Below, in pieces: positions 1 through 64,000 of a DNA stretch of 64,000 nucleotides; position 1 is the stretch's first letter; each line of letters begins with the position of its first letter. The DNA lies in contig NZ_OX458932.1 in the NCBI RefSeq assembly GCF_949774925.1, positions 496,001-560,000 of the forward strand, in the 5' to 3' direction. The notes beneath the pieces were generated by a model that worked only from the letters and a program-made list of their open reading frames with translations, made no database searches and had not been told where the DNA came from. This DNA is from Candidatus Methylacidiphilum fumarolicum (GTDB lineage: Bacteria > Verrucomicrobiota > Verrucomicrobiia > Methylacidiphilales > Methylacidiphilaceae). A program made the position numbers and the translations under genes.

Positions 1-495
1 GAACTTTATATTTGTGATGCTTCAGAACTAGATTTTGATTCTCATTTATTTGATTTGATAATTTCTGAAGATGTTTTTGAGCATATAGAAATTTCTTCCT
101 TAAAAAAATTGATTTTTAAAATGGTTCATTGGCTTGATCCTTCTGGTATTGCTTTAATTCGACCAAATATTTTTACAGGAATTTGTGGAGGCCATCTTAC
201 CGAGTGGTTTCCTCCCGTTGTTAATTCTAATATGAAAAGGAAAAGTGAGCCATGGGAACATCTCAGGAAAAAAAGATTTCAGCCTAATACTTTTCTTAAC
301 AAATTAACACGAAAAGAATACCGGGAGATGTTTAGCCAATATTTTGATATTCTTGAAGAACGAGTTAAATATCCAGATTTAGGCAAAAAATGGTTGAATC
401 CAGAAATTCGACAAGAACTTAAAGTTTATTCAGACGAAGAGATTTTTTCTAATCAAGTGCTGTTTGTTTTAAAACCAAAAATTATTAAAAAGTAA
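1..495 (+). CDS. Class I SAM-dependent methyltransferase, 3' part (cut by window edge)
   Basis: The reading frame is open from base 1, so the start lies outside the window; 164 codons are visible. Residues ~16-29 carry the pattern FDLIISEDVFEHI, the usual post-motif-II strand and helix of Methyltransf_11/23 enzymes, followed by a 'LDPSGIALIRPN' segment that fits the next core strand. The glycine-rich SAM loop would be upstream and is not seen. Its neighbours are a GT2 glycosyltransferase and an FkbM methyltransferase, so a role in decorating a surface polysaccharide is likely. The substrate cannot be told. Low GC matches the rest of this island. Confidence 0.75.
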   Translation, partial: ELYICDASELDFDSHLFDLIISEDVFEHIEISSLKKLIFKMVHWLDPSGIALIRPNIFTGICGGHLTEWFPPVVNSNMKRKSEPWEHLRKKRFQPNTFLNKLTRKEYREMFSQYFDILEERVKYPDLGKKWLNPEIRQELKVYSDEEIFSNQVLFVLKPKIIKK

Positions 496-575
496 AAAAA
501 AATGAATGTTTCCATATTAGTTTTAACATAATTCAAATTTCTTTTAAACTTGTATTGATAGTAAATTTATTTATT

Positions 576-1433
576 ATGTATCTCTCTGTTGTAATATTAA
601 CATATAATTCAGAAAAAACTATTATTCCTACAATTGAATCTTCGCTTGCTATTTCAAATGATGTCCATGTGGTGGATTCTTATAGCTCTGATGGAACTAT
701 TAAAATCTTAAGCTCTTATCCAGTTCACATAACCCAACATCCTTTTGAAAATTATGCAAAACAGAGGAACTGGGCAATTGAAAATCTACCACTTAAGATG
801 CCTTGGGAACTACACTTAGATGCTGATGAAAGACTTACTTCTGAACTAATTGAACAATTAAAAAAACCTTCTTTGTACTTGCAAGATCAGTTCGACGGTT
901 ATTATATAGCCAGGGTAGTAAGATTTTTAGGTAAAATACTCAAGCATGGAGGTATTTTTCCAACGTGGCATCTTAGACTTTTTCGAAGAGGGAAAGGCCG
1001 CTGTGAAGATCGTCTCTATGATCAGCATTTTTATGTTGAAGGACAAACTGCTAAGCTCCAAGGATTCATGATTGATGATATTCAAATGGAATTAAAGGAA
1101 TGGATTCAAAGACACAATAGATGGTCTGACCTGGAAGTCGAAGAAATTTGGTTAAGGGCTGCTGGGAAAAAAGATGAATACAAATGGGCTCCAGGAAGTC
1201 CTATCAAACGAAAAAAAGAGTTAAAGCAACTTTATTATAAGTTTCCACCTTTTATTCGGCCGTTTTTATTATTTTTTTATAGGTATTTTATCAAACTAGG
1301 ATTTCTTGATGGCGTTGAAGGCTTGATTTTCTATACCTTACAAACATTCTGGTTCAGGTTCTTAATAGATGCAAAACTGTGGGAATTATCTAAGAAGAAC
1401 CAATTCTTTCCCAATCTCCAAGAAAAGAAATAG
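576..1433 (+). CDS. Family 2 glycosyltransferase (WaaE/LgtF-like)
   Basis: 285 residues beginning MYLSVVILTYNSEKT, the N-terminal nucleotide-binding strand of GT-A fold family 2 enzymes. The metal-binding DXD-like motif is in HLDADERLT near residue 90. Residues ~110-150 (GGIFPTWHLRLFRRGKGR) resemble the acceptor region of lipopolysaccharide-core beta-glucosyltransferases of the WaaE/KdtX type. The C-terminal third is basic and aromatic, which suits membrane association. I chose the ATG at 576 because the family motif starts at once after it; a TTG at 555 would add seven residues. Likely transfers a sugar from a nucleotide donor to LPS core or an exopolysaccharide; donor and acceptor are unknown. 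Confidence 0.8.
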   Translation: MYLSVVILTYNSEKTIIPTIESSLAISNDVHVVDSYSSDGTIKILSSYPVHITQHPFENYAKQRNWAIENLPLKMPWELHLDADERLTSELIEQLKKPSLYLQDQFDGYYIARVVRFLGKILKHGGIFPTWHLRLFRRGKGRCEDRLYDQHFYVEGQTAKLQGFMIDDIQMELKEWIQRHNRWSDLEVEEIWLRAAGKKDEYKWAPGSPIKRKKELKQLYYKFPPFIRPFLLFFYRYFIKLGFLDGVEGLIFYTLQTFWFRFLIDAKLWELSKKNQFFPNLQEKK

Positions 1434-1707
1434 CCTCTTATCTATGAGTTTTTTGTATCATTTTTTTTATGTCTAAGAATATAATACAGTCCTGCATTCC
1501 TTGCTTTTGAAAATTAGACATTGGCATAGATCGAAAATGCCTTTCATTTGGAAGTTCTATGAATAAGCCAGATTATAGATCACAACGTTAAGTAGATATC
1601 ATCCAATTGTCATTCAATCTATTAAGAAGAGCTAAAGGAGATCAATTAGTATGATTATTGGTTATAGCTTTTTAGCAATAAAAACAATAAAGGAATGATT
1701 CCTTGAG
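1434..1707. other. AT-rich intergenic stretch
   Basis: About 275 bases between the GT2 gene and the target duplication of the first IS1634-type element. I see no convincing reading frame, RNA gene or strong hairpin in it. Confidence 0.5.
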
Positions 1708-1711
1708 TTAA

Positions 1712-3529
1712 CCCATCTTCCGCAAGTTTTTGACCATTTTGTTGATGTATCAATGACTTATATATATTCGTGTAGGACTCAATAATTTATTTATTATTTA
1801 TTATTCTGTTGGCATCGTGGAGAAAATATGTTAGTCAGGTAGGCATGTACTTGCAGGAGGTCCGCACACGTCAAAAGGGGAAGATCTATCGATCCTATAT
1901 TGTCCGAGAGTCCTACCGAGTGGGGAAGCAGGTGAAGACACGCCGGATCGCCAACGTGACCCGATTGCCGGAAGAAGCTCGGGAAGTGCTGGCGGCGGCC
2001 TTGCAAAAGAAGCGTCTTGTTCCTGTAGAGGGGCTCGAAGTCCAGGAGGCACTTGATTACGGAGGATTGGCCGTTCTCGAAGAAGCCTGGGGTCGCTTTG
2101 GCCTCGATGAAGTCTTTGCCCGTGTTGGCTCGGAGCGGAAACGAAGGCTTTTGAAGGCAATGATCTTTGGCCGGATTCTCTTTCCTTCCTCGAAGCTGGT
2201 CCTTCGGGAGGAAGCGCGGGGGACTCTTCTGGCCAAGGCTTGTGGGCTCGAAGAGAAGGATCTGGATGAAGACGAGCTCTACCGGGCGATGGATGAGTTA
2301 AACGGCTGTTGGAGTGGGATTGAGAAGAAGCTTTACCAAGGGAGTCAGCCGCAGGGGGCGAGCCTGGTGCTCTATGATCTTTCGAGTGTTTACTTCGAAG
2401 GGGAGGGCCCTGAGGGACTAGCGCAATATGGCTATAGTCGGGATCACCGGCAGGATCGGCGACAAGTTCTTCTGGCGGTGGCTACGGATGGTCGGGGGAT
2501 TCCGTTCCATGTGGAAGTGCTGAGAGGGAATCGGGCGGACCGCACGACCTTGACGGGGCTCTTGGTCACGCTCAGACGGAGGTTTGGGATCCAAGAGGCG
2601 ACCTTCGTCTTCGATGGGGGGATGAGGAGTTGGTGGAACTTGGAGATCCTGACTGGCATGGAGCTGGAGTACGTGACCTGGTCGACTCGGGCCAAGCTTC
2701 TGGAGATTCTCAGTCGTCTGCCTGAAGACCGACAGCTTTGGCTAACGGACCGGACGCGGGTACTGGAGATTGAACAGGAGGGAGTGCGCTATGTCATTGC
2801 GGGAGGAGAGTGGCGGGCTCAGCGGGACCGCGAACGGCGGCAAAGCCGCATTGCTCAAGCAGAAGAAGTGCTCCGCCAGATCACGAAGGCGGCACGCCGG
2901 CAGGTGAATCCCGTGAATCTCGGCAGCCGGGTTGGCCGAGCGCTGCAGAGGCTCCAAGCGCACAAATACTTCCAGTACGGCGTCGACGCAAGCGGCCGGT
3001 TCTGGTGGAAACTGGATCAGGAGCGGGTCAAGGAAGAAGAGGCGAAGGGCGGCTGGTATCTCTTGGAGACCAATCTTCCAGCGACCAAGGCTTCGGGCCA
3101 GGCGGTGCTCACCCACTATAAGCAGCTGGATGTGGTCGAGGCTGCTTTCTCGGAGCTCAAGAGTTACCTGGAAGACCATCCCGTCTATCACTGGCGACCG
3201 GACCCGAGTCCGCAACCATGTAAGGATCTGCTTCCTGGCCTTCTGGATGAGTGCGCGGCTCGGAGCCGAATGGGTGGCCAAGGGCTTTACCGAAGAGGTG
3301 CCCAAGGTGCTTCGGCATCTTCAGACGATCCACTTGGTCAAACTCTCCCTAAAAGGACAACCGCTGATCGGGCTCTTCTCTCAGATTCCCCCCGAGTTGA
3401 ATGCCTTGCTGCAAAAGATCGATCTGCTTTCCCTCTTCGCTTCTCCTCCCAAGTGGGCAATGTAGGCAGAACGAAAAATCTATTTCGTTCTGTTGCAATC
3501 ATTTATGATGCAACGCTGCGGAAGATAGG
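1712..3529 (+). mobile_element. IS-A copy 1, IS1634-family insertion sequence
   Basis: 1,818 bp. The left end reads CCCATCTTCCGCAA and the right end, on the other strand, CCTATCTTCCGCAG, so the terminal inverted repeats differ at two positions. It is flanked by direct TTAA (1708-1711 and 3530-3533). The reconstructed empty site is the palindrome GAGTTAACTC. Copy 2 (6723-8539, opposite orientation) is nearly identical and one base shorter, the difference being an extra C in this copy's transposase gene. The GC content is far above that of the flanking glycan genes, which indicates recent arrival. Confidence 0.9.
1845..3465 (+). pseudogene. IS1634-family DDE transposase, frameshifted
   Basis: Encodes the same protein as the intact gene in IS-A copy 2 up to about residue 455 (SYLE..PVYHWRPD). 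Here a run at 3203-3205 has one extra C (GGACCCGAG against GGACCGAG in copy 2). Reading then leaves the true frame, and the original C-terminus (ending SPPKWAM at 3465) continues in another frame. Upstream residues include YDLSSVYFEGEGPEG and FDGGMRSWWN, which carry the catalytic-core Asp positions typical of IS1634/IS4-like DDE transposases. The lost end contains the downstream part of the catalytic core, so this copy is probably inactive but could be moved by copy 2. The start follows the ATG giving MYLQEVRTRQKGK; a TTG at 1809 is an alternative. Confidence 0.85.
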
Positions 3530-3653
3530 TTAACTCTTAATGACCATTTTCTTAGCAGGAAAACTCATTATGCAACAATAAGGTTAATTCAGTTCAAAAA
3601 TCGTTTTGGATTGTATTAATAACTAAATTATTACCTCACGCTCATCAATAACA

Positions 3654-4379
3654 ATGTTTTCACTAAAGAAAATAAATAAATTGCTTAAAATTCTTTCTAC
3701 ACCCTTCTATTGGAGAGGTCTTTTTCTTAAAGTCGCAGCCGGAATAGAACACGAAACACTTTTAAAAAACATTCCTTCTTGTGAGATAATTGTTGATATT
3801 GGTGCAAATCGTGGTCAATTTTCATTAGTTGCTAGACGATATTTTCCAAATGCTCTTATTTATGCCTTTGAACCGCAACCGAATCCAGCTAAAGTTTATA
3901 AAGCTCTTTTTAAAGATGATCCTAAGGTCATATTTTTTACTGGAGGCATAGGACCAGTAGCTGGTAAGTTTCCAATGCATGTTTCCTTAAGAGATGATTC
4001 TTCTTCTTTGCTTCCAATTAGCTGGTTACAAGATAATTTTTTTCCTGGAACAGCCAAAAAAGAGGAGATTTTAGTTGAAATTGGACCCTTAGATTATTGG
4101 TTAAAAAATGTTGATCTTCAGTCTCCAGCTTTACTTAAAATTGATGTACAGGGATATGAACTTGAGGTACTGAGAGGTTGTGAAAATCTTCTTGAGAGTT
4201 TTCAATATATCTATGTTGAGGCTTCTTTTTATGAACTATACATTGGTCAAGCATTAGCTGATCAAATACTCTATTTTTTGTATTCAAAACATTTTAGATT
4301 TCGTGGAATTTACAACTTGGTCTATAATTCAAAAGGAAATTCTATCCAAGGTGATTTTTTCTTTGAAAGAAAAAAATAA
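3654..4379 (+). CDS. FkbM family methyltransferase
   Basis: 241 residues. Residues ~46-58 read IIVDIGANRGQFS, the SAM-binding motif I of FkbM enzymes, followed by IYAFEPQP (motif II, acidic end binding the ribose). The segment LLKIDVQGYELEVLRG near residue 160 is the FkbM signature, and the C-terminal YVEASFYELY strand also fits. FkbM enzymes O-methylate sugars or secondary metabolites; with glycosyltransferases on both sides, methylation of a surface glycan is the likely role. It sits between two insertion sequences and keeps the low GC of the original island. The ATG start is clear, though upstream ribosome-binding bases are weak. Confidence 0.85.
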   Translation: MFSLKKINKLLKILSTPFYWRGLFLKVAAGIEHETLLKNIPSCEIIVDIGANRGQFSLVARRYFPNALIYAFEPQPNPAKVYKALFKDDPKVIFFTGGIGPVAGKFPMHVSLRDDSSSLLPISWLQDNFFPGTAKKEEILVEIGPLDYWLKNVDLQSPALLKIDVQGYELEVLRGCENLLESFQYIYVEASFYELYIGQALADQILYFLYSKHFRFRGIYNLVYNSKGNSIQGDFFFERKK

Positions 4380-4503
4380 TAGTTTAGTGTTGATAATTCA
4401 CCTAACAGTTATAGCAAAACAACAAATCTATCCATCAAAAACACTATTGGTAAACCATACCAAACACCAAGACCATAATATAAAGGGCTGTAAGGCGTCT
4501 TAA

Positions 4504-4791
4504 TAACCCATGTTTGGTGAAATTTTTATAACTTATTGTTTTTCAAAAGGCTTTTTCAATTTTTTTTATGTGAGTTTTTAGGCTTTTTACTGCAGTAACA
4601 CCGCGGTGTTTAGTGTGTTTGACGTTCTTGTAGCATGTAGATAAGCGAAGGCCTTTTTGGTGGAAAATGGGAGGTTGACTGATTTCAAGTTTTTTAAGAT
4701 TAGGCCAAAGCAAGAACGCCAGATCAGCTACAAAGGCATAATCCTGAACTCCCTTTAGGACCGTGATGATAAATCATATCTAAAGCTTCTT
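4504..4791 (-). pseudogene. Decayed 3' end of an older IS1634-family element related to IS-B
   Basis: Read on the minus strand, this stretch gives pieces that align with the C-terminus of the IS-B transposase: EALDMIYHHGPKG, then after a frameshift QDYAFVADLAFLL, and further on NVKHTKHRGVTA; the intact enzyme has EMRPIYHHDPQ, FVAALAFLLD and GGTKHRGVTA. It ends with an IS-B-like terminus at 4508-4526 (CCCATGTTTGGTGAAAT). It is much more diverged and AT-rich than IS-B, so it is an older insertion. IS-B copy 1 landed directly against it. No longer coding. Confidence 0.75.
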
Positions 4792-4795
4792 TTAA

Positions 4796-6718
4796 CCCAT
4801 GTTTAGTGAAAATGGGCTAATTTTGGGGGTGCTTCAGGGGAAAGGAAGCGATTTTTGCAAAAATCATAGTGCTACATTGTGAATAACTTTTTTTAAGTTA
4901 TTGCTCGATTATTCTTGCATGTGTTGGCGTTTTGAAGTAATGTCTCTTCATGTTTTTGCGGATCGTGCCGATTCGGCGGCCAAGCGGGAAGGTGGACCAG
5001 TATGTTCGGCTGGTGGAGAGCTACTACGATGGAGGGAAGATTAAGCAGCGGACGATTGCCAATCTTGGCCGGAAGGAGCTTTTGGCTCCGCATGTGGACC
5101 GACTTGTGGAGCTTCTGAGAGGAGAGCCGCCGAAGACGACGGGAAGTTGGGAGGCAAAATCGGCGGCGGTTTGGGGGCAGACCTTGGTGGCTAGGGTTCT
5201 TTGGGAGGAGTTAGGGTTTCCGGAGCTTTTGGAGGCATCTGGTAAGAGGTCGCAAGCTTTTTCTCTTGCGGAGAGAGCGTTTATTTTGGTGGCTCATCGG
5301 CTGATTTGTCCAGGAAGCGAACATGCCTTAGCTCAGTGGTTAGAGACGGATTATGTCCCCGATCGGAGGGGGGAACGGATTCTGCCGATATGGAAGGAAA
5401 ATGGTCGGGTGCGGGTGGACCATCGATTTCTTTGGCCTTGGTATCGGACGCTGGATGAGCTGATTCAACGGAAGGAAGAGCTGGAAGAGGGGCTTTTTAG
5501 TCGGCTGCGAGATCTTTTTTCCCTCCAGCCTGAGATGGTCTTCTACGACTTGACTTCCAGCTATTTTGAAGGAGAAGGGCCAGAGGATCTAGCTCAATTT
5601 GGGTACAGTCGGGACCGACGGGGAGGCAATCGGCAGATTCTTTTGGAGGTCGTGATGGTGAATGGTTGGCCGATTGCCCACCATGTGTTTCGAGGCAATC
5701 TTAAGGATGGAGAGACGGTACAGAGGGTGGTGGAGGATTTAGAGAAGCGTTTTGGACTTCAGCGGGTGGTTTTTGTGGGGGACCGGGGGATGGTGAGCAC
5801 GGCCAACTTGGGTTTTCTCTGGAGTCAGGGCCATGGGTTTTTGGTGGGACTTCGGCGGCGGAGAAGCCCGGAGGTCCTAGAGTATCTTTGCCAGGCGCAA
5901 GCGGGCTGCTGGCAACCTTGTGCTCCGGGAAGTAACGACCGGGTTTGCGAAGTTCCGGGACGTCTTCCGGGGCAGCGGATCTTTGTGGTGGAGAGTGCTG
6001 AGCGGCTCGCCTACGAGCAAGCGATGCGGGAGGCAGCTGTCTCGAAGATTCGGGAAGAGCTGGAGAAGCTGGCGAAGCGGGTGGAAAAAGGTGAGCTTCG
6101 AGATCCTGAGAAAATCGGAGCTGCTGCCGGGCGCATCCTCTCGGCCCATCATGGGCATCGCTACTTCCGCTGGAGTCTTTCTTCCGGTCGCTTCGAGTTT
6201 TCTCAAGAGCCCTTGGAAGAGGAGAAGCTTTTGGAAGGCAAGTACCTCATTTTGACAGAAGAAAAACATCTCTCCGCGGTAGAGGCCGTGTGTGCCTACA
6301 AGGAGCTTAGCCAAGTGGAACGGGCCTTTCGGAAGCTAAAGGATGTCCTAGAGATGCGTCCGATCTATCACCATGATCCCCAGCGGGTCCAGGCCCATGT
6401 CTTTGTTGCCGCCTTGGCCTTCTTGCTTGACCGACTCTTGGAGAAAAAGCTAAAGCTTGCCAAGCTCCCCTTTTCCACCGAAGAGGCCTGGACTCACCTC
6501 CGGACCGTCCACGTCGTCGAGGCAGAGGTTGGAGGCACCAAACACCGCGGGGTCACGGCAGGAAACCGACAGGCGCGTCAGATCCTTTCCGCCCTGAAAA
6601 TCAGCTCCTTAGAGCCTTGGAAACCCAAAAAAAGAACCTCTAAAACCCCCACATAGTGACACATTGAAAAAAAGACCATTGATAATCAATAACTTACGAA
6701 ATTTTCACCAAACATGGG
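4796..6718 (+). mobile_element. IS-B copy 1, IS1634-family insertion sequence (complete)
   Basis: 1,923 bp bounded by inverted repeats CCCATGTTTRGTGAAAAT (one mismatch between the two ends) and direct TTAA at 4792-4795 and 6719-6722. It carries one full transposase gene. Its right TTAA is also the left flank of IS-A copy 2, so the two elements abut exactly. A second copy, truncated at its 5' side, lies at 8540-9665. Confidence 0.85.
4950..6656 (+). CDS. IS1634-family DDE transposase (IS-B)
   Basis: 568 residues. The N-terminus (VDQYVRLVESYYDGGKIKQ...IANLGR) is the standard opening of IS1634 transposases. FYDLTSSYFEGEGPEDLAQFGYSRD near residues 192-216 holds the first catalytic Asp, VVFVGDRGMVS near 270 the second region, and KELSQVERAFRKLKD near 450 the Glu-containing helix; IYHHDPQRVQAHVFVAALAFLLD follows. 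Length is normal for the family and no internal stop is seen, so this copy could be active. GC is high compared with the island. It catalyses cut-and-paste style movement of IS-B and could act on the truncated second copy's remaining end. Confidence 0.92.
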   Translation: MFLRIVPIRRPSGKVDQYVRLVESYYDGGKIKQRTIANLGRKELLAPHVDRLVELLRGEPPKTTGSWEAKSAAVWGQTLVARVLWEELGFPELLEASGKRSQAFSLAERAFILVAHRLICPGSEHALAQWLETDYVPDRRGERILPIWKENGRVRVDHRFLWPWYRTLDELIQRKEELEEGLFSRLRDLFSLQPEMVFYDLTSSYFEGEGPEDLAQFGYSRDRRGGNRQILLEVVMVNGWPIAHHVFRGNLKDGETVQRVVEDLEKRFGLQRVVFVGDRGMVSTANLGFLWSQGHGFLVGLRRRRSPEVLEYLCQAQAGCWQPCAPGSNDRVCEVPGRLPGQRIFVVESAERLAYEQAMREAAVSKIREELEKLAKRVEKGELRDPEKIGAAAGRILSAHHGHRYFRWSLSSGRFEFSQEPLEEEKLLEGKYLILTEEKHLSAVEAVCAYKELSQVERAFRKLKDVLEMRPIYHHDPQRVQAHVFVAALAFLLDRLLEKKLKLAKLPFSTEEAWTHLRTVHVVEAEVGGTKHRGVTAGNRQARQILSALKISSLEPWKPKKRTSKTPT

Positions 6719-6722
6719 TTAA

Positions 6723-8539
6723 CCCATCTTCCGCAACGTTGCGTCATAAGTGATTGCAACAGAACGAAATAGATTTTTCGTTCTGCCTACATTGCCCACT
6801 TGGGAGGAGAAGCGAAGAGGGAAAGCAGATCGATCTTTTGCAGCAAGGCATTCAACTCGGGGGGAATCTGAGAGAAGAGCCCGATCAGCGGTTGTCCTTT
6901 TAGGGAGAGTTTGACCAAGTGGATCGTCTGAAGACGCCGAAGCACCTTGGGCACCTCTTCGGTAAAGCCCTTGGCCACCCATTCGGCTCCGAGCCGCGCA
7001 CTCATCCAGAAGGCCAGGAAGCAGATCCTTACATGGTTGCGGACTCGGTCCGGTCGCCAGTGATAGACGGGACGGACTTCCAGGTAGCTCTTGAGCTCCG
7101 AGAAGGCGGCTTCGACCACAGCTAGCTGCTTATAGTGGGTGAGCACCGCTTGGCCCGAAGCCTTGGTCGCCGGGAGATTGGTCTCCAAGAGATACCAGCC
7201 GTCAGTCGCCTCTTCTTCCTTGACCCGCTCCTGATCCAGTTTCCACCAGAACCGGCCGCCTGCGTCGACGCCGTACTGGAAGTATTTGTGCGCTTGAAGC
7301 CTCTGCAGCGCTCGGCCAACCCGGCTGCCGAGATTCACGGGATTCACCTGCCGGCGTGCCGCCTTCGTGATCTGGCGGAGCACTTCTTCTGCTTGAGCAA
7401 TGCGGCTTTGCCGCCGTTCGCGGTCCCGCTGAGCCCGCCACTCTCCTCCCGCAATGACATAGCGCACTCCCTCCTGTTCAATCTCCAGTACCCGCGTCCG
7501 GTCCGTTAGCCAAAGCTGTCGGTCTTCAGGCAGACGACTGAGAATCTCCAGAAGCTTGGCCCGAGTCGACCAGGTCACGTACTCCAGCTCCATGCCAGTC
7601 AGGATCTCCAAGTTCCACCAACTCCTCATCCCCCCATCGAAGACGAAGGTCGCCTCTTGGATCCCAAACCTCCGTCTGAGCGTGACCAAGAGCCCCGTCA
7701 AGGTCGTGCGGTCCGCCCGATTCCCTCTCAGCACTTCCACATGGAACGGAATCCCCCGACCATCCGTAGCCACCGCCAGAAGAACTTGTCGCCGATCCTG
7801 CCGGTGATCCCGACTATAGCCATATTGCGCTAGTCCCTCAGGGCCCTCCCCTTCGAAGTAAACACTCGAAAGATCATAGAGCACCAGGCTCGCCCCCTGC
7901 GGCTGACTCCCTTGGTAAAGCTTCTTCTCAATCCCACTCCAACAGCCGTTTAACTCATCCATCGCCCGGTAGAGCTCGTCTTCATCCAGATCCTTCTCTT
8001 CGAGCCCACAAGCCTTGGCCAGAAGAGTCCCCCGCGCTTCCTCCCGAAGGACCAGCTTCGAGGAAGGAAAGAGAATCCGGCCAAAGATCATTGCCTTCAA
8101 AAGCCTTCGTTTCCGCTCCGAGCCAACACGGGCAAAGACTTCATCGAGGCCAAAGCGACCCCAGGCTTCTTCGAGAACGGCCAATCCTCCGTAATCAAGT
8201 GCCTCCTGGACTTCGAGCCCCTCTACAGGAACAAGACGCTTCTTTTGCAAGGCCGCCGCCAGCACTTCCCGAGCTTCTTCCGGCAATCGGGTCACGTTGG
8301 CGATCCGGCGTGTCTTCACCTGCTTCCCCACTCGGTAGGACTCTCGGACAATATAGGATCGATAGATCTTCCCCTTTTGACGTGTGCGGACCTCCTGCAA
8401 GTACATGCCTACCTGACTAACATATTTTCTCCACGATGCCAACAGAATAATAAATAATAAATAAATTATTGAGTCCTACACGAATATATATAAGTCATTG
8501 ATACATCAACAAAATGGTCAAAAACTTGCGGAAGATGGG
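6723..8539 (-). mobile_element. IS-A copy 2, IS1634-family insertion sequence (intact), nested in IS-B sequence
   Basis: 1,817 bp in inverse orientation to copy 1, with ends CCCATCTTCCGCAA on both sides. The left flank is TTAA (shared with the right end of IS-B copy 1) but the right flank is CTAG (8540-8543), which is internal IS-B sequence. A simple insertion should leave the same four bases on both sides. The mismatch indicates that two separately inserted IS-A copies recombined, or that an adjacent deletion removed the original partner flank. Confidence 0.88.
6787..8406 (-). CDS. IS1634-family DDE transposase (IS-A), intact
   Basis: 539 residues from the ATG at 8406 (MYLQEVRTRQKGK); a TTG 36 bases upstream would extend it. 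Motifs in order are RIANVTRLPEEAR (N-terminal domain), VLYDLSSVYFEGEGPEG with the first catalytic Asp, TFVFDGGMRSWW in the core, QLAVVEAAFSELKSYLEVRP with the Glu helix, and a C-terminal RICFLAFWMSARL segment matching the RNase-H tail. Only about 25% of residues are shared by eye with the IS-B enzyme, so these are separate lineages of one family. This is the functional form of the frameshifted gene in IS-A copy 1. Confidence 0.92.
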   Translation of the reverse strand: MYLQEVRTRQKGKIYRSYIVRESYRVGKQVKTRRIANVTRLPEEAREVLAAALQKKRLVPVEGLEVQEALDYGGLAVLEEAWGRFGLDEVFARVGSERKRRLLKAMIFGRILFPSSKLVLREEARGTLLAKACGLEEKDLDEDELYRAMDELNGCWSGIEKKLYQGSQPQGASLVLYDLSSVYFEGEGPEGLAQYGYSRDHRQDRRQVLLAVATDGRGIPFHVEVLRGNRADRTTLTGLLVTLRRRFGIQEATFVFDGGMRSWWNLEILTGMELEYVTWSTRAKLLEILSRLPEDRQLWLTDRTRVLEIEQEGVRYVIAGGEWRAQRDRERRQSRIAQAEEVLRQITKAARRQVNPVNLGSRVGRALQRLQAHKYFQYGVDAGGRFWWKLDQERVKEEEATDGWYLLETNLPATKASGQAVLTHYKQLAVVEAAFSELKSYLEVRPVYHWRPDRVRNHVRICFLAFWMSARLGAEWVAKGFTEEVPKVLRRLQTIHLVKLSLKGQPLIGLFSQIPPELNALLQKIDLLSLFASPPKWAM

Positions 8540-9520
8540 CTAGCTCCATTTGGGTACAGTCGGGACCGGCGGGGAGGCAATCGGCAGATTCTTTTGGGGG
8601 TGGTGATGGTGAATGGTTGGCCGATTGTCCACCATGTGTTTCGAGGCAATCTCAAGGATGGAGAGACGGTACAGAGGGTGGTGGAGGATTTAGAGAAGCG
8701 TTTTGGGCTTCGGCGGGTGGTTTTTGTGGGGGACCGGGGGATGGTGAGCACGGCCAACTTGTGTTTTCTCTGGAGTCAGGGCCATGGGTTTTTGGTGGGA
8801 CTTCGGCGGCGGAGAAGCCCGGAGGTCCTAGAGTATCTTTGCCAGGCGCAAGCGGGCTGCTGGCAGCCTTGTGCTCCGGGAAGTAACGACCGGGTTTGCG
8901 AAGTTCCGGGACGTCTCCCGGGGCAGCGGATCTTTGTGGTGGAGAGTGCCGAGCGGCTCGCCTACGAGCAAGCGATGCGGGAGGCAGCTGTCTCGAAGAT
9001 TCGGGAAGAGCTGGAGAAGCTGGCGAAGCGGGTGGAAAAAGGAGAGCTTCGAGATCCTGAGAAAATCGGAGCTGCTGCCGGGCGCATCCTCTCGGCCCAT
9101 CATGGACATCGCTACTTCCGCTGGAGTCTTTCTTCTGGTCGCTTCGAGTTTTCTCAAGAGCCTTTGGAAGAGGAGAAGCTTTTGGAAGGCAAGTACCTCA
9201 TTTTGACAGAAGAAAAACATCTCTCCGCGGTGGAGGCCGTGGGTGCCTATAAGGAGCTTAGCCAAGTGGAACGGGCCTTTCGGAAGCTAAAGGATGTCCT
9301 AGAGATGCGTCCGATCTATCACCATGATCCCCAGCGGGTCCAGGTCCATGTCTTTGTTGCCGCCTTGGCCTTCTTGCTTGACCGACTCTTGGAGAAAAAG
9401 CTAAAGCTAGCCAAGCTCCCTTTTTCCACCGAAGAGGCCTTGACTCACCTCCGGACCGTCCACGTCGTCGAGGCAGAGGTTGGAGGCACCAAACACCCCG
9501 GAGGTGCCTTGAGGAAATGA
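8540..9520 (+). pseudogene. IS-B transposase, 5' truncated and 3' altered
   Basis: In frame from LAPFGYSRDRRGG (equivalent to about residue 212 of the intact 568-residue enzyme) to GGTKHPGGALRK. The intact enzyme continues GGTKHRGVTAGNRQ for about 30 more residues. The N-terminal domain and first catalytic Asp are missing, so no activity is expected. An ATG at 8498 opens the frame within the IS-A end, but those first residues are IS-A terminal sequence and not a real N-terminus. Confidence 0.85.
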
Positions 9521-9665
9521 AGTTAGCACACCAAATTCTTTTCCCCCCGTACAAAGTCAGCCCTTGGACCTTGGAAATCCAAAAATAAACAAAAAAAACC
9601 ACATAGTGACGCATTGAAAAAAGGATCATTGATAATCAATAACTTACGAAATTTTCACCAAACAT
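8540..9665 (+). mobile_element. IS-B copy 2, 5'-truncated
   Basis: Starts exactly where IS-A copy 2 ends, with CTAGCTCCATTTGGG, equivalent to internal IS-B sequence near 5588. It runs to an IS-B right end at ATTTTCACCAAACAT, where the outermost GGG is missing before the TolC-like remnant begins. The left ~800 bases of the element are gone. It differs from copy 1 by scattered substitutions and by a diverged stretch near the gene's 3' end, so it is not a fresh duplicate. Confidence 0.85.
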
Positions 9666-9667
9666 CT

Positions 9668-9781
9668 GCTAGGCAAGCGTTGCTGAAAGCAAAAATTGGG
9701 TATCTGGAAGCCAAGTATAATTACAATGCTGCACTTGCAAGATTAGAGTATGCTGTTGGCGGACAATTGCCTAGGGAATAA
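9668..9781 (+). pseudogene. C-terminal tail of a TolC-family outer-membrane efflux protein
   Basis: Thirty-seven codons directly after the broken end of IS-B copy 2, reading ARQALLKAKIGYLEAKYNYN then AALARLEYAVGGQLPRE and stop. The pattern 'Q.LL.A...YL.A.Y.YN.ALA.LE.AVG' is the usual last helix of TolC/OEP proteins. The rest of the gene has been lost, most likely by the same deletion that truncated IS-B copy 2. This is the only trace of an efflux operon in the window. Confidence 0.75.
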
Positions 9782-9902
9782 TGATAATTTGCTTACCTCT
9801 ATAGAGCCTAATTCTTTATAATCCAAATCATTAATAACTGGTTGTGTATTAATCTATAAAATTCAGTTTGTTTCAATTTATTATATAAGAGATACTCTTT
9901 GA

Positions 9903-10310
9903 TTAACTCAGTACGGGAAGCTCCATTTCCATATCACTTTTTTCGTTAAATACTTCTATTTTCCCATCTTTTTGCAATTTACCGAACCATCTTTACAGCC
10001 ATGGTATGATATCCTTAATTTCAGATCTTATCTGATTTAAGAGTTATTTGTCGTTAATCAAACAGTATTTATTCCATTCTTTAGGAGATGCATTTAGGGT
10101 AGAAAATAGCGTTAAATTATCAGTTTTATAAAGTTTAAAATGAGTTCTTGCCCATTTGTAAAGATTATTTAGAGTGGGAAAAGATAAAATATTGATTTTT
10201 CATTGAAGTTCTGGTGATAAATAAGTTCAGTGTTGCCATTTCTACCTAGATATTCTATAAATAAGTCTTCAATTTATACTAAATATTTGCACTATCCATC
10301 AAAAATACAT
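9903..10310 (-). pseudogene. Decayed gene of unrecognised function
   Basis: On the minus strand a protein-like reading survives with few breaks: EDLFIEYLGRNGNTELIYH, a frameshift near 10195, then LYKWARTHFKLYKTDN ... ASPKEWNKYCLINDK, a stop, LLNQIRSEIKDIIPWL, a stop, and RWFGKLQKDGKIEVFNEKSD to a final stop at 9903. Such composition with only two in-frame stops is unlikely in random AT-rich DNA. I do not recognise the family. It lies among decayed glycan-island genes and may have belonged with them. Confidence 0.4.
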
Positions 10311-10755
10311 CCAAAGAACTAGATTCAAATGTTTTAGAAAGTCATATATAAATAATATTATATAAATGAATAATATAATGAATATGAATAGAAAATATTC
10401 TCTATTATATGATTTCTAGTAGCCTCACAAACAAAAAATAATCTAATTTGTTGTGGAAAGTCTTTCAAATAGAAAACTCTTTGCACATGGTTTATTTTAA
10501 GTCATATTCATGATTATATATTTTACGAAAACAAAACAGATTCGAATATAAAAAAATAATCTCATCTGCTAAAGGTTAACCAATCTTATAAGAAAACTAT
10601 TATATAAATATACTTAAAACGGACTATTATACTTTTTTCCTTTGAGTGTATCAGGTTCATAACATTGAACACCGATTTTAAGTATAACTATGATTGCTCT
10701 ATTTATCTGGTGACTAGACGTAATGAAAGTTTTAGTGAGTGATCTCTGAAAGCCA
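10311..10755. other. AT-rich intergenic stretch
   Basis: About 445 very AT-rich bases before the next gene's 3' end. I could not read a reliable protein remnant or structured RNA in it; further decayed coding sequence is possible. Confidence 0.45.
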
Positions 10756-11697
10756 CTAAAAAGGCAATTTAGAAATCCCTTTTTCATTCAATAAGCCTCG
10801 AAGAAAACCTAAAATCATGACTTTTGCATGGTTCCATTGCTTTTTTATAATATAGTTTATAAACTCTCGAACGAAGACAAAAAAGCGAATAATTATAAAT
10901 AAGGTTCCAATAATTGGTCCATAAATTTTTCTAGCGAAGAGAAATTGGTTGCGATATTGATAATATAAAAGAGTTTTTGATTTATTCAGGTTATCCCATA
11001 TGACTACATTAGGATGATGAAGTATAGAAAGTCTATTTACGATAGCTATGGAAAAACCAGCTTTTCTCGCTCTTGTACAAAAATCAATTTCATCCCAAAA
11101 CAGAAAATAGTCTTCGTCAAAATATCCAATTTTTTCCAAAACCTCTTTTTTTACTAAAAAACTACAGCCATGGACATAATTGACAAAGTATACTTTTTGA
11201 TCTTTATCTCTGTATTGGGGAAGGCCCCAGAGATTTCTTGGTCGATGTTCTTGCAAATTTTCTTTATCTATTGGTTCAAGAACACTTGGTCCAACTATCC
11301 CTATGTTATAAGATTGATAATCTTTGAGTTCTTCGAATAGATCATCTAGATAATAAGGAGGATAGATTACATCCGCATTAGAAAAAAGAACATAGTCGGG
11401 AATATTATGACCAAAAGCATATATCCCTTGATTAAGGCAGTAAGAATAGCCTTTATTGGTGTTTAACCGAAGAATTTTTATAATATGAATATTTTGGGTA
11501 TCCTTTAGGTATTCTTCAAGAAGATCAACAGTTTTATCTGTAGATGCTGAATCAACAAACACAATTTTCTCTATTTGATGCATAAAGGTCAACTGTTGAA
11601 AAGATGAAAGTAATGGCTTGATATCTTTTTCTGAGTTATATGTTCCCACAATAATTCCTATTCTTTGGCTATTTTTCATATCTTTGTAAACCATCAT
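10756..11697 (-). CDS. Family 2 glycosyltransferase (rhamnosyltransferase-like)
   Basis: 313 residues. GIIVGTYNSEKDIKPLLSS near the start is the GT2 nucleotide-binding strand; IVFVDSASTDKTVDLL supplies the second conserved Asp; NKGYSYCLNQGI and YVLFSNADVIYP (DXD equivalent) follow. FLFWDEIDFCTRARKAGF near residue 195 is the ED-type motif of rhamnosyl- and related glycosyltransferases. The C-terminus is hydrophobic and basic, as in membrane-associated enzymes. The start could be 11697 or the Met at codon 7 just before the motif. It probably adds a sugar to a surface polysaccharide and lies 3' of a methyltransferase on the same strand. Confidence 0.88.
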   Translation of the reverse strand: MMVYKDMKNSQRIGIIVGTYNSEKDIKPLLSSFQQLTFMHQIEKIVFVDSASTDKTVDLLEEYLKDTQNIHIIKILRLNTNKGYSYCLNQGIYAFGHNIPDYVLFSNADVIYPPYYLDDLFEELKDYQSYNIGIVGPSVLEPIDKENLQEHRPRNLWGLPQYRDKDQKVYFVNYVHGCSFLVKKEVLEKIGYFDEDYFLFWDEIDFCTRARKAGFSIAIVNRLSILHHPNVVIWDNLNKSKTLLYYQYRNQFLFARKIYGPIIGTLFIIIRFFVFVREFINYIIKKQWNHAKVMILGFLRGLLNEKGISKLPF

Positions 11698-11758
11698 TGG
11701 TTATAATTGGGAAACAGCTATTTTTTTTATTTAGAATGGTAAAGAGATAATACTTGAT

Positions 11759-12781
11759 CTATTTTTTAGCAATGAAAACGACTTCTTCTCCAGAAAAAGG
11801 AAAAAAGAATGTTTTCCATGGACCCCAAAAATATCCATAAAGGATGTCAGAAAAGGACAGACTAGGAATAGAAGTTATTCTAGATTGTGTCTTGATCATT
11901 TTGCTTTGGGCAAACATAATTGCTTCACTCCTCCAAAGTGTAAAAACTTCCCCCTTTATTTCTAGTTCTTGCTGAATATGCCAAAAGCCTTGTGGAGAAA
12001 CTAAAACCAGATGCCTTGGAGGCTCAAGTCCACGCCATGATTTTAAGAATCTCTTGGCCAAAGTTCCTGTTGGGTTTGGAGAAATGCTGATCAGTTTGCC
12101 TCCAGGCTTTAGAGCGCTAACAAGCTTTTTGATAATAGAAACAGGATCCCTAAGATGTTCTATGACATGGCTAAGAGTAATGGCATCATAAGTGTCTTTT
12201 GAGAGGTCTACTTCTTCTATAGTAGATTGAATAACCTTTATTCCATTCTCAATCACTTTCCTCGCAGCTAAGGGATCAGGCTCGATTCCTTCTACTTCCC
12301 ATTGTAGCTCTTTCATAAAATAAAGGAATTGTCCATTCCCACAGCCAACATCTAGGATTTTTCCTCTCTTGGCTTCTAAAAAACGACACTGTCTTTTTGC
12401 TTCCAGGTTAACCGTTGGATGAAGGCAAAAAAAATTACCAACAACTGAACTTTTTAGTTTCTTGCCTTCCAATTGAGATTTATAACCCATTGAACATAGA
12501 GAAGCAATCCAGATCTTATGCCACAACTGAGAAAAAAAGGTCATAGATTGAGGCTTAAATGGATCTAACTCCATAGAATCGTGAGTATAATAAGTTTTAG
12601 GATATAAATTAGGGATTTCTAGAGGAACTGGTCGAGGATCCATATACAAGGAGTGACAATCCAAACAGCGTTTATAACCCCACTTTCCTTCAATAGCAAG
12701 GAAAGGGTCTGTTGCATCCTTTATTTCTGTTTGGCCATTACCATTACATATTGGACAGTTGGGAACCTGTTCAAGAAGCAT
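11759..12781 (-). CDS. Class I SAM-dependent methyltransferase with N-terminal zinc-ribbon-like domain
   Basis: 340 residues. The N-terminus has CPICNGNG and, ~30 residues later, CLDCHSLYMDPRP, two CxxC pairs typical of a small zinc-binding domain found ahead of many glycan-island methyltransferases. KILDVGCGNGQFLYF near residue 143 is SAM motif I, EVEGIEPDPLAA motif II, YDAITLSHVIEHLRDP the post-II motif, and LKPGGKLISISPNP the next strand. All core elements are present, so it should be functional. Family members modify sugars or lipid-linked intermediates; the acceptor here is unknown. It is 61 bases upstream of the GT2 gene and likely cotranscribed. Confidence 0.88.
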   Translation of the reverse strand: MLLEQVPNCPICNGNGQTEIKDATDPFLAIEGKWGYKRCLDCHSLYMDPRPVPLEIPNLYPKTYYTHDSMELDPFKPQSMTFFSQLWHKIWIASLCSMGYKSQLEGKKLKSSVVGNFFCLHPTVNLEAKRQCRFLEAKRGKILDVGCGNGQFLYFMKELQWEVEGIEPDPLAARKVIENGIKVIQSTIEEVDLSKDTYDAITLSHVIEHLRDPVSIIKKLVSALKPGGKLISISPNPTGTLAKRFLKSWRGLEPPRHLVLVSPQGFWHIQQELEIKGEVFTLWRSEAIMFAQSKMIKTQSRITSIPSLSFSDILYGYFWGPWKTFFFPFSGEEVVFIAKK

Positions 12782-12789
12782 ATATTCAA

Positions 12790-14010
12790 GTGATAATTAA
12801 CTAAAGGAAAATTTATAAAAGGAGTATAGGCTTTAGAATTTTTTATATTAAATAGGGGTTCATAAACTTTTCTAACGAGATTTTTTGCATAGAGCTGCCA
12901 ATCAGGTAATCCTTTAGCTTTTTCTAAAGCGCTTTTTGCCATTTCTTTTTGCAGTGTATTATCTTTGTAGAAGATTTCTCATTTTTCAGCTATTCTCTCT
13001 GGGGATCGAATAGGGACAATATATCCATTCAAACCTTTATCTACAAGATCTGAAGCTCCATTATTAGTTGTTGTAATAACAGGAAGAGCGCTTGCCATTG
13101 CTTCAGGTATTACACAGCTAAATCCATCTCCAATTGAAGGGAGAACAAAAACGGAAGCTTGATGATAATAAGAATAAACTTTGTCCCGTGAACAAGATCC
13201 CATATAGGTAAATGAACCTTTATGTTGACTTAAAATTGGTTTCATTAAGAAATCAATAGAACTAAGAAGAATCAGTTCCACATTTTTAATGTTTAATGCC
13301 TTTCCCAAGTTTCTAACAGATCAATTTAACCTTTTCAAGGAGTAATTTGCCCGACACAAAGAACTTTGAATTTTTTTGAGGATTGTTTCTCGATATTTTC
13401 TGAAAGTGGATAAAATCGCTTGAGATTGACTCCATAGGAAAGGATACAATTTTTTTTGAGAAGATCCCTGGGTTACGAATGAGTTTTTTACCCGGAGTAA
13501 AAGGGGGACAAAAGAAAATCGATCTGTTCTATTTCATCAAGGCACCATTTTTTACCTTTCCACACATTACTTTGCTTTAGTAGATTGAGCCTTTCGTATT
13601 CTTTTTAAGAGAGATTCCTTATAGTAAAAGGATAGCTGTTTACAGCCTCTCCTAAAAAAACCCTGCCTTCTTTAGGAGCATTTTCGGATAATGTTTCTAG
13701 CAATCACATGAAGCATCATATGCCATAATTTTGCTGCTTTCCAATGCTTTAAAAGTTGTTTTTCCCAAAGAAAGATAGACAGTGGTCCTAAAAAAGAATA
13801 GTGGAAGTGAGGTTCCAATAATTGATTATGAATTCTTAATAAATACTCTTTTAGCCAGAGGTTAATTTCACTACCTTGTTCTTTTAGCGCTAATCTTTCT
13901 ATCAAAGCGGTGCGAGTTATAAAAGCAATTTAGAATGCCTTCTTTAGCCAAGCAATTGACATAATTGTGATTATGAAATCTACCACAAACAGCAACATTT
14001 ACCTTACAAA
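12790..14010 (-). pseudogene. Family 4 (GT-B) glycosyltransferase, broken by frameshifts and stops
   Basis: Pieces of one GT4 enzyme appear in order on the minus strand in changing frames. The N-terminus is VAVCGRFHNHNYVNCLAKEG (near 14000), then LALKEQGSEINLWLKEYLL (13.9 kb), ENAPKEGRVFLGEAVNSY (13.67 kb), SYGVNLKRFYP and FKVLCVGQITP (13.4 kb, followed by stops). SVFVLPSIGDGFSCVIPEAMASALPVITT (13.1 kb) is the donor-binding signature, and EMAKSALEKAKGL is the C-terminal helix (12.9 kb). At least three frameshifts and several stops were needed to join them, so the gene is dead. The surviving 110-codon stretch at 12979-13308 is a fragment and not a short gene. Confidence 0.8.
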
Positions 14011-14453
14011 TAGCCGTAGGGTTTATAGATTAATGGCAAAGGAGTTTGTGGGAGGTTTAAGTTGAGATGTTAAAAGAGTGAGGTTGTATTTCTTCAGAAT
14101 GGCTTAAAAAATCTTGACAAAACAAACCAAATAAAAAAGATTAGCCATTGTCACAAGCTTAAAGTTAGCTATTCCATGAAGAGATGTTGAATACTGCTAG
14201 CGAAACTACCTACCGCCCATTGCCTTGTTTTTTTATGAGTACAAGGCAATAACTTCTTCTTATAGAAGAAGATCTTGTCGCTCATGAGCTTGACCCTAAA
14301 TTAACCCATATTTCTCCAACTTAAATACAAGCCTTAAAAATGATTAAGAAATTTTTTAAACAATCAAATAAAATTTACTATAAAAATATTCGCTGATTTA
14401 CTTTATCGAAAGAAATATCGCCGTTTAGATAAAAAGAAAGGGGAAAAACTATC

Positions 14454-14860
14454 TTATCTCTTTTGCCAATAGTCATCAGCAGTTTAACCGATTGGGATGA
14501 TCCGTTCTGAAATAACAAAATCTGAAAAAACAAAAATGTCTTCTCTAGCCAGCTTAGCAGGCTCAGGTTGCATAAACATCTATAATTAGGAATCCTCCTG
14601 GAGAAAGCTTATCATAAAGAGATTCGAGGTTATCTGTTGTTGAACTAAGAATATCCCCGTCTGCTCAGAGTAATGCCAGTTTTTTAATTAGTACCGCTGT
14701 TTTCTTTATGATTGTTAGATTGCATGATCACAAATCGCGTGCTGGTTTATTTTGATGTATCAACTATCCTCTAGAATCATAGGTGAAAACGTTTCTAACA
14801 TGTTGAAAAAAATGTGACTGAGCTCCATATAAGCCATGACCCTTGAGGAAGCTTTTCCCT
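14454..14860 (-). pseudogene. Remnant of a TylF/MycF-type methyltransferase
   Basis: The minus strand reads DGDILSSTTDNLESLYDKLS, then PGGFLIIDVYAT, then after a frameshift ISERIIPIG, a stop and ADDYWQKR with the final stop at 14454. The TylF family consensus is 'LDGDlYeSTmdaLe.LYpkLspGGfvIiDDY' with a C-terminal 'i..id...vYW.k', an excellent match in order. Farther upstream (~14.8 kb) VRNVFTYDS may be the 'VR.NF.rYgL' segment. Multiple stops and frameshifts show it is inactive. TylF-type enzymes methylate sugar hydroxyls, which fits the glycan island. Confidence 0.6.
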
Positions 14861-15328
14861 GGAGAAGGCTCCATTATCAGCTTTTTCATTGCGTTCTTTG
14901 CCCGGTTCTTTTCCTTAGATTCTGATTTCGATTTACACAATCCACTCCAAAAGACAGAGGGATCCTTTGGGATATTTTGAAGTTGATGAGTCTAGCTCTT
15001 TGGAAGGTTCAGTATAAAAAGGAGTATTGACAAATACTCATTAAGAAAAGATAGATGGATGGCTTTTTTATTTTTCTCTTGTTGAGAGCCAATGTTAAGG
15101 GATCCCCAATCAAGATCGAGGGAAGGGAAAATGAAAAACGTAGCAAAATTCATCTGTTTACTCTGCAATTTTCTGAGCATTTATATAAAGCTCTATCCTA
15201 TGTATGATAGAACTTAGTCGATTTTTAAATCTTGGGTTTATGGCAATGGCATTGTAAGGAATATCCTTTGTTTATTCTAAAGTTTGTTCATTGAAAACAG
15301 TCTAAGATTGTTGTAGAAACCTCAATTT
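14861..15328. other. Intergenic stretch with no assignable gene
   Basis: About 470 bases between the methyltransferase remnant and the 3' end of the beta-propeller gene. Some minus-strand stretches are open for 60-70 codons (for example PKDPSVFWSGLCKSKSE near 14.95 kb) and could be further decayed coding DNA, but no family can be named. Confidence 0.4.
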
Positions 15329-17488
15329 TTAATTACTAATCAACGCATTAGAAATGTTGCCACTTTCATCTTCGGCACGAATGAATAGGATTTTCTTTTC
15401 TAGAGAGAAGGGAATGAAAAACTCTTCTTTTTGAAAATCTAGAATGCCTTCTTTAGGATAAAGGGAGGTAAAATTTTTCCCATCTTCGGAGATTTCCACT
15501 GTTTTTAATCCGCTTCCTTCATCGGATACAGCAATGCTTACACCACTAGTCGATTTATTGAGGATCCGAATCTGTGGCGGGGTGTTATCGACAAAAAATG
15601 GTCTACTTTCTAGAGTTGCTGACAACCCCATGCCTATTGGATTATCCTTTTCGTCAGAAGCTTCAATTTTTAAGACGTAAAATCCATCAGGCCATCCAGT
15701 CGTGTCCCAACTGAATAGACTTTCTTCTAAATCTTTAACTAGCAATGTCCATTGGCTAGAAGACTGAGGTCTAAAATAAATGCTGTATTTAAGGTTGTCG
15801 CCATCCGGGTCAATAGCTTTCCAAACGACGGTACGCAATCCTCGACTTTCCTTAAGTTGGAAACGAGCTGGCATGCCTTGGATTTCAAAATCAGAAGGCT
15901 TCTCATCGTGAGAAAGAAGCTGATCAAGGGTTTTAGTTGGAGGGGGTGGGGGAGGCATGGTTAAGCTGGTGTAAGAAATCCCAGAGGGAAGGATTTTTAA
16001 CAGTTCAATTTTAGGAGGAATATTGTCAGGAAGACAGGCAATCTCCACGCGGCTGACTTTCGCATTTTTCCCAAGTCTTAATTCAAACTGCAAAAATCTC
16101 CCACGGGGACTCATACAATGATCGCCAACAAGCGGTTGCCAGTCATACCATCCAGCTTCCGTTCTAGGTGTATTACCAGTTCTGGTCAGCACCTCTACAT
16201 TCCCTTCTTTTTCCACTTTGATAGAACCCCATTTAGCCATTGAACCGGCGTCAATTGGCCAGGAACGATAGACTGCTTCTCTTTCCCGTTGTGTTTCTTC
16301 CATCACATAAATATGAACAGGATTGCTGGAAGCAATAAATAGCTGCCTACCAGATAAAGCAAAGGCATTATTTTGATTGGATCCTGTTTTTAGCAGTTTA
16401 TCCATTTTCCCGTTGGAATCTATCGAGTAGACATAACCACCCGAATCCGAACCGATAAGAAGCCTGTTTTGAAACCAAAGAATGTTGAAAACGAAATCCT
16501 TACTACTCCAAATTGGATAGGGAACTCCATTCTTTTCTATTTTCCAGATTTCTGAAAGTCTCGGGGGAATGGTTGGTTTGATTGAGACAAGGGGCAATGT
16601 CTTTGAGCTGGGAAATTCTTTAGCCTCCTCCATTTCTCCGCCACCTTCCATCCAACTACCTTCTGGAAAAAACTGAGGATTATCCTGAGGCAATGGATTT
16701 TGTATCCTAGACGGTTTTTTCTTCCCAACTGCAGAAAAATAAACCGTGTCGTGATCTGCCGCTACAAGACTGTTAATTTCCTCTTTTTCAGGATCCACAA
16801 ACAGAACCGATTTGCCTCCTGGAAAGATCTTATAAATAGACCCCCTGTTTGCTGTCCCTGCAAGTAGTGTTCCTTCCGTGTAGAAAAGCAAACAGCGAAC
16901 ATGCGTCTCATTTAGAGTGGCATACACTTCTCCTTTGCCATCTGGAGTCAATTTATAAATTCTTCCTCCAGTCCCTGTCCCGACATACATGTTCGATTTG
17001 TCATCGCAAATGATACTCCAGATGTATTTTTCTTTTGGATCGAAAAAAACTTCGAACTGACCGTTCTGCTTGATTTTATAGATTTTACCGTCAGGGGAAG
17101 TTCCAACAAAAATTTCTCCTTTGTTGTTCATTGCTAAAGCCGAAATATTGCCTTCAGGGAATTTGGCAATCAATTGATAGGAGCTATTTTTTTGCACTCG
17201 GAATAGTTTTCCTTCCGGAGATGTTCCGACAAGACAGCCGTTCATGCCTTCAGCTAAAATTGACCAGGCTTGTTCAGCAGGAAGGCTGGCAATCTTTTCG
17301 ATATAAGGAGAGGGAACAAGAGAGCCTTCGGCTTTTATTTCCACACTTTCTGATATGCCTTGAGCAAAATCATTATAGCTATCTAAAACGATTCTTTGGG
17401 GATGGATTGCCCGCAGTGTGCTTGCAATTGTAAAAAAAACCCAAATGACAAGAATTATTGTTGGTGAGTGCTTAGAGAGAAAATTCAT
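15329..17488 (-). CDS. Secreted beta-propeller protein with C-terminal Fn3-like region
   Basis: 719 residues. The N-terminal ~28 residues (IILVIWVFFTIASTLRA) form a signal peptide or membrane anchor. From ~75 to ~270, units such as GCLVGTSPEGKLFRV, IFVGTSPDGKIYKI, MYVGTGTGGRIYKL and TLLAGTANRGSIYKI repeat every ~40-45 residues, the blades of an NHL/PQQ-like beta-propeller; more blades follow near 350-400. Residues ~560-640 (TVVWKAIDPDGDNLKYSIYF) look like a fibronectin-type or cadherin-like beta-sandwich. No catalytic motif is seen. It probably acts outside the cytoplasm as a binding or scaffold protein. A di-haem peroxidase gene lies upstream on the same strand, 160 bases away. Confidence 0.7.
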   Translation of the reverse strand: MNFLSKHSPTIILVIWVFFTIASTLRAIHPQRIVLDSYNDFAQGISESVEIKAEGSLVPSPYIEKIASLPAEQAWSILAEGMNGCLVGTSPEGKLFRVQKNSSYQLIAKFPEGNISALAMNNKGEIFVGTSPDGKIYKIKQNGQFEVFFDPKEKYIWSIICDDKSNMYVGTGTGGRIYKLTPDGKGEVYATLNETHVRCLLFYTEGTLLAGTANRGSIYKIFPGGKSVLFVDPEKEEINSLVAADHDTVYFSAVGKKKPSRIQNPLPQDNPQFFPEGSWMEGGGEMEEAKEFPSSKTLPLVSIKPTIPPRLSEIWKIEKNGVPYPIWSSKDFVFNILWFQNRLLIGSDSGGYVYSIDSNGKMDKLLKTGSNQNNAFALSGRQLFIASSNPVHIYVMEETQREREAVYRSWPIDAGSMAKWGSIKVEKEGNVEVLTRTGNTPRTEAGWYDWQPLVGDHCMSPRGRFLQFELRLGKNAKVSRVEIACLPDNIPPKIELLKILPSGISYTSLTMPPPPPPTKTLDQLLSHDEKPSDFEIQGMPARFQLKESRGLRTVVWKAIDPDGDNLKYSIYFRPQSSSQWTLLVKDLEESLFSWDTTGWPDGFYVLKIEASDEKDNPIGMGLSATLESRPFFVDNTPPQIRILNKSTSGVSIAVSDEGSGLKTVEISEDGKNFTSLYPKEGILDFQKEEFFIPFSLEKKILFIRAEDESGNISNALISN

Positions 17489-17651
17489 TTAAAAAGACAC
17501 TTTTTTATATCTTTTTTCCCTTTCCAATCCTCTGTTCTTTATTCGGGCAAACTGCAAGAAAAACGATCCGCTTTTTCAACTACCCATAAAAAAAGAACGA
17601 AACTCGCCCAAAGTTTTAATATACTTCAGCCGAGTTGTTCTAGTTGTTTTT

Positions 17652-18683
17652 TTAAGGCATGGGCTTAGGAGTCTTTGCAGTGGAGGGCGGCAAATTAGGT
17701 AAGGTGATTTGCAGTGGAGGCTCTGCAGCAAGGCTCCCTAAAAAACTAACAATTTTCTTCACTTCCTCATCACTTAGATTTTTCCCAAGCTGCACATACC
17801 CCATAGTCTTTACAGCCTCTTCTAAAGACCAGACACGCCCATTATTGAAATAAGGAGCTGTTTTCGTAACGTTCCGTAAAGAAGGAACTTTAAAAACATA
17901 TTTATCCGCGGGGTTTTTAGTGACTTCAAATCTTCCTAAATCCTGAAGCCATTCCACCTTGTGGACCAGTCCAAATTTTTGAAACATTCCTCCGCCAATA
18001 TCTGTTCCATTATGACAAGTAATGCATCCCGTTTGGATGAAAGTCTTGAGTCCTTCTTTTTCCTCAGGACTGAGTGCAGAAAGATCGCCATCCATATACC
18101 GATCAAAGCGTGAGAGAGTCAAAAGGGTTCTTTCAAAGGCAGCGATGGCTTTTGCAGCATTTTCAAAAGTGATTGGATCCGTGTCTTCAGGGAAAGCCTT
18201 ATGAAACATCTCTTCATACTGTGGAATGCTTTTGAGTCTTTGTACGACTAGTTCTTTGGTAGAAGCCATCTCTTTTGGGTTAAGCATGGGGCCCATAGCC
18301 TGCTCTTCTACATCTTTTGCTCTTCCATCCCAAAATTGAGTAAATTGTAGGGCTGCATTTAAAACGGTTGGAGCATTGCGAGGACCAATCTGCCATTTAT
18401 GGCCAATGGATGTCGGAAGACCATCTACTCCGCTGTTAGCCAAACTGTGGCATGAGTTGCAACTGATTTTAGCGCTTTTCGAAAGGCGTGGTTCGAAAAA
18501 GAGATAGCGGCCTAAGTTGACTTTTTCAGGAGTTACTGGATTAGCCGGGTTATCGGCTACTTTTGGCAGTATCCCAAAAATAGGTTTTACTTTGTCTGGG
18601 GAGATATCCTGAGAGAAACCGGAGTAGGTGGTTAGCAAAGAAGAACACACTATTGAGAAGAAAACTATTTTATACTTTTGCAT
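17652..18683 (-). CDS. Di-haem cytochrome c peroxidase (CcpA/MauG family)
   Basis: 343 residues from the ATG at 18683, which has AGAGG ten bases upstream and begins a clear signal peptide (MQKYKIVFFSIVCSSLLTTY). An upstream in-frame start at 18722 would put 13 polar residues before it and is unlikely. Two haem c sites are visible: SCNSCHSL (~residue 75) and GCITCHNG (~residue 220). VNLGRYLFFEPRLS and the late KTMGYVQLGKNL, with a probable distal Met ligand, are typical of bacterial cytochrome c peroxidases. It should work in the periplasm, reducing H2O2 or carrying out a MauG-like oxidation. A Pro-rich tail follows the second domain. Confidence 0.9.
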   Translation of the reverse strand: MQKYKIVFFSIVCSSLLTTYSGFSQDISPDKVKPIFGILPKVADNPANPVTPEKVNLGRYLFFEPRLSKSAKISCNSCHSLANSGVDGLPTSIGHKWQIGPRNAPTVLNAALQFTQFWDGRAKDVEEQAMGPMLNPKEMASTKELVVQRLKSIPQYEEMFHKAFPEDTDPITFENAAKAIAAFERTLLTLSRFDRYMDGDLSALSPEEKEGLKTFIQTGCITCHNGTDIGGGMFQKFGLVHKVEWLQDLGRFEVTKNPADKYVFKVPSLRNVTKTAPYFNNGRVWSLEEAVKTMGYVQLGKNLSDEEVKKIVSFLGSLAAEPPLQITLPNLPPSTAKTPKPMP

Positions 18684-18837
18684 CGCTGGCCTCTTTTGTA
18701 ATCCGTTTTCGAAAAAAAACACGCTTCAACCAAAAACCCAAAGGAATTGCTTTTAATGCATGCTATTGAAGGCTTTATTATCTTTTGATCGAACTGTCAA
18801 GCAATCAAAATGAAAAGATTTTAAAGCGATATTTCCT

Positions 18838-20640
18838 TTATTGGACTTCGACCTTAATGGTCTGATCGGCCAAGGCCATCCCTGGAAGTTCCAGTTCTGT
18901 TTCACTCAAAAAGAGCTCGTTGTCCTGAATCGTTTTTCTTGAAATATTAGAGGTATTGGAGAGGAGTAACAAAGAAGGGGGGAGGGAAGGTAATTCATGG
19001 GCTCCACGAATTTCTCCTGGACTTTCAATAAACAACTGAATATAGAGGCAATTGGTCTTATGCCTTTGGTTTAAAGCATCGATGAGTTGGTGCACATCAG
19101 TTACAGCCTGCATCTTTTTATCCAGTAGCTGTTTATCCAAAATATTTCCAGAAATAACCCGGATATTTAAAGGAGTCGAAGCACTGACTGTGGGGGGAAT
19201 CGTCAAGGTGATGCTACGAAAGAGCCTTTCTCCATATTTTTCTTTGAGTTCTAATTGTAGATGAATTTGTGAAGCAGGTTGATATTTCTGGTAGTCAGAA
19301 TAGATCTTTTCGACCATCAACACTTTTTCCTTTTCGGAAGAGACCACTGATAGGTTCAAAGACTTAATTTTAGGTTCAATCCAAGGTTGTTCAAAAAGGA
19401 GGCTAAGGGGTTTGGTGATATCCATGGTCGCATCGATAAGGTCGGTATCATGCCCAGAATAAAACCCGCCTAGGGTAAGGGGAGGGAGATTTTCGAATTC
19501 GACTTTTCCTTCGACTTTCACTGCAAAAGTACGAGAGGAATTATCCGTAGAAGATAAAGCCTCAGCCAGGGCTAGATTAACGAGCATCGGTGAAAGCGAC
19601 GGATGGGATATAAATTGGCCCTCTAGTGGTTTCATCGCTTTGTCATTATGGATTCTTTTGACACTGTAAGAAGCCATTGTGGGAATAGGTCCTATTTTCC
19701 CTCCAATGGCTGAAAGCCTGTCTTCTAAGATTGTTCCAATAACATTCCCTATATTAGCCAACTTATAAGGCGTTTCATAGCTAGGTATGGTCGTAATGAC
19801 TTCAGCCATCGCCATAGGCAGATTACTTTTCCCAAAACCGAACATTGGATGGCCAAAAGCTAATACATTCGTCCCATTTCTCCAGGTTAAGGTTCCTGTC
19901 CCACCAATGGAAATATCCCCTGTCATCATGACGGCGGAAACCGGAGCGCCAGGCTGTATAGATTCCGGGTGCACCGAAGCTGCACTACTGCTAGAACCGC
20001 CCGAAACAATCAAAAAGGGGAATTGTCCCCAACCAAACCGCTTGAGATATTGTTCGAAAAGATTTTGACTTATTCCACTGACTGTCAGAGGCACAGCCAA
20101 CCAGTCGGTTTTCTCTTTTAGCATGCCACCAAATCGATTAGGCCCTAAAAGATTCCAGCTTGATGGTCGATCCACAGAGAGGTATTGGGAAGGAGAGGGC
20201 GGATTTTGCTGTTCTAATTGTTCGACCTGAAACATATCTTCAATCGGAGTAAAACCGCAGTGGCCATCTTTTTCGAAAGAGGCAATCCTCCGCGATAAAG
20301 CACCCACAAGCTTACCATCAACATAAAGAGGGCTACCACTCATTCCATGGACAGCTCCAATCACTGCCGTTTTGGGATCCACCAGTTTAGCAATGATTAA
20401 ATCCAGTCCCGGACCAATATAATTTTTAGCAATCCCAAGAATTTCTGTCTCCAAAGGCTCAATCTTCTCTCCTTGAAGCACGGTATAAGTAATCCCTCTC
20501 ATTCCAGGTTTGAGTTTGTCTTTAGGATAATATTCAGTAGGGCTGAGATTAGCTGAAGCAGCAGGGCACCTGGCCACCGCTGCAGTAAATAGAACTAAAG
20601 TAATCAAAAAGGGCAAAGCCAAACGTAGAAACACAGTCAT
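18838..20640 (-). CDS. SpoIVB peptidase S55 domain protein, secreted
   Basis: 600 residues with a signal peptide (LALPFLITLVLFTAAVARCP). YPKDKLKPGMRGITYTVLQG starts the S55 region, and AVHGMSGSPLYVDGKLVGAL near residue 100 is the SpoIVB 'GMSGSP' serine-peptidase signature with its nucleophilic Ser. VLAFGHPMFGFGKSNLPMA near 275 is the second conserved block. In Verrucomicrobia and Planctomycetes such proteins are not tied to sporulation; the substrate is unknown. The C-terminal ~200 residues are beta-rich with no recognised motif. Its start overlaps the hemL stop by four bases (ATGA type), so the two are translationally coupled. Confidence 0.8.
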   Translation of the reverse strand: MTVFLRLALPFLITLVLFTAAVARCPAASANLSPTEYYPKDKLKPGMRGITYTVLQGEKIEPLETEILGIAKNYIGPGLDLIIAKLVDPKTAVIGAVHGMSGSPLYVDGKLVGALSRRIASFEKDGHCGFTPIEDMFQVEQLEQQNPPSPSQYLSVDRPSSWNLLGPNRFGGMLKEKTDWLAVPLTVSGISQNLFEQYLKRFGWGQFPFLIVSGGSSSSAASVHPESIQPGAPVSAVMMTGDISIGGTGTLTWRNGTNVLAFGHPMFGFGKSNLPMAMAEVITTIPSYETPYKLANIGNVIGTILEDRLSAIGGKIGPIPTMASYSVKRIHNDKAMKPLEGQFISHPSLSPMLVNLALAEALSSTDNSSRTFAVKVEGKVEFENLPPLTLGGFYSGHDTDLIDATMDITKPLSLLFEQPWIEPKIKSLNLSVVSSEKEKVLMVEKIYSDYQKYQPASQIHLQLELKEKYGERLFRSITLTIPPTVSASTPLNIRVISGNILDKQLLDKKMQAVTDVHQLIDALNQRHKTNCLYIQLFIESPGEIRGAHELPSLPPSLLLLSNTSNISRKTIQDNELFLSETELELPGMALADQTIKVEVQ

Positions 20641-21923
20641 AGCATCTGTTTTAAAGTATCATAAACTATCTTGAGCAGCTCATCAATGTCACTTTCCGTA
20701 TGGGCTGTACTTAAAAATGCAGTTTCAAAGGGAGAGGGGGGAATAAATATTCGTGAGGCAAGCAGGGCAGTAAAAAAAGAAGAAAATTTCTTTTTGTCTA
20801 CCTGGTAGGCATCAGCCGCTGAGGCCACTTTTTTTGGAGTGAAGAAAAAGCTGAAAAGGGAGCCAAAACGGTGGAATTGTAAAGGATAAGAAAGCTTTTT
20901 TTGAATCTCAAGCATTCCTGTTTCAAGTTGTTGGCCTAGGTTTTCCAAATACTGATAAGCATGGCCTTTTTGAAGTTCTTCGAGTTGTGCTATGCCAGAA
21001 GCCATAGCTAGGGGATTGCCACTCAATGTCCCAGCTTGATACACCTTACCCAAAGGAGACAAGCTATCCATGATTTCTTTTTTGCCACCAAGAGCACCCA
21101 CGGGCAACCCTCCCCCAATAATTTTTCCTAGGACAGTAAGATCAGGTTTAATTTTAAAAAGTGCCTGAGCCCCCCCGTAAGATAACCGAAAGCCAGTGAT
21201 CACCTCATCAAAAATAATAAGGGTACCATAGGCTCTAGCCTGACTTTCAATAGCTTCCAGAAACCCTTCCTTGGGCGGAATTAATCCACAGTTGGCTGGT
21301 ACCGGTTCTAGAATAATCGCAGCAGTTTCGCGGCCATATTTTTTAAATGCCGAAATCAGCTTTTCCTCGTCATTCCAAGGAAGAATAATGGTTAGAGCAG
21401 AAAGAGAAGCCGGGATGCCCTCGCTATCAGGAATTCCTGTGGTAAGGGCTCCAGATCCAGCCTTTACTAACAAACTGTCGACATGCCCATGATAACATCC
21501 CTCAAACTTCATAATCTTTTCCCTTCGACTGAATCCTCTTGCTAATCTTATAGCGGTCATACAGGCTTCTGTGCCGCTGTTCAAAAATCGAATTTTTTCG
21601 ATCGAAGGCATAGCGGAGCGAATGAGTTGGGCAAGTCTAATTTCTAAAGGGCAATTTGCTCCAAAGCTTGTTCCATTTTGTAAGGCTTCATTGATAGCTC
21701 GAACTACTGGAGAATAACAATGCCCATGAATTAATGCTCCCCATGAGCATACGTAATCGGTATAACAGTTGCCATCGACATCAAAAAGTTTTGAACCTTT
21801 GGCCCTGCTTACATAAAAGGGAATCCTGCCTACTGATTGAAAGGAACGGACAGGAGAGTTCACCCCTCCGGGGAATAGCTCTTGAGCCTGATGCCATAGT
21901 TTTTCAGAAAGAGAAAAGACCAT
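20637..21923 (-). CDS. hemL: Glutamate-1-semialdehyde 2,1-aminomutase
   Basis: 428 residues from the ATG at 21923 (MVFSLSEKLWHQAQELFPGG), matching the family's usual ~430; an upstream TTG would add 24 residues not found in the family. GGVNSPVRSF is the N-terminal signature, NSGTEACMTAIRLAR binds the PLP phosphate, IIFDEVITGFR carries the PLP-contacting Asp, and LTVLGKIIGGGLPVGALGG contains the Schiff-base Lys. It makes 5-aminolevulinate from glutamate-1-semialdehyde, the C5 route to haem and cobalamin. Here it would supply haem for cytochromes such as the adjacent peroxidase. Coupled to the downstream S55 gene by a four-base overlap. Confidence 0.95.
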   Translation of the reverse strand: MVFSLSEKLWHQAQELFPGGVNSPVRSFQSVGRIPFYVSRAKGSKLFDVDGNCYTDYVCSWGALIHGHCYSPVVRAINEALQNGTSFGANCPLEIRLAQLIRSAMPSIEKIRFLNSGTEACMTAIRLARGFSRREKIMKFEGCYHGHVDSLLVKAGSGALTTGIPDSEGIPASLSALTIILPWNDEEKLISAFKKYGRETAAIILEPVPANCGLIPPKEGFLEAIESQARAYGTLIIFDEVITGFRLSYGGAQALFKIKPDLTVLGKIIGGGLPVGALGGKKEIMDSLSPLGKVYQAGTLSGNPLAMASGIAQLEELQKGHAYQYLENLGQQLETGMLEIQKKLSYPLQFHRFGSLFSFFFTPKKVASAADAYQVDKKKFSSFFTALLASRIFIPPSPFETAFLSTAHTESDIDELLKIVYDTLKQML

Positions 21924-22087
21924 ATTTTGTTCTATAAGATAGTCGACCCTCTTTTCTAGGGCAAAAAATAAATCTACTGGGAGGGGAAGTAGCAAAATAT
22001 AGACCGTTTTTTTCTCTTATAGTCTTTTGGAAAAGAGTACTTTCTCTGCTTTCTTATGGAAAAAAAACCGATAAAATTAAAGAAGCT

Positions 22088-23974
22088 ATGCCAAAGAAAA
22101 AAAAAGAGGAAAGCCTTGGGTCTCTTACACCTCCTTCTGGCTCAATCCAGCAATTGGGTTCTTTACCAGAAAAAAAGGTGGATAAATCGACTGTTGCTAC
22201 CGTTCTTGAAAGCATTGCTACTTTGCTTGAGCTAAAAGGAGAAAATCCCTTTAAATCTAGAGCCTACAGGACAGCTGCCAGAGCGGTGGATTCGTTGACT
22301 GAGGAACTAAGCGATCTTATTGCTCAAGGAAGGTTAGACGAGATAAAAGGCATAGGGGAGAGTATCAAAGAAAAAATTGTCACGCTAGTCACTACTGGCC
22401 ATTTACCGTATTACGAAGAATTAAAAAAGGAGTTTCCTCCCACACTCTTGGAATTACTCAATATTCCAGGCTTAGGACCTAAAAGGGCAAAATTTCTTTA
22501 TGAAGAACTGGGCATAACGGATATCGAGGCCCTTGAAAAAGCTTGCAAAGAACATCGTATTGCAGGCTTAGCGGGGTTTGGACCAAAATCTGAGGAAAAT
22601 ATCCTTTTGGGCATCAATCAATACCGTTCTTTTTCTGCATACCATAGATATGGAGAGGTAATCGATACAGTAGAAGCACTGCTTGATTATTTGAAAAAAA
22701 ATCCTGCGATTATTCATCTCAATATAGCTGGCAGTTTCCGTAGAGGTAAAGAAATCGTCAAAGATTTAGATTTTCTTTGTACTTCCAATGATCCAATCGC
22801 CGTGATGGATTATTTTGTCCACTATCCAAAGGTCAGTCGAATTGTCAATCATGGTGAAACGAAATCGTCTGTAATCCTAGAGAAAGGGATCGCTTGCGAT
22901 TTGCGTGTTGTTCCAGATGAGGATTATGCCTATGCGCTCCTTCATTTTACTGGCAGCAAAGAGCATAATGTGGCCTTAAGACAAAGAGCGATTGCGCAAG
23001 GCAAAAAATTATCAGAATGGGGGCTTTTTCGAGTACATACTCAGACAGAAAGAAGGCTAGAGGACGAATCTGAGGATATGCCGAAAGTTTCTCAACCACT
23101 GGAATCAAAGATTATTTGTCGGGCTGAAAAAGACATTTATGAGTCCTTAGGCCTTTGTTATATACCCCCAGAACTTAGAGAGAATATGGGAGAGATTGAG
23201 GCCGCCGAAAAAAATGAGATTCCTAAACTAGTGGAACTGAAAGACCTCCGTGGGACTTTTCATTGTCATACAACAGAGAGTGATGGGAGAAGCAGTTTAG
23301 AAGAAATGGTTAAAGCGGCCATGGAGTTTGGGTTTGAATACCTTGGCATTGCTGATCACTCTAAGTCTTCTTTTCAGGCTAATGGTCTTAGTGAGGAAAG
23401 AGTCATGGCGCAGCTAGAAAAAATAAAAAAGTTAAACGCACAAACAAAAGGCTTTTATGTCTTCAGTGGTATTGAGTGCGATATTTTGAAAGAAGGGAAA
23501 CTTGATTTTCATGATGATTTACTTAAAGAACTCGATTATGTCGTAGCTTCTTTGCATGCTGGATTTTCTAATGAGGAATCGGATAATACCCAAAGATTGA
23601 TCAAAGCAATGGAAAATCCCTATGTTACGATGTTGGGTCATCCGACCGGTAGACTCCTTTTGATGAGGAAACCCTATCCTGTCAACATGGAAAAGGTGAT
23701 CGATTGTGCTGCTCAGACAGGCACCTGGATTGAACTAAATGCCCAGCCGATGCGGCTTGATATGGATTGGAGGCTTTGGAAGACTGCCAAAGAAAAAGGA
23801 GTAAAGTGCGTCATAAACCCTGATGCTCATCACCAAAAAGAGATTGGCTACGTTAAAATAGGGATTAATATTGCCCGTAAAGGTTGGCTGCAGAAAGAAG
23901 ATGTTGTCAACTGCCTGCCTTTAGCAGAAATGAGAGCTGCTTTGCAGACAAAGGGAAGGAAAAAAGGGAAGTGA
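22088..23974 (+). CDS. polX: DNA polymerase/3'-5' exonuclease PolX
   Basis: 628 residues after a short basic, Lys-rich leader. Residues ~35-115 form the 8-kDa lyase-like domain with a helix-hairpin-helix (LDEIKGIGESIKEKI), followed by a second HhH (LLNIPGLGPKRAKFLYEELG). The polymerase nucleotidyltransferase signature is IAGSFRRGKEIVKDLDFL (GS and DXD). The C-terminal PHP domain starts at GTFHCHTTESDGRSS and includes IADHSKSS, GIECDIL, LHAGF and INPDAHH, the metal ligands of the 3'-5' exonuclease. The order and length match bacterial PolX, which fills short gaps in base-excision repair. Divergent from hemL with a 160-base gap. Confidence 0.95.
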   Translation: MPKKKKEESLGSLTPPSGSIQQLGSLPEKKVDKSTVATVLESIATLLELKGENPFKSRAYRTAARAVDSLTEELSDLIAQGRLDEIKGIGESIKEKIVTLVTTGHLPYYEELKKEFPPTLLELLNIPGLGPKRAKFLYEELGITDIEALEKACKEHRIAGLAGFGPKSEENILLGINQYRSFSAYHRYGEVIDTVEALLDYLKKNPAIIHLNIAGSFRRGKEIVKDLDFLCTSNDPIAVMDYFVHYPKVSRIVNHGETKSSVILEKGIACDLRVVPDEDYAYALLHFTGSKEHNVALRQRAIAQGKKLSEWGLFRVHTQTERRLEDESEDMPKVSQPLESKIICRAEKDIYESLGLCYIPPELRENMGEIEAAEKNEIPKLVELKDLRGTFHCHTTESDGRSSLEEMVKAAMEFGFEYLGIADHSKSSFQANGLSEERVMAQLEKIKKLNAQTKGFYVFSGIECDILKEGKLDFHDDLLKELDYVVASLHAGFSNEESDNTQRLIKAMENPYVTMLGHPTGRLLLMRKPYPVNMEKVIDCAAQTGTWIELNAQPMRLDMDWRLWKTAKEKGVKCVINPDAHHQKEIGYVKIGINIARKGWLQKEDVVNCLPLAEMRAALQTKGRKKGK

Positions 23975-24338
23975 AACTTTTTGAAAGAGTCTCTTTTGGT
24001 TATTCTGCTTTGTAAACTAGCTTTTAAGCAGGATTAAGTACGATGGCGAATGGCGCAGGCAGCCTATAAGTCGCAAAGTTACGTTCAGTAAAAATTAGTT
24101 ATAGATAAAAGCTCTCTACATTATCCTTGTGCTACTTCTCCCGCTTGTGGCCCATTGCGACTAACAGTATTTAGATGATGGCTTGTAGGACACACGCAAT
24201 ATTTTTCTATACTTTGGCCATGCTTGATGGGTAAAAGGAAGAGATAGAATTTAAAAAGGCTAAGACAAACAGAAATTTATAATGTTTTTTATCAGATTAT
24301 AACTTAAGAAAAATATTTTTTTCGCCTTATTTTCAGAC
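23975..24338. other. Intergenic stretch before folP
   Basis: About 365 bases. No gene, clear riboswitch fold or repeat relic was recognised. It probably holds the folP-cdaA promoter; a rich AT segment just before 24339 is the most likely place. Confidence 0.4.
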
Positions 24339-25202
24339 ATGTTAAAAAAAGAAATGCAATGGAATATAGGTAAACAAAAGATCGTTTTCCCTATGGGGCG
24401 TCCTTTAATTATGGGCATAATTAATATCACTCCGGATTCTTTTTCTGATGGCGGTCAGTATTTAAATCCGCAAGTGGCAGCCGACAGAGCATTTTGGATG
24501 CAAGACAGTGGGGTGGACCTTATAGATTTAGGAGCTGAATCCACCCGTCCTGGTGCAGAGCCAGTTAGCGAAAAAGAAGAAATGACAAGACTTCTCCCAG
24601 TCCTAAAAAGATGCAGAGCCAAACTAACGATTCCTCTTTCCATTGACACGTACAAATCAAAAGTTTGCCAAATGGCAATAGATCATGGAGCGGATATTAT
24701 CAATGATGTATCTGGGGGAGGATGGGACCCCGAACTTTTGGCAGTTGTGGCAAGGAGTCCTGTGGGCTATGTCCTCGTTCATTCCCGCGGTATGCCAAAG
24801 ACTATGCAAAAGGAGGCGCAGTATCATGACATTGTCGAGGATGTATTCAATGAACTTTCGGTAAAACTCGATCGATGCTTACAAGCGGGAATAGACAAAG
24901 AAAGAATAATTTGTGATGTCGGCTTTGGATTTGCCAAAGATAAGACTCAGAATCTCATATTATTGAGACGACTGAGTCGTTTCCATGATTTAGGAAGACC
25001 GCTTATGATTGGTGTATCGCGGAAGAGTTTTTTGCAAGTTTTTGCAAAGCGGCATGGGGTTGATGTCGAAATGATGAACATTATTGCCCAAACTGTTGCA
25101 TTCTGGCAGGGTGTCGAAATCTGGAGAGTGCACGATGTCGTAACGGCCGTGGCAGCAAGGGATTTGCTTGAAAAAATTTGGAAGGCAGATAGCAGCCTAT
25201 GA
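24339..25202 (+). CDS. folP: Dihydropteroate synthase
   Basis: 287 residues. IMGIINITPDSFSDGGQY is the family's first signature and contains the pterin/metal-site Asn; DLIDLGAESTRPGAEPV is the second (pABA-binding loop); LSIDTYKSKV, IINDVSGGGWDPEL and GVSRKSF cover the remaining conserved strands with the catalytic Lys-Ser motif. It condenses 6-hydroxymethyl-dihydropterin diphosphate with pABA in folate synthesis. The stop overlaps the cdaA start by four bases, a folP-cdaA pairing common in bacteria. Confidence 0.96.
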   Translation: MLKKEMQWNIGKQKIVFPMGRPLIMGIINITPDSFSDGGQYLNPQVAADRAFWMQDSGVDLIDLGAESTRPGAEPVSEKEEMTRLLPVLKRCRAKLTIPLSIDTYKSKVCQMAIDHGADIINDVSGGGWDPELLAVVARSPVGYVLVHSRGMPKTMQKEAQYHDIVEDVFNELSVKLDRCLQAGIDKERIICDVGFGFAKDKTQNLILLRRLSRFHDLGRPLMIGVSRKSFLQVFAKRHGVDVEMMNIIAQTVAFWQGVEIWRVHDVVTAVAARDLLEKIWKADSSL

Positions 25203-25942
25203 AACTCTTTGGATTTCCACTTTCTGGTTTGTTAGAGATTTTGATTATAGCGACAGCTATTTATCAGATTTGGAAATTGTTACAAGGTACTAGAGGTTTT
25301 CAGGTATTGACAGGCCTTATTGTTGTGCTTGTAGGATTGACTCTGTTTTCTTCTGTTTTCCATTTGAGGGTATTGACAGAGCTATTGAGGCTCTTTTCTC
25401 CATCTTTTTTTGTAGCCCTGGTAGTCTTATTCCAGCCTGAGCTTCGTCAGGTTTTTGCAGAAGTTGGACGCAGAAGTATCGTCCACATCGGAAGACAACA
25501 AAAATCTGAGGTCATTGAACATATTGTTAATGCAGCTGAGATCCTGCAGAGAGAACATATCGGTGCTTTAATAGCTATCGAACAGGACGATGTATATCTT
25601 CCTGCAAGGGATACAGGGACTATTCTTAATGCTCAAGTCAGTGCGGATCTTCTAGTGACGATTTTCTATCCGAGGACGCCTCTGCATGACGGAGGGGTAA
25701 TTATTCGAGGAGATCAGATTGTGGTGGCCGCGGCTATTTTCCCATTAAGTCAAGTGGAACAGATGGAAAGGCTTCTAGGATTAAGACACAGGGCTGCTCT
25801 TGGATTGAGTGAGCAAACAGACGCAGTGGTTGTCGTCATTTCTGAAGTTACAAGCGTAATTTCAATAGCCTATAAAGGCAAAATGGAAAGACATTTTGAC
25901 CCTGATGGTTTGCGAGCGAAACTGACTCAAATACTGATATAA
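25199..25942 (+). CDS. cdaA: Diadenylate cyclase CdaA (DacA family)
   Basis: 247 residues. The first ~85 form three hydrophobic helices (ILIIATAIYQIW, LTGLIVVLVGLTLFSS, FFVALVVLFQPELRQ). The DAC domain carries the DGA-type motif at TPLHDGGVIIRGDQ and the RHR motif at LGLRHRAALGLSEQTD, both needed to join two ATP into cyclic di-AMP. It overlaps folP by four bases. In most bacteria cdaA is followed directly by cdaR and glmM. Here an IS607-like relic begins one base after the stop, and only a short CdaR-like stub remains before glmM. Confidence 0.95.
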   Translation: MKLFGFPLSGLLEILIIATAIYQIWKLLQGTRGFQVLTGLIVVLVGLTLFSSVFHLRVLTELLRLFSPSFFVALVVLFQPELRQVFAEVGRRSIVHIGRQQKSEVIEHIVNAAEILQREHIGALIAIEQDDVYLPARDTGTILNAQVSADLLVTIFYPRTPLHDGGVIIRGDQIVVAAAIFPLSQVEQMERLLGLRHRAALGLSEQTDAVVVVISEVTSVISIAYKGKMERHFDPDGLRAKLTQILI

Positions 25943-26505
25943 CTGTTCCTAAAAACATACTCGGGACCTGCTTATGCTAGAGCCAAGTTCGTTCTTTTCG
26001 CCTTGGTTTTGCCCCGAGTCCCTTCGGTATTGCCAAAGCCATTTCGTTCTCCGGTTATCTAGCATGGTATTAGCAAGCCAGAAATGGCTGATTTCCTGAC
26101 TTTCCCACTCGTTCCGCACCGTGTCCAGTCGATGTGGAATGCCAGAGCCTGGAGTCTTCCGCTCCGGATCAGTCCTCCTTATCCTAATTCCAACCGAGCG
26201 GTAACCCATGCCGTTGGGTAAACATCACAGGAAGGATCGCATGCAGCCGGTTCTGTAGCGTCCACAGGCTTATTTCCGGATCTCCGTTCCTTTTTTTGAG
26301 CTTGTATGTACCAATCCTGTCCGCATAGCTCACATACCTACCATACCGGCATACAAACTTATCCCAGTTCGGTGCTTTGGATGGATATATCCACACTGGG
26401 GACAAAGCCCGAGAACTATAGACTGGATTGACCTTCTCTTGGCGAGAATTTTTCGCTTACGCCATGCCTACCTTTAACAAAACTGGCATCGCAATAGCAA
26501 TAACT
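25943..26505 (-). mobile_element. IS607-like relic a (end-to-end, internally deleted)
   Basis: Minus-strand left end TTATTGCTATTGCGATGCCA (26487-26506) matches the relic left end at 43 kb, and the right end (GAACGAACTTGGCTC ... GTTTTTAGGAAC) matches those at 31.2 and 43.9 kb. Between them only the TnpB C-terminus is readable: DKFVCRYGRYVSYADRIGTY, then DPEISLWTLQNRLHAIL, the zinc-finger and 'YADR' segment of IS607/IS605-type TnpB. The TnpA gene and most of tnpB are gone. It sits one base after the cdaA stop. Confidence 0.7.
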
Positions 26506-26686
26506 AATGTTTACTCTGTGAAGCAATTCAAAGAAACTGCTGAGCGTTTGCTTGTATATTCCACTTGAATTTTCTTTTTGTTGCATGTTATTGATTTGTA
26601 AATTGAGAAATTTTCAATCCGCTAATGCGGTAAAACTTGATCAGGGGGATATCGAGAAAAGACCTCAGAAAGTCAGCAAAGAAAAA

Positions 26687-26821
26687 ATGAACATCTTTTC
26701 TCATTGGAAACAAAAACTCTTTTCATTGGTTCTTGCGGTTGCTATATGGATTATTTTAAAAGAATCGATAGAACCAGGCTCCTTAGATCAACTTTTAACT
26801 ACTCTTAAGTTTTTAAAGTAA
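26687..26821 (+). CDS. Minimal CdaR/YbbR-like membrane stub
   Basis: Forty-four residues from an ATG at 26687: MNIFSHWKQKLFSLVLAVAI then WIILKESIEPGSLDQL. The 'N...KL.SL.LA..IW....' pattern is the N-terminal membrane helix of CdaR (YbbR), the regulator of CdaA, and the gene lies where cdaR is expected, ten bases before glmM. The extracytoplasmic YbbR repeats that normally follow are missing. An in-frame start at 26552 would prepend 45 unrelated residues and is less likely. It may be a true minimal CdaR or the leftover of a truncated one. Confidence 0.6.
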   Translation: MNIFSHWKQKLFSLVLAVAIWIILKESIEPGSLDQLLTTLKFLK

Positions 26822-26831
26822 AACGACTCTC

Positions 26832-28205
26832 ATGCATTCGTCCGTGGATTCTCTTTTTGGAACCGATGGTATACGTGGAAAAGCAAATCTTTATCCCATG
26901 ACTCCACAGATTGCTTTGGCAGCAGGGGTTGCTGCCGCCAAAGTCCTGACTAATCATTGTCAATCGAAAAACAGGCATAGGATTGTTGTTGGCAGGGATA
27001 CCCGCCTTTCTAGTAGGATGCTCGAATATGCTTTTATTTCTGGAGTAGTATCTCAAGGTGTGGATGTGTATGAACTAGGTGTACTGCCTTCTCCAGCTCT
27101 AGGTAGTTTTACAAAAGTTTATGAGGCAATTGGTGGGGTCATGGTTAGTGCCTCTCACAATCCCTTTTATGATAACGGACTTAAATTTTTTAGCTTTGAT
27201 GGAAGCAAACTTGACAGTGAGCTCGAAAAAGAGATCGAAAAAGAAATAAAGCAGTTTGATTGGCTAGGGACAGAGGGACCAACAGGATCTCAATTGGGAA
27301 ATATCCTTTTGTTAGAGGATACAACGAGGGAATATCAAAACCTTCTGAAGAGCTTTTTCCCTTCAGAGATGAGTTTAAAAGGGATGAGGATTGCTATTGA
27401 TACGGCCAATGGGGCCTCCTTTGAGGCAGGTCCCTCTTTATTGGAATCTTTTGGGGCTTCTGTCTTTCCTTTCGGCAAAGAGCCTAATGGGATTAATATA
27501 AATTTTAACTGTGGGAGTATGAATCCTCAGAACATTCAACAGGCTGTTCTGATGACCGGTGCTGATTTAGGAATAGCTCTTGATGGGGATGGGGATCGGT
27601 TAGTCCTTTGTGATGAAAAGGGCCAGCTATGTGATGGGGATGACATTTTGGCCATTCTGGCTTTGGATTTTCTAAAGAAAAAGGCCTTATCGAAAAACAC
27701 CGTAGTAGCGACGGTGATGAGTAATTTAGGTCTGGATGAAACCTTGCATGAAGAAGGAATCCGGGTAATACGGACGGCCGTCGGTGATCGAAATGTAGCT
27801 GAAGTGCTAAAAAAAGAAGGACTTTCTCTTGGAGGGGAACAATCGGGTCATATCATTCCTTTTGCTTATTCGAAAACAGCTGATGGACTGCTTACAGCCT
27901 TAATCATCCTCGAAATAATGTCTTCGACAGGCAACAGTCTTGGCAGTTTGAAAAAGAAGCTAAAACGTTATCCGCAAAGATTATGGAATCTTGAGGTTAG
28001 CCAGAAAAAACCTCTTGATGAAATTCCTGGACTGAAAAAACTTATGGATGAGGCTCAGGCTACCTTCAATGGCAAAGGGCGGATTCTTCTTAGGTATTCT
28101 GGAACGGAGCCGAAAATTAGACTTTTGGTTGAAGCCAAAGATGAAGATCAGGTGAACAAAGTCGGGCAAAAACTTTTGACTTTCCTTCGAGAATCACTTA
28201 GTTGA
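26832..28205 (+). CDS. glmM: Phosphoglucosamine mutase
   Basis: 457 residues. LFGTDGIRGKANLYPM is the N-terminal signature; GGVMVSASHNPFYDNGLKFF contains the catalytic phosphoserine; GIALDGDGDRLVLCD is the Mg-binding DGDGDR loop; GGEQSGHIIP and LRYSGTEPKIRLLVEAK are the sugar- and phosphate-binding loops. It converts glucosamine-6-phosphate to glucosamine-1-phosphate for peptidoglycan and lipid A. No strong Shine-Dalgarno is visible; it starts ten bases after the CdaR-like stub and may be coupled to it. The cdaA-cdaR-glmM order links c-di-AMP to wall precursor supply. Confidence 0.96.
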   Translation: MHSSVDSLFGTDGIRGKANLYPMTPQIALAAGVAAAKVLTNHCQSKNRHRIVVGRDTRLSSRMLEYAFISGVVSQGVDVYELGVLPSPALGSFTKVYEAIGGVMVSASHNPFYDNGLKFFSFDGSKLDSELEKEIEKEIKQFDWLGTEGPTGSQLGNILLLEDTTREYQNLLKSFFPSEMSLKGMRIAIDTANGASFEAGPSLLESFGASVFPFGKEPNGININFNCGSMNPQNIQQAVLMTGADLGIALDGDGDRLVLCDEKGQLCDGDDILAILALDFLKKKALSKNTVVATVMSNLGLDETLHEEGIRVIRTAVGDRNVAEVLKKEGLSLGGEQSGHIIPFAYSKTADGLLTALIILEIMSSTGNSLGSLKKKLKRYPQRLWNLEVSQKKPLDEIPGLKKLMDEAQATFNGKGRILLRYSGTEPKIRLLVEAKDEDQVNKVGQKLLTFLRESLS

Positions 28206-28257
28206 TACTATCTAGGAAATTTCAGAAGTGATATTCCAATTTTTGTTCTTGTAGATA

Positions 28258-29115
28258 ATGGAATGGACTCTAAAAACTATGTTTTTTTTCCGGTGTAAGC
28301 CTACAATAGGCAGGAGGTTCCTCCTATTTTTTTTCTTATTTTCTATTAGCTTTTCTTCTCTGCCCTTGTGGGCAAAGCCTAATCCGGAAAAGCCTATACC
28401 TCCTCTGGAATTCATTCAAGGTCGATTTTGGAGAAATTTCAGACTTAAAGACTATATTTTGAAAGGTTCGATACAAGCCGCCAAGGATACCTATCCAATT
28501 ACCCTCATTCTCCACGACCGTTCCATGGAGTATCGTTTTAAAGGCTTGCCTTTAATGATTTATGTGGAGATAAATCCTGAGGCTAGTTTTGTAGCTTATA
28601 GAAACCACTCTAATGAGCCATGGCAGCCTATTACTGGTATGAACCGAACCAAACACATACTGAATACAGACATAAGCTACGAAGATCTGTGTTTGGATTT
28701 TATTCGATGGGAAAAGATAAAGCAGCTTGGTACAGATTCGATAAAGACTCTCAGTTGTTGGGCTTTTGATGCTTATCCAGGAAACACTCCTTCAGCCTAT
28801 TCCAAAGTAAGATACTGGATTGCCGAAGAGTATTATGCTTTGATACGGGCGGAAGCTTTTAACAGTGCTAATCAACTCGTCAAAAGATTAGATATCAACA
28901 GCGTACAACGCATTGGAGATGCCTACGTAATTAAAGAAATGCAAATTGCCACGATCCCTCCTGGAAAAACTCTTTCCTCTTCAAAAACTTATATCCAAAT
29001 CGAAGAGGGCAAGCCGGTCTCACCTAAAGACACGGAAAATCTTGATTCTGATAACTACGAAAAATATTCCCAAGCAGGGGTGGCTACGGAGATGGAATCA
29101 CTCGAAAAAAAGTAG
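28258..29115 (+). CDS. Secreted LolA-fold / outer-membrane lipoprotein-sorting-like protein
   Basis: 285 residues with a long N-terminus ending in a signal peptide (FLLFFFLFSISFSSLPLWA, ~22-40). A Met at codon 8 is an alternative start. The mature part has beta-strand segments: AAKDTYPITLILHDRSMEY, YVEINPEASFVAY, then SYEDLCLDFIRWEKIKQLG and YSKVRYWIAEEYYALIRAEA with KRLDINSVQRIGDAYVIKEM. These resemble the family of periplasmic LolA-like 'outer membrane lipoprotein-sorting' proteins (PF17131 type) common in Verrucomicrobia. It likely binds lipid or a lipoprotein in the periplasm. No specific partner is visible nearby. Confidence 0.65.
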   Translation: MEWTLKTMFFFRCKPTIGRRFLLFFFLFSISFSSLPLWAKPNPEKPIPPLEFIQGRFWRNFRLKDYILKGSIQAAKDTYPITLILHDRSMEYRFKGLPLMIYVEINPEASFVAYRNHSNEPWQPITGMNRTKHILNTDISYEDLCLDFIRWEKIKQLGTDSIKTLSCWAFDAYPGNTPSAYSKVRYWIAEEYYALIRAEAFNSANQLVKRLDINSVQRIGDAYVIKEMQIATIPPGKTLSSSKTYIQIEEGKPVSPKDTENLDSDNYEKYSQAGVATEMESLEKK

Positions 29116-29192
29116 CCAAAGGCTCTCTTTTTAACCTGTTGGAACCTGAAGGATTTAATCCTAAAAGAACACTTCTAAAAATTGTCTGGGTC

Positions 29193-29771
29193 TCAAGGAC
29201 GAATGGCTTGCGTATTTTTTAAATCTTCCGGTAGCTTTTCTTGAGGAAAGGTATCAATACGCAGTTTAAGTAATGCATAATAAGGAACCCCAAAATCAAT
29301 ACTTTCAGTGCTGCGATCCACCAAGGAGCTTACGGCGCACACCACCCCTTGCTGTTCCCTAACAAGACTAAGGATGTCTTTGACAGTGCCACCCGTGGTT
29401 ATCACATCTTCCACAACCACCACCCGTTCCAATGGTTTGAGTTTGAACCTACGTAAAGTCATTCCATTACTGGATTTCTCAGCGTAAATATGTCTGATCC
29501 CTAGCTCTTTGGCAATTTCATGGCCAATCAGGATGCCTCCTATGGCAGCTGAAACAATGGTTTGTGGACGGAAGGCTTGTATCCGTTTTGCAAGACAGGA
29601 TGCATATCTTGCACACAAAGAAGGATTTTGAAGCAGTAAAGCGCATTGAAGAAAATGTCTAGAGTGCAGGCCACTTCTAAGTAAAAAATGTCCTTCAAGC
29701 AAAGCCCCACTTTTGATGAGATCTTCTAAAAGATCCTGAGCTAGTGGATCGGTAGTGTCGATGTCAATCAT
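29193..29771 (-). CDS. pyrE: Orotate phosphoribosyltransferase
   Basis: 192 residues. The PRPP-binding signature is VVVVEDVITTGGTVKDIL near residues 115-132, and YAEKSSNGMTLRRFKL supplies the catalytic-loop region. LLRSGLHSRHFLQCALLLQ is the N-terminal orotate/PRPP loop. It makes orotidine-5'-phosphate from orotate and PRPP in pyrimidine synthesis. The length and order agree with the short bacterial PyrE. It is monocistronic here: an IS607-like relic lies upstream of its start and a convergent gene downstream. Confidence 0.93.
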   Translation of the reverse strand: MIDIDTTDPLAQDLLEDLIKSGALLEGHFLLRSGLHSRHFLQCALLLQNPSLCARYASCLAKRIQAFRPQTIVSAAIGGILIGHEIAKELGIRHIYAEKSSNGMTLRRFKLKPLERVVVVEDVITTGGTVKDILSLVREQQGVVCAVSSLVDRSTESIDFGVPYYALLKLRIDTFPQEKLPEDLKNTQAIRP

Positions 29772-29874
29772 GATAAAAAACTTATTAATTTAGAATAATT
29801 AAGTCACACAAAATGTAAGCTAGCTTAGATCTTTTTTTGAAAATCTTCTTCTCTCCTAAGGCTGACTTTTTTTA

Positions 29875-31215
29875 TAAATAGGTATCGCGAACCTCTATTC
29901 GCCAGAGAGGCTTGGCGCGCTGATTGGTCGAAGCGTCAATAGGCAGTAACGAAAGGCGGAGGGAAGGGGGGCACTCACCAAACAGACTCGGGCAAACTGG
30001 TGGCCGAACGGCTGGAGGATGGAAAGCAGTGGACTAATCTACTGGAGAAAGAATTTTTCAGCTCTGTTGGAACTGGTGGAACGGGCCGATGTCTCCGGTG
30101 GTCATGGTGTCTCACAAGGACTGGCAGGTCTGGTTCAGTTTTGTATGGTCCCTAGGAGTTTTGCTCCTCTCTTAGAACAAACTCCCTGTCATGAACGGGC
30201 GAATCCCTTTGGCTGGAGGAGGGGATGCCCCACGGAATTTCTTTCAATCAATCCCTGCTTTCCCAAGCCCTCTTTATGGTTTGCGCCAATACAAAAGGAA
30301 AGACGAAATAGGGAAAGCTGGTGTAGCCAAATAAGACGATGCGCCGAACGATCCCGAGCGGCGAGCCTGCCGCTCAACCGGAAGAAACGCCAGATGCTAG
30401 TAGATCTTTGCCTACGCTATGCCGCTGAGAAGGAGCGGTATTTTGTCTATTTTTTTTGACCTGGACCGTTTTGCGGAAAGTCTCTTGCGAACGCAAAGAG
30501 CGCGATCGGATCCTATCGTCTGGATACAAATGCCCAAGCGGGTTACAGGCAAGAACGTGTGGAAGTTAGCCCTCAAGGATGCCTATGAGACAATCGTAAA
30601 ATGGTTATTAACTTTGGCGGTAAGAATCAGGATAAAAATCTATAAGAGGAAAAAATGGACGGAAGAGAAAAAGCGATTGGCTTTCTTTGTAATAAGCTCC
30701 TGCACAGCGGCCTGCTTCAAGAGCGAATCGAATTGCTGGCGCCTGCGGGAGGTGCCTCTCGAGAGAAAGTCAACCTGGCCTATAGCTCTCTGGCTTTGTC
30801 TGCGTTGTAGGTAGGTACATCCGAAGCATTGCACTGGGGACAAGTTTGTGTGCCGGCATGATGGGTAGGCGAGCTATGCGGATAGGGTTAGTGTATACAA
30901 CCTCAAAAAAAGATCGGAGATCTGGAGATTTCGCTGTGAATGCCGCAGAACCGGCTGGATACGATTCTTCCTGTGAGGTTTACCTGTAATAGCGGACTAC
31001 CGCCCGATTGGAATCCCGATGAAAGGGACTGTTCTGGTGCGGATTACGCCAGGCACAGGAAGCATATCGGTTGTAATGGACATGACGATATGCAGGGTAT
31101 AGCCCACTCCCCTGGAGAACGCAACGGTCTTGGCGATCCTGGAGCATCCCGGCACAAAACCAAGACAAAAAGAACGAACTTGGAGCAGGCGAAAGCAAGT
31201 CCTGAGTAGGTTTTT
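29875..31215 (+). mobile_element. IS607-like relic b (TnpA and TnpB remains)
   Basis: The longest relic, about 1.34 kb. Near 29.89 kb the frame LYSPERLGALIGRSV is the helix-turn-helix start of an IS607 TnpA serine recombinase. Near 30.1 kb PVVMVSHKD corresponds to the 'VIV.HKDRL.RFG' core of the resolvase. From ~30.53 kb PKRVTGKNVWKLALKDAYE, and near 30.84 kb GDKFVCRHDG then ASYADR, are TnpB parts with the zinc-finger region. Stops and frameshifts interrupt every segment. The right end (GAACGAACTTGG...GTTTTTAG, 31.17-31.21 kb) is shared with relics a and c. Open frames seen inside are chance survivals. Confidence 0.7.
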
Positions 31216-31224
31216 AGCAAAAGA

Positions 31225-31743
31225 TCAATCGATAAGATAACTGCTATGGTTATGCGCCTCTGAGGGAGGTTCAACGGAGAGGGGAGAAGTTGTCTCTTTA
31301 AAAGCGGATAGAAAAAAGGCAGCCTGTTTGTGTCGAGGCAAAAGGAAAATCAAAAAAGCTTCCTTCCAAATACCATCTACAAAGTAAGGGTCTTTGAGAA
31401 ATTTCCCATCCTTGCCTAATTCTGCAAGAAGCCAAACATAGCTTTGACCTGATTCAACAAAACCTCCAGTTTGGACAACAGCTAGAGAGATTTTCTCATG
31501 GCCATCTTGCTCCACTTGGCACACAAGATTTCCCCCGTCGTGTAATTGACAACGTAGATCCCAATACAGTTTATCATCCTGGCTCCAGTTAGTGCCTTTT
31601 TCTTGAATGAAAAGACAGAGGGCCTTGCAAAATTCAAGCCATTTTTCTTCTCCCCAGCTTTGAGGAAAAAGTATATTTTTTGCCCTATGAATGCGCATGG
31701 ACCAATCTTGGGAAATCCGTCGCAGTTCAGTGAACAGACTCAT
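31225..31743 (-). CDS. Hypothetical cytoplasmic protein
   Basis: 172 residues from the ATG at 31743 (MSLFTELRRISQDWSMRIHR), which overlaps the upstream gene's end by 17 bases; an in-frame Met at 31806 is possible but overlaps more. There is no signal peptide or membrane segment. It is rich in Trp and acidic residues (WGEEKWLEFCKALCLFIQEK, LYWDLRCQLHDGG). I do not recognise a family. As the last gene of the lpxK-waaF-murJ strand run, and overlapping the coiled-coil gene, it may work with that protein. Confidence 0.6.
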   Translation of the reverse strand: MSLFTELRRISQDWSMRIHRAKNILFPQSWGEEKWLEFCKALCLFIQEKGTNWSQDDKLYWDLRCQLHDGGNLVCQVEQDGHEKISLAVVQTGGFVESGQSYVWLLAELGKDGKFLKDPYFVDGIWKEAFLIFLLPRHKQAAFFLSAFKETTSPLSVEPPSEAHNHSSYLID

Positions 31744-32677
31744 TGCTATGGAGCGGGGATTTAGTTTTTTTAGGGTAATTCTTGTTTTGTTTCTGTGTTT
31801 CTTCAAGCAGAGAAACTCTTTTTAAAAGAGCTTCTTCTCTAATGATCCGATTCTGTTTTTCTTGTTTTAAGTCGGAAGCTATTTGTTGAAGACTTTGTGA
31901 CTGGTTGGTGAGCTTTGATTCTAGGGTTTCTATCTGATCCTTTGTTTTAGAAAGTTCTTTTTCGGTATCGGTAAGATAGGAATGAATCTGATTAAGACTC
32001 GTTTCAAGTTCCTCAATATCCTTTTCTTGCTTGCTTACTTGACTGGCCATTCGTTCTATTCGGTTGTTTACTTTCCTATCCACATCCGTAATCAAGCTAT
32101 CCTGAGCGTGTATTTTTTTGAAAATGACCATGCCTCCATAGACGGCAAGAATAATGACGATGGAAAAGAAGAAAATAAAACCTACAAGGAAAACAGTAAG
32201 GATATTTTGTATAGATCTTTGTTCCTTGCTTTGTTTTTCGATTGTCTTTTTTAAGTGATTTACTGGGGAAGAGGACACAGGATTATTCATAGGCGTCTTA
32301 TGTTTGGGATAAGAAGAATTAGTTGTGTTTTGTCTCTCCTCATTATTCTCAGATGAAGAGGAAGCAGGGGGTATGAAAAGGGGAGCTTCTTTTTGTTTTG
32401 ACGGATTTTCCTCGATTCCATTGGAATCTGAAAGTCGTTGTTCGGTTTTCTTTTCTGTTTCTATATTTGAGGTTTGGGACGCTTGGCTTTCTAATGGTGA
32501 CGCTGGTTCCTTCAGGTTTTCGAGCTTGCTTTCCAAGAAGTTAAGATCTGTAAGCGGAGAAGTACTTTCCAAAAGGAATGATTGGGACTGATCCTTTTGT
32601 TTCGCTCTTTTAGAAACTTGTTTTTTGGATCTAGCTCTTTTCCGAGAAAGATTTGGTTTTTCTTCAGGCTCAGCCAT
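31727..32677 (-). CDS. Single-pass membrane protein with coiled coil
   Basis: 316 residues. The first ~155 are low-complexity and rich in Ser, Lys, Glu and Pro. A membrane helix follows at ~162-190 (ILTVFLVGFIFFFSIVIILA), then a heptad-like coiled coil over ~195-300 (VNNRIERMASQVSKQEKDIEELETS...). This layout, with a cytoplasmic disordered region, one helix and an outer coiled coil, is seen in envelope scaffolds and division-linked proteins, but no family was recognised. It overlaps the next gene by 17 bases and follows murJ by 44 bases, so an envelope role is a reasonable inference. Confidence 0.65.
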   Translation of the reverse strand: MAEPEEKPNLSRKRARSKKQVSKRAKQKDQSQSFLLESTSPLTDLNFLESKLENLKEPASPLESQASQTSNIETEKKTEQRLSDSNGIEENPSKQKEAPLFIPPASSSSENNEERQNTTNSSYPKHKTPMNNPVSSSPVNHLKKTIEKQSKEQRSIQNILTVFLVGFIFFFSIVIILAVYGGMVIFKKIHAQDSLITDVDRKVNNRIERMASQVSKQEKDIEELETSLNQIHSYLTDTEKELSKTKDQIETLESKLTNQSQSLQQIASDLKQEKQNRIIREEALLKRVSLLEETQKQNKNYPKKTKSPLHSNESVH

Positions 32678-32720
32678 AGAAAGATGATTTTTTTAAAGCA
32701 AGGGAGATCTTCCCCATCCT

Positions 32721-34355
32721 TTATGCCTTTTTATACGATCGGGATATTTTTTGAAATAAAAATCGGAGGAAAGTTTTTCCTTCCTCTATTCCCATGCCCA
32801 CAGTTGAGAAGAAGTAGATGAGGATGGCAAATCCAATGGATAGAAGGGTTGAAATTAAAAGAGAAAGAAAGGACTGCCCTAGCTTATGTTGCAGCTGAAG
32901 GGCTATAAAAAGGGCAGAGCCACCACAACATAGGGCGCAAAGACCAATCTTAAATACAAAAAATAACCAGTTTTTGAAGCGGCCAAATTCTATATATTTT
33001 CCAATTAAATAGAAGAGCTGTAGAAAATTAAGTAGGCTGACTAGTGATGTTGTTAGGGCTAGACCCACATGTCCAAAAGAAAAAAGCTTTACAAGGATAA
33101 AGTTTGATACCAGGTTGATGCCAATGCCGATGAGTGTCACGCGAAGAGGGATCTGGGGTTTGTTCAAAGCAGAAAAACATGGGTTGATTACCTTGATCCC
33201 AGCATAACCAGTAAGGCCTAGGGCATAAGCCTTTAAGGCATAAGCTGTCTGAATCGTGTCAGAGTGAAGGAATCGGCCATGTTGATAGATGAGAGCAATG
33301 ATTTGATCAGAAAGAAAAATAAGTCCCATGGCCGCAGGGAGAGTTAAAAAAAAAGCAAGCCTTAGGGAAGATTCAAGAGTTTGTCCAAAAGCTTTCCGAT
33401 CGTTACGAGCATCCTGCCTGGAGACAGAAGGAAGGGTGACCGTAGCTATGGCGACTCCAAAAATGCCAATAGGCAGTTGCATCAATCTAAAGGCGCAGTT
33501 AAGCCAGGATCTAGCCCCATTAATTTCAGAGGCGAACATACCATTGATCAGGACGTTAACCTGAATTGCTGCTCCTGCAATCATTGTAGGCCACAGGAGA
33601 TTCCAGATTTCCAAAAGTTTTGGGTCCCTTGCGTTGAGTTCCCAAGAATACTGGAACCCTATTTTGGGAAAAGCAAAAAACTGAATACAAAGCTGTACAA
33701 GACCTCCCATGAGCACCCCTAAGGATATGCCATACAAGGAGGGAGGCCCAAAATGGGGATGAAAGGGATCTTTTTGAGGATCAAATAGGAAGGCGAAAAG
33801 GACACCAAAGAAGATAGACGTCAGGTTAAAGGCACTTGAAGCTGAAGCCGGCAGACCGAAGATATGATAAGCATTGAGAAGCCCCATCACAAGGGCTGCA
33901 AGGGATACAAAAAGAATAAAAGGAAACATGATTCGAGTAAGTTGCACGGTGAGTTCGAATTTGCCGGGGATCTTGTGAAAACCGAAGTTGGTGATTTCTA
34001 CAAGTATAGGAGCCAGCAGAATGCCTAGAAAGCTGAGGAAAAGAAGAAAAATAAAGAAAAGGCTAAAAAGTCTATTAGCCAACATAAATGCTCTTTTATT
34101 GCCTTCGAGTTCTACGGTTTTAGAAAATACAGTTGTAAAAGCTGTGGATAAGGCGCCCTCGGCAAAGAGGTCTCGTAAAAGATTGGGAATCTGAAAAGCT
34201 GCCAAAAAGGCATCCAAAAGGGTGCCTGCACCAAAAAGAGAAGCGAAAATGAGTTCTCTGGCAAGTCCCAGAAGCCTTGAAATAGCCACCGCGACACTGA
34301 CCAGTCCAAAGGCTTTGCTTGACCTCTTCGGTTCTGTTACTGGTTGGACATCCAT
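32721..34355 (-). CDS. murJ: Lipid II flippase MurJ (MviN)
   Basis: 544 residues from the ATG at 34355, four bases after the waaF stop; an upstream alternative overlaps waaF by 74 bases and adds 26 residues outside the family. AISRLLGLARELIFASLFGAG is the MurJ N-terminal signature. About 14 hydrophobic helices follow, with LLRDLFAEGALSTAFTTVFS, a conserved family segment with charged residues in the cavity. It flips lipid II across the inner membrane for peptidoglycan synthesis. It lies in an lpxK-waaF-murJ run whose tight spacing suggests one transcript. Confidence 0.93.
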   Translation of the reverse strand: MDVQPVTEPKRSSKAFGLVSVAVAISRLLGLARELIFASLFGAGTLLDAFLAAFQIPNLLRDLFAEGALSTAFTTVFSKTVELEGNKRAFMLANRLFSLFFIFLLFLSFLGILLAPILVEITNFGFHKIPGKFELTVQLTRIMFPFILFVSLAALVMGLLNAYHIFGLPASASSAFNLTSIFFGVLFAFLFDPQKDPFHPHFGPPSLYGISLGVLMGGLVQLCIQFFAFPKIGFQYSWELNARDPKLLEIWNLLWPTMIAGAAIQVNVLINGMFASEINGARSWLNCAFRLMQLPIGIFGVAIATVTLPSVSRQDARNDRKAFGQTLESSLRLAFFLTLPAAMGLIFLSDQIIALIYQHGRFLHSDTIQTAYALKAYALGLTGYAGIKVINPCFSALNKPQIPLRVTLIGIGINLVSNFILVKLFSFGHVGLALTTSLVSLLNFLQLFYLIGKYIEFGRFKNWLFFVFKIGLCALCCGGSALFIALQLQHKLGQSFLSLLISTLLSIGFAILIYFFSTVGMGIEEGKTFLRFLFQKISRSYKKA

Positions 34356-34359
34356 GCGA

Positions 34360-35355
34360 TTATTCAGAAGTATAAGACTTTCTTTGATTAGACAAAAGCT
34401 GATCGCAGGCTTCAAAAACTTTTCTAGGCTCAACGGCCTGCATGCACTTAAAGTCTATTGGACATTTTCTAAGAAAACAGGGGCTACAATCGACTTTTTC
34501 GTAGATGATACGACAATGCCCGCCAATGGGTGCAGTTTTTTGTGGATCGGTCGAGCCAAATATGGCGACGGTGGGGGTTTGAAGGAGGGAGCCTACATGC
34601 ATGGCGCCACTATCATTGCACAGTAACAGATGAGAGCTAAAAATTTTCTCAAAAAATACTGCTAGGGTTGTTTTTCCTGAAAGATTTTCGGCTTCTGGGA
34701 GCTCTTTTTTAAGTTGTTCGCAAGGAAGCCTGTCCTTTTCTCCCCCAAGAATTTGAATATGACAGCCGTACTTTTCCTTGAGCTTGCGGCATACCCAAGC
34801 AAAATGCGAAGGAAACCATCTTTTTGCTGGGCCATACTCAGCTCCAGGACAGACACTGACGATAAGGGGACTGGAAGTTTTGCGCCAGTGGTTGGGTAAC
34901 TGGAGAGGGGGCAAGGAGAGGTCGGCTTTTGCCCCTAAGGCTTGAGAAAAAAACAGATAGGTTTTTGCCTGGTGCCAAGGCTCTTTGCTTTTTGGAATAA
35001 CGATCCTTTTATCTAAAAAAATAGACTGGTCGGTTCTTCCGTACCCTACAACCGATGGGATTCCAGCTAGCTTGCATTCTAGGGCCGTTCTGAAGGAACG
35101 CGTAAAAAGCACAGCCATCTGGATATCTTTCTTTTTTCTCAACTTTCTTACGTTTTCAAAAATATTTTTAGAATTGGTCATTTCCAAGATCTCATCGACG
35201 AAAGGACAAAGTGTCCACAAGAAGGAAAGCTTCTGAGGAGTTGCAATAAGTAAGGAAGCGGATCCAACGAGTTCTTTGAAGCTCTTGATTGCCGGCAAGC
35301 TCATCACGGCATCTCCAAGCCAGTTTGGAGAACGAATTAACAGAGAACCGTCCAA
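34360..35355 (-). CDS. waaF: ADP-heptose:LPS heptosyltransferase (WaaF/RfaF family)
   Basis: 331 residues from a TTG at 35355 that follows AAGGA by ten bases and starts five bases after the lpxK stop; it yields (M)DGSLLIRSPNWLGDAVMSLP, the family's usual opening. An ATG at 35526 would overlap lpxK by 167 bases and add 57 unrelated residues. Later motifs are IVSVCPGAEYGPAKRWF and LLCNDSGAMHVGSLLQTPTVAIFGSTDP, the ADP-heptose site. The tail CSPCFLRKCPIDFKCM is Cys-rich, as often seen in RfaF-type proteins. It adds heptose to the inner LPS core. The TTG choice is an inference from spacing. Confidence 0.85.
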   Translation of the reverse strand: MDGSLLIRSPNWLGDAVMSLPAIKSFKELVGSASLLIATPQKLSFLWTLCPFVDEILEMTNSKNIFENVRKLRKKKDIQMAVLFTRSFRTALECKLAGIPSVVGYGRTDQSIFLDKRIVIPKSKEPWHQAKTYLFFSQALGAKADLSLPPLQLPNHWRKTSSPLIVSVCPGAEYGPAKRWFPSHFAWVCRKLKEKYGCHIQILGGEKDRLPCEQLKKELPEAENLSGKTTLAVFFEKIFSSHLLLCNDSGAMHVGSLLQTPTVAIFGSTDPQKTAPIGGHCRIIYEKVDCSPCFLRKCPIDFKCMQAVEPRKVFEACDQLLSNQRKSYTSE

Positions 35356-35359
35356 GGTA

Positions 35360-36622
35360 TTAATATCCTTGAGAAGTTTTTTCACATCTTCCAGCAAGAG
35401 AAGGGCTGCTGAGTTGAAAATTTTCGGCAAGCTGCTTTTTAGAATAAGATATTCGAAATTTGCGTCCAGGGGAAATGAAATCGAATAGGGTCGATTGAAA
35501 AGCTTCCTTGCCATTAAGCATTTCAATTTCTACTCTTAGAAAAAAGAAAGGAAGGAGAAAGGGACGGCAGGTGGGAATCCGAACGGCATCTTTTTCTGTT
35601 GTGATAACTGCTTTGGCATTACGCGCTTTACTCCTTTCCATAAAACGGATAATTTCTTGTTCCGTAAACCAATGATGGTCTGCAAAGTACTTTGAATAAA
35701 CGATTTCAGCTCCTAATTTTTTAAGTCCTTTTTCAAAACTTTCAGGCTGCGCTATCCCTGAAATGGCAGAGACTTTTAAGCCTTTGAGGAACTCAAGCGG
35801 CTCTTTTTTTCGGGTTATAATCTGGAAAAGATACTTGGGTTTATGGACGCATTCAATGATGGGCGCATGTCCATTGAATTTTCGGACTTCAGTTTTGAGC
35901 GAAGAAAGGTCCGAACCGTCACATTTGGTAATGAAAATAAGATCAGCTCTTTTCAAGTGATCTTTTGGTTCTCTCAGCATGCCTCTGGGCAGAAGATGCC
36001 GATTCCCAAAAGGGGCTTCTCTATCGATTAAAACGATATCGAGCCTTTCCTTCAAGGGGAGATATTGGAACCCGTCATCCAGAATAAGGATATCCACCTG
36101 CATATTTCTGATGGCCCATAAGCCGCTTTTTACACGATTTTTCCCTGTAATCACAGCAACCCCTTTTAGGTTTTTAGCTAGCATATAAGGCTCATCCCCT
36201 GAATGCTTAGGATCGAGATAAATTTTTTGTCCATCTGAAACTATTCTTGGAATAAACTCTTTATCTTTTTTGAATGCTGAAATGATCCTTTGCCATAACG
36301 GCGGAGGAATGCTTTTGTAGCCTCTGCTTAAGATGGCAACTTTTCTCCCAGCTGAGGCTAGATCCTTCGCCAGTTTTTCGACGACAGGGGTTTTCCCCGT
36401 ACCTCCCACTGTCAGATTCCCCACGCTGATTACCAGACAGCCCAATTCGTGGGATTGAAAAAGTCTTTTCTTATAGAGCCAAACTCGAAGCCTAACAATA
36501 GGATTGTAAAGCCAGGATAGAAAAGACAGAAACCACCGAAAAATGGTGGCCCTTTTCCCATAACGGCGTTCCAGGATGACGTCAACTGCAAATTGTTCTA
36601 AATTATCCAACCAACGTGCCAT
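35360..36622 (-). CDS. lpxK: Tetraacyldisaccharide 4'-kinase
   Basis: 420 residues, somewhat longer than the usual ~330-350. An N-terminal amphipathic/hydrophobic part ([21 protein letters not shown]) anchors it to the membrane. [20 protein letters not shown] is the LpxK P-loop, [22 protein letters not shown] (as ILILDDGFQ) carries the conserved DDGFQ, and [13 protein letters not shown] near 350 is the C-terminal signature. The last ~55 residues are extra and show no motif. It phosphorylates the lipid A disaccharide at 4'. First gene of the minus-strand envelope run; waaF starts five bases after its stop. Confidence 0.93.
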
Positions 36623-36743
36623 AAGAAAAGACCTTTAGCCCCTTGAGATTCCATCCATTAGAACGAGCGATGAAAAAGAATGCAAGCCGTTTCTTTTCAA
36701 GAAATGCTTTGTTTAGGTATCTTGTTTGGCATCAACCAGTTGG

Positions 36744-37604
36744 TTATTCTATCTCTATGGACATAATATCCATCCTAAAGAAACGGCACTGGTTGAGATA
36801 AGTCTCAGGAGGATAGAGGAGAGATGATTGCCGCTGGTATTCAGGAGTCATTGTATAAGTATCCGGTGAAACAGCCCCCAGCCAATTGGTAGAAACAATG
36901 GCTGCTTGCTCTTGGGGAGAGCACAAAAAAAGAAGGCTTTCTTTGATCCTATCCATGTTGGCTGCACTACGCGGAATCGCCCAGTGAAAAATAGTGATCC
37001 ATGAATATTCCTTGGGCAGGTAGACGGTCCATTTTTTTTCTTTTTCATTCGTTTTAAGGAGCTCTGAGATAGTGTCGATACGAATATGCAGGGGCGGGGT
37101 TGGATTATTTTGAGCCACCAGCTTCTGACCAAGATTGGAAGTTTTCCCTAAGGATGTTTTGTCAATGGATTGGATAATTAGCCCTTTTAGAAAGCTATCT
37201 TGAGGATAATCTATTGTATAGAGAGGATTGTGTAATTCTGACCAATGAGTTGGATACACTTTAGAGCCAGTTGCTTTTGGGAAGCCTATACCAAGAAGGG
37301 TCCATCCGTAGGGCCAGCAATAATGATTTGACTGGTCGTAATAATGGTATAGAAACTTGTGATCGACTCGAGGCAAAAGCTTTTGATCGATTGGTAAAGG
37401 GGCTAGTAGATTTTGTTTTTGGAGGGTATAGACCAAGCGGTCAGGGATTGCCACAAGATCAAATTTTTCTTTTTGGATTTCTTCAAAAGCACTTGTCTCA
37501 TCCGTATAAAAACTTGGAGACAATTGATTTCCAAAGGCTTTTTGATAATCCAAAAGGGAGGACTCAAGAAGATGCCCTTCTGGAACAAGAAGTTGTAAGT
37601 TCAT
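36744..37604 (-). CDS. Periplasmic-binding-protein-like protein without signal peptide
   Basis: 286 residues. MNLQLLVPEGHLLESSLLDY, EIQKEKFDLVAIPDRLVYTL and then CWPYGWTLLGIGFPKATG, with HWSELHNPLYTIDYPQDSF, follow the order of a PotD-like solute-binding fold: an opening strand, the 'D.V...D....' loop, 'P......GI.YN' and 'W..L.....i..lD'. No signal peptide or lipobox precedes it, so it is either cytoplasmic or has lost its leader. The substrate is unknown and no ABC transporter genes are adjacent. It is a single gene between lpxK and a long AT-rich gap. Confidence 0.6.
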   Translation of the reverse strand: MNLQLLVPEGHLLESSLLDYQKAFGNQLSPSFYTDETSAFEEIQKEKFDLVAIPDRLVYTLQKQNLLAPLPIDQKLLPRVDHKFLYHYYDQSNHYCWPYGWTLLGIGFPKATGSKVYPTHWSELHNPLYTIDYPQDSFLKGLIIQSIDKTSLGKTSNLGQKLVAQNNPTPPLHIRIDTISELLKTNEKEKKWTVYLPKEYSWITIFHWAIPRSAANMDRIKESLLFLCSPQEQAAIVSTNWLGAVSPDTYTMTPEYQRQSSLLYPPETYLNQCRFFRMDIMSIEIE

Positions 37605-38008
37605 CGGTTTAAAAGACTGAAAAATATTACATGCTGGGATTTATAGGATAATTACAAACAACTTATTATTTTGTTTTGTTGGAATTGAAGGATAGAAGAA
37701 TAAAAAAAAGAGAACCTATTTAAAATCTTTTTTTCTCTGTTATTTTAAAAGATAGAAGCAATGTTTTTTTTCTATTTTTAATAAAATTATTTTTTTAAAA
37801 AAAATATCCGTTATAAAATACGGTTTAATACACTTTATAAATTGAACTGGTTTAATTCATGGCTTACCAGAAAAGAACAAGCGTTGGTTCTCTGTGTAAT
37901 GATCCTTATAATCCTATCGGACATTGGAAGGAGACTGTACCGTTTTTATGTTGTGGCTTATTCAGTACGTGCAATTGATTTAACCAGTAACCATAAGAGG
38001 TGAAGTCT
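37605..38008. other. AT-rich intergenic region with a possible small ORF
   Basis: About 400 bases. It contains long T and A runs (37.7-37.8 kb), a short inverted repeat CCGTTATAAAATACGG near 37809, and from 37859 to 37978 an ATG-started frame of 39 codons (MAYQKRTSVGSLCNDPYNP...) with four Cys near its C-terminal half. No ribosome-binding site is evident for that frame. The stretch probably carries the promoter of the gene at 38009. Confidence 0.4.
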
Positions 38009-38500
38009 ATGCGCAAACGTGATTTTACATCCATAGTTGAGGAAATTGTTGAAAAAGACTCCAGGTACTTAAAAGAAAGCTATTATTTTGTCCGAGAAGG
38101 GCTGGAGCATACATTGAAGACAATTGGAAAGCAGAAACACCAAAAGATTGAGCAGCTAAGTGGTAAGCAGATCCTTGAGGGCTTGAAAGATTATGCTTTA
38201 AAGGAATTTGGTCCAATGAGCAAATTGGTTCTCAATGAGTGGGGAGTGAAAAGTTGCAAGGATTTTGGGCAGATGATCAAAAACATGGATCTGTATGGAT
38301 TGTTGGGGAAAACGGAAATGGCAGACATGAAAGATTTTCAAAAGGGCTACAGCTTTACTACCGCTTTTGTAAAACCGTTTCTCCCGAGCAGATCGACTGT
38401 AGCCAAAAAAGGAAAAGGAAGAAAGGATAGCCAGTCTTCTTCTAAACGTAAAAAGAAAGTAGACGACTCTGGTAAAACTCATAATCATTCGAAAGAATAG
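38009..38500 (+). CDS. Minf_1886 family protein
   Basis: 163 residues from the ATG at 38009, preceded by AAGAGG at good spacing; a GTG at 38000 is less likely. MRKRDFTSIVEEIVEKDSRY, then AYYFVREGLEHT-like SYYFVREGLEHTLK and QILEGLKDYALKEFGPMSK, with VLNEWGV and GYSFTTAFVKPF, are the conserved blocks of this small family found mainly in Verrucomicrobia and Planctomycetes. Function is unknown. The last ~40 residues are basic and low-complexity (KRKKKVDDSGK), so nucleic-acid contact is conceivable. The family restriction is one reason for placing the window in Verrucomicrobiota. Confidence 0.85.
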   Translation: MRKRDFTSIVEEIVEKDSRYLKESYYFVREGLEHTLKTIGKQKHQKIEQLSGKQILEGLKDYALKEFGPMSKLVLNEWGVKSCKDFGQMIKNMDLYGLLGKTEMADMKDFQKGYSFTTAFVKPFLPSRSTVAKKGKGRKDSQSSSKRKKKVDDSGKTHNHSKE

Positions 38501-38538
38501 GAAGATTTATCTTTCTCTTTTTAGCGTTAGCCTAACTT

Positions 38539-41076
38539 ATGCATTCTAAAGGATTGCTAGCTTCTTTTTCTCTTTTCCCAAAGATTTTCAAAGAAACTCT
38601 GCCCAATGGGCTAACAGTCCTTGTAGATTCAAATTATCAAGCGGAGGTTGTTTCCTTACAGTTTTGGTGTGCTACAGGCAGTATTCATGAAGGAAAGTAT
38701 ATTGGTTCAGGGATATCTCATTTCCTGGAGCACCTGCTTTTCAAAGGAACCGCTCAAAGGGATGGGAAAAGAATTGTTTGGGATATGCAGGCGCTAGGTG
38801 GGCATCTTAACGCCTATACCTCCTACGACAGAACGGTTTATCATGTGGATCTCCCATCTTCTTGCTGGAAAGAGGCTTTGGATATCCTTTCCGATCTCGT
38901 TTTTCATGCAGCCATTCCTCCGGATAGTTTTGAGGAAGAAAAAGAGGTGATACGCCGTGAGATAGCTATGGTTGAAGATGACCCTGACAGCTGTCTTTTC
39001 CAACTGGCTTTTGAAACAGCTTTTAGTTACCATCCTCTGAAGTATCCGATCATCGGTTTGCCGGGATTATTTGATCTGATCGATAGGCAAGCTGTGCTGG
39101 ATTACTATCAGAGTAGGTATGTTCCGCAGAATGTGTTCCTAGTGGTTTCTGGGGCGGTGAATCCAGAAGAGGTTTATGCTAAAGCAACAGAAATTCTTTC
39201 GAAAGAACCGATGAAGTTTTGCCCACTCATCGATATAGCCGATGAACCACCTCAGCTTTCTAAAAGGTTTGCTTCCAAAGAGATCGCAACGGAAATTGGT
39301 AGAATCTGTATGCTGTTTCATGTTCCTGGATTGCATCATGAGGATGCCCCGGCCCTACAGCTCTTTTCAACCTTCCTAGCGCAAACCCGCAGTTCGCTTT
39401 TACATCAAAAACTGGTAGAAAAGGAAGGAATTGCCCAAGAAATTGATGCCTTTTTTCTTACAGGCTCTACTATGGGAGTCTTTGGGATTGAGGCAAAATG
39501 CATCCCTGAAAATGTTGAAAAACTCAGTGAAAGGATCTTAGAAGAACTTCGTTCTTTTCCTAAAAGGGGCATTTCAGAAGAGGAATTTACCTTATCTTTA
39601 AGCCAGCAATTTTCTCATTCGATTCGGGAGCTGCGTTCTGCAAATGCCAGAGCTGAAACCGTAGGAAGCGGATGGTTACTGTTCAGAGATCCTTTCTTTA
39701 AAGAGAATTTTTTACGTAGGCTTCAAGCCCTTGAAAAAGAGAAAATTCTAGAGTTAATTCCTCGCTATTTTCGTGAGGAAAACCTGAGCCAGGTCCAGCT
39801 CATCCCTAAAGAGCAAAAACCGAATGTTTTTTCCTCTACTTCCAAGGAACCAACTGTAAACCATTTTGAGCTCTCCAATGGCATCCAGCTTATTTATCGT
39901 TCCAATGAACTGCCCCTTCAGTATTTTCGCGCCACTTTTGATGGAGGCCCCTTGTGGGAACCTCAGGAAAAATCAGGCATCTCAAAGCTTGCGGCAGCTA
40001 TCCTTCTTAAAGGAACACGCAAAAGATCAGCGGAAGAACTAGCCAAAGGCATCGAGCTTCTTGGAGGAACGTATGGAGCCGATTCGGGGAACAACACTGC
40101 TGGGGTTTATCTCGAAAGCATGAGTGAGGCATGGGAAAGTTCTTTCGAGCTTTTTTCTGAAATAATCCATGAGCCGGCATGTCTGGAAAGAGAATTAGAA
40201 ATTGAAAAGAGAAAACAGATTCATCATATTCGGCTTCAGATGGATGATCCTGTTCATATTCTTCAATCTCTTCTCCGAAAGACACTTTGGCAAGGTCATC
40301 CTTATGAACGTGACCCGTTAGGAACGGAAGCTTCGATTAGGGAGATAACCGTAGAAGACATCCGAAATTTTATTCTGTCTGTTTTTCAAACAGGTAGAAT
40401 GGTTTTGGGTATTGGAGGGCCTGTTGCCCCAGAAAAATGGCTAAAACGAATCGAATCTTCCTTTGTTTCTTTCCCTGCTAGAAGCATTCCGTCGAGCTTT
40501 GAATTTCCTGTCTTTCCATTGGAAAAGCCCCTAAAGGTGGAACAAAAAATCCCTGGAAAAGAACAGGCGGTTGTGGGGATTTCTTTTAGAACCAAGCCTA
40601 TTGCGGATCCTGATCAAATTCCTCTAGAGGTTATATCGGAAATCCTTTCAGATTTGGGATCAAGGCTCTTTATAAAGATAAGGGAAGAAAAAGGACTTGC
40701 TTATTTTGTATTCCCAACGCGTTTTATTGGATGGAAAGGAGGGGCCTTTTCTATCATCGCCGGCACCGATCCTAAGTTTAAGGAGGAAGTTGAAAAACTT
40801 ATTTTTAATGTGCTTGAAGACATTTGTCAGCATGGGTTTTTAGAGGAAGAACTTCAGAGAGCCAAGGCGAAACTTTTAAGTGAAGAAAAAATCGCTTCTC
40901 AATATCCTTCCTCTTCTATTGCCCGTGCTACGATTGATGCTCTCCTTGGGCTTGGTTGGGACTACGAAGAGAAGAAGATAAAAAAAATTGAGCAAATCTC
41001 TCTAGAAGAGATTAATGAGACGGCTCGGAGGATATTTTCTCTAACCGGTTATGTAATCGGTATTGTGTATCCTTAA
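38539..41076 (+). CDS. M16 family zinc metallopeptidase, two-domain (pitrilysin-like)
   Basis: 845 residues. The N-terminal half has the inverted zinc motif HXXEH in GISHFLEHLLFKGTAQRDG, and the downstream Glu in EEKEVIRREIAMVEDDP. The second half (from ~440, FELSNGIQLIYRSNELPLQY) repeats the fold without HXXEH, with LAAAILLKGTRKRSAEELA at the equivalent place. It ends with IREEKGLAYFVFP, the conserved R/Y element of the inactive partner domain. Such fused M16 peptidases cut unfolded peptides; no signal peptide is visible, so location is uncertain. Starts 38 bases after the Minf_1886-family gene. Confidence 0.92.
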   Translation: MHSKGLLASFSLFPKIFKETLPNGLTVLVDSNYQAEVVSLQFWCATGSIHEGKYIGSGISHFLEHLLFKGTAQRDGKRIVWDMQALGGHLNAYTSYDRTVYHVDLPSSCWKEALDILSDLVFHAAIPPDSFEEEKEVIRREIAMVEDDPDSCLFQLAFETAFSYHPLKYPIIGLPGLFDLIDRQAVLDYYQSRYVPQNVFLVVSGAVNPEEVYAKATEILSKEPMKFCPLIDIADEPPQLSKRFASKEIATEIGRICMLFHVPGLHHEDAPALQLFSTFLAQTRSSLLHQKLVEKEGIAQEIDAFFLTGSTMGVFGIEAKCIPENVEKLSERILEELRSFPKRGISEEEFTLSLSQQFSHSIRELRSANARAETVGSGWLLFRDPFFKENFLRRLQALEKEKILELIPRYFREENLSQVQLIPKEQKPNVFSSTSKEPTVNHFELSNGIQLIYRSNELPLQYFRATFDGGPLWEPQEKSGISKLAAAILLKGTRKRSAEELAKGIELLGGTYGADSGNNTAGVYLESMSEAWESSFELFSEIIHEPACLERELEIEKRKQIHHIRLQMDDPVHILQSLLRKTLWQGHPYERDPLGTEASIREITVEDIRNFILSVFQTGRMVLGIGGPVAPEKWLKRIESSFVSFPARSIPSSFEFPVFPLEKPLKVEQKIPGKEQAVVGISFRTKPIADPDQIPLEVISEILSDLGSRLFIKIREEKGLAYFVFPTRFIGWKGGAFSIIAGTDPKFKEEVEKLIFNVLEDICQHGFLEEELQRAKAKLLSEEKIASQYPSSSIARATIDALLGLGWDYEEKKIKKIEQISLEEINETARRIFSLTGYVIGIVYP

Positions 41077-41113
41077 TTTTTGCTTATTTGTTAGCTGAAA
41101 ATGGAGGATGACA

Positions 41114-41494
41114 ATGGCTAATAGCGGATATTCTGGATATACGCCTGAAGAAATAACGCGGCATTTTTTAGCTCTTGTGATGATGAAATACCATGAAGCT
41201 CTTTTTTTGCTTGGGCTTATAAAAGCCCCTGGCCATGAGCTCCAATCACCAAAATTAGAAGAAGCGGCCGAAGTGATCGATCAACTCGAAGCCTTAAAAA
41301 TAAAGACCCAAGGCAACCTCTCTTTAGAAGAGAGCCGGACGTTAGATGGACTACTGACTGAGCTTAGGCTCTCTTATCTAAAAACAGCGAAAGATTGGGA
41401 AAAGAAAAAAGAAGAGCCTGAAACTGAAAAGAAAATAGAAAAACCACTTGAAACGGATCCCGAAAAGAGGAGGTTTTTTAAAAGCTACGGATAA
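41114..41494 (+). CDS. DUF1844 domain protein
   Basis: 126 residues from the ATG at 41114, six bases after GGAGG; the ATG at 41108 is too close to that site. HFLALVMMKYHEALFLLGLI and KLEEAAEVIDQLEALKIKTQ, then GNLSLEESRTLDGLLTELRL, are the DUF1844 blocks. The tail (~90-126) is highly charged, with Lys and Glu. The family is small, helical and of unknown function, often near translation or metabolic genes. It stands 37 bases after the M16 gene and 15 bases before moaA. Confidence 0.85.
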   Translation: MANSGYSGYTPEEITRHFLALVMMKYHEALFLLGLIKAPGHELQSPKLEEAAEVIDQLEALKIKTQGNLSLEESRTLDGLLTELRLSYLKTAKDWEKKKEEPETEKKIEKPLETDPEKRRFFKSYG

Positions 41495-41509
41495 GGAAAT
41501 TTCTTAATT

Positions 41510-42520
41510 ATGCTTAGGGAAAATGTGGAATCAAATTTTTTTCAAGGTCTTCAGGGATCAGCAAAAGTTCATTACTTGCGAATTTCTGTCACGGATCGAT
41601 GTAATGAGCGGTGTGTTTACTGTTTTCCACAAGATCTAGGGTTTCTATCCAAAAAAGAGAATCTTCTTTCCTTTGAGGAAATTTATTGGACGATTTTTCA
41701 TGGTGCGTTAAGGCATGGGTTTAAGGATTTCAGGATTACTGGGGGAGAGCCACTAGTTAGAAAAGGAACGGTGTCTTTTATTGAGCAATTGACAAAAATC
41801 TCTGGAGTCCGTTCTGTTCGGCTTTCTACGAATGGAACTTTGCTTGGACTCTATGCCCGAAAGCTAAAAGAAGCAAATATAGCTGGAGTGAACGTTAGCC
41901 TGGACTGTCTTAATCCTGCTCTTTACAAAAAGATCACTGGGGGAGACATTGCGCCTGTATTGGAAGGCATAGATGAATGCCAAAAAGTGGGTATTGAATC
42001 AGTCAAGATCAATACGGTCCTACTTCGAGGGATCAACGAAGAAGAGTTTTTGCCTTTAATCGAATGGGCTTCGGAAAAAAAACTGGTTATTCGGTTTATT
42101 GAATTAATGCCTATAAGTTATACGGGTAAGATTTCTAAAGAAAATTTTCTCTCCGTTGCGGAATTAAAAAAACGGTTAGAGAAACAGGACGACTTAGAGC
42201 CATTAGATTATAAACTAGGACAAGGGCCGGCTAAATACTTCCGGATGAAAAAACGTAACGCCATTGTGGGTTTTATTGGTGCGATCTCTGATTTCCATTT
42301 TTGTGATAACTGTAATAAGATGCGTCTGACGAGCGATGGCTTTATAAGGCCTTGTTTGGGAAATCATCTTGAGATAGACATAAAGCCTTTTTTAAGACCC
42401 TCAGTTGATCCTTTCAAAGTATATCAAGCTTTTGAATTGGCTTTGCAGAGGAAGCCTCCCGAACATTCTTTTAGAGAAAACTATAATCCTGGAAGAGTGA
42501 TGACTTCTATTGGAGGTTGA
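41510..42520 (+). CDS. moaA: GTP 3',8-cyclase (molybdenum cofactor)
   Basis: 336 residues. RISVTDRCNERCVYCFP is the radical-SAM CxxxCxxC site; FRITGGEPLVR binds SAM; RLSTNGTLLG and GVNVSLDCLNP are further barrel strands. The C-terminal cluster is FCDNCNKMRLTSDGFIRPCLG. The final GG-containing tail (VMTSIGG) is essential in MoaA for activity. It makes the first cyclic intermediate of molybdopterin from GTP with MoaC. It overlaps the next gene region closely, forming moaA-moaD-moaE. Molybdopterin genes next to nif do not serve FeMo-co directly but share molybdenum supply. Confidence 0.95.
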   Translation: MLRENVESNFFQGLQGSAKVHYLRISVTDRCNERCVYCFPQDLGFLSKKENLLSFEEIYWTIFHGALRHGFKDFRITGGEPLVRKGTVSFIEQLTKISGVRSVRLSTNGTLLGLYARKLKEANIAGVNVSLDCLNPALYKKITGGDIAPVLEGIDECQKVGIESVKINTVLLRGINEEEFLPLIEWASEKKLVIRFIELMPISYTGKISKENFLSVAELKKRLEKQDDLEPLDYKLGQGPAKYFRMKKRNAIVGFIGAISDFHFCDNCNKMRLTSDGFIRPCLGNHLEIDIKPFLRPSVDPFKVYQAFELALQRKPPEHSFRENYNPGRVMTSIGG

Positions 42521-42531
42521 AAGTTTGGTGT

Positions 42532-42810
42532 ATGGAAAAAGAAACTAGAGTAGCAAAAGAACATATTGGAACAGAAGCCATAAGAATATTGGCTTTTGCT
42601 CAGGCAAAAGAGCTACTTGGATTTGCAGAAAAAATGCTTCTTGTGGATAGGTCGAAAACCCCCAGGGAAATTGTTTTAGAGATCGAACCGTCTTTTTTTG
42701 AAAAAATCCATGGGGCTCGTGTAGCCATTGATCAACGTTATGCTTCATGGGATCAGCCGATAGAAGAGGCAGAGGAAATGGCTATTATTCCTCCTGTAAG
42801 CGGTGGGTAA
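42532..42810 (+). CDS. moaD: Molybdopterin synthase small subunit
   Basis: 92 residues from the ATG at 42532; a TTG overlapping the moaA stop would add five. RILAFAQAKELLGFAEKMLL is the ubiquitin-like first hairpin, PREIVLEI begins the helix, and the C-terminus EMAIIPPVSGG ends in the Gly-Gly that is converted to a thiocarboxylate. It donates sulfur to precursor Z together with MoaE. Just upstream of moaE. Confidence 0.9.
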   Translation: MEKETRVAKEHIGTEAIRILAFAQAKELLGFAEKMLLVDRSKTPREIVLEIEPSFFEKIHGARVAIDQRYASWDQPIEEAEEMAIIPPVSGG

Positions 42811-42814
42811 TCTT

Positions 42815-43213
42815 ATGAAAATTGAGATTGAAATGACCGATGAACCACTAAAGATAGCTCCTCTGCGTTTGCCTTTGAGTGGAGAAAGTGGGGCTGTCGT
42901 AGAGTTTTGGGGATTGGTCAGAAGTATGGAAGGAGGCCAAAAGATAGCCGCTCTTCATTATGAAGCTTACATAGCAATGGCTAAACGGCTTCTTTATGAA
43001 ATTGCTCAAGAACTTTTGAAAAAATACCCATGCCAACGACTGGAAGTTTGTCATAGGATTGGACCTGTTGCTGTTGGAGAGCCATCAGTTTTTTTAAGGA
43101 TCTATAGCACGCATCGCTCAGAGGCGTTTCAATTAGCTCAAGAATTCATCAACAGATTAAAATCGGATGTACCCATTTGGAAATCTCCTCTGTTAGCTGA
43201 AAAAGAAGAGTAA
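42815..43213 (+). CDS. moaE: Molybdopterin synthase catalytic subunit
   Basis: 132 residues from the ATG at 42815, four bases after the moaD stop; a GTG at 42803 would overlap moaD. SGAVVEFWGLVRSMEGGQK and ALHYEAYIAMAKRLLYEIA are the MoaE signatures; VCHRIGPVAVGEPSVFLRI follows. The C-terminal DVPIWKSPLLA carries the Lys of the active site. It forms molybdopterin with MoaD. The IS607-like relic c begins directly after the gene. Confidence 0.93.
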   Translation: MKIEIEMTDEPLKIAPLRLPLSGESGAVVEFWGLVRSMEGGQKIAALHYEAYIAMAKRLLYEIAQELLKKYPCQRLEVCHRIGPVAVGEPSVFLRIYSTHRSEAFQLAQEFINRLKSDVPIWKSPLLAEKEE

Positions 43214-43216
43214 AGA

Positions 43217-43925
43217 ATACTTATTGCTATTGCGATGCCAATCTAATTGTAAATAGGCCTGGCCAACCTATATTCGGTGAAGATGTTTGGCGCGCTGATC
43301 ACTCGGAGTATCAACAGTCAGTAGCGAAAGGTGAAGGGGAAGGGAGGCGCCCGTCAAACGAGTACCGACAAATTGGTGATACAACACCCACGAGGACTCT
43401 CTGCGTAGTATCGGATAAAAGACAACGAGAGCGCAGCACAAGCACCTACACGAAAGTCTCTAGCGCTGGGTAAAAGGGGGATCTCAAGGCTCAGCGGAAA
43501 GCATTGGCAAAGTTTTATCTGGTCCAAGGCAAAACGGAGGTCGAACGGCTTGGGGTACGGGACAAGATCTCCGATGGTCATGGTCGCCCACAAGGACCGG
43601 CTGGTCCAGTTCGGCTTCGAATGGATCGAAAAGTTTTGCTAGTCTTATGGGACCAAAATCTTCGTCATGAAGGGCGAGTCCCTCTCTTGAGCAGGAAGAG
43701 ATGTCCAAAGAGCTCGTTTGGGGCATTCCCTGCTTTCCCACGCTTTCTTTTCGGTTTGTGCTAAAATAAAAAAAGACTAGAGGCTATGGAGAAAGCTGGT
43801 GAATCCGGATAAGACAAGGCGACAAACGATCCCGAGCAGAGAGCCTAATGCTTAATCGGAAGCAGCGAAAAGAACGAACTTGGCTCAGGTGTAAGCAAGT
43901 CATGACTATGTCTTTAGGAATGAGA
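43217..43925 (+). mobile_element. IS607-like relic c
   Basis: Begins with TTATTGCTATTGCGATGCCA (shared with relic a) right after moaE. The resolvase segment near 43.575 kb reads VMVAHKDRLVQFGFEWIEKF in one frame, the clear TnpA serine-recombinase core ('V.V.HKDRL.RFGFE'). tnpB is almost entirely deleted, and the right end GAACGAACTTGGCTCAGG...GTCTTTAGGAAT follows at ~43.87-43.92 kb. The 5' part LYS... is frameshifted. Nothing here is a working gene. Confidence 0.7.
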
Positions 43926-43958
43926 AAAGCGCTGTCTTCTGCTTTTGTTATAAAGCCT

Positions 43959-45875
43959 TTAAATTTCAGCGGCTGGGTCTTCCAACAGGCCCAGTTCCCT
44001 TTCTTTGTCTGGAGATATACGAACTAGAGGCACGATAAAATCCAGCAATTTCTCAAGGCAGGTTTCAATCGATTCCTGTGCGGTCAAAAGATGCAGATCA
44101 CAATGACTAGGGGGTTCATACGGAGAATCAAGCCCGGTCATCTTGGGAATTTCTCCTTTGCTTGCTTTGAGATAAAGAAATTTAGGATCCCTGGATTTAC
44201 AAATTTCAATTGGTGCATCGACAAAGATCTCTTTGAAAAGGATGCCATCTTTTTCACAGATCGATCGGGCGTTTTTCCTGTCTTCCTCAAAAGGAGAAAT
44301 TAGTGCGACAATGACAACAAGGCCTGATTTAGCAAGAGTTTTTGCTGTCTCAGCAGCCCGACGAATATTTTCTTTGCGATCTTGTGCATCGAAACCTAAA
44401 TCCTTGCTAAGCCCCCCTCGGAGCTCGTCTCCGTCGATAACATAAGCAAGAATGCCTCTGTGGAAGAGTATCTGTTCGAGTCGGTTGGAAAGGGTCGTTT
44501 TGCCTGAACCCGAGAGACCGGTCATCCAAAAAACACCACTACGATGTCCCAAAAATTTGGCCCTTTGTACGGCACTAATCCGTGATCTTCCCTTGATTTC
44601 ATGCACAGGTTTGCTTGGCAAAGCCTTGAGGATGATGCCACCACCAGCAATTCTATTTTGGTCAGCGAATACAAACCGGCCTGTCGTCTGGACGTTTTCA
44701 AACAAATCACAAGCGATGGGTGCTGAGGTGCGAAAAATCACCTCGGCGGTCTCATTTTTCTTAACTTCCATAGGCACGGGTTGTAGGTCCTCTAAGGTTG
44801 TAGCATCTATAACCCGCTGGATTTGTAACACTCTGGCTATGCTTTGTTGAGTGGTAAGTCGGAAAGTGTACGGTGCCCCAATGGCAAGAGGATGATCTCC
44901 CAGCCAGAATATTCTCGCAAAAAAATCAGTAGCGACTATGGGAGGGGTGTTTTCATGAGCGATGATTTCACCTCTTTCTACGAAAATTTCTTCTTCTAAT
45001 TGAATAGCCGTGGATTTGCCAGCTGAGACTACCTGAGGGGAACTCTCGGGAGGCCAATGGTGTATTGCCTTGACTTTGCTCTTTTTACCCGAAGGATAAA
45101 AAGCAATTAACTCTCCCTGCTGCAACTTTCCTGATTCGATTCTACCAGCTAAAAGCCTGCGTTCATCAAACCTGAAAACATCCTGGATAGGAAAGCGAAG
45201 GGGAGAGTTCTCTGGAGAAGTCGAAATATCTAACCCTAGTAAGGCTTCGAGTAGGGGTTTGCCTTCATACCAAGATAAATGCGTGGAGCGTTCGATTATG
45301 TTTTCTCCAGATTTTGCCGAAAGTGGAATGACAAAGTTACAGGGTAATTCTAACTTCTCAAGAAGTTGAATACATTCGTTGTGGAGAATTTTGTATGCTT
45401 GAGGGCTGTAATGAACCAAATCGAATTTATTGAGTGCTACCACTATCTGTTTTATTCCAAGTAGAGCAAGGAGCATGGCGTGCCGTTTTGTCTGTTCTCC
45501 AATTCCAACAGAAGAATCGATGACGAGCACAGCAGCATCAGCTTTTGTTGCTCCACTAATCATATTTTTTAAAAATTCTAAATGCCCTGGAGCATCAATA
45601 ATTCTAAATCTTCGTTGTCCATAAAAGAAGTTTACTTCCGTAACATCGATGGTTATGTTTTGGGTTCTTTCTTCTAATAGAGAATCCAAAAGAAAGGCAT
45701 ATTCGAACTCGATTCTATTCTTTTGGCAATAAGCTATGGCTGCTTCTTTTTTTTCTTTAGGAACGCTATCTGTATCCCACAAAATTCTACCAATCAATGT
45801 CGATTTGCCATGATCGACATGACCAGCAAAAACAATGTTAAAGGTCTTAGTCCCTAAAGGTAAATGGTTATTCAT
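43959..45875 (-). CDS. cysNC: Bifunctional sulfate adenylyltransferase subunit 1 / adenylylsulfate kinase
   Basis: 638 residues. The N-terminal CysN GTPase has GHVDHGKSTLIGRILWDT (G1), DAPGHLEFLKNMISGA (G3) and ALNKFD (G4), followed by EF-Tu-like beta-barrels to ~430. The C-terminal CysC kinase starts near 440 with FWMTGLSGSGKTTLSNRLE (P-loop) and DLGFDAQDRKENIRRAAE, and ends with a PAPS-type active site. CysN helps CysD make APS from sulfate and ATP using GTP; CysC turns APS to PAPS. It follows cysD by 46 bases on the same strand. Confidence 0.95.
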   Translation of the reverse strand: MNNHLPLGTKTFNIVFAGHVDHGKSTLIGRILWDTDSVPKEKKEAAIAYCQKNRIEFEYAFLLDSLLEERTQNITIDVTEVNFFYGQRRFRIIDAPGHLEFLKNMISGATKADAAVLVIDSSVGIGEQTKRHAMLLALLGIKQIVVALNKFDLVHYSPQAYKILHNECIQLLEKLELPCNFVIPLSAKSGENIIERSTHLSWYEGKPLLEALLGLDISTSPENSPLRFPIQDVFRFDERRLLAGRIESGKLQQGELIAFYPSGKKSKVKAIHHWPPESSPQVVSAGKSTAIQLEEEIFVERGEIIAHENTPPIVATDFFARIFWLGDHPLAIGAPYTFRLTTQQSIARVLQIQRVIDATTLEDLQPVPMEVKKNETAEVIFRTSAPIACDLFENVQTTGRFVFADQNRIAGGGIILKALPSKPVHEIKGRSRISAVQRAKFLGHRSGVFWMTGLSGSGKTTLSNRLEQILFHRGILAYVIDGDELRGGLSKDLGFDAQDRKENIRRAAETAKTLAKSGLVVIVALISPFEEDRKNARSICEKDGILFKEIFVDAPIEICKSRDPKFLYLKASKGEIPKMTGLDSPYEPPSHCDLHLLTAQESIETCLEKLLDFIVPLVRISPDKERELGLLEDPAAEI

Positions 45876-45921
45876 TGTTTTGTCTCTTAGCTCAATTGAG
45901 AATCGAATCGCTTTTTAAGAA

Positions 45922-46725
45922 TTAAAGAAATCCTTTGGCTCGGAGTTTTTGCATCGCATTAGGCTCAGCATGATCTTGGGCTCTACCTGCTCTTTCCGAA
46001 GTCTTTGTATGATAAAGTTCTTCTATAATTTCATCAATGGTTGAGGCATGGCTTGGTACAGGATGGGTGATGGGCCAACAGCCTAAGGAACGATACCGTT
46101 TTCCATTTTTTGAAAAATAGAGGGAGGGAATAGGGATGTTTTCCCGTTTAATATAAAGCCAAATATCGAGTTCGGTCCAATCAAGGAGGGGCTGTATTCT
46201 GACATGGCCATTATTAGGAAGAGTAGCTAAAAACAGATTCCAAAATTCTGGGGGTTGGTTTTTGTATTCCCATTCCATAGATTGGTTTCTAGGGGAAAAG
46301 TATCGTTCTTTAGCCCGAACGCCATCTTCATCTCTTCGTATGCCCGTAATGAGACCATCCCACTTGTATTCTTCCAAAGCCTGCTTGAGAGCCACCGTTT
46401 TCAGCTCGTGGGTGACTGTGACAGGATCATGCGTCTTATAGCTAATGCCTCGCTCAATGGCTTCTTGGTTAATTTTAACAATCAATTCAAAGCCGTAATA
46501 TTCTTTTGCCCAAGAACGAAACTCGAGCATTTGAGGAAATTCGTAAGTCGTATCAATATGGATGATAGGGAAAGGGATATGTCCACAAAAGGCTTTTTTG
46601 GCAAGCCAAAGGAGCACGTTTGAGTCCTTCCCCATTGACCAGAGCATTGCTAGATTTTTAAAAGCATATCGAGCTTCTCGAAAAATAAAAATACTTTGCG
46701 ATTCTAAGTTGTCTAAATTCTGCAT
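45922..46725 (-). CDS. cysD: Sulfate adenylyltransferase subunit 2
   Basis: 267 residues. NLAMLWSMGKDSNVLLWLA is the PP-loop ATP-binding motif (SMGKDS); IHIDTTYEFPQMLEFRS, LITGIRRDEDGVRAKERYFSP and LGCWPITHPV are conserved CysD blocks; SERAGRAQDHAEPNAMQKLR is the C-terminal region contacting CysN. It adenylates sulfate with the GTPase CysN. Transcribed away from cysH; the 69-base gap must hold promoters for both. Confidence 0.95.
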   Translation of the reverse strand: MQNLDNLESQSIFIFREARYAFKNLAMLWSMGKDSNVLLWLAKKAFCGHIPFPIIHIDTTYEFPQMLEFRSWAKEYYGFELIVKINQEAIERGISYKTHDPVTVTHELKTVALKQALEEYKWDGLITGIRRDEDGVRAKERYFSPRNQSMEWEYKNQPPEFWNLFLATLPNNGHVRIQPLLDWTELDIWLYIKRENIPIPSLYFSKNGKRYRSLGCWPITHPVPSHASTIDEIIEELYHTKTSERAGRAQDHAEPNAMQKLRAKGFL

Positions 46726-46794
46726 ATTCTATAGAGTGAATATAGTTTTATTTGAATCTTTTATTTTTACAACTATTTTTTTTCAACAACCGAA

Positions 46795-47514
46795 ATGAAA
46801 GCAATGAAAAAAGAATTGTTCGATTCACTACAAGACTATAACCGGCTTTTGGAAAAAAAAGATGCCTTGGAGCGTATCAGTTGGGCGCTCGATTTTTTCA
46901 AAAGAAAAGTGATATTAAGCTCGAGTTTTGGAGCTCAATCGGTTGTGACACTGAAGCTTGTTCTTTCTGTCTGGCCAGAAATTCCTGTTGTAGTGATTGA
47001 TACAGGCTATCTTTTCCCAGAAACTTACCGCTACATTGATAGACTAGTGGAAGAATTGAAAATCAATCTAAAAGTGTATAGGCCAGCTCTTTCTCCTGCT
47101 TGGTTTGAAGCACGCTACGGAAAACTCTGGGAGCAAGGCAAAGAGGGCATAGAAAAGTATAATCAGATTATGAAAGTTGAGCCCATGATCCGTTCTTTAG
47201 AAGAACTTGATGCCCATTGTTGGATTTCTGGTTTGCGCAGGGAACAATCTTCGACTAGAAAAAACATCCCTATTTTAACCTGGCATTGGGATCGAGCAAA
47301 GCTGCATCCCATAGCCGATTGGACAACGGAGAAAATCAACGAGTTTATCTATAAGCACAAACTGCCGATGCATCCACTGGCTTTCGAGGGGTATGTTTCC
47401 ATAGGGGATATTCATACAACAAGCAAACTTGAAGAAGGGATGCTTCCAGAGCAAACCAGGTTCTTTGGCATAAAAAGAGAATGCGGCCTGCATGAAGCAA
47501 AGGAAACTTACTAA
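46795..47514 (+). CDS. cysH: Phosphoadenylyl-sulfate reductase
   Basis: 239 residues. ILSSSFGAQSVVTLKLVLSV is the PP-loop-like substrate site; WISGLRREQSSTRKNIPI and HPIADWTTEKINEFI are conserved. The catalytic Cys is in the C-terminal ECGLHE. The extra CC...CxxC cluster of APS reductases is missing (only single Cys are seen), so it should use PAPS, in agreement with the CysC domain next door. Reduces PAPS to sulfite with thioredoxin or glutaredoxin. Divergent from cysD. No sulfite reductase is in the window. Confidence 0.92.
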   Translation: MKAMKKELFDSLQDYNRLLEKKDALERISWALDFFKRKVILSSSFGAQSVVTLKLVLSVWPEIPVVVIDTGYLFPETYRYIDRLVEELKINLKVYRPALSPAWFEARYGKLWEQGKEGIEKYNQIMKVEPMIRSLEELDAHCWISGLRREQSSTRKNIPILTWHWDRAKLHPIADWTTEKINEFIYKHKLPMHPLAFEGYVSIGDIHTTSKLEEGMLPEQTRFFGIKRECGLHEAKETY

Positions 47515-47539
47515 GGGCGCTAGCTAATTGGTGAGGAGG

Positions 47540-48700
47540 TTAACTGCTTTTTTCGATTGTGCTAGGGGAAGGAAAAGCCCTTGGAGTATCGACAAATCCT
47601 ATTAATTCCTCTTTTGAAGGAGTTCTTTTGTTGTTTATTGCAAAATCTCTAATCTGATCCAATATTCTCCGGGCCTGTTCTTCTGATAAAAAGATTCCTA
47701 GTTTTTCGTAGGTCCAAAGAACGGATTTTCTTCCTGAATGTTTCCCAAGAATAAACCGATGCTTTCGGCCTATAATAGACGGATGGAAAGGTTCATAATT
47801 TCTTGGGTTTTTGAGAATTCCATCGACATGAATGCCTGATTCATGCAGAAAAATGTCTTTCCCTAGGATACTTTTCCAACGAGGAATTTTCCTTCCACTG
47901 AACCGAGCAATTAAGAAACACAAGGAAAAAAGTGCCTTCAGATCTATGCCGCAATCTACCTTTTCACGAATAGAAAGGAAAAAGGCAACTTCTTCAAGCG
48001 ATCCATTCCCTGCTCTTTCTCCAAGACCACAAGTGGTAAGACTGAGGGAATCGACACCAGCATGCCAGGCAGCTATTGAATTGGCTGTTGCCATGCCAAA
48101 ATCATCATGTCCATGGAATTCCAAAAGCATGGGCGTGATTTTTTTTAACTTGGAAATGATTTTGTATGTTTGAATAGGATCGAGAATACCAACAGTATCA
48201 GCATAGCGAAATCGGAAGGCACCGCTTTGTTGAGAAACTTCCACGGCCTCCATTAAAAATTGTTCATCTGCTCGGGAGGCGTCTTCTCCTCCCATGGCAA
48301 CTTCAAGGCCCATGTCCTTGGCTTTTGATACATATTTTTTTATTTTTTCTAGTACAGAAGACCGGGTCATCTTGAGTTTTGTTGAAATCTGAATGTCAGA
48401 AAGGGGTATGGAGAGATTGACAGTAGAGGCCCCAGATTGCTTGACTGCTTTTAAATCTTCCTCCGTCATTCTTCCCCAGGCGGTGATACGGGCAGAAAGT
48501 CCAAGGGAAAGAATTTTATCGAAGGCTTCCATTTCTACTTTTCCGATTGATGGGGTGCCTGCTTCAATTTCTCTGAGCCCACATTGCGCTAACCGTTTAG
48601 CAATCAGATCCTTTTGATTGGGACTGAATGCAACTCCTGGAGTTTGCTCTCCGTCTCGTAAGGTTGTGTCAGCTAACAAAATCTTTTGGCTTGTCCCCAC
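47540..48700 (-). CDS. nifV: Homocitrate synthase (nitrogenase cofactor)
   Basis: 386 residues from a GTG at 48700; DTTLRDGEQTPGVAFSPNQK follows ten residues in, as in other NifV. FHGHDDFGMATANSIAAW carries the metal-binding HGHDDxG motif, and FLHESGIHVDGILKNPRNYE is the C-terminal signature. It joins acetyl-CoA and 2-oxoglutarate to homocitrate, the organic ligand of FeMo-co. It is divergent from nifH. Its -24/-12 promoter is so close that the transcript would start within one or two bases of the GTG, with no room for a ribosome-binding site. Convergent with cysH, 25 bases apart. Confidence 0.92.
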   Translation of the reverse strand: MGTSQKILLADTTLRDGEQTPGVAFSPNQKDLIAKRLAQCGLREIEAGTPSIGKVEMEAFDKILSLGLSARITAWGRMTEEDLKAVKQSGASTVNLSIPLSDIQISTKLKMTRSSVLEKIKKYVSKAKDMGLEVAMGGEDASRADEQFLMEAVEVSQQSGAFRFRYADTVGILDPIQTYKIISKLKKITPMLLEFHGHDDFGMATANSIAAWHAGVDSLSLTTCGLGERAGNGSLEEVAFFLSIREKVDCGIDLKALFSLCFLIARFSGRKIPRWKSILGKDIFLHESGIHVDGILKNPRNYEPFHPSIIGRKHRFILGKHSGRKSVLWTYEKLGIFLSEEQARRILDQIRDFAINNKRTPSKEELIGFVDTPRAFPSPSTIEKSS

Positions 48701-48711
48701 GGACAGTTAGA

Positions 48712-48727
48712 AGCAGAAAGTATGCCA
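48712..48727 (-). promoter_or_regulatory. Sigma-54 promoter of nifV
   Basis: Minus strand TGGCATACTTTCTGCT, against consensus TGGCAC-N5-TTGCW: the GG and GC doublets have the required spacing (ten bases between). It differs at the sixth and twelfth positions, exactly as in the nifH promoter. Predicted +1 falls at 48701-48702, at the nifV start codon. Confidence 0.75.
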
Positions 48728-48765
48728 TTAGAATTCTCCAGTTTGAGCATGGAGCCATCCAATAA

Positions 48766-48781
48766 TGTAAAGAATTCGACA
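48766..48781. promoter_or_regulatory. NifA upstream activator site 1 (nifV-nifH)
   Basis: TGT-AAAGAATTCG-ACA, a full match to the NifA site TGT-N10-ACA. It lies about 40 bases beyond the nifV -24 element and about 180 bases before the nifH -24 element, so it could serve both genes by looping. Confidence 0.7.
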
Positions 48782-48795
48782 AAATATTTTTCTTT

Positions 48796-48811
48796 TGTCT
48801 TTTTTTTAACA
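48796..48811. promoter_or_regulatory. NifA upstream activator site 2 (nifV-nifH)
   Basis: TGT-CTTTTTTTTA-ACA, a second full match to TGT-N10-ACA, starting 30 bases from site 1, close to three helix turns so that both lie on about the same face. The T-rich spacer makes a chance match somewhat more likely than for site 1. Confidence 0.6.
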
Positions 48812-48842
48812 GCCAAACCGATGTGTGTCGAACAAGGGATAG

Positions 48843-49931
<1,089 letters not shown>

Positions 49932-49947
49932 TTGCGACTATGGAAAG

Positions 49948-49981
49948 TCGAACCCCTCCTCTATAGAAGTGAGGGGTTCGA
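49948..49981 (+). terminator. Stem-loop between nifH and nifD
   Basis: Perfect 11-bp inverted repeat TCGAACCCCTC ... GAGGGGTTCGA with a 12-base loop, 16 bases after the nifH stop. No U-run follows, so it is more likely a 3' stabiliser or processing/attenuation point that raises NifH over NifDK than a full terminator. Confidence 0.7.
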
Positions 49982-50043
49982 TGGACCATAAATAGCGCAG
50001 CTCATTGGAGAGCAGCTAAAAACAGAACAAAAGGAGTAGGTCT

Positions 50044-51519
50044 ATGAGTTTGACAATAGAAAACGCACAACCAGTAAATGTAAAGGAAAGGAACAAAGCA
50101 CTGATCAAAGAGGTGCTTCAAGTCTATCCAGAGAAGGCAGCAAAAAAAAGAGAAAAGCACTTAAATCTTTATGAAGCTGGGAAGTCTGATTGTGGCGTAA
50201 AATCCAATATTAAATCGCTTCCTGGGGTAATGACCATTAGAGGATGTGCTTATGCTGGATCCAAAGGGGTGGTCTGGGGACCCATAAAAGATATGATCCA
50301 TATTAGCCATGGACCTGTGGGGTGTGGGCAATATTCATGGGCTTCACGACGGAATTATTATATAGGCACAACAGGGGTAGATACCTTTGTGACCATGCAG
50401 TTTACGACGGATTTCCAGGAAAGAGACATTGTCTTTGGAGGAGATAAAAAGTTAGCGAAGGCTCTGGAAGAGCTGCAGGAACTCTTTCCTTTGAACAAAG
50501 GCATTACCATTCAGTCGGAGTGTCCTATAGGACTGATTGGAGATGATATTGAGGCTGTGGCCAAAGCTAAGAGTAAAGATTTCGGTGGCAAGACCATTGT
50601 ACCCGTACGGTGTGAAGGTTTTAGAGGGGTTTCGCAGTCTTTAGGTCACCATATAGCCAATGATAGCATCAGGGATTGGGTGCTAGAAAAAATGGCCGGC
50701 AAAAAAGAAGAGTTTGTTTCTACTCCTTATGATGTTGCTATTATCGGTGATTACAATATTGGTGGGGATTCTTGGGCATCACGCATCCTCCTTGAAGAAA
50801 TGGGCTTACGCGTTGTGGCTCAATGGTCAGGAGATGGGAGCTTAAAAGAGCTTGAGAGAACCCCTAAAGTCAAACTCAATATCTTACACTGTTATCGTTC
50901 GATGAATTACATCAGCCGGTACATGGAAGAGAAATTTGGGATTCCATGGGTAGAATACAACTTCTTTGGGCCAACAAAAATTGCTGAATCGCTGCGGAAG
51001 ATTGCTAGCTTTTTTGACGATAAAATTAAAGAAGGTGCCGAAAAGGTCATTGCTAAGTACCAACCAATGGTCGATGCGGTCATTGCCAAGTATAGGCCTA
51101 GGTTAGAAGGCAAAAAAGTAATGCTCTTTGTGGGGGGCTTAAGACCCAGGCATGTCATTGGAGCTTACGAAGATTTGGGAATGGAAGTCATTGGCACTGG
51201 CTATGAGTTTGGCCATAACGATGATTACCAGCGGACGACGCATTATGTGAAGGATGGTACCCTTATTTATGATGATGTGACAGGGTTCGAATTCGAAAAG
51301 TTTGTTGAAGCCCTTCAGCCCGATCTAGTGGGTTCGGGAATCAAAGAAAAATATGTTTTCCAAAAGATGGGCTTTCCTTTTCGCCAGATGCATTCGTGGG
51401 ATTATTCTGGGCCTTATCATGGGTATGATGGCTTTGCGATATTTGCTAGGGACATGGACATGGCGATCAATAGCCCGGTGTGGAAAATGACGGCTGCGCC
51501 TTGGAAAACAAAGCAATGA
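50044..51519 (+). CDS. nifD: Nitrogenase MoFe protein alpha chain
   Basis: 491 residues, starting 112 bases after nifH with AAGGAG upstream. P-cluster Cys are seen at [21 protein letters not shown] and [12 protein letters not shown]. FeMo-co ligands are the Cys in [15 protein letters not shown] and the His in [17 protein letters not shown]. The [12 protein letters not shown]-like stretch ([18 protein letters not shown]) is typical of Mo-type NifD, not VnfD or AnfD. It pairs with NifK to reduce N2. An alpha-chain length near 490 is normal. nifK begins 43 bases downstream. Confidence 0.98.
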
Positions 51520-51562
51520 AGCATCCGATTCAGTCTAAAGCTTAACAATAAAGGAGAGGATT

Positions 51563-53143
51563 ATGGAAACGACAGAAAAGGCAAAAAGCCAAAATGCCGA
51601 CAATGTGCTCGATCATTTTAATCTGTTTAGACAACCCCAGTACTTACAGATGTTTGAGAAGAAAAAATGTGAGTTTGAAAATCCAGCACCTGCTGAAGAG
51701 GTTGAAAAAATCAGGGAATGGACAAAAACCTGGGAGTACAGAGAAAAAAATTTTGCTCGAGAAGCCATATCCATAAATCCTTCCAAAGCCTGCCAACCCC
51801 TGGGAGCTATCTTTGCGGCAGTGGGATTTGAAGGAACCCTGCCCTTTGTCCATGGCTCCCAGGGCTGTGTGGCTTATTTTAGGAGCCATTTTAGCCGGCA
51901 TTTTAAAGAACCCTCCAGCTGTGTCTCCTCTTCTATGACTGAAGATGCGGCAGTCTTTGGTGGGCTTAATAACATGATTGATGGGCTGGCTAATTCTTTT
52001 TCTTTATACAAACCAAAAATGATCGCTGTCTCCACTACTTGTATGGCTGAGGTGATTGGCGATGATCTCAATGCTTTTATAAAAAATGCAAGGGATAAAG
52101 GCAGTATTCCCCAAGACTTTGACGTTCCTTTCGCCCATACCCCATCCTTTGTTGGAAGCCATATTACAGGCTACGACAATATGATGAAAGGGATACTGAG
52201 CTATTTTTGGGATGGTAAAGCGGGAACTGTGCCACCACTAGAAAGAAAGCCTGTGGATCGAATCAATATTATTGGAGGCTTTGACCCTTATACTGTAGGC
52301 AATATGAGGGAATTAAAAAGAATACTTAGTTTGATGGGGGTTAACTATTTGATTCTCTCCGATAATAGCGATGTTTGGGATACCCCAACCGATGGGACAT
52401 TCCGAATGTATGATGGTGGAACGAAACTTGCTGAGATTTCTGATGCTATTCATTCAAAAGCTACGGTTTCCATCCAAGGATTTTGCACAGAAAAAACTAT
52501 CTCTTATATAAATGAGAAGGGCCAACAAACTGTTGTCTTCCATTGTCCAATAGGAGTGCGGGCGACCGATGCATTCCTTATGGAAATCAGTAAGTTGACC
52601 GGGAAGTCTATCCCTGAAGAACTTGAAAAAGAACGGGGTAGGCTTGTCGATGCCATAGCAGATTCCAATGCCCATATTCATGGGAAGCGCTTTGCTCTGT
52701 TTGGAGATCCGGATATGACCCTTGGTCTTACTGGTTTTCTTTTGGAACTGGGAGCCGAACCGATTCATGTCTTATGTACCAATGGGGGCAAAGAATGGGA
52801 AGAGAAAGCGAAAGCCCTTCTTGAGGCTTCTCCTTTTGGCAAAAATTGCAATGTTTATGCTGGCAAAGACCTGTGGCATATGCGATCGCTGCTCTTTACA
52901 GAGCCTGTGGATTTTTTAATCGGTAACACGTATGCTAAATATCTCGAAAGGGATACGGGCACTCCCTTGATTCGTATTGGATTTCCTATTTTTGATAGGC
53001 ATCATCATCATCGCTATCCGATATGGGGCTATCAGGGTGGATTGAATGTTCTAGTATGGATTTTGGATAAGATCTTTGATGAGATGGATAAAAACACAAT
53101 CGTTCCTGCAAAATCAGATTATAGCTATGACATAATACGATAA
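51563..53143 (+). CDS. nifK: Nitrogenase MoFe protein beta chain
   Basis: 526 residues with AAAGGAGAGG before the ATG. P-cluster ligands are at [35 protein letters not shown] and [37 protein letters not shown] starts the third subdomain, and the C-terminal [20 protein letters not shown] is the beta-chain signature. The N-terminus is shorter than in some Group I enzymes. With NifD it forms the heterotetramer holding the P-clusters. nifE follows after 42 bases. Confidence 0.98.
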
Positions 53144-53185
53144 GGATTTCGAAGAAAAGAAAAGGCTGCCAAGGAGGCAAGTACC

Positions 53186-54565
53186 ATGACGACGCTATCG
53201 GCAAAAATCCAGGAGGTGTTTCAAGAGCCAGCCTGCCAGAAAAACCGCTCAAAATCTGATAAAGAACGGAAAAAAGGCTGCACCAAGATCTTACAGCCTG
53301 GTGCTGCAGCAGGAGGCTGTGCGTTTGATGGAGCCAAAATCGCCTTGCAGCCTATAACGGATGTTGTTCATCTTGTGCATGGTCCAATAGCCTGTGAAGG
53401 AAACTCTTGGGATAATCGAGGTTCCAAGTCCTCCGGCTCCAAGCTTTATCGTTTGGGTTTTACGACAGATATAAACGAAATGGATGTAATTTATGGCGGA
53501 GAAAAGAGGCTTTTCAAAGCCATAAAGGAAGTGGTGGAAAAGTACAGACCTCCGGCCGTTTTCGTTTATAACACCTGTATTCCTGCCTTGATTGGCGATG
53601 ATTTAGAAGCCGTATGCAAGGCAGCCAAAGAGAAATTTGGGATCCCTGTTGTTCCGATTCAATCCCCTGGCTTTGCGGGTAGTAAAAACCTTGGGAACAA
53701 GTTAGCTGGTGAAGCGTTGTTGGACTACGTAATTGGCACAGAAGAGCCAGAAGTGACCACGCCTTATGATATCAATATCATTGGCGAATATAATTTAGCG
53801 GGGGAATTGTGGCAGGTAAAACCGCTTTTCGATCAACTTGGTATAAGGATTGCTGCCTGTATATCAGGGGATAGCCGTTACAAAGAAATAGCCAGTTGTC
53901 ATAGGGCCAGAGCAGCAATGCTTGTCTGCTCCAAGGCGATGATCAATATCGCTAGAAAAATGGAAGAACGCTATGGGATTCCTTTTTTTGAAGGGTCTTT
54001 TTATGGAATCTCCGATATGAGTGAGGCTTTAAGAAACATCGCTACCCTTCTAGTCCAAAGGGGAGCAGAGGAAGAACTGCTGGCAAAGACGGAAATTCTG
54101 ATCAGACACGAGGAACAGAAAGCGTGGAGAAAGTTGGAAACATACAAAAAAAGGTTATCTGGCAAAAGGGTTTTATTGATCACTGGAGGAGTGAAATCTT
54201 GGTCTGTTGTTTCGGCTTTGCAAGAGGTGGGGATGGTGGTGGTAGGGACTAGTGTTAAAAAGTCAACGGAGGAAGATAAACAAAGGATTAAAAAAATCAT
54301 GGGAGAAGAAGCCCACATGATCGAAGAGATGACGCCTAAGGAGATGTATAAGATGCTTAAGGATGCCCAGGCGGACATTTTGCTTTCCGGAGGCCGCTCT
54401 CAGTTTGTTGCATTAAAGGCAAAGGTTCCTTGGCTAGATATTAATCAGGAAAGACATCATGCCTATGCTGGATATGAAGGCATGGTCAATTTGGTAGATC
54501 AGATTGATAGGACTTTAAATAATCCTCTGTGGGAGAAGTTAAGAACTCCTGCTCCGTGGGACTAA
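53186..54565 (+). CDS. nifE: Nitrogenase cofactor scaffold protein NifE
   Basis: 459 residues, GGAGG nine bases before the [23 protein letters not shown] and [20 protein letters not shown] are the NifE equivalents of the NifD P-cluster motifs, and [17 protein letters not shown] the third Cys. The FeMo-co His/Cys pair of NifD is only partly kept, as expected. NifEN receives NifB-co and completes FeMo-co with Mo and homocitrate. nifN starts 15 bases later. Confidence 0.96.
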
Positions 54566-54580
54566 CCGATAAAAATTAAG

Positions 54581-55924
54581 ATGGCGACGATTATTCATAG
54601 TAAAAAAGCCTGTTCGGTGAGCCCATTGAAGATGAGTCAGCCTATTGGTGGGGCGCTTGCCTTTATGGGAATTAATAGATCGATGCCTGTGCTCCATGGA
54701 TCCCAAGGTTGTACCGCCTTTGGTCTCGTACTTTTTGTTCGACATTTTCGTGAGATGATTCCGTTGCAAACAACGGCAATGAATGAAGTCACAACAATCA
54801 TGGGAGGATTAGAGAATATAGAACAAGCAATTGTGAACATTTACAAACGAGCAAAACCTGCTTTGATAGGCATCTGCTCGACTGGACTGACCGAAACCAA
54901 AGGGGATGATGTGGAAAGTTATCTTAAGATAGTTCGCCAGAGGCATCCAGAGGTTGAAGACTGTCAGCTAGTTTATGTCTCTACTCCTGACTTCGTTGGA
55001 GCTTTTCAAGATGGTTGGGGAAAAGCCGTTTCGAAAATGATCGAAGTATTAGTGGAAGCATCTTCTGAAACTGTTAAAGGCCAAATCAATATATTACCCG
55101 GCAGTCATCTGTCAGCTGCAGATATCGAAGAAATTAAGGAAATGGTAGAAGACTTTGGGCTCAGAGCTATCATTTTGCCCGATATTTCAGGATCGCTTGA
55201 TGGGCATGTTCCAGAGGATTTTACCCCTACAACGATTGGAGGGACACCATTAGAAAAGCTTAAAGAAATGGGTAAATCGGAGGTTACCATTGCCATCGGT
55301 GAACAGATGCGCGCTGCTGCGATGGCTCTTGAAATCAAAACAGGAGTTCCTTTTTTTATTTTCGAAAGACTCACTGGATTAGCTTCGGTCGATCTTTTTA
55401 TAGAGAGGCTTTCAATCATTGCTCAAAAACCTGTTCCCAATAAATACCGTCGCCAAAGATCCCAGCTTGTCGATGCCATGCTCGATTGCCAATTTTATTT
55501 TGGAGGACTTTCAATTGCCCTCGGTGCTGAGCCTGACCTGTTGTGGGCTATTGGGAATTTCCTTGTCGAAATGGGAGCAAAAATTACCGTGGCAATTACC
55601 ACCACAGAATCCGTCCTTCTTCCCAATATGCCCTGTGATACAGTCACCATAGGCGATCTGGAAGACTTAGAAACCATGGCGAAAGGTACAGATCTCATTC
55701 TTACCCATTCCCACGGTCGGGGTGCCTCCCGAAGACTGGGAATTCCCCTCTACCGAATAGGTCTTCCCATGTTCGATAGAGTGGGAGCAGCTCACCGCTT
55801 GAGCGTTGGATACCGAGGAAGTCGCAACATCCTTTTTGAAATAACTAACTTGCTTATCGAACAGGAAGAAAAAAAAGAAGAAGAGAAAGAACGAACCCAT
55901 TTTTATACCTCCCTTTCTGGATGA
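54581..55924 (+). CDS. nifN: Nitrogenase cofactor scaffold protein NifN
   Basis: 447 residues. CSVSPLKMSQPIGGALAFMG and VLHGSQGCTAFGLVLFVRHF correspond to the NifK N-terminal motifs, with fewer Cys, as is usual in NifN. GICSTGLTETKGDDVESYL and GLPMFDRVGAAHRLSVGYRG are the later signatures. The C-terminal ~20 residues are Glu/Lys-rich. It pairs with NifE as the FeMo-co assembly scaffold. nifX follows after three bases, so the genes are coupled. Confidence 0.95.
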   Translation: MATIIHSKKACSVSPLKMSQPIGGALAFMGINRSMPVLHGSQGCTAFGLVLFVRHFREMIPLQTTAMNEVTTIMGGLENIEQAIVNIYKRAKPALIGICSTGLTETKGDDVESYLKIVRQRHPEVEDCQLVYVSTPDFVGAFQDGWGKAVSKMIEVLVEASSETVKGQINILPGSHLSAADIEEIKEMVEDFGLRAIILPDISGSLDGHVPEDFTPTTIGGTPLEKLKEMGKSEVTIAIGEQMRAAAMALEIKTGVPFFIFERLTGLASVDLFIERLSIIAQKPVPNKYRRQRSQLVDAMLDCQFYFGGLSIALGAEPDLLWAIGNFLVEMGAKITVAITTTESVLLPNMPCDTVTIGDLEDLETMAKGTDLILTHSHGRGASRRLGIPLYRIGLPMFDRVGAAHRLSVGYRGSRNILFEITNLLIEQEEKKEEEKERTHFYTSLSG

Positions 55925-55927
55925 ATT

Positions 55928-56326
55928 ATGAAAGTTGCATTTGCTACACAGGATTTGAATCGAGTAGATGCTCATTTTGGGTGGGCAAAAAATATCGCTA
56001 TCTATGAAGTCTCCCAGGATGGGTATCAACACCTACAAACGGTTAGCTTTGATGGAGAACTAAAAGAGGATGGGAATGAGGACAAATTAGAACCCAAGTT
56101 GGAAGCCATAAAAGATTGTTCCATCCTCTATGTCGCAGCCATTGGTGGATCAGGGGCTGCTAGGGTAGTAGCTAAAGGGATCCATCCTATAAAGTCTAAC
56201 AACTGCGAACCAATTAAAGATATTCTTGTCAAACTCCAGCAGATTCTAAATGGGACACCACCCCCTTGGCTCAGAAAAGCTATGAACAAGGGAAGAGAGA
56301 AAATTGTGAATTTCGAGGAGGAATAG
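55928..56326 (+). CDS. nifX: Nitrogenase cofactor carrier NifX
   Basis: 132 residues. [20 protein letters not shown] is the NifX/NafY-type dinitrogenase cofactor-binding opening, and [17 protein letters not shown] the conserved loop; the same domain occurs at the C-terminus of NifB here. It binds NifB-co or VK-cluster and hands it between NifB, NifEN and NifDK. Starts three bases after nifN and is followed one base later by the DUF269 gene. Confidence 0.93.
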
Positions 56327-56327
56327 T

Positions 56328-56801
56328 GTGATGAAACTTAAGGAAGAAAAAATAGACGCAGAGCTTATCAAAGAATTTCTCACAGAACTTGTCAATCAAT
56401 TACGTGCTCAGGATACGTATGGAAATTGGGAGGGAAAAAAAAATGAGGAACTTCTGAAGGATTATATTATTGATGCTCAGAAAAGAAAGGAAATTCCCAT
56501 TATTGGGGATCCCGATCCTGACATTCTATGGCGGATAGAACTATTTTTCAATGCCGTCGCCTTAACAATTGAAAAAAAGACGGGTGTTCTTGTGGTGCCG
56601 ATGATGAGCATGCATCATGAAGGCTTTGGAAGGGTGGTTCTTTTTGGAGGAAGGCTGGTTGTTATCAATAAAACATTGCGTGATGTACACCGATTCGGTT
56701 ATCCCTCTTTAGAAAAACTGGGAGAAACAGGAGCAAAATACGCTACCCTTGGTATTGAAATGATTTCACGTTTTCCAGAGGCTGCAAGATTCGAAGGATA
56801 A
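56328..56801 (+). CDS. NifX-associated nitrogen fixation protein (DUF269)
   Basis: 157 residues. [20 protein letters not shown] and [20 protein letters not shown], then [20 protein letters not shown] and [13 protein letters not shown]-like [16 protein letters not shown], are the DUF269 signatures. The family always accompanies nifX and is thought to help FeMo-co formation; its reaction is unknown. In many diazotrophs a small DUF683 gene and ferredoxins follow. Here the operon ends and an IS607-like relic begins ~40 bases later. Confidence 0.92.
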
Positions 56802-56837
56802 TATTGCCTTTTTCCCAGTATAAAGCTTTGGAGTAAT

Positions 56838-57400
56838 GAATAGGTATTGCCATTGCGATGCCGATCTAGTCATAAACAGGCATGGCAAACCTATATTCGC
56901 CGAAGAAGTTTGACGCGCTAATCGGTCGGAGCCTAAGCTGGCAGTTGCAAAAGGCAGCAGCAAAGGGAGTCGCCCACCAAACGGACTTGAGCAAACCGGT
57001 GACTGAACGGCTGGGGGATCGAAGCAAGCGGACTAAACTCCAAGAGGAAGAATTCCCTTACCTCTGATGGAGCTTGGGGGAACGGGAGTGATTTCCAGGC
57101 GCATGGCAGAAGGCTAAGCTAGCCCCAAGCGGATTGCAGGCAAGAATGTGGGAGCTAGCCCTCAAAGACGGCTAGGAAGCGATCGAAAAGTGGGTGTTAG
57201 CCTCCTTTTCGATGATCAACCCAAAGATCCAGCGCCGTCTGAGATGGGCAGAAGAATCAAAGCGGGTTGCTTTCTTGATATTCCACTCTGTGCAGCGGCT
57301 TGTTTCTGTATTACGAAAAAGAGAGCCGTTAGCTTCTAAATTTCACATGACGAAAGCAAGGCAAGCTACCATCCCTTTTTAGCTTGTGAAAGGACTTGCA
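56838..57400 (+). mobile_element. IS607-like relic d
   Basis: Left end GGTATTGCCATTGCGATGCC resembles that of relics a and c. From 56882 ATGGCAAACC opens MANLYSPKKFDALIGRS, the helix-turn-helix start of IS607 TnpA, then the frame is lost. RESPTKRT soon after corresponds to the '(R)T.T.RR' segment. At ~57.15-57.3 kb, TnpB-like pieces match relic b (for example CAAAC...). No right end of the a/b/c type could be placed, so the 3' limit is uncertain. Confidence 0.65.
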
Positions 57401-57715
57401 GAAGGGCAATCGTAAAGCAGCGAAGAGTAAAACTGCGTCAGTCGATTGGATGGGAGGAATGGAGGTACCAGACTTTTAAAGAGAAGGGGAGATAGTTTTA
57501 ACACATAGAACAGGTTTTGATCGTTTCGACCATTCTCTATATAAATAAAATGGAGAAAAAAATTTTATCTTAATTCAAGGATACCTTTATTAACAAATTA
57601 ACAAGAGAACACTGTATCATCCTATGCTCACAAAAAAGTAACGATAACAAAATTCTTATAGCCTTTTGCTTGAATTCTTGGGATCTGATGTCAAAGTCTT
57701 TTTAAATCCTTTTTT
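57401..57715. other. Intergenic stretch before ppa
   Basis: About 315 bases. The first ~90 may be further relic sequence; the remainder is AT-rich and probably holds the ppa promoter. No gene or RNA recognised. Confidence 0.4.
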
Positions 57716-58294
57716 ATGACACCTTCTTTTACATATCACAGACAGGGTGTTTCCCATCCCTGGCATGACGTTTCTCCTGGAATAAATGGGCTGCCTTCTC
57801 AATTCAATGCAGTGATTGAAGTCTCAAAAGGTAGTTCCAATAAATATGAATTGGATAAAGAAACTGGGCTTTTACGCTTAGACAGGGTACTTTATTCAGC
57901 CGTTTATTATCCGGCCAACTATGGATTTATTCCTCAAACACTGGCAGAAGATAAAGACCCCTTAGATGTTTTGGTTCTTGGGGATGAGCCTGTCTTACCC
58001 ATGACGTTAGTGCATGCGCGGACAATAGGGCTAATGGTAATGGAAGACCAGGGACAACTGGATCATAAAATAGTTTGTGTGCTCACAAGCGATCCGGAAT
58101 ACAGTCATTTGAACGATATTCATGAGCTTCCCATCCATAAGTTGAGGGTTATCCGACGCTTCTTTGAGGATTACAAGGCATTGGAACATAAAAAGGTGGT
58201 AGTAGAAGACTTTCTCCCATCTAAGGAAGCCTTCCCAATTATTGAGGAGTCTTTGCAACGGTATAGAAATTGGAAGATAGAAACTGGAAAATGA
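57716..58294 (+). CDS. ppa: Inorganic pyrophosphatase
   Basis: 192 residues. FNAVIEVSKGSSNKYELDKE is the family I opening with active-site Lys and Glu; YPANYGFIPQTLAEDKDPLD carries the DxDPxD-like metal motif (AEDKDPLDVLVL). The RTIGLMVMEDQGQLDHKIV and DPEYSHLNDIHELP segments complete the site. It hydrolyses PPi from biosynthesis, for example from CysDN sulfate activation. Not part of nif functionally but it lies in the gap between the two nif runs. Confidence 0.94.
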   Translation: MTPSFTYHRQGVSHPWHDVSPGINGLPSQFNAVIEVSKGSSNKYELDKETGLLRLDRVLYSAVYYPANYGFIPQTLAEDKDPLDVLVLGDEPVLPMTLVHARTIGLMVMEDQGQLDHKIVCVLTSDPEYSHLNDIHELPIHKLRVIRRFFEDYKALEHKKVVVEDFLPSKEAFPIIEESLQRYRNWKIETGK

Positions 58295-58383
58295 AATTAA
58301 TACTAGCTTAGCCATTTCTAGTAAAAATTTTTTTCTGATCCGATCCAAAAGTTTGTTCAAAAGAGTGTTTCATCCGCTTTCTT

Positions 58384-58414
58384 TTGACCCTAAAGTTTAG
58401 TTTAGGGTTTATAT
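58384..58414 (+). promoter_or_regulatory. MerR-type promoter/operator of merR
   Basis: -35 TTGACC and -10 TTATAT are separated by 19 bases, the overlong spacer typical of MerR-controlled promoters. The spacer carries a dyad, CCCTAAA-N6-TTTAGGG (58388-58407). The -10 ends six bases before the merR ATG, so the predicted transcript would begin at or next to the start codon. Confidence 0.75.
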
Positions 58415-58420
58415 TGTTGC

Positions 58421-58840
58421 ATGAGTCAGAAAACAATCAATAGACCTTTGACCATTGGGAAGGTGGCAAATATGGCTGGGGTTGGAGTGGAAACCATTCG
58501 ATTTTATGAACGGAAAGGTTTACTACCGAAGCCGGCACGTTCTCTTACGGGTTACCGTCTTTACGATCAAAATGCTTTAAAAACGATAAGCTTTATTAAA
58601 CGAGCTAAGGAACTAGGTTTATCTTTAAATGAAATCAAAGAACTTCTTTTTTTACCTAAAGAAGGGAGCTGTCAAAGAGTTTTGCAGAAAGTGATGTTGA
58701 AAATAGAAGATCTTGAAAAAAGAATAAAAGATCTAAGAAGAATAAAAGAGAGCCTTGAGACTTTAGCAAATAGTTGTCAAAAGAACCGAAACGAAGAGCC
58801 TTGTCCAATTCTTTCGGCTTTGGAAGATCATGAAACATAA
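58421..58840 (+). CDS. merR: Mercury-responsive MerR regulator
   Basis: 139 residues. LTIGKVANMAGVGVETIRFY and ERKGLLPKPAR are the winged-helix DNA-binding start of MerR proteins; a long dimerisation helix follows (~84-119). Cys84, Cys119 and Cys128 are spaced 35 and 9 residues apart, the same as the Hg(II)-binding triad C82/C117/C126 of Tn501 MerR. That makes Hg(II) the likely ligand, more so than Cu or Zn. It is convergent with merA instead of the usual divergent layout. The likely leaderless transcript is noted in the findings. Confidence 0.9.
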   Translation: MSQKTINRPLTIGKVANMAGVGVETIRFYERKGLLPKPARSLTGYRLYDQNALKTISFIKRAKELGLSLNEIKELLFLPKEGSCQRVLQKVMLKIEDLEKRIKDLRRIKESLETLANSCQKNRNEEPCPILSALEDHET

Positions 58841-58868
58841 AGACCCCTAATGAACTGTAAGGTAACCT

Positions 58869-58926
58869 GTTCCTAAAAACATACTCAATCCGGCGAAAGC
58901 ATCTCTCCAAGGCTGTTTTTAGGAAC
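58869..58926. terminator. Hairpin between convergent merR and merA
   Basis: Thirteen-bp perfect stem GTTCCTAAAAACA ... TGTTTTTAGGAAC with a 32-base loop, 29 bases after the merR stop and 41 bases beyond the merA stop. The arm and the following bases (CTGTTCCTAAAAACATACTC, 20 bases) are identical to the right end of IS607-like relic a. It probably terminates from both sides, although U-runs are short. Confidence 0.6.
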
Positions 58927-58966
58927 TGCAATAAAAACATAGGCAAGCAAAAGGATCAGCTCCTTG

Positions 58967-60619
58967 CTAACTGGCACAACAGGAAAGATGTCCGACATCT
59001 TTTTTAAATGAGAGAGCAGCCAGTTTTATTGCCTCACTCATTGTTAGATAGGGATGGAAGGCATCCACTATGTCTTGTATGGTTAATCCATGTCGGATAG
59101 CAAGAACGGCCTCCTGAATAAAATCTCCAGCTGCTGCAGCAAGCACGTGGGCCCCGACAAGTTTTCCTGTGTTTGTTTCGCTGACAAGCTTAATTAATCC
59201 CCTAGTATCCAAAGAAATAATAGCCTTTGGAACCTCTTTGACCGGAAAAATCGAAGTAATGACATTCAACCCTTCTTTTTTTGCCTGAGCCTCGGTTAAG
59301 CCTACACTTGCGATCTGTGGATCGGTGAAAGTCACTCTTGGTAGAGATGAAAAATCAATGGATCGTTTCGCTCCATTAATAGCATTTTCTGCAGCGATTC
59401 CTCCTGTGAAAGCGGATACATAAACAAACTGCGGTAATCCTGCACAATCTCCAGCGGCATAAATGTCTGGATTGGTGGTACGTAGAAATGAATCAACAAG
59501 AATTTCTCCACGACTTCCCTTTTTGACTCCAACTTCTTCGAGTCCTAACTCTGCTGTGTTGGGACTACGACCTGTTGTCACTAGAATTTTCTCCACCCGC
59601 AATCCGATTTCTTTTTCCCCGTTTTGAATAGAAATAAAACAGCCATTTTCTCCCGTTTTTTCAACATAGCGAACCTGACTGTTTGTAAAAAGTTCAATCC
59701 TTTCTTCTTTCAAATATAGGCTAAGTTGCTCTCTTATTTCAGGTTCTTCGCTCATAGCAATGGAGGGTAGGGCCTCGATGATGTGTACCCTAACACCAAA
59801 GCGGGCAAACATCTGTCCAAGTTCTAGTCCTATAGCTCCTCCGCCAATTACGGCCAGAGAAGAGGGCAGAGTTTTTACACTTAAGGCCGTGGTGCTATCA
59901 AGAAAACCTGTTTCTTTTAACCCAGGAATCGGAGGAATAGATGGAGAGGAACCAGTGGCTAACAGGATTTTTCTTGAAGTATAGGTTTTATTATTAACGA
60001 TCAGTTGGATGCCAGCCCTCAACCTTGCCTTTCCCTCGATAAGAGAAATATTTGGGTAGACATCCAGAAGATGGATGTATTTTTGCATACGCAACAGGCT
60101 GACCAATTTCTCTTTTTGATCGATCAATTCTGCCCAGTCTAAGGGCATATTACACGATCCTAAACCTGCGAACCGAGGGTTCCTTGCCATTGTGTAAACT
60201 TCGGCGGCTCGAATAAGGAATTTAGACGGAACGCAGCCCACATTGACACAGGTGCCTCCAATGACCCCAGATTCAACGATCCCAACCTTCGCTCCTAGTT
60301 CACTTGCTTTTATCGCAGCAGCGAAGGCAGCAGAACCGCCTCCTACAATCAAAAGGTCATAATCTTTGCTCCTCTCTTCGCTGTCCATTCCTATTGGCAT
60401 CCGTTCGATGACAGTACCCTGATAGCCTAATGCTTCGATGGTTTGTAGGACTTCCTGCTCGTTCCATTGCTGGGTAGTAACAAGGCTAGCTCTTTTGGAA
60501 CGCCAATCAGTAATCAGAACTCTTTCAATCCCTTGGAGTTTTTGAAGGGCTCTTTTAAGATGCGTTGCACAATCTTCGCATTTCATCCCTTCAATCTGGA
60601 GAAGAACATTGGATTTCAC
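58967..60619 (-). CDS. merA: Mercuric reductase with N-terminal HMA domain
   Basis: 550 residues from a GTG at 60619 with AGAAGGAGG upstream. An HMA metal-binding domain (~1-70) has GMKCEDCATHL. The FAD motif LLIVGGGSAAFAAAIKA follows, then the redox disulfide GGTCVNVGCVPSKFLIRAAE, NAD(P)H-binding VIGGGAIGLELGQMF, and the FAD/dimer end. The C-terminus LSCCAS carries the vicinal Cys pair that passes Hg(II) to the active site. All catalytic Cys are present, so it should reduce Hg(II) to Hg(0). No merT or merP transport genes are in the window. Confidence 0.95.
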   Translation of the reverse strand: MKSNVLLQIEGMKCEDCATHLKRALQKLQGIERVLITDWRSKRASLVTTQQWNEQEVLQTIEALGYQGTVIERMPIGMDSEERSKDYDLLIVGGGSAAFAAAIKASELGAKVGIVESGVIGGTCVNVGCVPSKFLIRAAEVYTMARNPRFAGLGSCNMPLDWAELIDQKEKLVSLLRMQKYIHLLDVYPNISLIEGKARLRAGIQLIVNNKTYTSRKILLATGSSPSIPPIPGLKETGFLDSTTALSVKTLPSSLAVIGGGAIGLELGQMFARFGVRVHIIEALPSIAMSEEPEIREQLSLYLKEERIELFTNSQVRYVEKTGENGCFISIQNGEKEIGLRVEKILVTTGRSPNTAELGLEEVGVKKGSRGEILVDSFLRTTNPDIYAAGDCAGLPQFVYVSAFTGGIAAENAINGAKRSIDFSSLPRVTFTDPQIASVGLTEAQAKKEGLNVITSIFPVKEVPKAIISLDTRGLIKLVSETNTGKLVGAHVLAAAAGDFIQEAVLAIRHGLTIQDIVDAFHPYLTMSEAIKLAALSFKKDVGHLSCCAS

Positions 60620-60659
60620 TGTAATAAGCCTCCTTCTGCATATTGCTCTTTTGTAGACA

Positions 60660-60690
60660 ATCTAAGGGTTGGACTATAGTCCAGAGTCAA
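60660..60690 (-). promoter_or_regulatory. MerR-type promoter/operator of merA
   Basis: On the minus strand TTGACT and TTAGAT are 19 bases apart, with the perfect palindrome GGACTATAGTCC (60671-60682) in the spacer. This is the layout of mer and related metal-response promoters. Predicted +1 near 60653 gives a ~34-base leader to merA. Confidence 0.78.
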
Positions 60691-60702
60691 CGGAATTTGT
60701 AA

Positions 60703-60718
60703 TGTGGAAATTAAAACA
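60703..60718. promoter_or_regulatory. NifA upstream activator site 1 (nifB)
   Basis: TGT-GGAAATTAAA-ACA, a full match to TGT-N10-ACA, about 220 bases before the nifB -24 element. AT-rich spacer; the weakest-placed of the three. Confidence 0.55.
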
Positions 60719-60756
60719 AATTTATAATGCCAAATCCTACAATTTAGCCGACTGAG

Positions 60757-60772
60757 TGTGTGTTTTATCACA
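60757..60772. promoter_or_regulatory. NifA upstream activator site 2 (nifB)
   Basis: TGT-GTGTTTTATC-ACA, full match to TGT-N10-ACA, about 165 bases before the nifB -24 element. Confidence 0.7.
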
Positions 60773-60789
60773 ACATTCCTACCAGCTTT

Positions 60790-60805
60790 TGTACCAATTC
60801 TTACA
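60790..60805. promoter_or_regulatory. NifA upstream activator site 3 (nifB)
   Basis: TGT-ACCAATTCTT-ACA, full match, starting 33 bases after site 2 (about three helix turns) and ~133 bases before the nifB -24 element, within the usual looping range. Confidence 0.72.
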
Positions 60806-60922
60806 CGAGGCTTCTTCTATGAGAACTGAACCAATGATTCTTTAGAATCGATGAAATGGGTTGGCAAGCAACATCAATGAAGGAAAAGACAAAGAAAGGT
60901 TGGCTCAATCAAGGAGAAGAAT

Positions 60923-60938
60923 TGGCACAGCTTTTGCT
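60923..60938 (+). promoter_or_regulatory. Sigma-54 promoter of nifB
   Basis: TGGCACAGCTTTTGCT is a perfect match to the sigma-54 consensus TGGCAC-N5-TTGCW. Predicted +1 near 60949 leaves a 25-base leader containing AAAGGAGG before the nifB ATG. Confidence 0.9.
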
Positions 60939-60973
60939 CGAATGCTTTAAAAAAACAATAAAGGAGGTACTCG

Positions 60974-62542
60974 ATGACTGCTGCTTTGACACAAACTCCG
61001 AAAGCAAAGAATTTTCAGCGTTTGAAATCCTTGGGACTTTCCGTTACTTCCACTATTCAGCATCAAGGATGCGGTTCGAAGGGAGGCAGCGGAAAATCGA
61101 GTTGTGGTTCTGGAGCGGGGGCAGGAGATCTTCCAGAGGAAATTTGGGAAAAAGTAAAAAATCATCCCTGTTATAGCGAAGAAGCGCACCATTATTATGC
61201 GCGAATGCATGTGGCTGTGGCACCGGCATGTAATATTCAGTGCAATTATTGTAACAGAAAGTATGACTGTGCGAATGAAAGCCGACCAGGGGTGGTAAGC
61301 GAAAGGCTTACCCCAGAAGAAGCAGCTAAGAAGGTTTTGGCTGTTGCCTCTCTCATTCCTCAGATGACTGTTCTTGGGATAGCGGGTCCAGGAGATCCTT
61401 TAGCTAATCCGGATAAGACATTTAAAACTTTTGAGCTTGTAGCAAAGAAAGCTCCAGACATAAAGCTTTGTCTCTCAACCAATGGTCTAGCATTACCAGA
61501 GTATGTGAAACGAATCAAGGATTTCAATGTGGATCATGTAACCATTACGATCAATATGATAGATCCAGAGGTGGGGGAGAAAATTTATCCCTGGGTGTTT
61601 TATAAACATAAAAGGTATAAAGGGAAAGAGGCAGCGAAGATTCTTTCGGAAAGGCAGTTAGAAGGATTAGAGATGCTTACGGCTGAAAAGATCCTTTGCA
61701 AGATCAATTCCGTGATGATCCCAGGGATTAACGATGAACACCTAATAGAGGTTAATAAAGCTGTGAAATCTCGTGGAGCTTTTCTCCATAATATCATGCC
61801 CCTTATTTCGGCCCCTGAGCATGGAACATACTTTGGGTTGACAGGACAGAGAGGGCCAACAGCACAGGAATTGAAAGCTCTGCAGGACAAATGTGAAGGG
61901 CAGATGAACATGATGAGGCATTGCAGGCAATGCCGCGCCGATGCGGTGGGATTGCTTGGGGAAGATAGGAGTAGTGAATTTACCAAAGAGAAGATCGCCT
62001 CTATTGAGGTGAATTACGATATGGAAACGAGAAATGCCTACAAAATGCAAGTGGAGCAGGAGAGGCAAAAGAGAGTGGCGGAAAGAGAAAAGGAATTAAA
62101 AGAAATAGCTAAAGAAAATAGTGAACTTAAGATTTTGGTTGCTGTAGCCACAAAAGGTGGGGGCAAAATCAACGAACATTTTGGGCATGCTAAAGAATTT
62201 CAAATTTATGAGCTTAGTACGAAAGGCTCGAAATTCATCGGTCATCGGAGAGTCGACCTCTATTGCCAGGGTGGGTATGGAGAAGAGGATGCGCTTGAAA
62301 CCGTTATTCGGGCGATAAGGGATTGTGTTGCTGTGTTTGTGGCAAAAATAGGATCTTGTCCGAAAGAAGCTTTGGAGAAAGCTGGCATAGAGACCGTTGA
62401 CAGGTTTGCTTATGAATATATCGAAAAGGCCGCTCTGAGTTATTTCAAAGAATATCTTAGCAAGGTCAATGCTGGATTGATTCATCCAACCAAAAAAGAA
62501 GATGCTCTGATTCGACAGGGGGCATTAGTGACTTTGAATTAA
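60974..62542 (+). CDS. nifB: Nitrogenase cofactor biosynthesis protein NifB
   Basis: 522 residues, GGAGG seven bases before the ATG. An N-terminal Cys/Gly-rich patch ([16 protein letters not shown]) is followed by the radical-SAM site [36 protein letters not shown] and [19 protein letters not shown] are the conserved NifB blocks that carry K-cluster ligands. From ~385, [20 protein letters not shown] starts a fused NifX-like cofactor-binding domain, as in full-length NifB. It makes NifB-co from FeS clusters, the core of FeMo-co. Head of the second nif run, with its own sigma-54 promoter. Confidence 0.97.
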
Positions 62543-62570
62543 AACTGATGAACAAAAAGGAGAAAAAAGT

Positions 62571-62795
62571 ATGGCATATAAGATCGTTGCATCCCAATGT
62601 ACAGGATGTTCTGCTTGTGAACCGGAGTGCCCAAATGGCGCTATCTATGAAAAAGAAGGCATTTTTGCCATAGATCCAGAAAAATGCACAGAATGTATAG
62701 GTTTTTTTGATGAACCGCAATGCGTATCTGTCTGTCCAGTAGACAATACCTGTGTGATTGATAAAAGTCGCCCACGATACAAAGCCAAAAAATAA
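62571..62795 (+). CDS. 2[4Fe-4S] ferredoxin (FdxN-type)
   Basis: 74 residues. [19 protein letters not shown] is the first CxxCxxCxxxCP cluster site; [20 protein letters not shown] is the second, with the longer spacer found in nif-linked ferredoxins of the FdxN/FrxA kind. It probably supplies electrons or clusters to NifB, since fdxN commonly follows nifB. Starts 28 bases after nifB with AAAGGAG upstream. Confidence 0.92.
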
Positions 62796-62797
62796 CC

Positions 62798-63139
62798 ATG
62801 AAAATATCAATTACACCCAAGGCAAAACAATTTATTAGCCGGATGATCCGGATGTGTGGAGGAACAAAAAGCGCGGGCATGCGATTGATTGTTGGAGAAG
62901 GAGGCTGCTCAGGATTTACTACGGATTTTAGCGTTGTCGAGGAGCCGCAGCAATCGGATACCATATGGGAGGATGGCGTTAGGCTGTTTATTCCAAAAGA
63001 ATGTCTTCCTTACTTTGAAGAAGCCATTGTCCATTTTATTGAGACTCCCACCGAGACTAGACTGATTGTGCTATCAGGAAGAAAAAATAATAATAGCTGT
63101 GGCTGTTCCTCTCTGCCTCCAGATCATTCCAATGGATAA
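62798..63139 (+). CDS. HesB/IscA-like iron-sulfur assembly protein
   Basis: 113 residues starting two bases after the ferredoxin stop. KISITPKAKQFISRMI opens the A-type carrier fold; GMRLIVGEGGCSGFTTDFSV holds the first conserved Cys (GGCSG); SCGCSS near residue 101 gives the C-terminal CxC. These three Cys hold Fe or an FeS cluster. In nif operons such proteins (NifIscA) carry clusters to NifB or the Fe protein. The final ~10 residues are variable. Confidence 0.9.
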   Translation: MKISITPKAKQFISRMIRMCGGTKSAGMRLIVGEGGCSGFTTDFSVVEEPQQSDTIWEDGVRLFIPKECLPYFEEAIVHFIETPTETRLIVLSGRKNNNSCGCSSLPPDHSNG

Positions 63140-63215
63140 GATCCCGTATGGTTGAGTTTTATCTGAATGAAAGACATCAAAGGAAAGAGGCACAGGCCAA
63201 AAGCAAGGAAATCGT

Positions 63216-63731
63216 ATGCGAAGCTGCTGCTCAACTGATATGGATGCTTATGGTATTCCAGAAGATTATTGGGGAGAGCTGGTGGAGGAGGCTGCTAGGG
63301 AGCTTAAAGAGGCTGCAAGAGCATATCCCAACAAAGAAAAAGTACTTTTTCATTTGTATAAGGCCTTTGAGAAGGCTGGAAAGCATATTACCGTTCTGAT
63401 CGGCTTCTACCGTTTTTACTTTTATCAGAGTGATATGTTGCAGTCTATATATTGGGGGAGATTGTGTATGGAGGAAACTGCAAAAAAATTGAGGATAAAT
63501 GAAAACTGGATGGAATTGACTGAAGAGCAGATTGAAATGCTCAAAAGCGCTGACAATCCTCTAGTCGATCTCTACTTAAGAGCTTTTCATGCTGTGGCCT
63601 ATCTGCTTGGGCGAGTGGGCAACATAGAGGAAAGCTTAAAAATGCTCCAACTATTAACCAGGATTGATGTAAAAAGTCAAATAGGTGCTAGTAGGCTAGC
63701 GTCTATCCTCAAAGGAGAGGACAATCAGTGA
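63216..63731 (+). CDS. Unrecognised helical protein in the nifB run
   Basis: 171 residues from the ATG at 63216. MDAYGIPEDYWGELVEEAAR, then KVLFHLYKAFEKAGKHITVL and YYQSDMLQSIYWGRL-like sequences (FYQSDMLQSIYWGRLCMEE), with DNPLVDLYLRAFHAVAYLLG and GNIEESLKMLQLLTRID, read as a string of amphipathic helices. They could be TPR-like, but no repeat consensus is certain. A Cys pair (RSCCS) stands at the N-terminus. It overlaps the LRV-FeS4 gene by four bases (GTGA), so it is part of the nif run. I do not recognise the family. Confidence 0.65.
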   Translation: MRSCCSTDMDAYGIPEDYWGELVEEAARELKEAARAYPNKEKVLFHLYKAFEKAGKHITVLIGFYRFYFYQSDMLQSIYWGRLCMEETAKKLRINENWMELTEEQIEMLKSADNPLVDLYLRAFHAVAYLLGRVGNIEESLKMLQLLTRIDVKSQIGASRLASILKGEDNQ

Positions 63732-64000
63732 AAGATCTTTCGAAAGAATGTTTAGATTGGGAAGGGAAGCCGGTTGACTGCACCCAATGCCCTCATAAGG
63801 AATTAAAATCTAAGGGCAAATGTAAGAAGGGGGAAGCATGTATTCAGGATAGGTATGCGAAAAGAATTGAACGCTTCTTCGAAAGAAATCCCACCCTGGC
63901 TACTAGTTATTTAATGCATCCCTATTTTGAAATTCGGGCAATTGCTCTGAGGCATGTCGATGGTCATCATCAAATCCGGATGTCGATGGATCCCGACGAT
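63728..64000 (+). CDS. LRV-type protein with N-terminal [4Fe-4S] domain (cut by window edge)
   Basis: Ninety-one codons are visible from a GTG that overlaps the previous stop by four bases. CLDWEGKPVDCTQCPHKEL and KCKKGEACIQDRYAKRI hold the Cys set (C..C..C..C) of the LRV-FeS4 domain known from a protein in the Azotobacter nif region. NPTLATSYLMHPYFEIRAIA then ALRHVD is the first leucine-rich-variant helical repeat, and a second begins before the edge. The role in nitrogen fixation is unproven; the conserved linkage to nif is its main clue. Confidence 0.85.
   Translation, partial: MKDLSKECLDWEGKPVDCTQCPHKELKSKGKCKKGEACIQDRYAKRIERFFERNPTLATSYLMHPYFEIRAIALRHVDGHHQIRMSMDPDD

Follow-up and report, generated by a model that had tools for sequence, protein, structure and literature searches.

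A mercury-resistance gene pair, merR and merA, lies beside nifB on the SolV chromosome with its two genes facing each other. This raises the question of whether the pair belongs to a single mercury-regulated system and whether its position has anything to do with nitrogen fixation. The window analysed was the whole stretch G000:C1:496001-560000 (64,000 nucleotides) of a chromosome of 2,476,671 bases, and positions within it are counted from its first base. Five Methylacidiphilum genomes were compared, namely the window genome G000, taken as SolV; G008; G009, taken as V4 (2,287,145 bases); G010, taken as Kam1 (2,202,032 bases); and G011, Methylacidiphilum sp. Yel, with an 85,568-base contig. 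Relatives of the window genome were 93-95% identical, and the genus divides into a SolV-type clade (SolV, Kam1 and Yel) and a V4-type clade (V4 and G008). When genome contigs were scanned with a single protein, only Yel and distant oxidoreductases were matched.

The merR gene (58421..58840, plus strand) encodes a MerR-family metal sensor of 139 aa, and merA (58967..60619, minus strand) encodes a mercuric reductase of 550 aa with a GTG start and an N-terminal NmerA (HMA) domain. The genes converge tail to tail across a gap of 126 bp. A reading made from the sequence only had placed them between DUF269 and nifB. The positions and the convergence were right, but DUF269 and merR are additionally separated by an inorganic pyrophosphatase (PPase) gene (57716..58294, plus strand) and a decayed repeat, in the order DUF269, repeat, PPase, merR. 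On the other side, nifB (60974..62542, plus strand; 701 bits against TIGR01290) follows behind the merA promoter and is divergent from merA across 354 bp. The order PPase-merR-(merTP)-merA-nifB, where merTP is a merT-merP fusion gene, was kept in all five genomes when synteny was compared as the earlier reading had proposed. DUF269 was found upstream in four of them and was missing in V4, in which the upstream nif genes are gone and mer still stands with PPase and nifB. The layout is truly unlike the classic mer arrangement, as had been noticed, but it is shared by the genus and was already described as merRAT:P in V4. The decayed repeat (56835-57494) belongs to a high-copy family with 79 matches in the SolV genome and is ~660 bp long in SolV versus ~216 bp in Kam1 and Yel; a search for a family name gave no result. 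Such a repeat close by might suggest that the gene order reflects a recent insertion or an assembly error. This is refuted by the identical order in four independent assemblies, and in V4 without DUF269, and by the single clade formed by the MerA proteins of the genus. Assembly error is ruled out because the arrangement recurs in all five genomes, and the chance of either event is negligible.

MerA scored 573.8 bits against TIGR02053, above the curated cut-off of 454.45, and contains HMA and Pyr_redox domains. It aligned end to end with the solved mercuric reductase 5x1y and over the catalytic part with 1zk7. The cysteines C14/C17, the redox-active CxxxxC pair C124/C129 and the C-terminal pair C547/C548 were kept in all five genomes. 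The same was true of Y181 and Y524, which were matched by eye in the alignment to the active-site tyrosines, numbered Y194 and Y605 in Tn501 MerA. Judged from these alignments, every catalytic residue that was checked is kept. With merR and merA both present and the cysteine positions checked, the sequence-only reading of a mercury-resistance pair is supported. In SolV, only one gene qualified as merA by similarity and the next best was 31% identical. An earlier survey examined six genomes of verrucomicrobial methanotrophs and found merA in all of them, with a count of two merA genes in M. fumariolicum and M. kamchatkense (PMC8262016). Within the SolV clade, synonymous changes prevail in the merR, merA and merTP genes (dN/dS 0.08-0.18, which is also the range for merA; 0.18 for merR between SolV and Yel), and by this measure all three genes are under purifying selection.

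The metal sensed by MerR was a further point to settle. TIGR02051 gave the best score of all models at 135.3 bits, yet this was below its equivalog cut-off of 150.85, and the ZntR, CueR and CadR-PbrR models reached 103-113 bits. Residues C84, C119 and C128 aligned with Cys82, Cys117 and Cys126 of Tn501 MerR, so that the spacing of 35 and 9 reported earlier as the exact Hg triad was correct. The lead regulator PbrR (5gpe) aligned with the same spacing, and the cysteine triad alone is therefore no proof of mercury. We count both the low TIGR02051 score and the shared spacing against an Hg-responsive MerR regulon, and both would fit a Pb/Cd/Zn-type or broad-metal sensor instead of a specific Hg(II) sensor. 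Such a sensor is nevertheless unlikely, given that TIGR02051 scored best, that merA and merTP are linked genes in all five genomes, and that the best PDB matches were 4ua1 and 5crl, which are MerR proteins, with the metal assigned from the depositors' names. In Kam1, merR (L037:6306-6721) runs into a stop behind codon 101, where eight A follow one another, and loses Cys119 and Cys128. The stop may be a homopolymer sequencing error, the alternative being a pseudogene or real loss. The merA and merTP genes of Kam1 are intact despite this stop, which we count against a single regulator for all mer genes.

Both genes are preceded by predicted MerR-type promoters. The merR site (58384..58415, plus strand; in full TTGACCCTAAAGTTTAGTTTAGGGTTTATATT) has a -35 box TTGACC, the dyad CCCTAAAGTTTAGTTTAGGG and a -10 box TATATT. 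The merA site (60659..60690, minus strand; in full TTGACTCTGGACTATAGTCCAACCCTTAGATT) has TTGACT, the dyad GGACTATAGTCC and TAGATT, and is followed by a leader with the Shine-Dalgarno sequence AGAAGGAGG. Spacers of 19 bp had been proposed for both. The MerR type stands, but at 19 bp the -10 boxes are poor (TTATAT for merR and TTAGAT for merA) and the best ones lie at 20 bp. Likewise, the two dyads that had been described as different (CCCTAAA-N6-TTTAGGG and GGACTATAGTCC) both exist as written but represent one motif, because they share their flanking bases and a common centre, which lies 14.5 bases from where the -35 box begins. By the match in -35 box, dyad centre and -10 position, the two operators are of one promoter type, with the 19-20 bp spacer and central dyad of MerR targets in the predicted sites. 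The -10 box of merR ends 5 bases before the ATG in SolV and 5-6 bases before the start codon in every genome, and the merR mRNA is therefore probably leaderless. A sigma-70 scan with 16-18 bp spacers gave no above-chance match at the mer promoters, which fits their longer spacers. A terminator scan of the merR-merA gap found nothing above shuffled sequences, and the best stem-loop was the merR operator itself.

A pattern drawn from all mer sites was searched with up to two mismatches in the five whole genomes, where it matched only mer promoters (13 sites), compared to five matches for the reversed pattern used as a control. Since it was made from these same sites, the result shows uniqueness and not independence. 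A second pattern was built from the four V4 and G008 sites only and allowed up to three mismatches. In SolV, Kam1 and Yel it recovered the promoters of merR, merA and merTP, nine out of nine, together with a single unrelated site in SolV, and its reversed control gave two matches in the five genomes. Dyad symmetry was 6-8 of 10 in the SolV-type sites. Two observations count against a common operator, namely a symmetry of only 3 of 10 in the G008 merA site and of 6 of 10 in the V4 merA site, which has a better centre elsewhere.

The absence of merT and merP had also been noted, and this holds for the reported span but not for the genome. A merT-merP fusion gene lies at G000:C1:177847-178458, 376 kb from merR and merA, and has its own predicted promoter (TTGACTCTACACCTAAGTAAAGGGTTTATATT) 147 bp upstream. 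The SolV fusion protein scored 34.2 bits against PF02411, above the gathering score of 32.9, and also has an HMA domain; its V4 counterpart scored 22.9 bits and stayed below that threshold. In V4 and G008, merTP follows directly behind merR within the merR operon. In the three SolV-type genomes it stands apart from merR, downstream of a MerR-type promoter; for Kam1 and SolV, it has already been published that merRA and merT:P are separate (PMC6688271). About 2.3 kb downstream of merTP (L036:8772-10234) are genes named by eye as a regulator like RcnR/CsoR and a nickel/cobalt exporter like RcnA; the two may make up a second cluster for metal resistance.

The SolV genome has one MerR_1 (MerR-family) gene. 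Two weak protein matches (E 0.007 and 0.046) that might have been a second MerR lie opposite a mutY-like gene and were rejected. Two near-identical copies of a mutY-like and an rnhB-like gene, with diverging ends, occur ~9 kb apart (L023 and L024; G000:C1 ~1558540 and ~1567587), a duplication that may be rearranged or an assembly effect. V4 and Yel carry 13-15 extra MerR_1-type matches that are absent from SolV, mostly covering 40-53 N-terminal positions and present in repeated copies; these may be resolvases of the IS607 type, encoded by active insertion sequences. Because SolV has one MerR_1 gene, its product probably acts on all three promoters, among them that of merR itself. The sequence-only reading had allowed that another MerR might recognise one of the operators, with merA then under a different MerR-family regulator acting on GGACTATAGTCC. 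Although the letters of the two dyads do differ, and the merA operator resembles Zn/Cd/Pb-type sites, we consider such a regulator very unlikely because of the single MerR gene. Moreover, the register, flanks and dyad centre of the merA site are as in the merR and merTP sites, and a common TTGACCCT-N-TA-N3-T-N-GT is present at both merR and merA in the V4-type genomes. Thus, the genes very probably form an inorganic-mercury resistance regulon with a single MerR and three promoters. In the papers searched, no mention was found of the shared promoter type, the single regulator or the leaderless merR.

In the mechanism that we propose, Hg(II) would be taken up through the MerT-MerP fusion protein, passed on to the NmerA domain and then to the MerA active site, and reduced to Hg(0). 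A single MerR would act on three equivalent promoters, those of merR, merA and merTP, with -35 and -10 boxes that, at 19-20 bp apart, would be spaced too widely to work well unaided. Once Hg(II) is held between Cys84 of one subunit and Cys119/Cys128 of its partner, MerR would twist the DNA, and all three promoters would be turned on. Under its own promoter, merR would itself be mercury-induced, in contrast to Tn501 and Tn21, where it is only repressed. The papers searched yielded no data on induction by Hg.

The position beside nifB had been suggested to reflect the sensitivity of FeS proteins to mercury. In the 354-bp gap, the merA promoter is followed in order by a candidate CRP/FNR-like palindrome TGTGTGTTTTATCACA (60757..60772, plus strand), a predicted NifA-type upstream activating sequence TGT-N10-ACA (60790..60805, plus strand) and a predicted sigma-54 promoter TGGCACAGCTTTTGCT, a perfect match (60923..60938, plus strand). 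The last two are nif elements that belong to nifB and not to mer. TGT-N10-ACA is common alone, with 17 occurrences in the window versus 8.3 expected, so the NifA assignment rests on its conservation and place. The palindrome is conserved in all five genomes, taking the form TGTGA-N6-TCACA in V4 and G008, and an exact copy of TGTGWGTTTTMTCACA occurs nowhere else in the five genomes. A single HTH_Crp_2 protein is encoded in SolV (G000:C1:1560708, L112). The divergent arrangement of merA and nifB, the conserved palindrome placed after the merA promoter and before the NifA site, and the HTH_Crp_2 protein could be read as a sign that merA shares control with nifB through NifA or a CRP/FNR-type regulator, thereby protecting the Fe-S nitrogenase. 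This is improbable, since the MerR-type promoter that merA has for itself is complete, both the NifA site and the sigma-54 promoter are directed towards nifB, three genomes have merTP, a member of the regulon, at a distance from nif, and mer stays with PPase and nifB in V4 after the loss of the upstream nif genes. An additional nitrogen or redox control of merA via the CRP/FNR-like site shared with nifB, which would coordinate Hg reduction with nitrogenase cofactor assembly, is just as doubtful. We found nothing in support of the FeS suggestion. The mer genes are tied to nif by adjacency only, as part of an old neighbourhood, and on present evidence this adjacency matters little.

When Verrucomicrobiota sequences were placed in a tree, MerA of the genus formed one clade with 99/100 support, separate from the Methylacidimicrobium group, and its nearest relatives found outside the family were ~47% identical. 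On this basis, mer in the genus is an old chromosomal trait and not a recent plasmid gain. Between the two clades of the genus, identity was 67% for merA, 57% for merR and 44% for merTP, compared to 87-91% for PPase and nifB, and the mer genes have therefore either evolved more rapidly or been exchanged at the same position. The mercury-resistance system is an ordinary one with a layout scattered over two chromosome sites. The mer operon came apart with each piece having a like promoter, so that a single MerR is still able to act on the dispersed genes, and with three promoters and one regulator the regulon of the SolV clade is easy to test.

The closest known system is merRAT:P of Methylacidiphilum infernorum V4, reported as the mercury reduction genes Minf_0449-0451 (PMC2474590, PMC6688271). 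It is like SolV in its genes, the site between PPase and nifB, the promoter type and the convergent merA, but differs in that merTP lies inside the merR operon, whereas in SolV it is 376 kb off with its own promoter copy. With the mer systems of Tn501 and Tn21, SolV shares the MerR cysteine triad, the long-spacer promoter with a central dyad, import by MerT and MerP, and a MerA with NmerA. In Tn501 and Tn21, merR is divergent from the structural genes and one operator region is shared. SolV does not have this classical divergent operon, and instead has convergent merR and merA, three promoters at two loci and a fused merT-merP. A survey of merR orientations listed 52 as 'convergent' and 143 as 'divergent' (PMC3466566), where 'convergent' seemingly means co-directional. 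The Firmicutes-type mer operon of Bacillus RC607 has merR co-directional and first under an Hg-type promoter, and SolV merR is likewise under such a promoter. The nearest solved relatives by E-value were 4ua1 for MerR and 5x1y for MerA, both of Bacillus type. In the RC607-type operon merA comes next in the same operon, whereas in SolV it lies tail to tail with merR.
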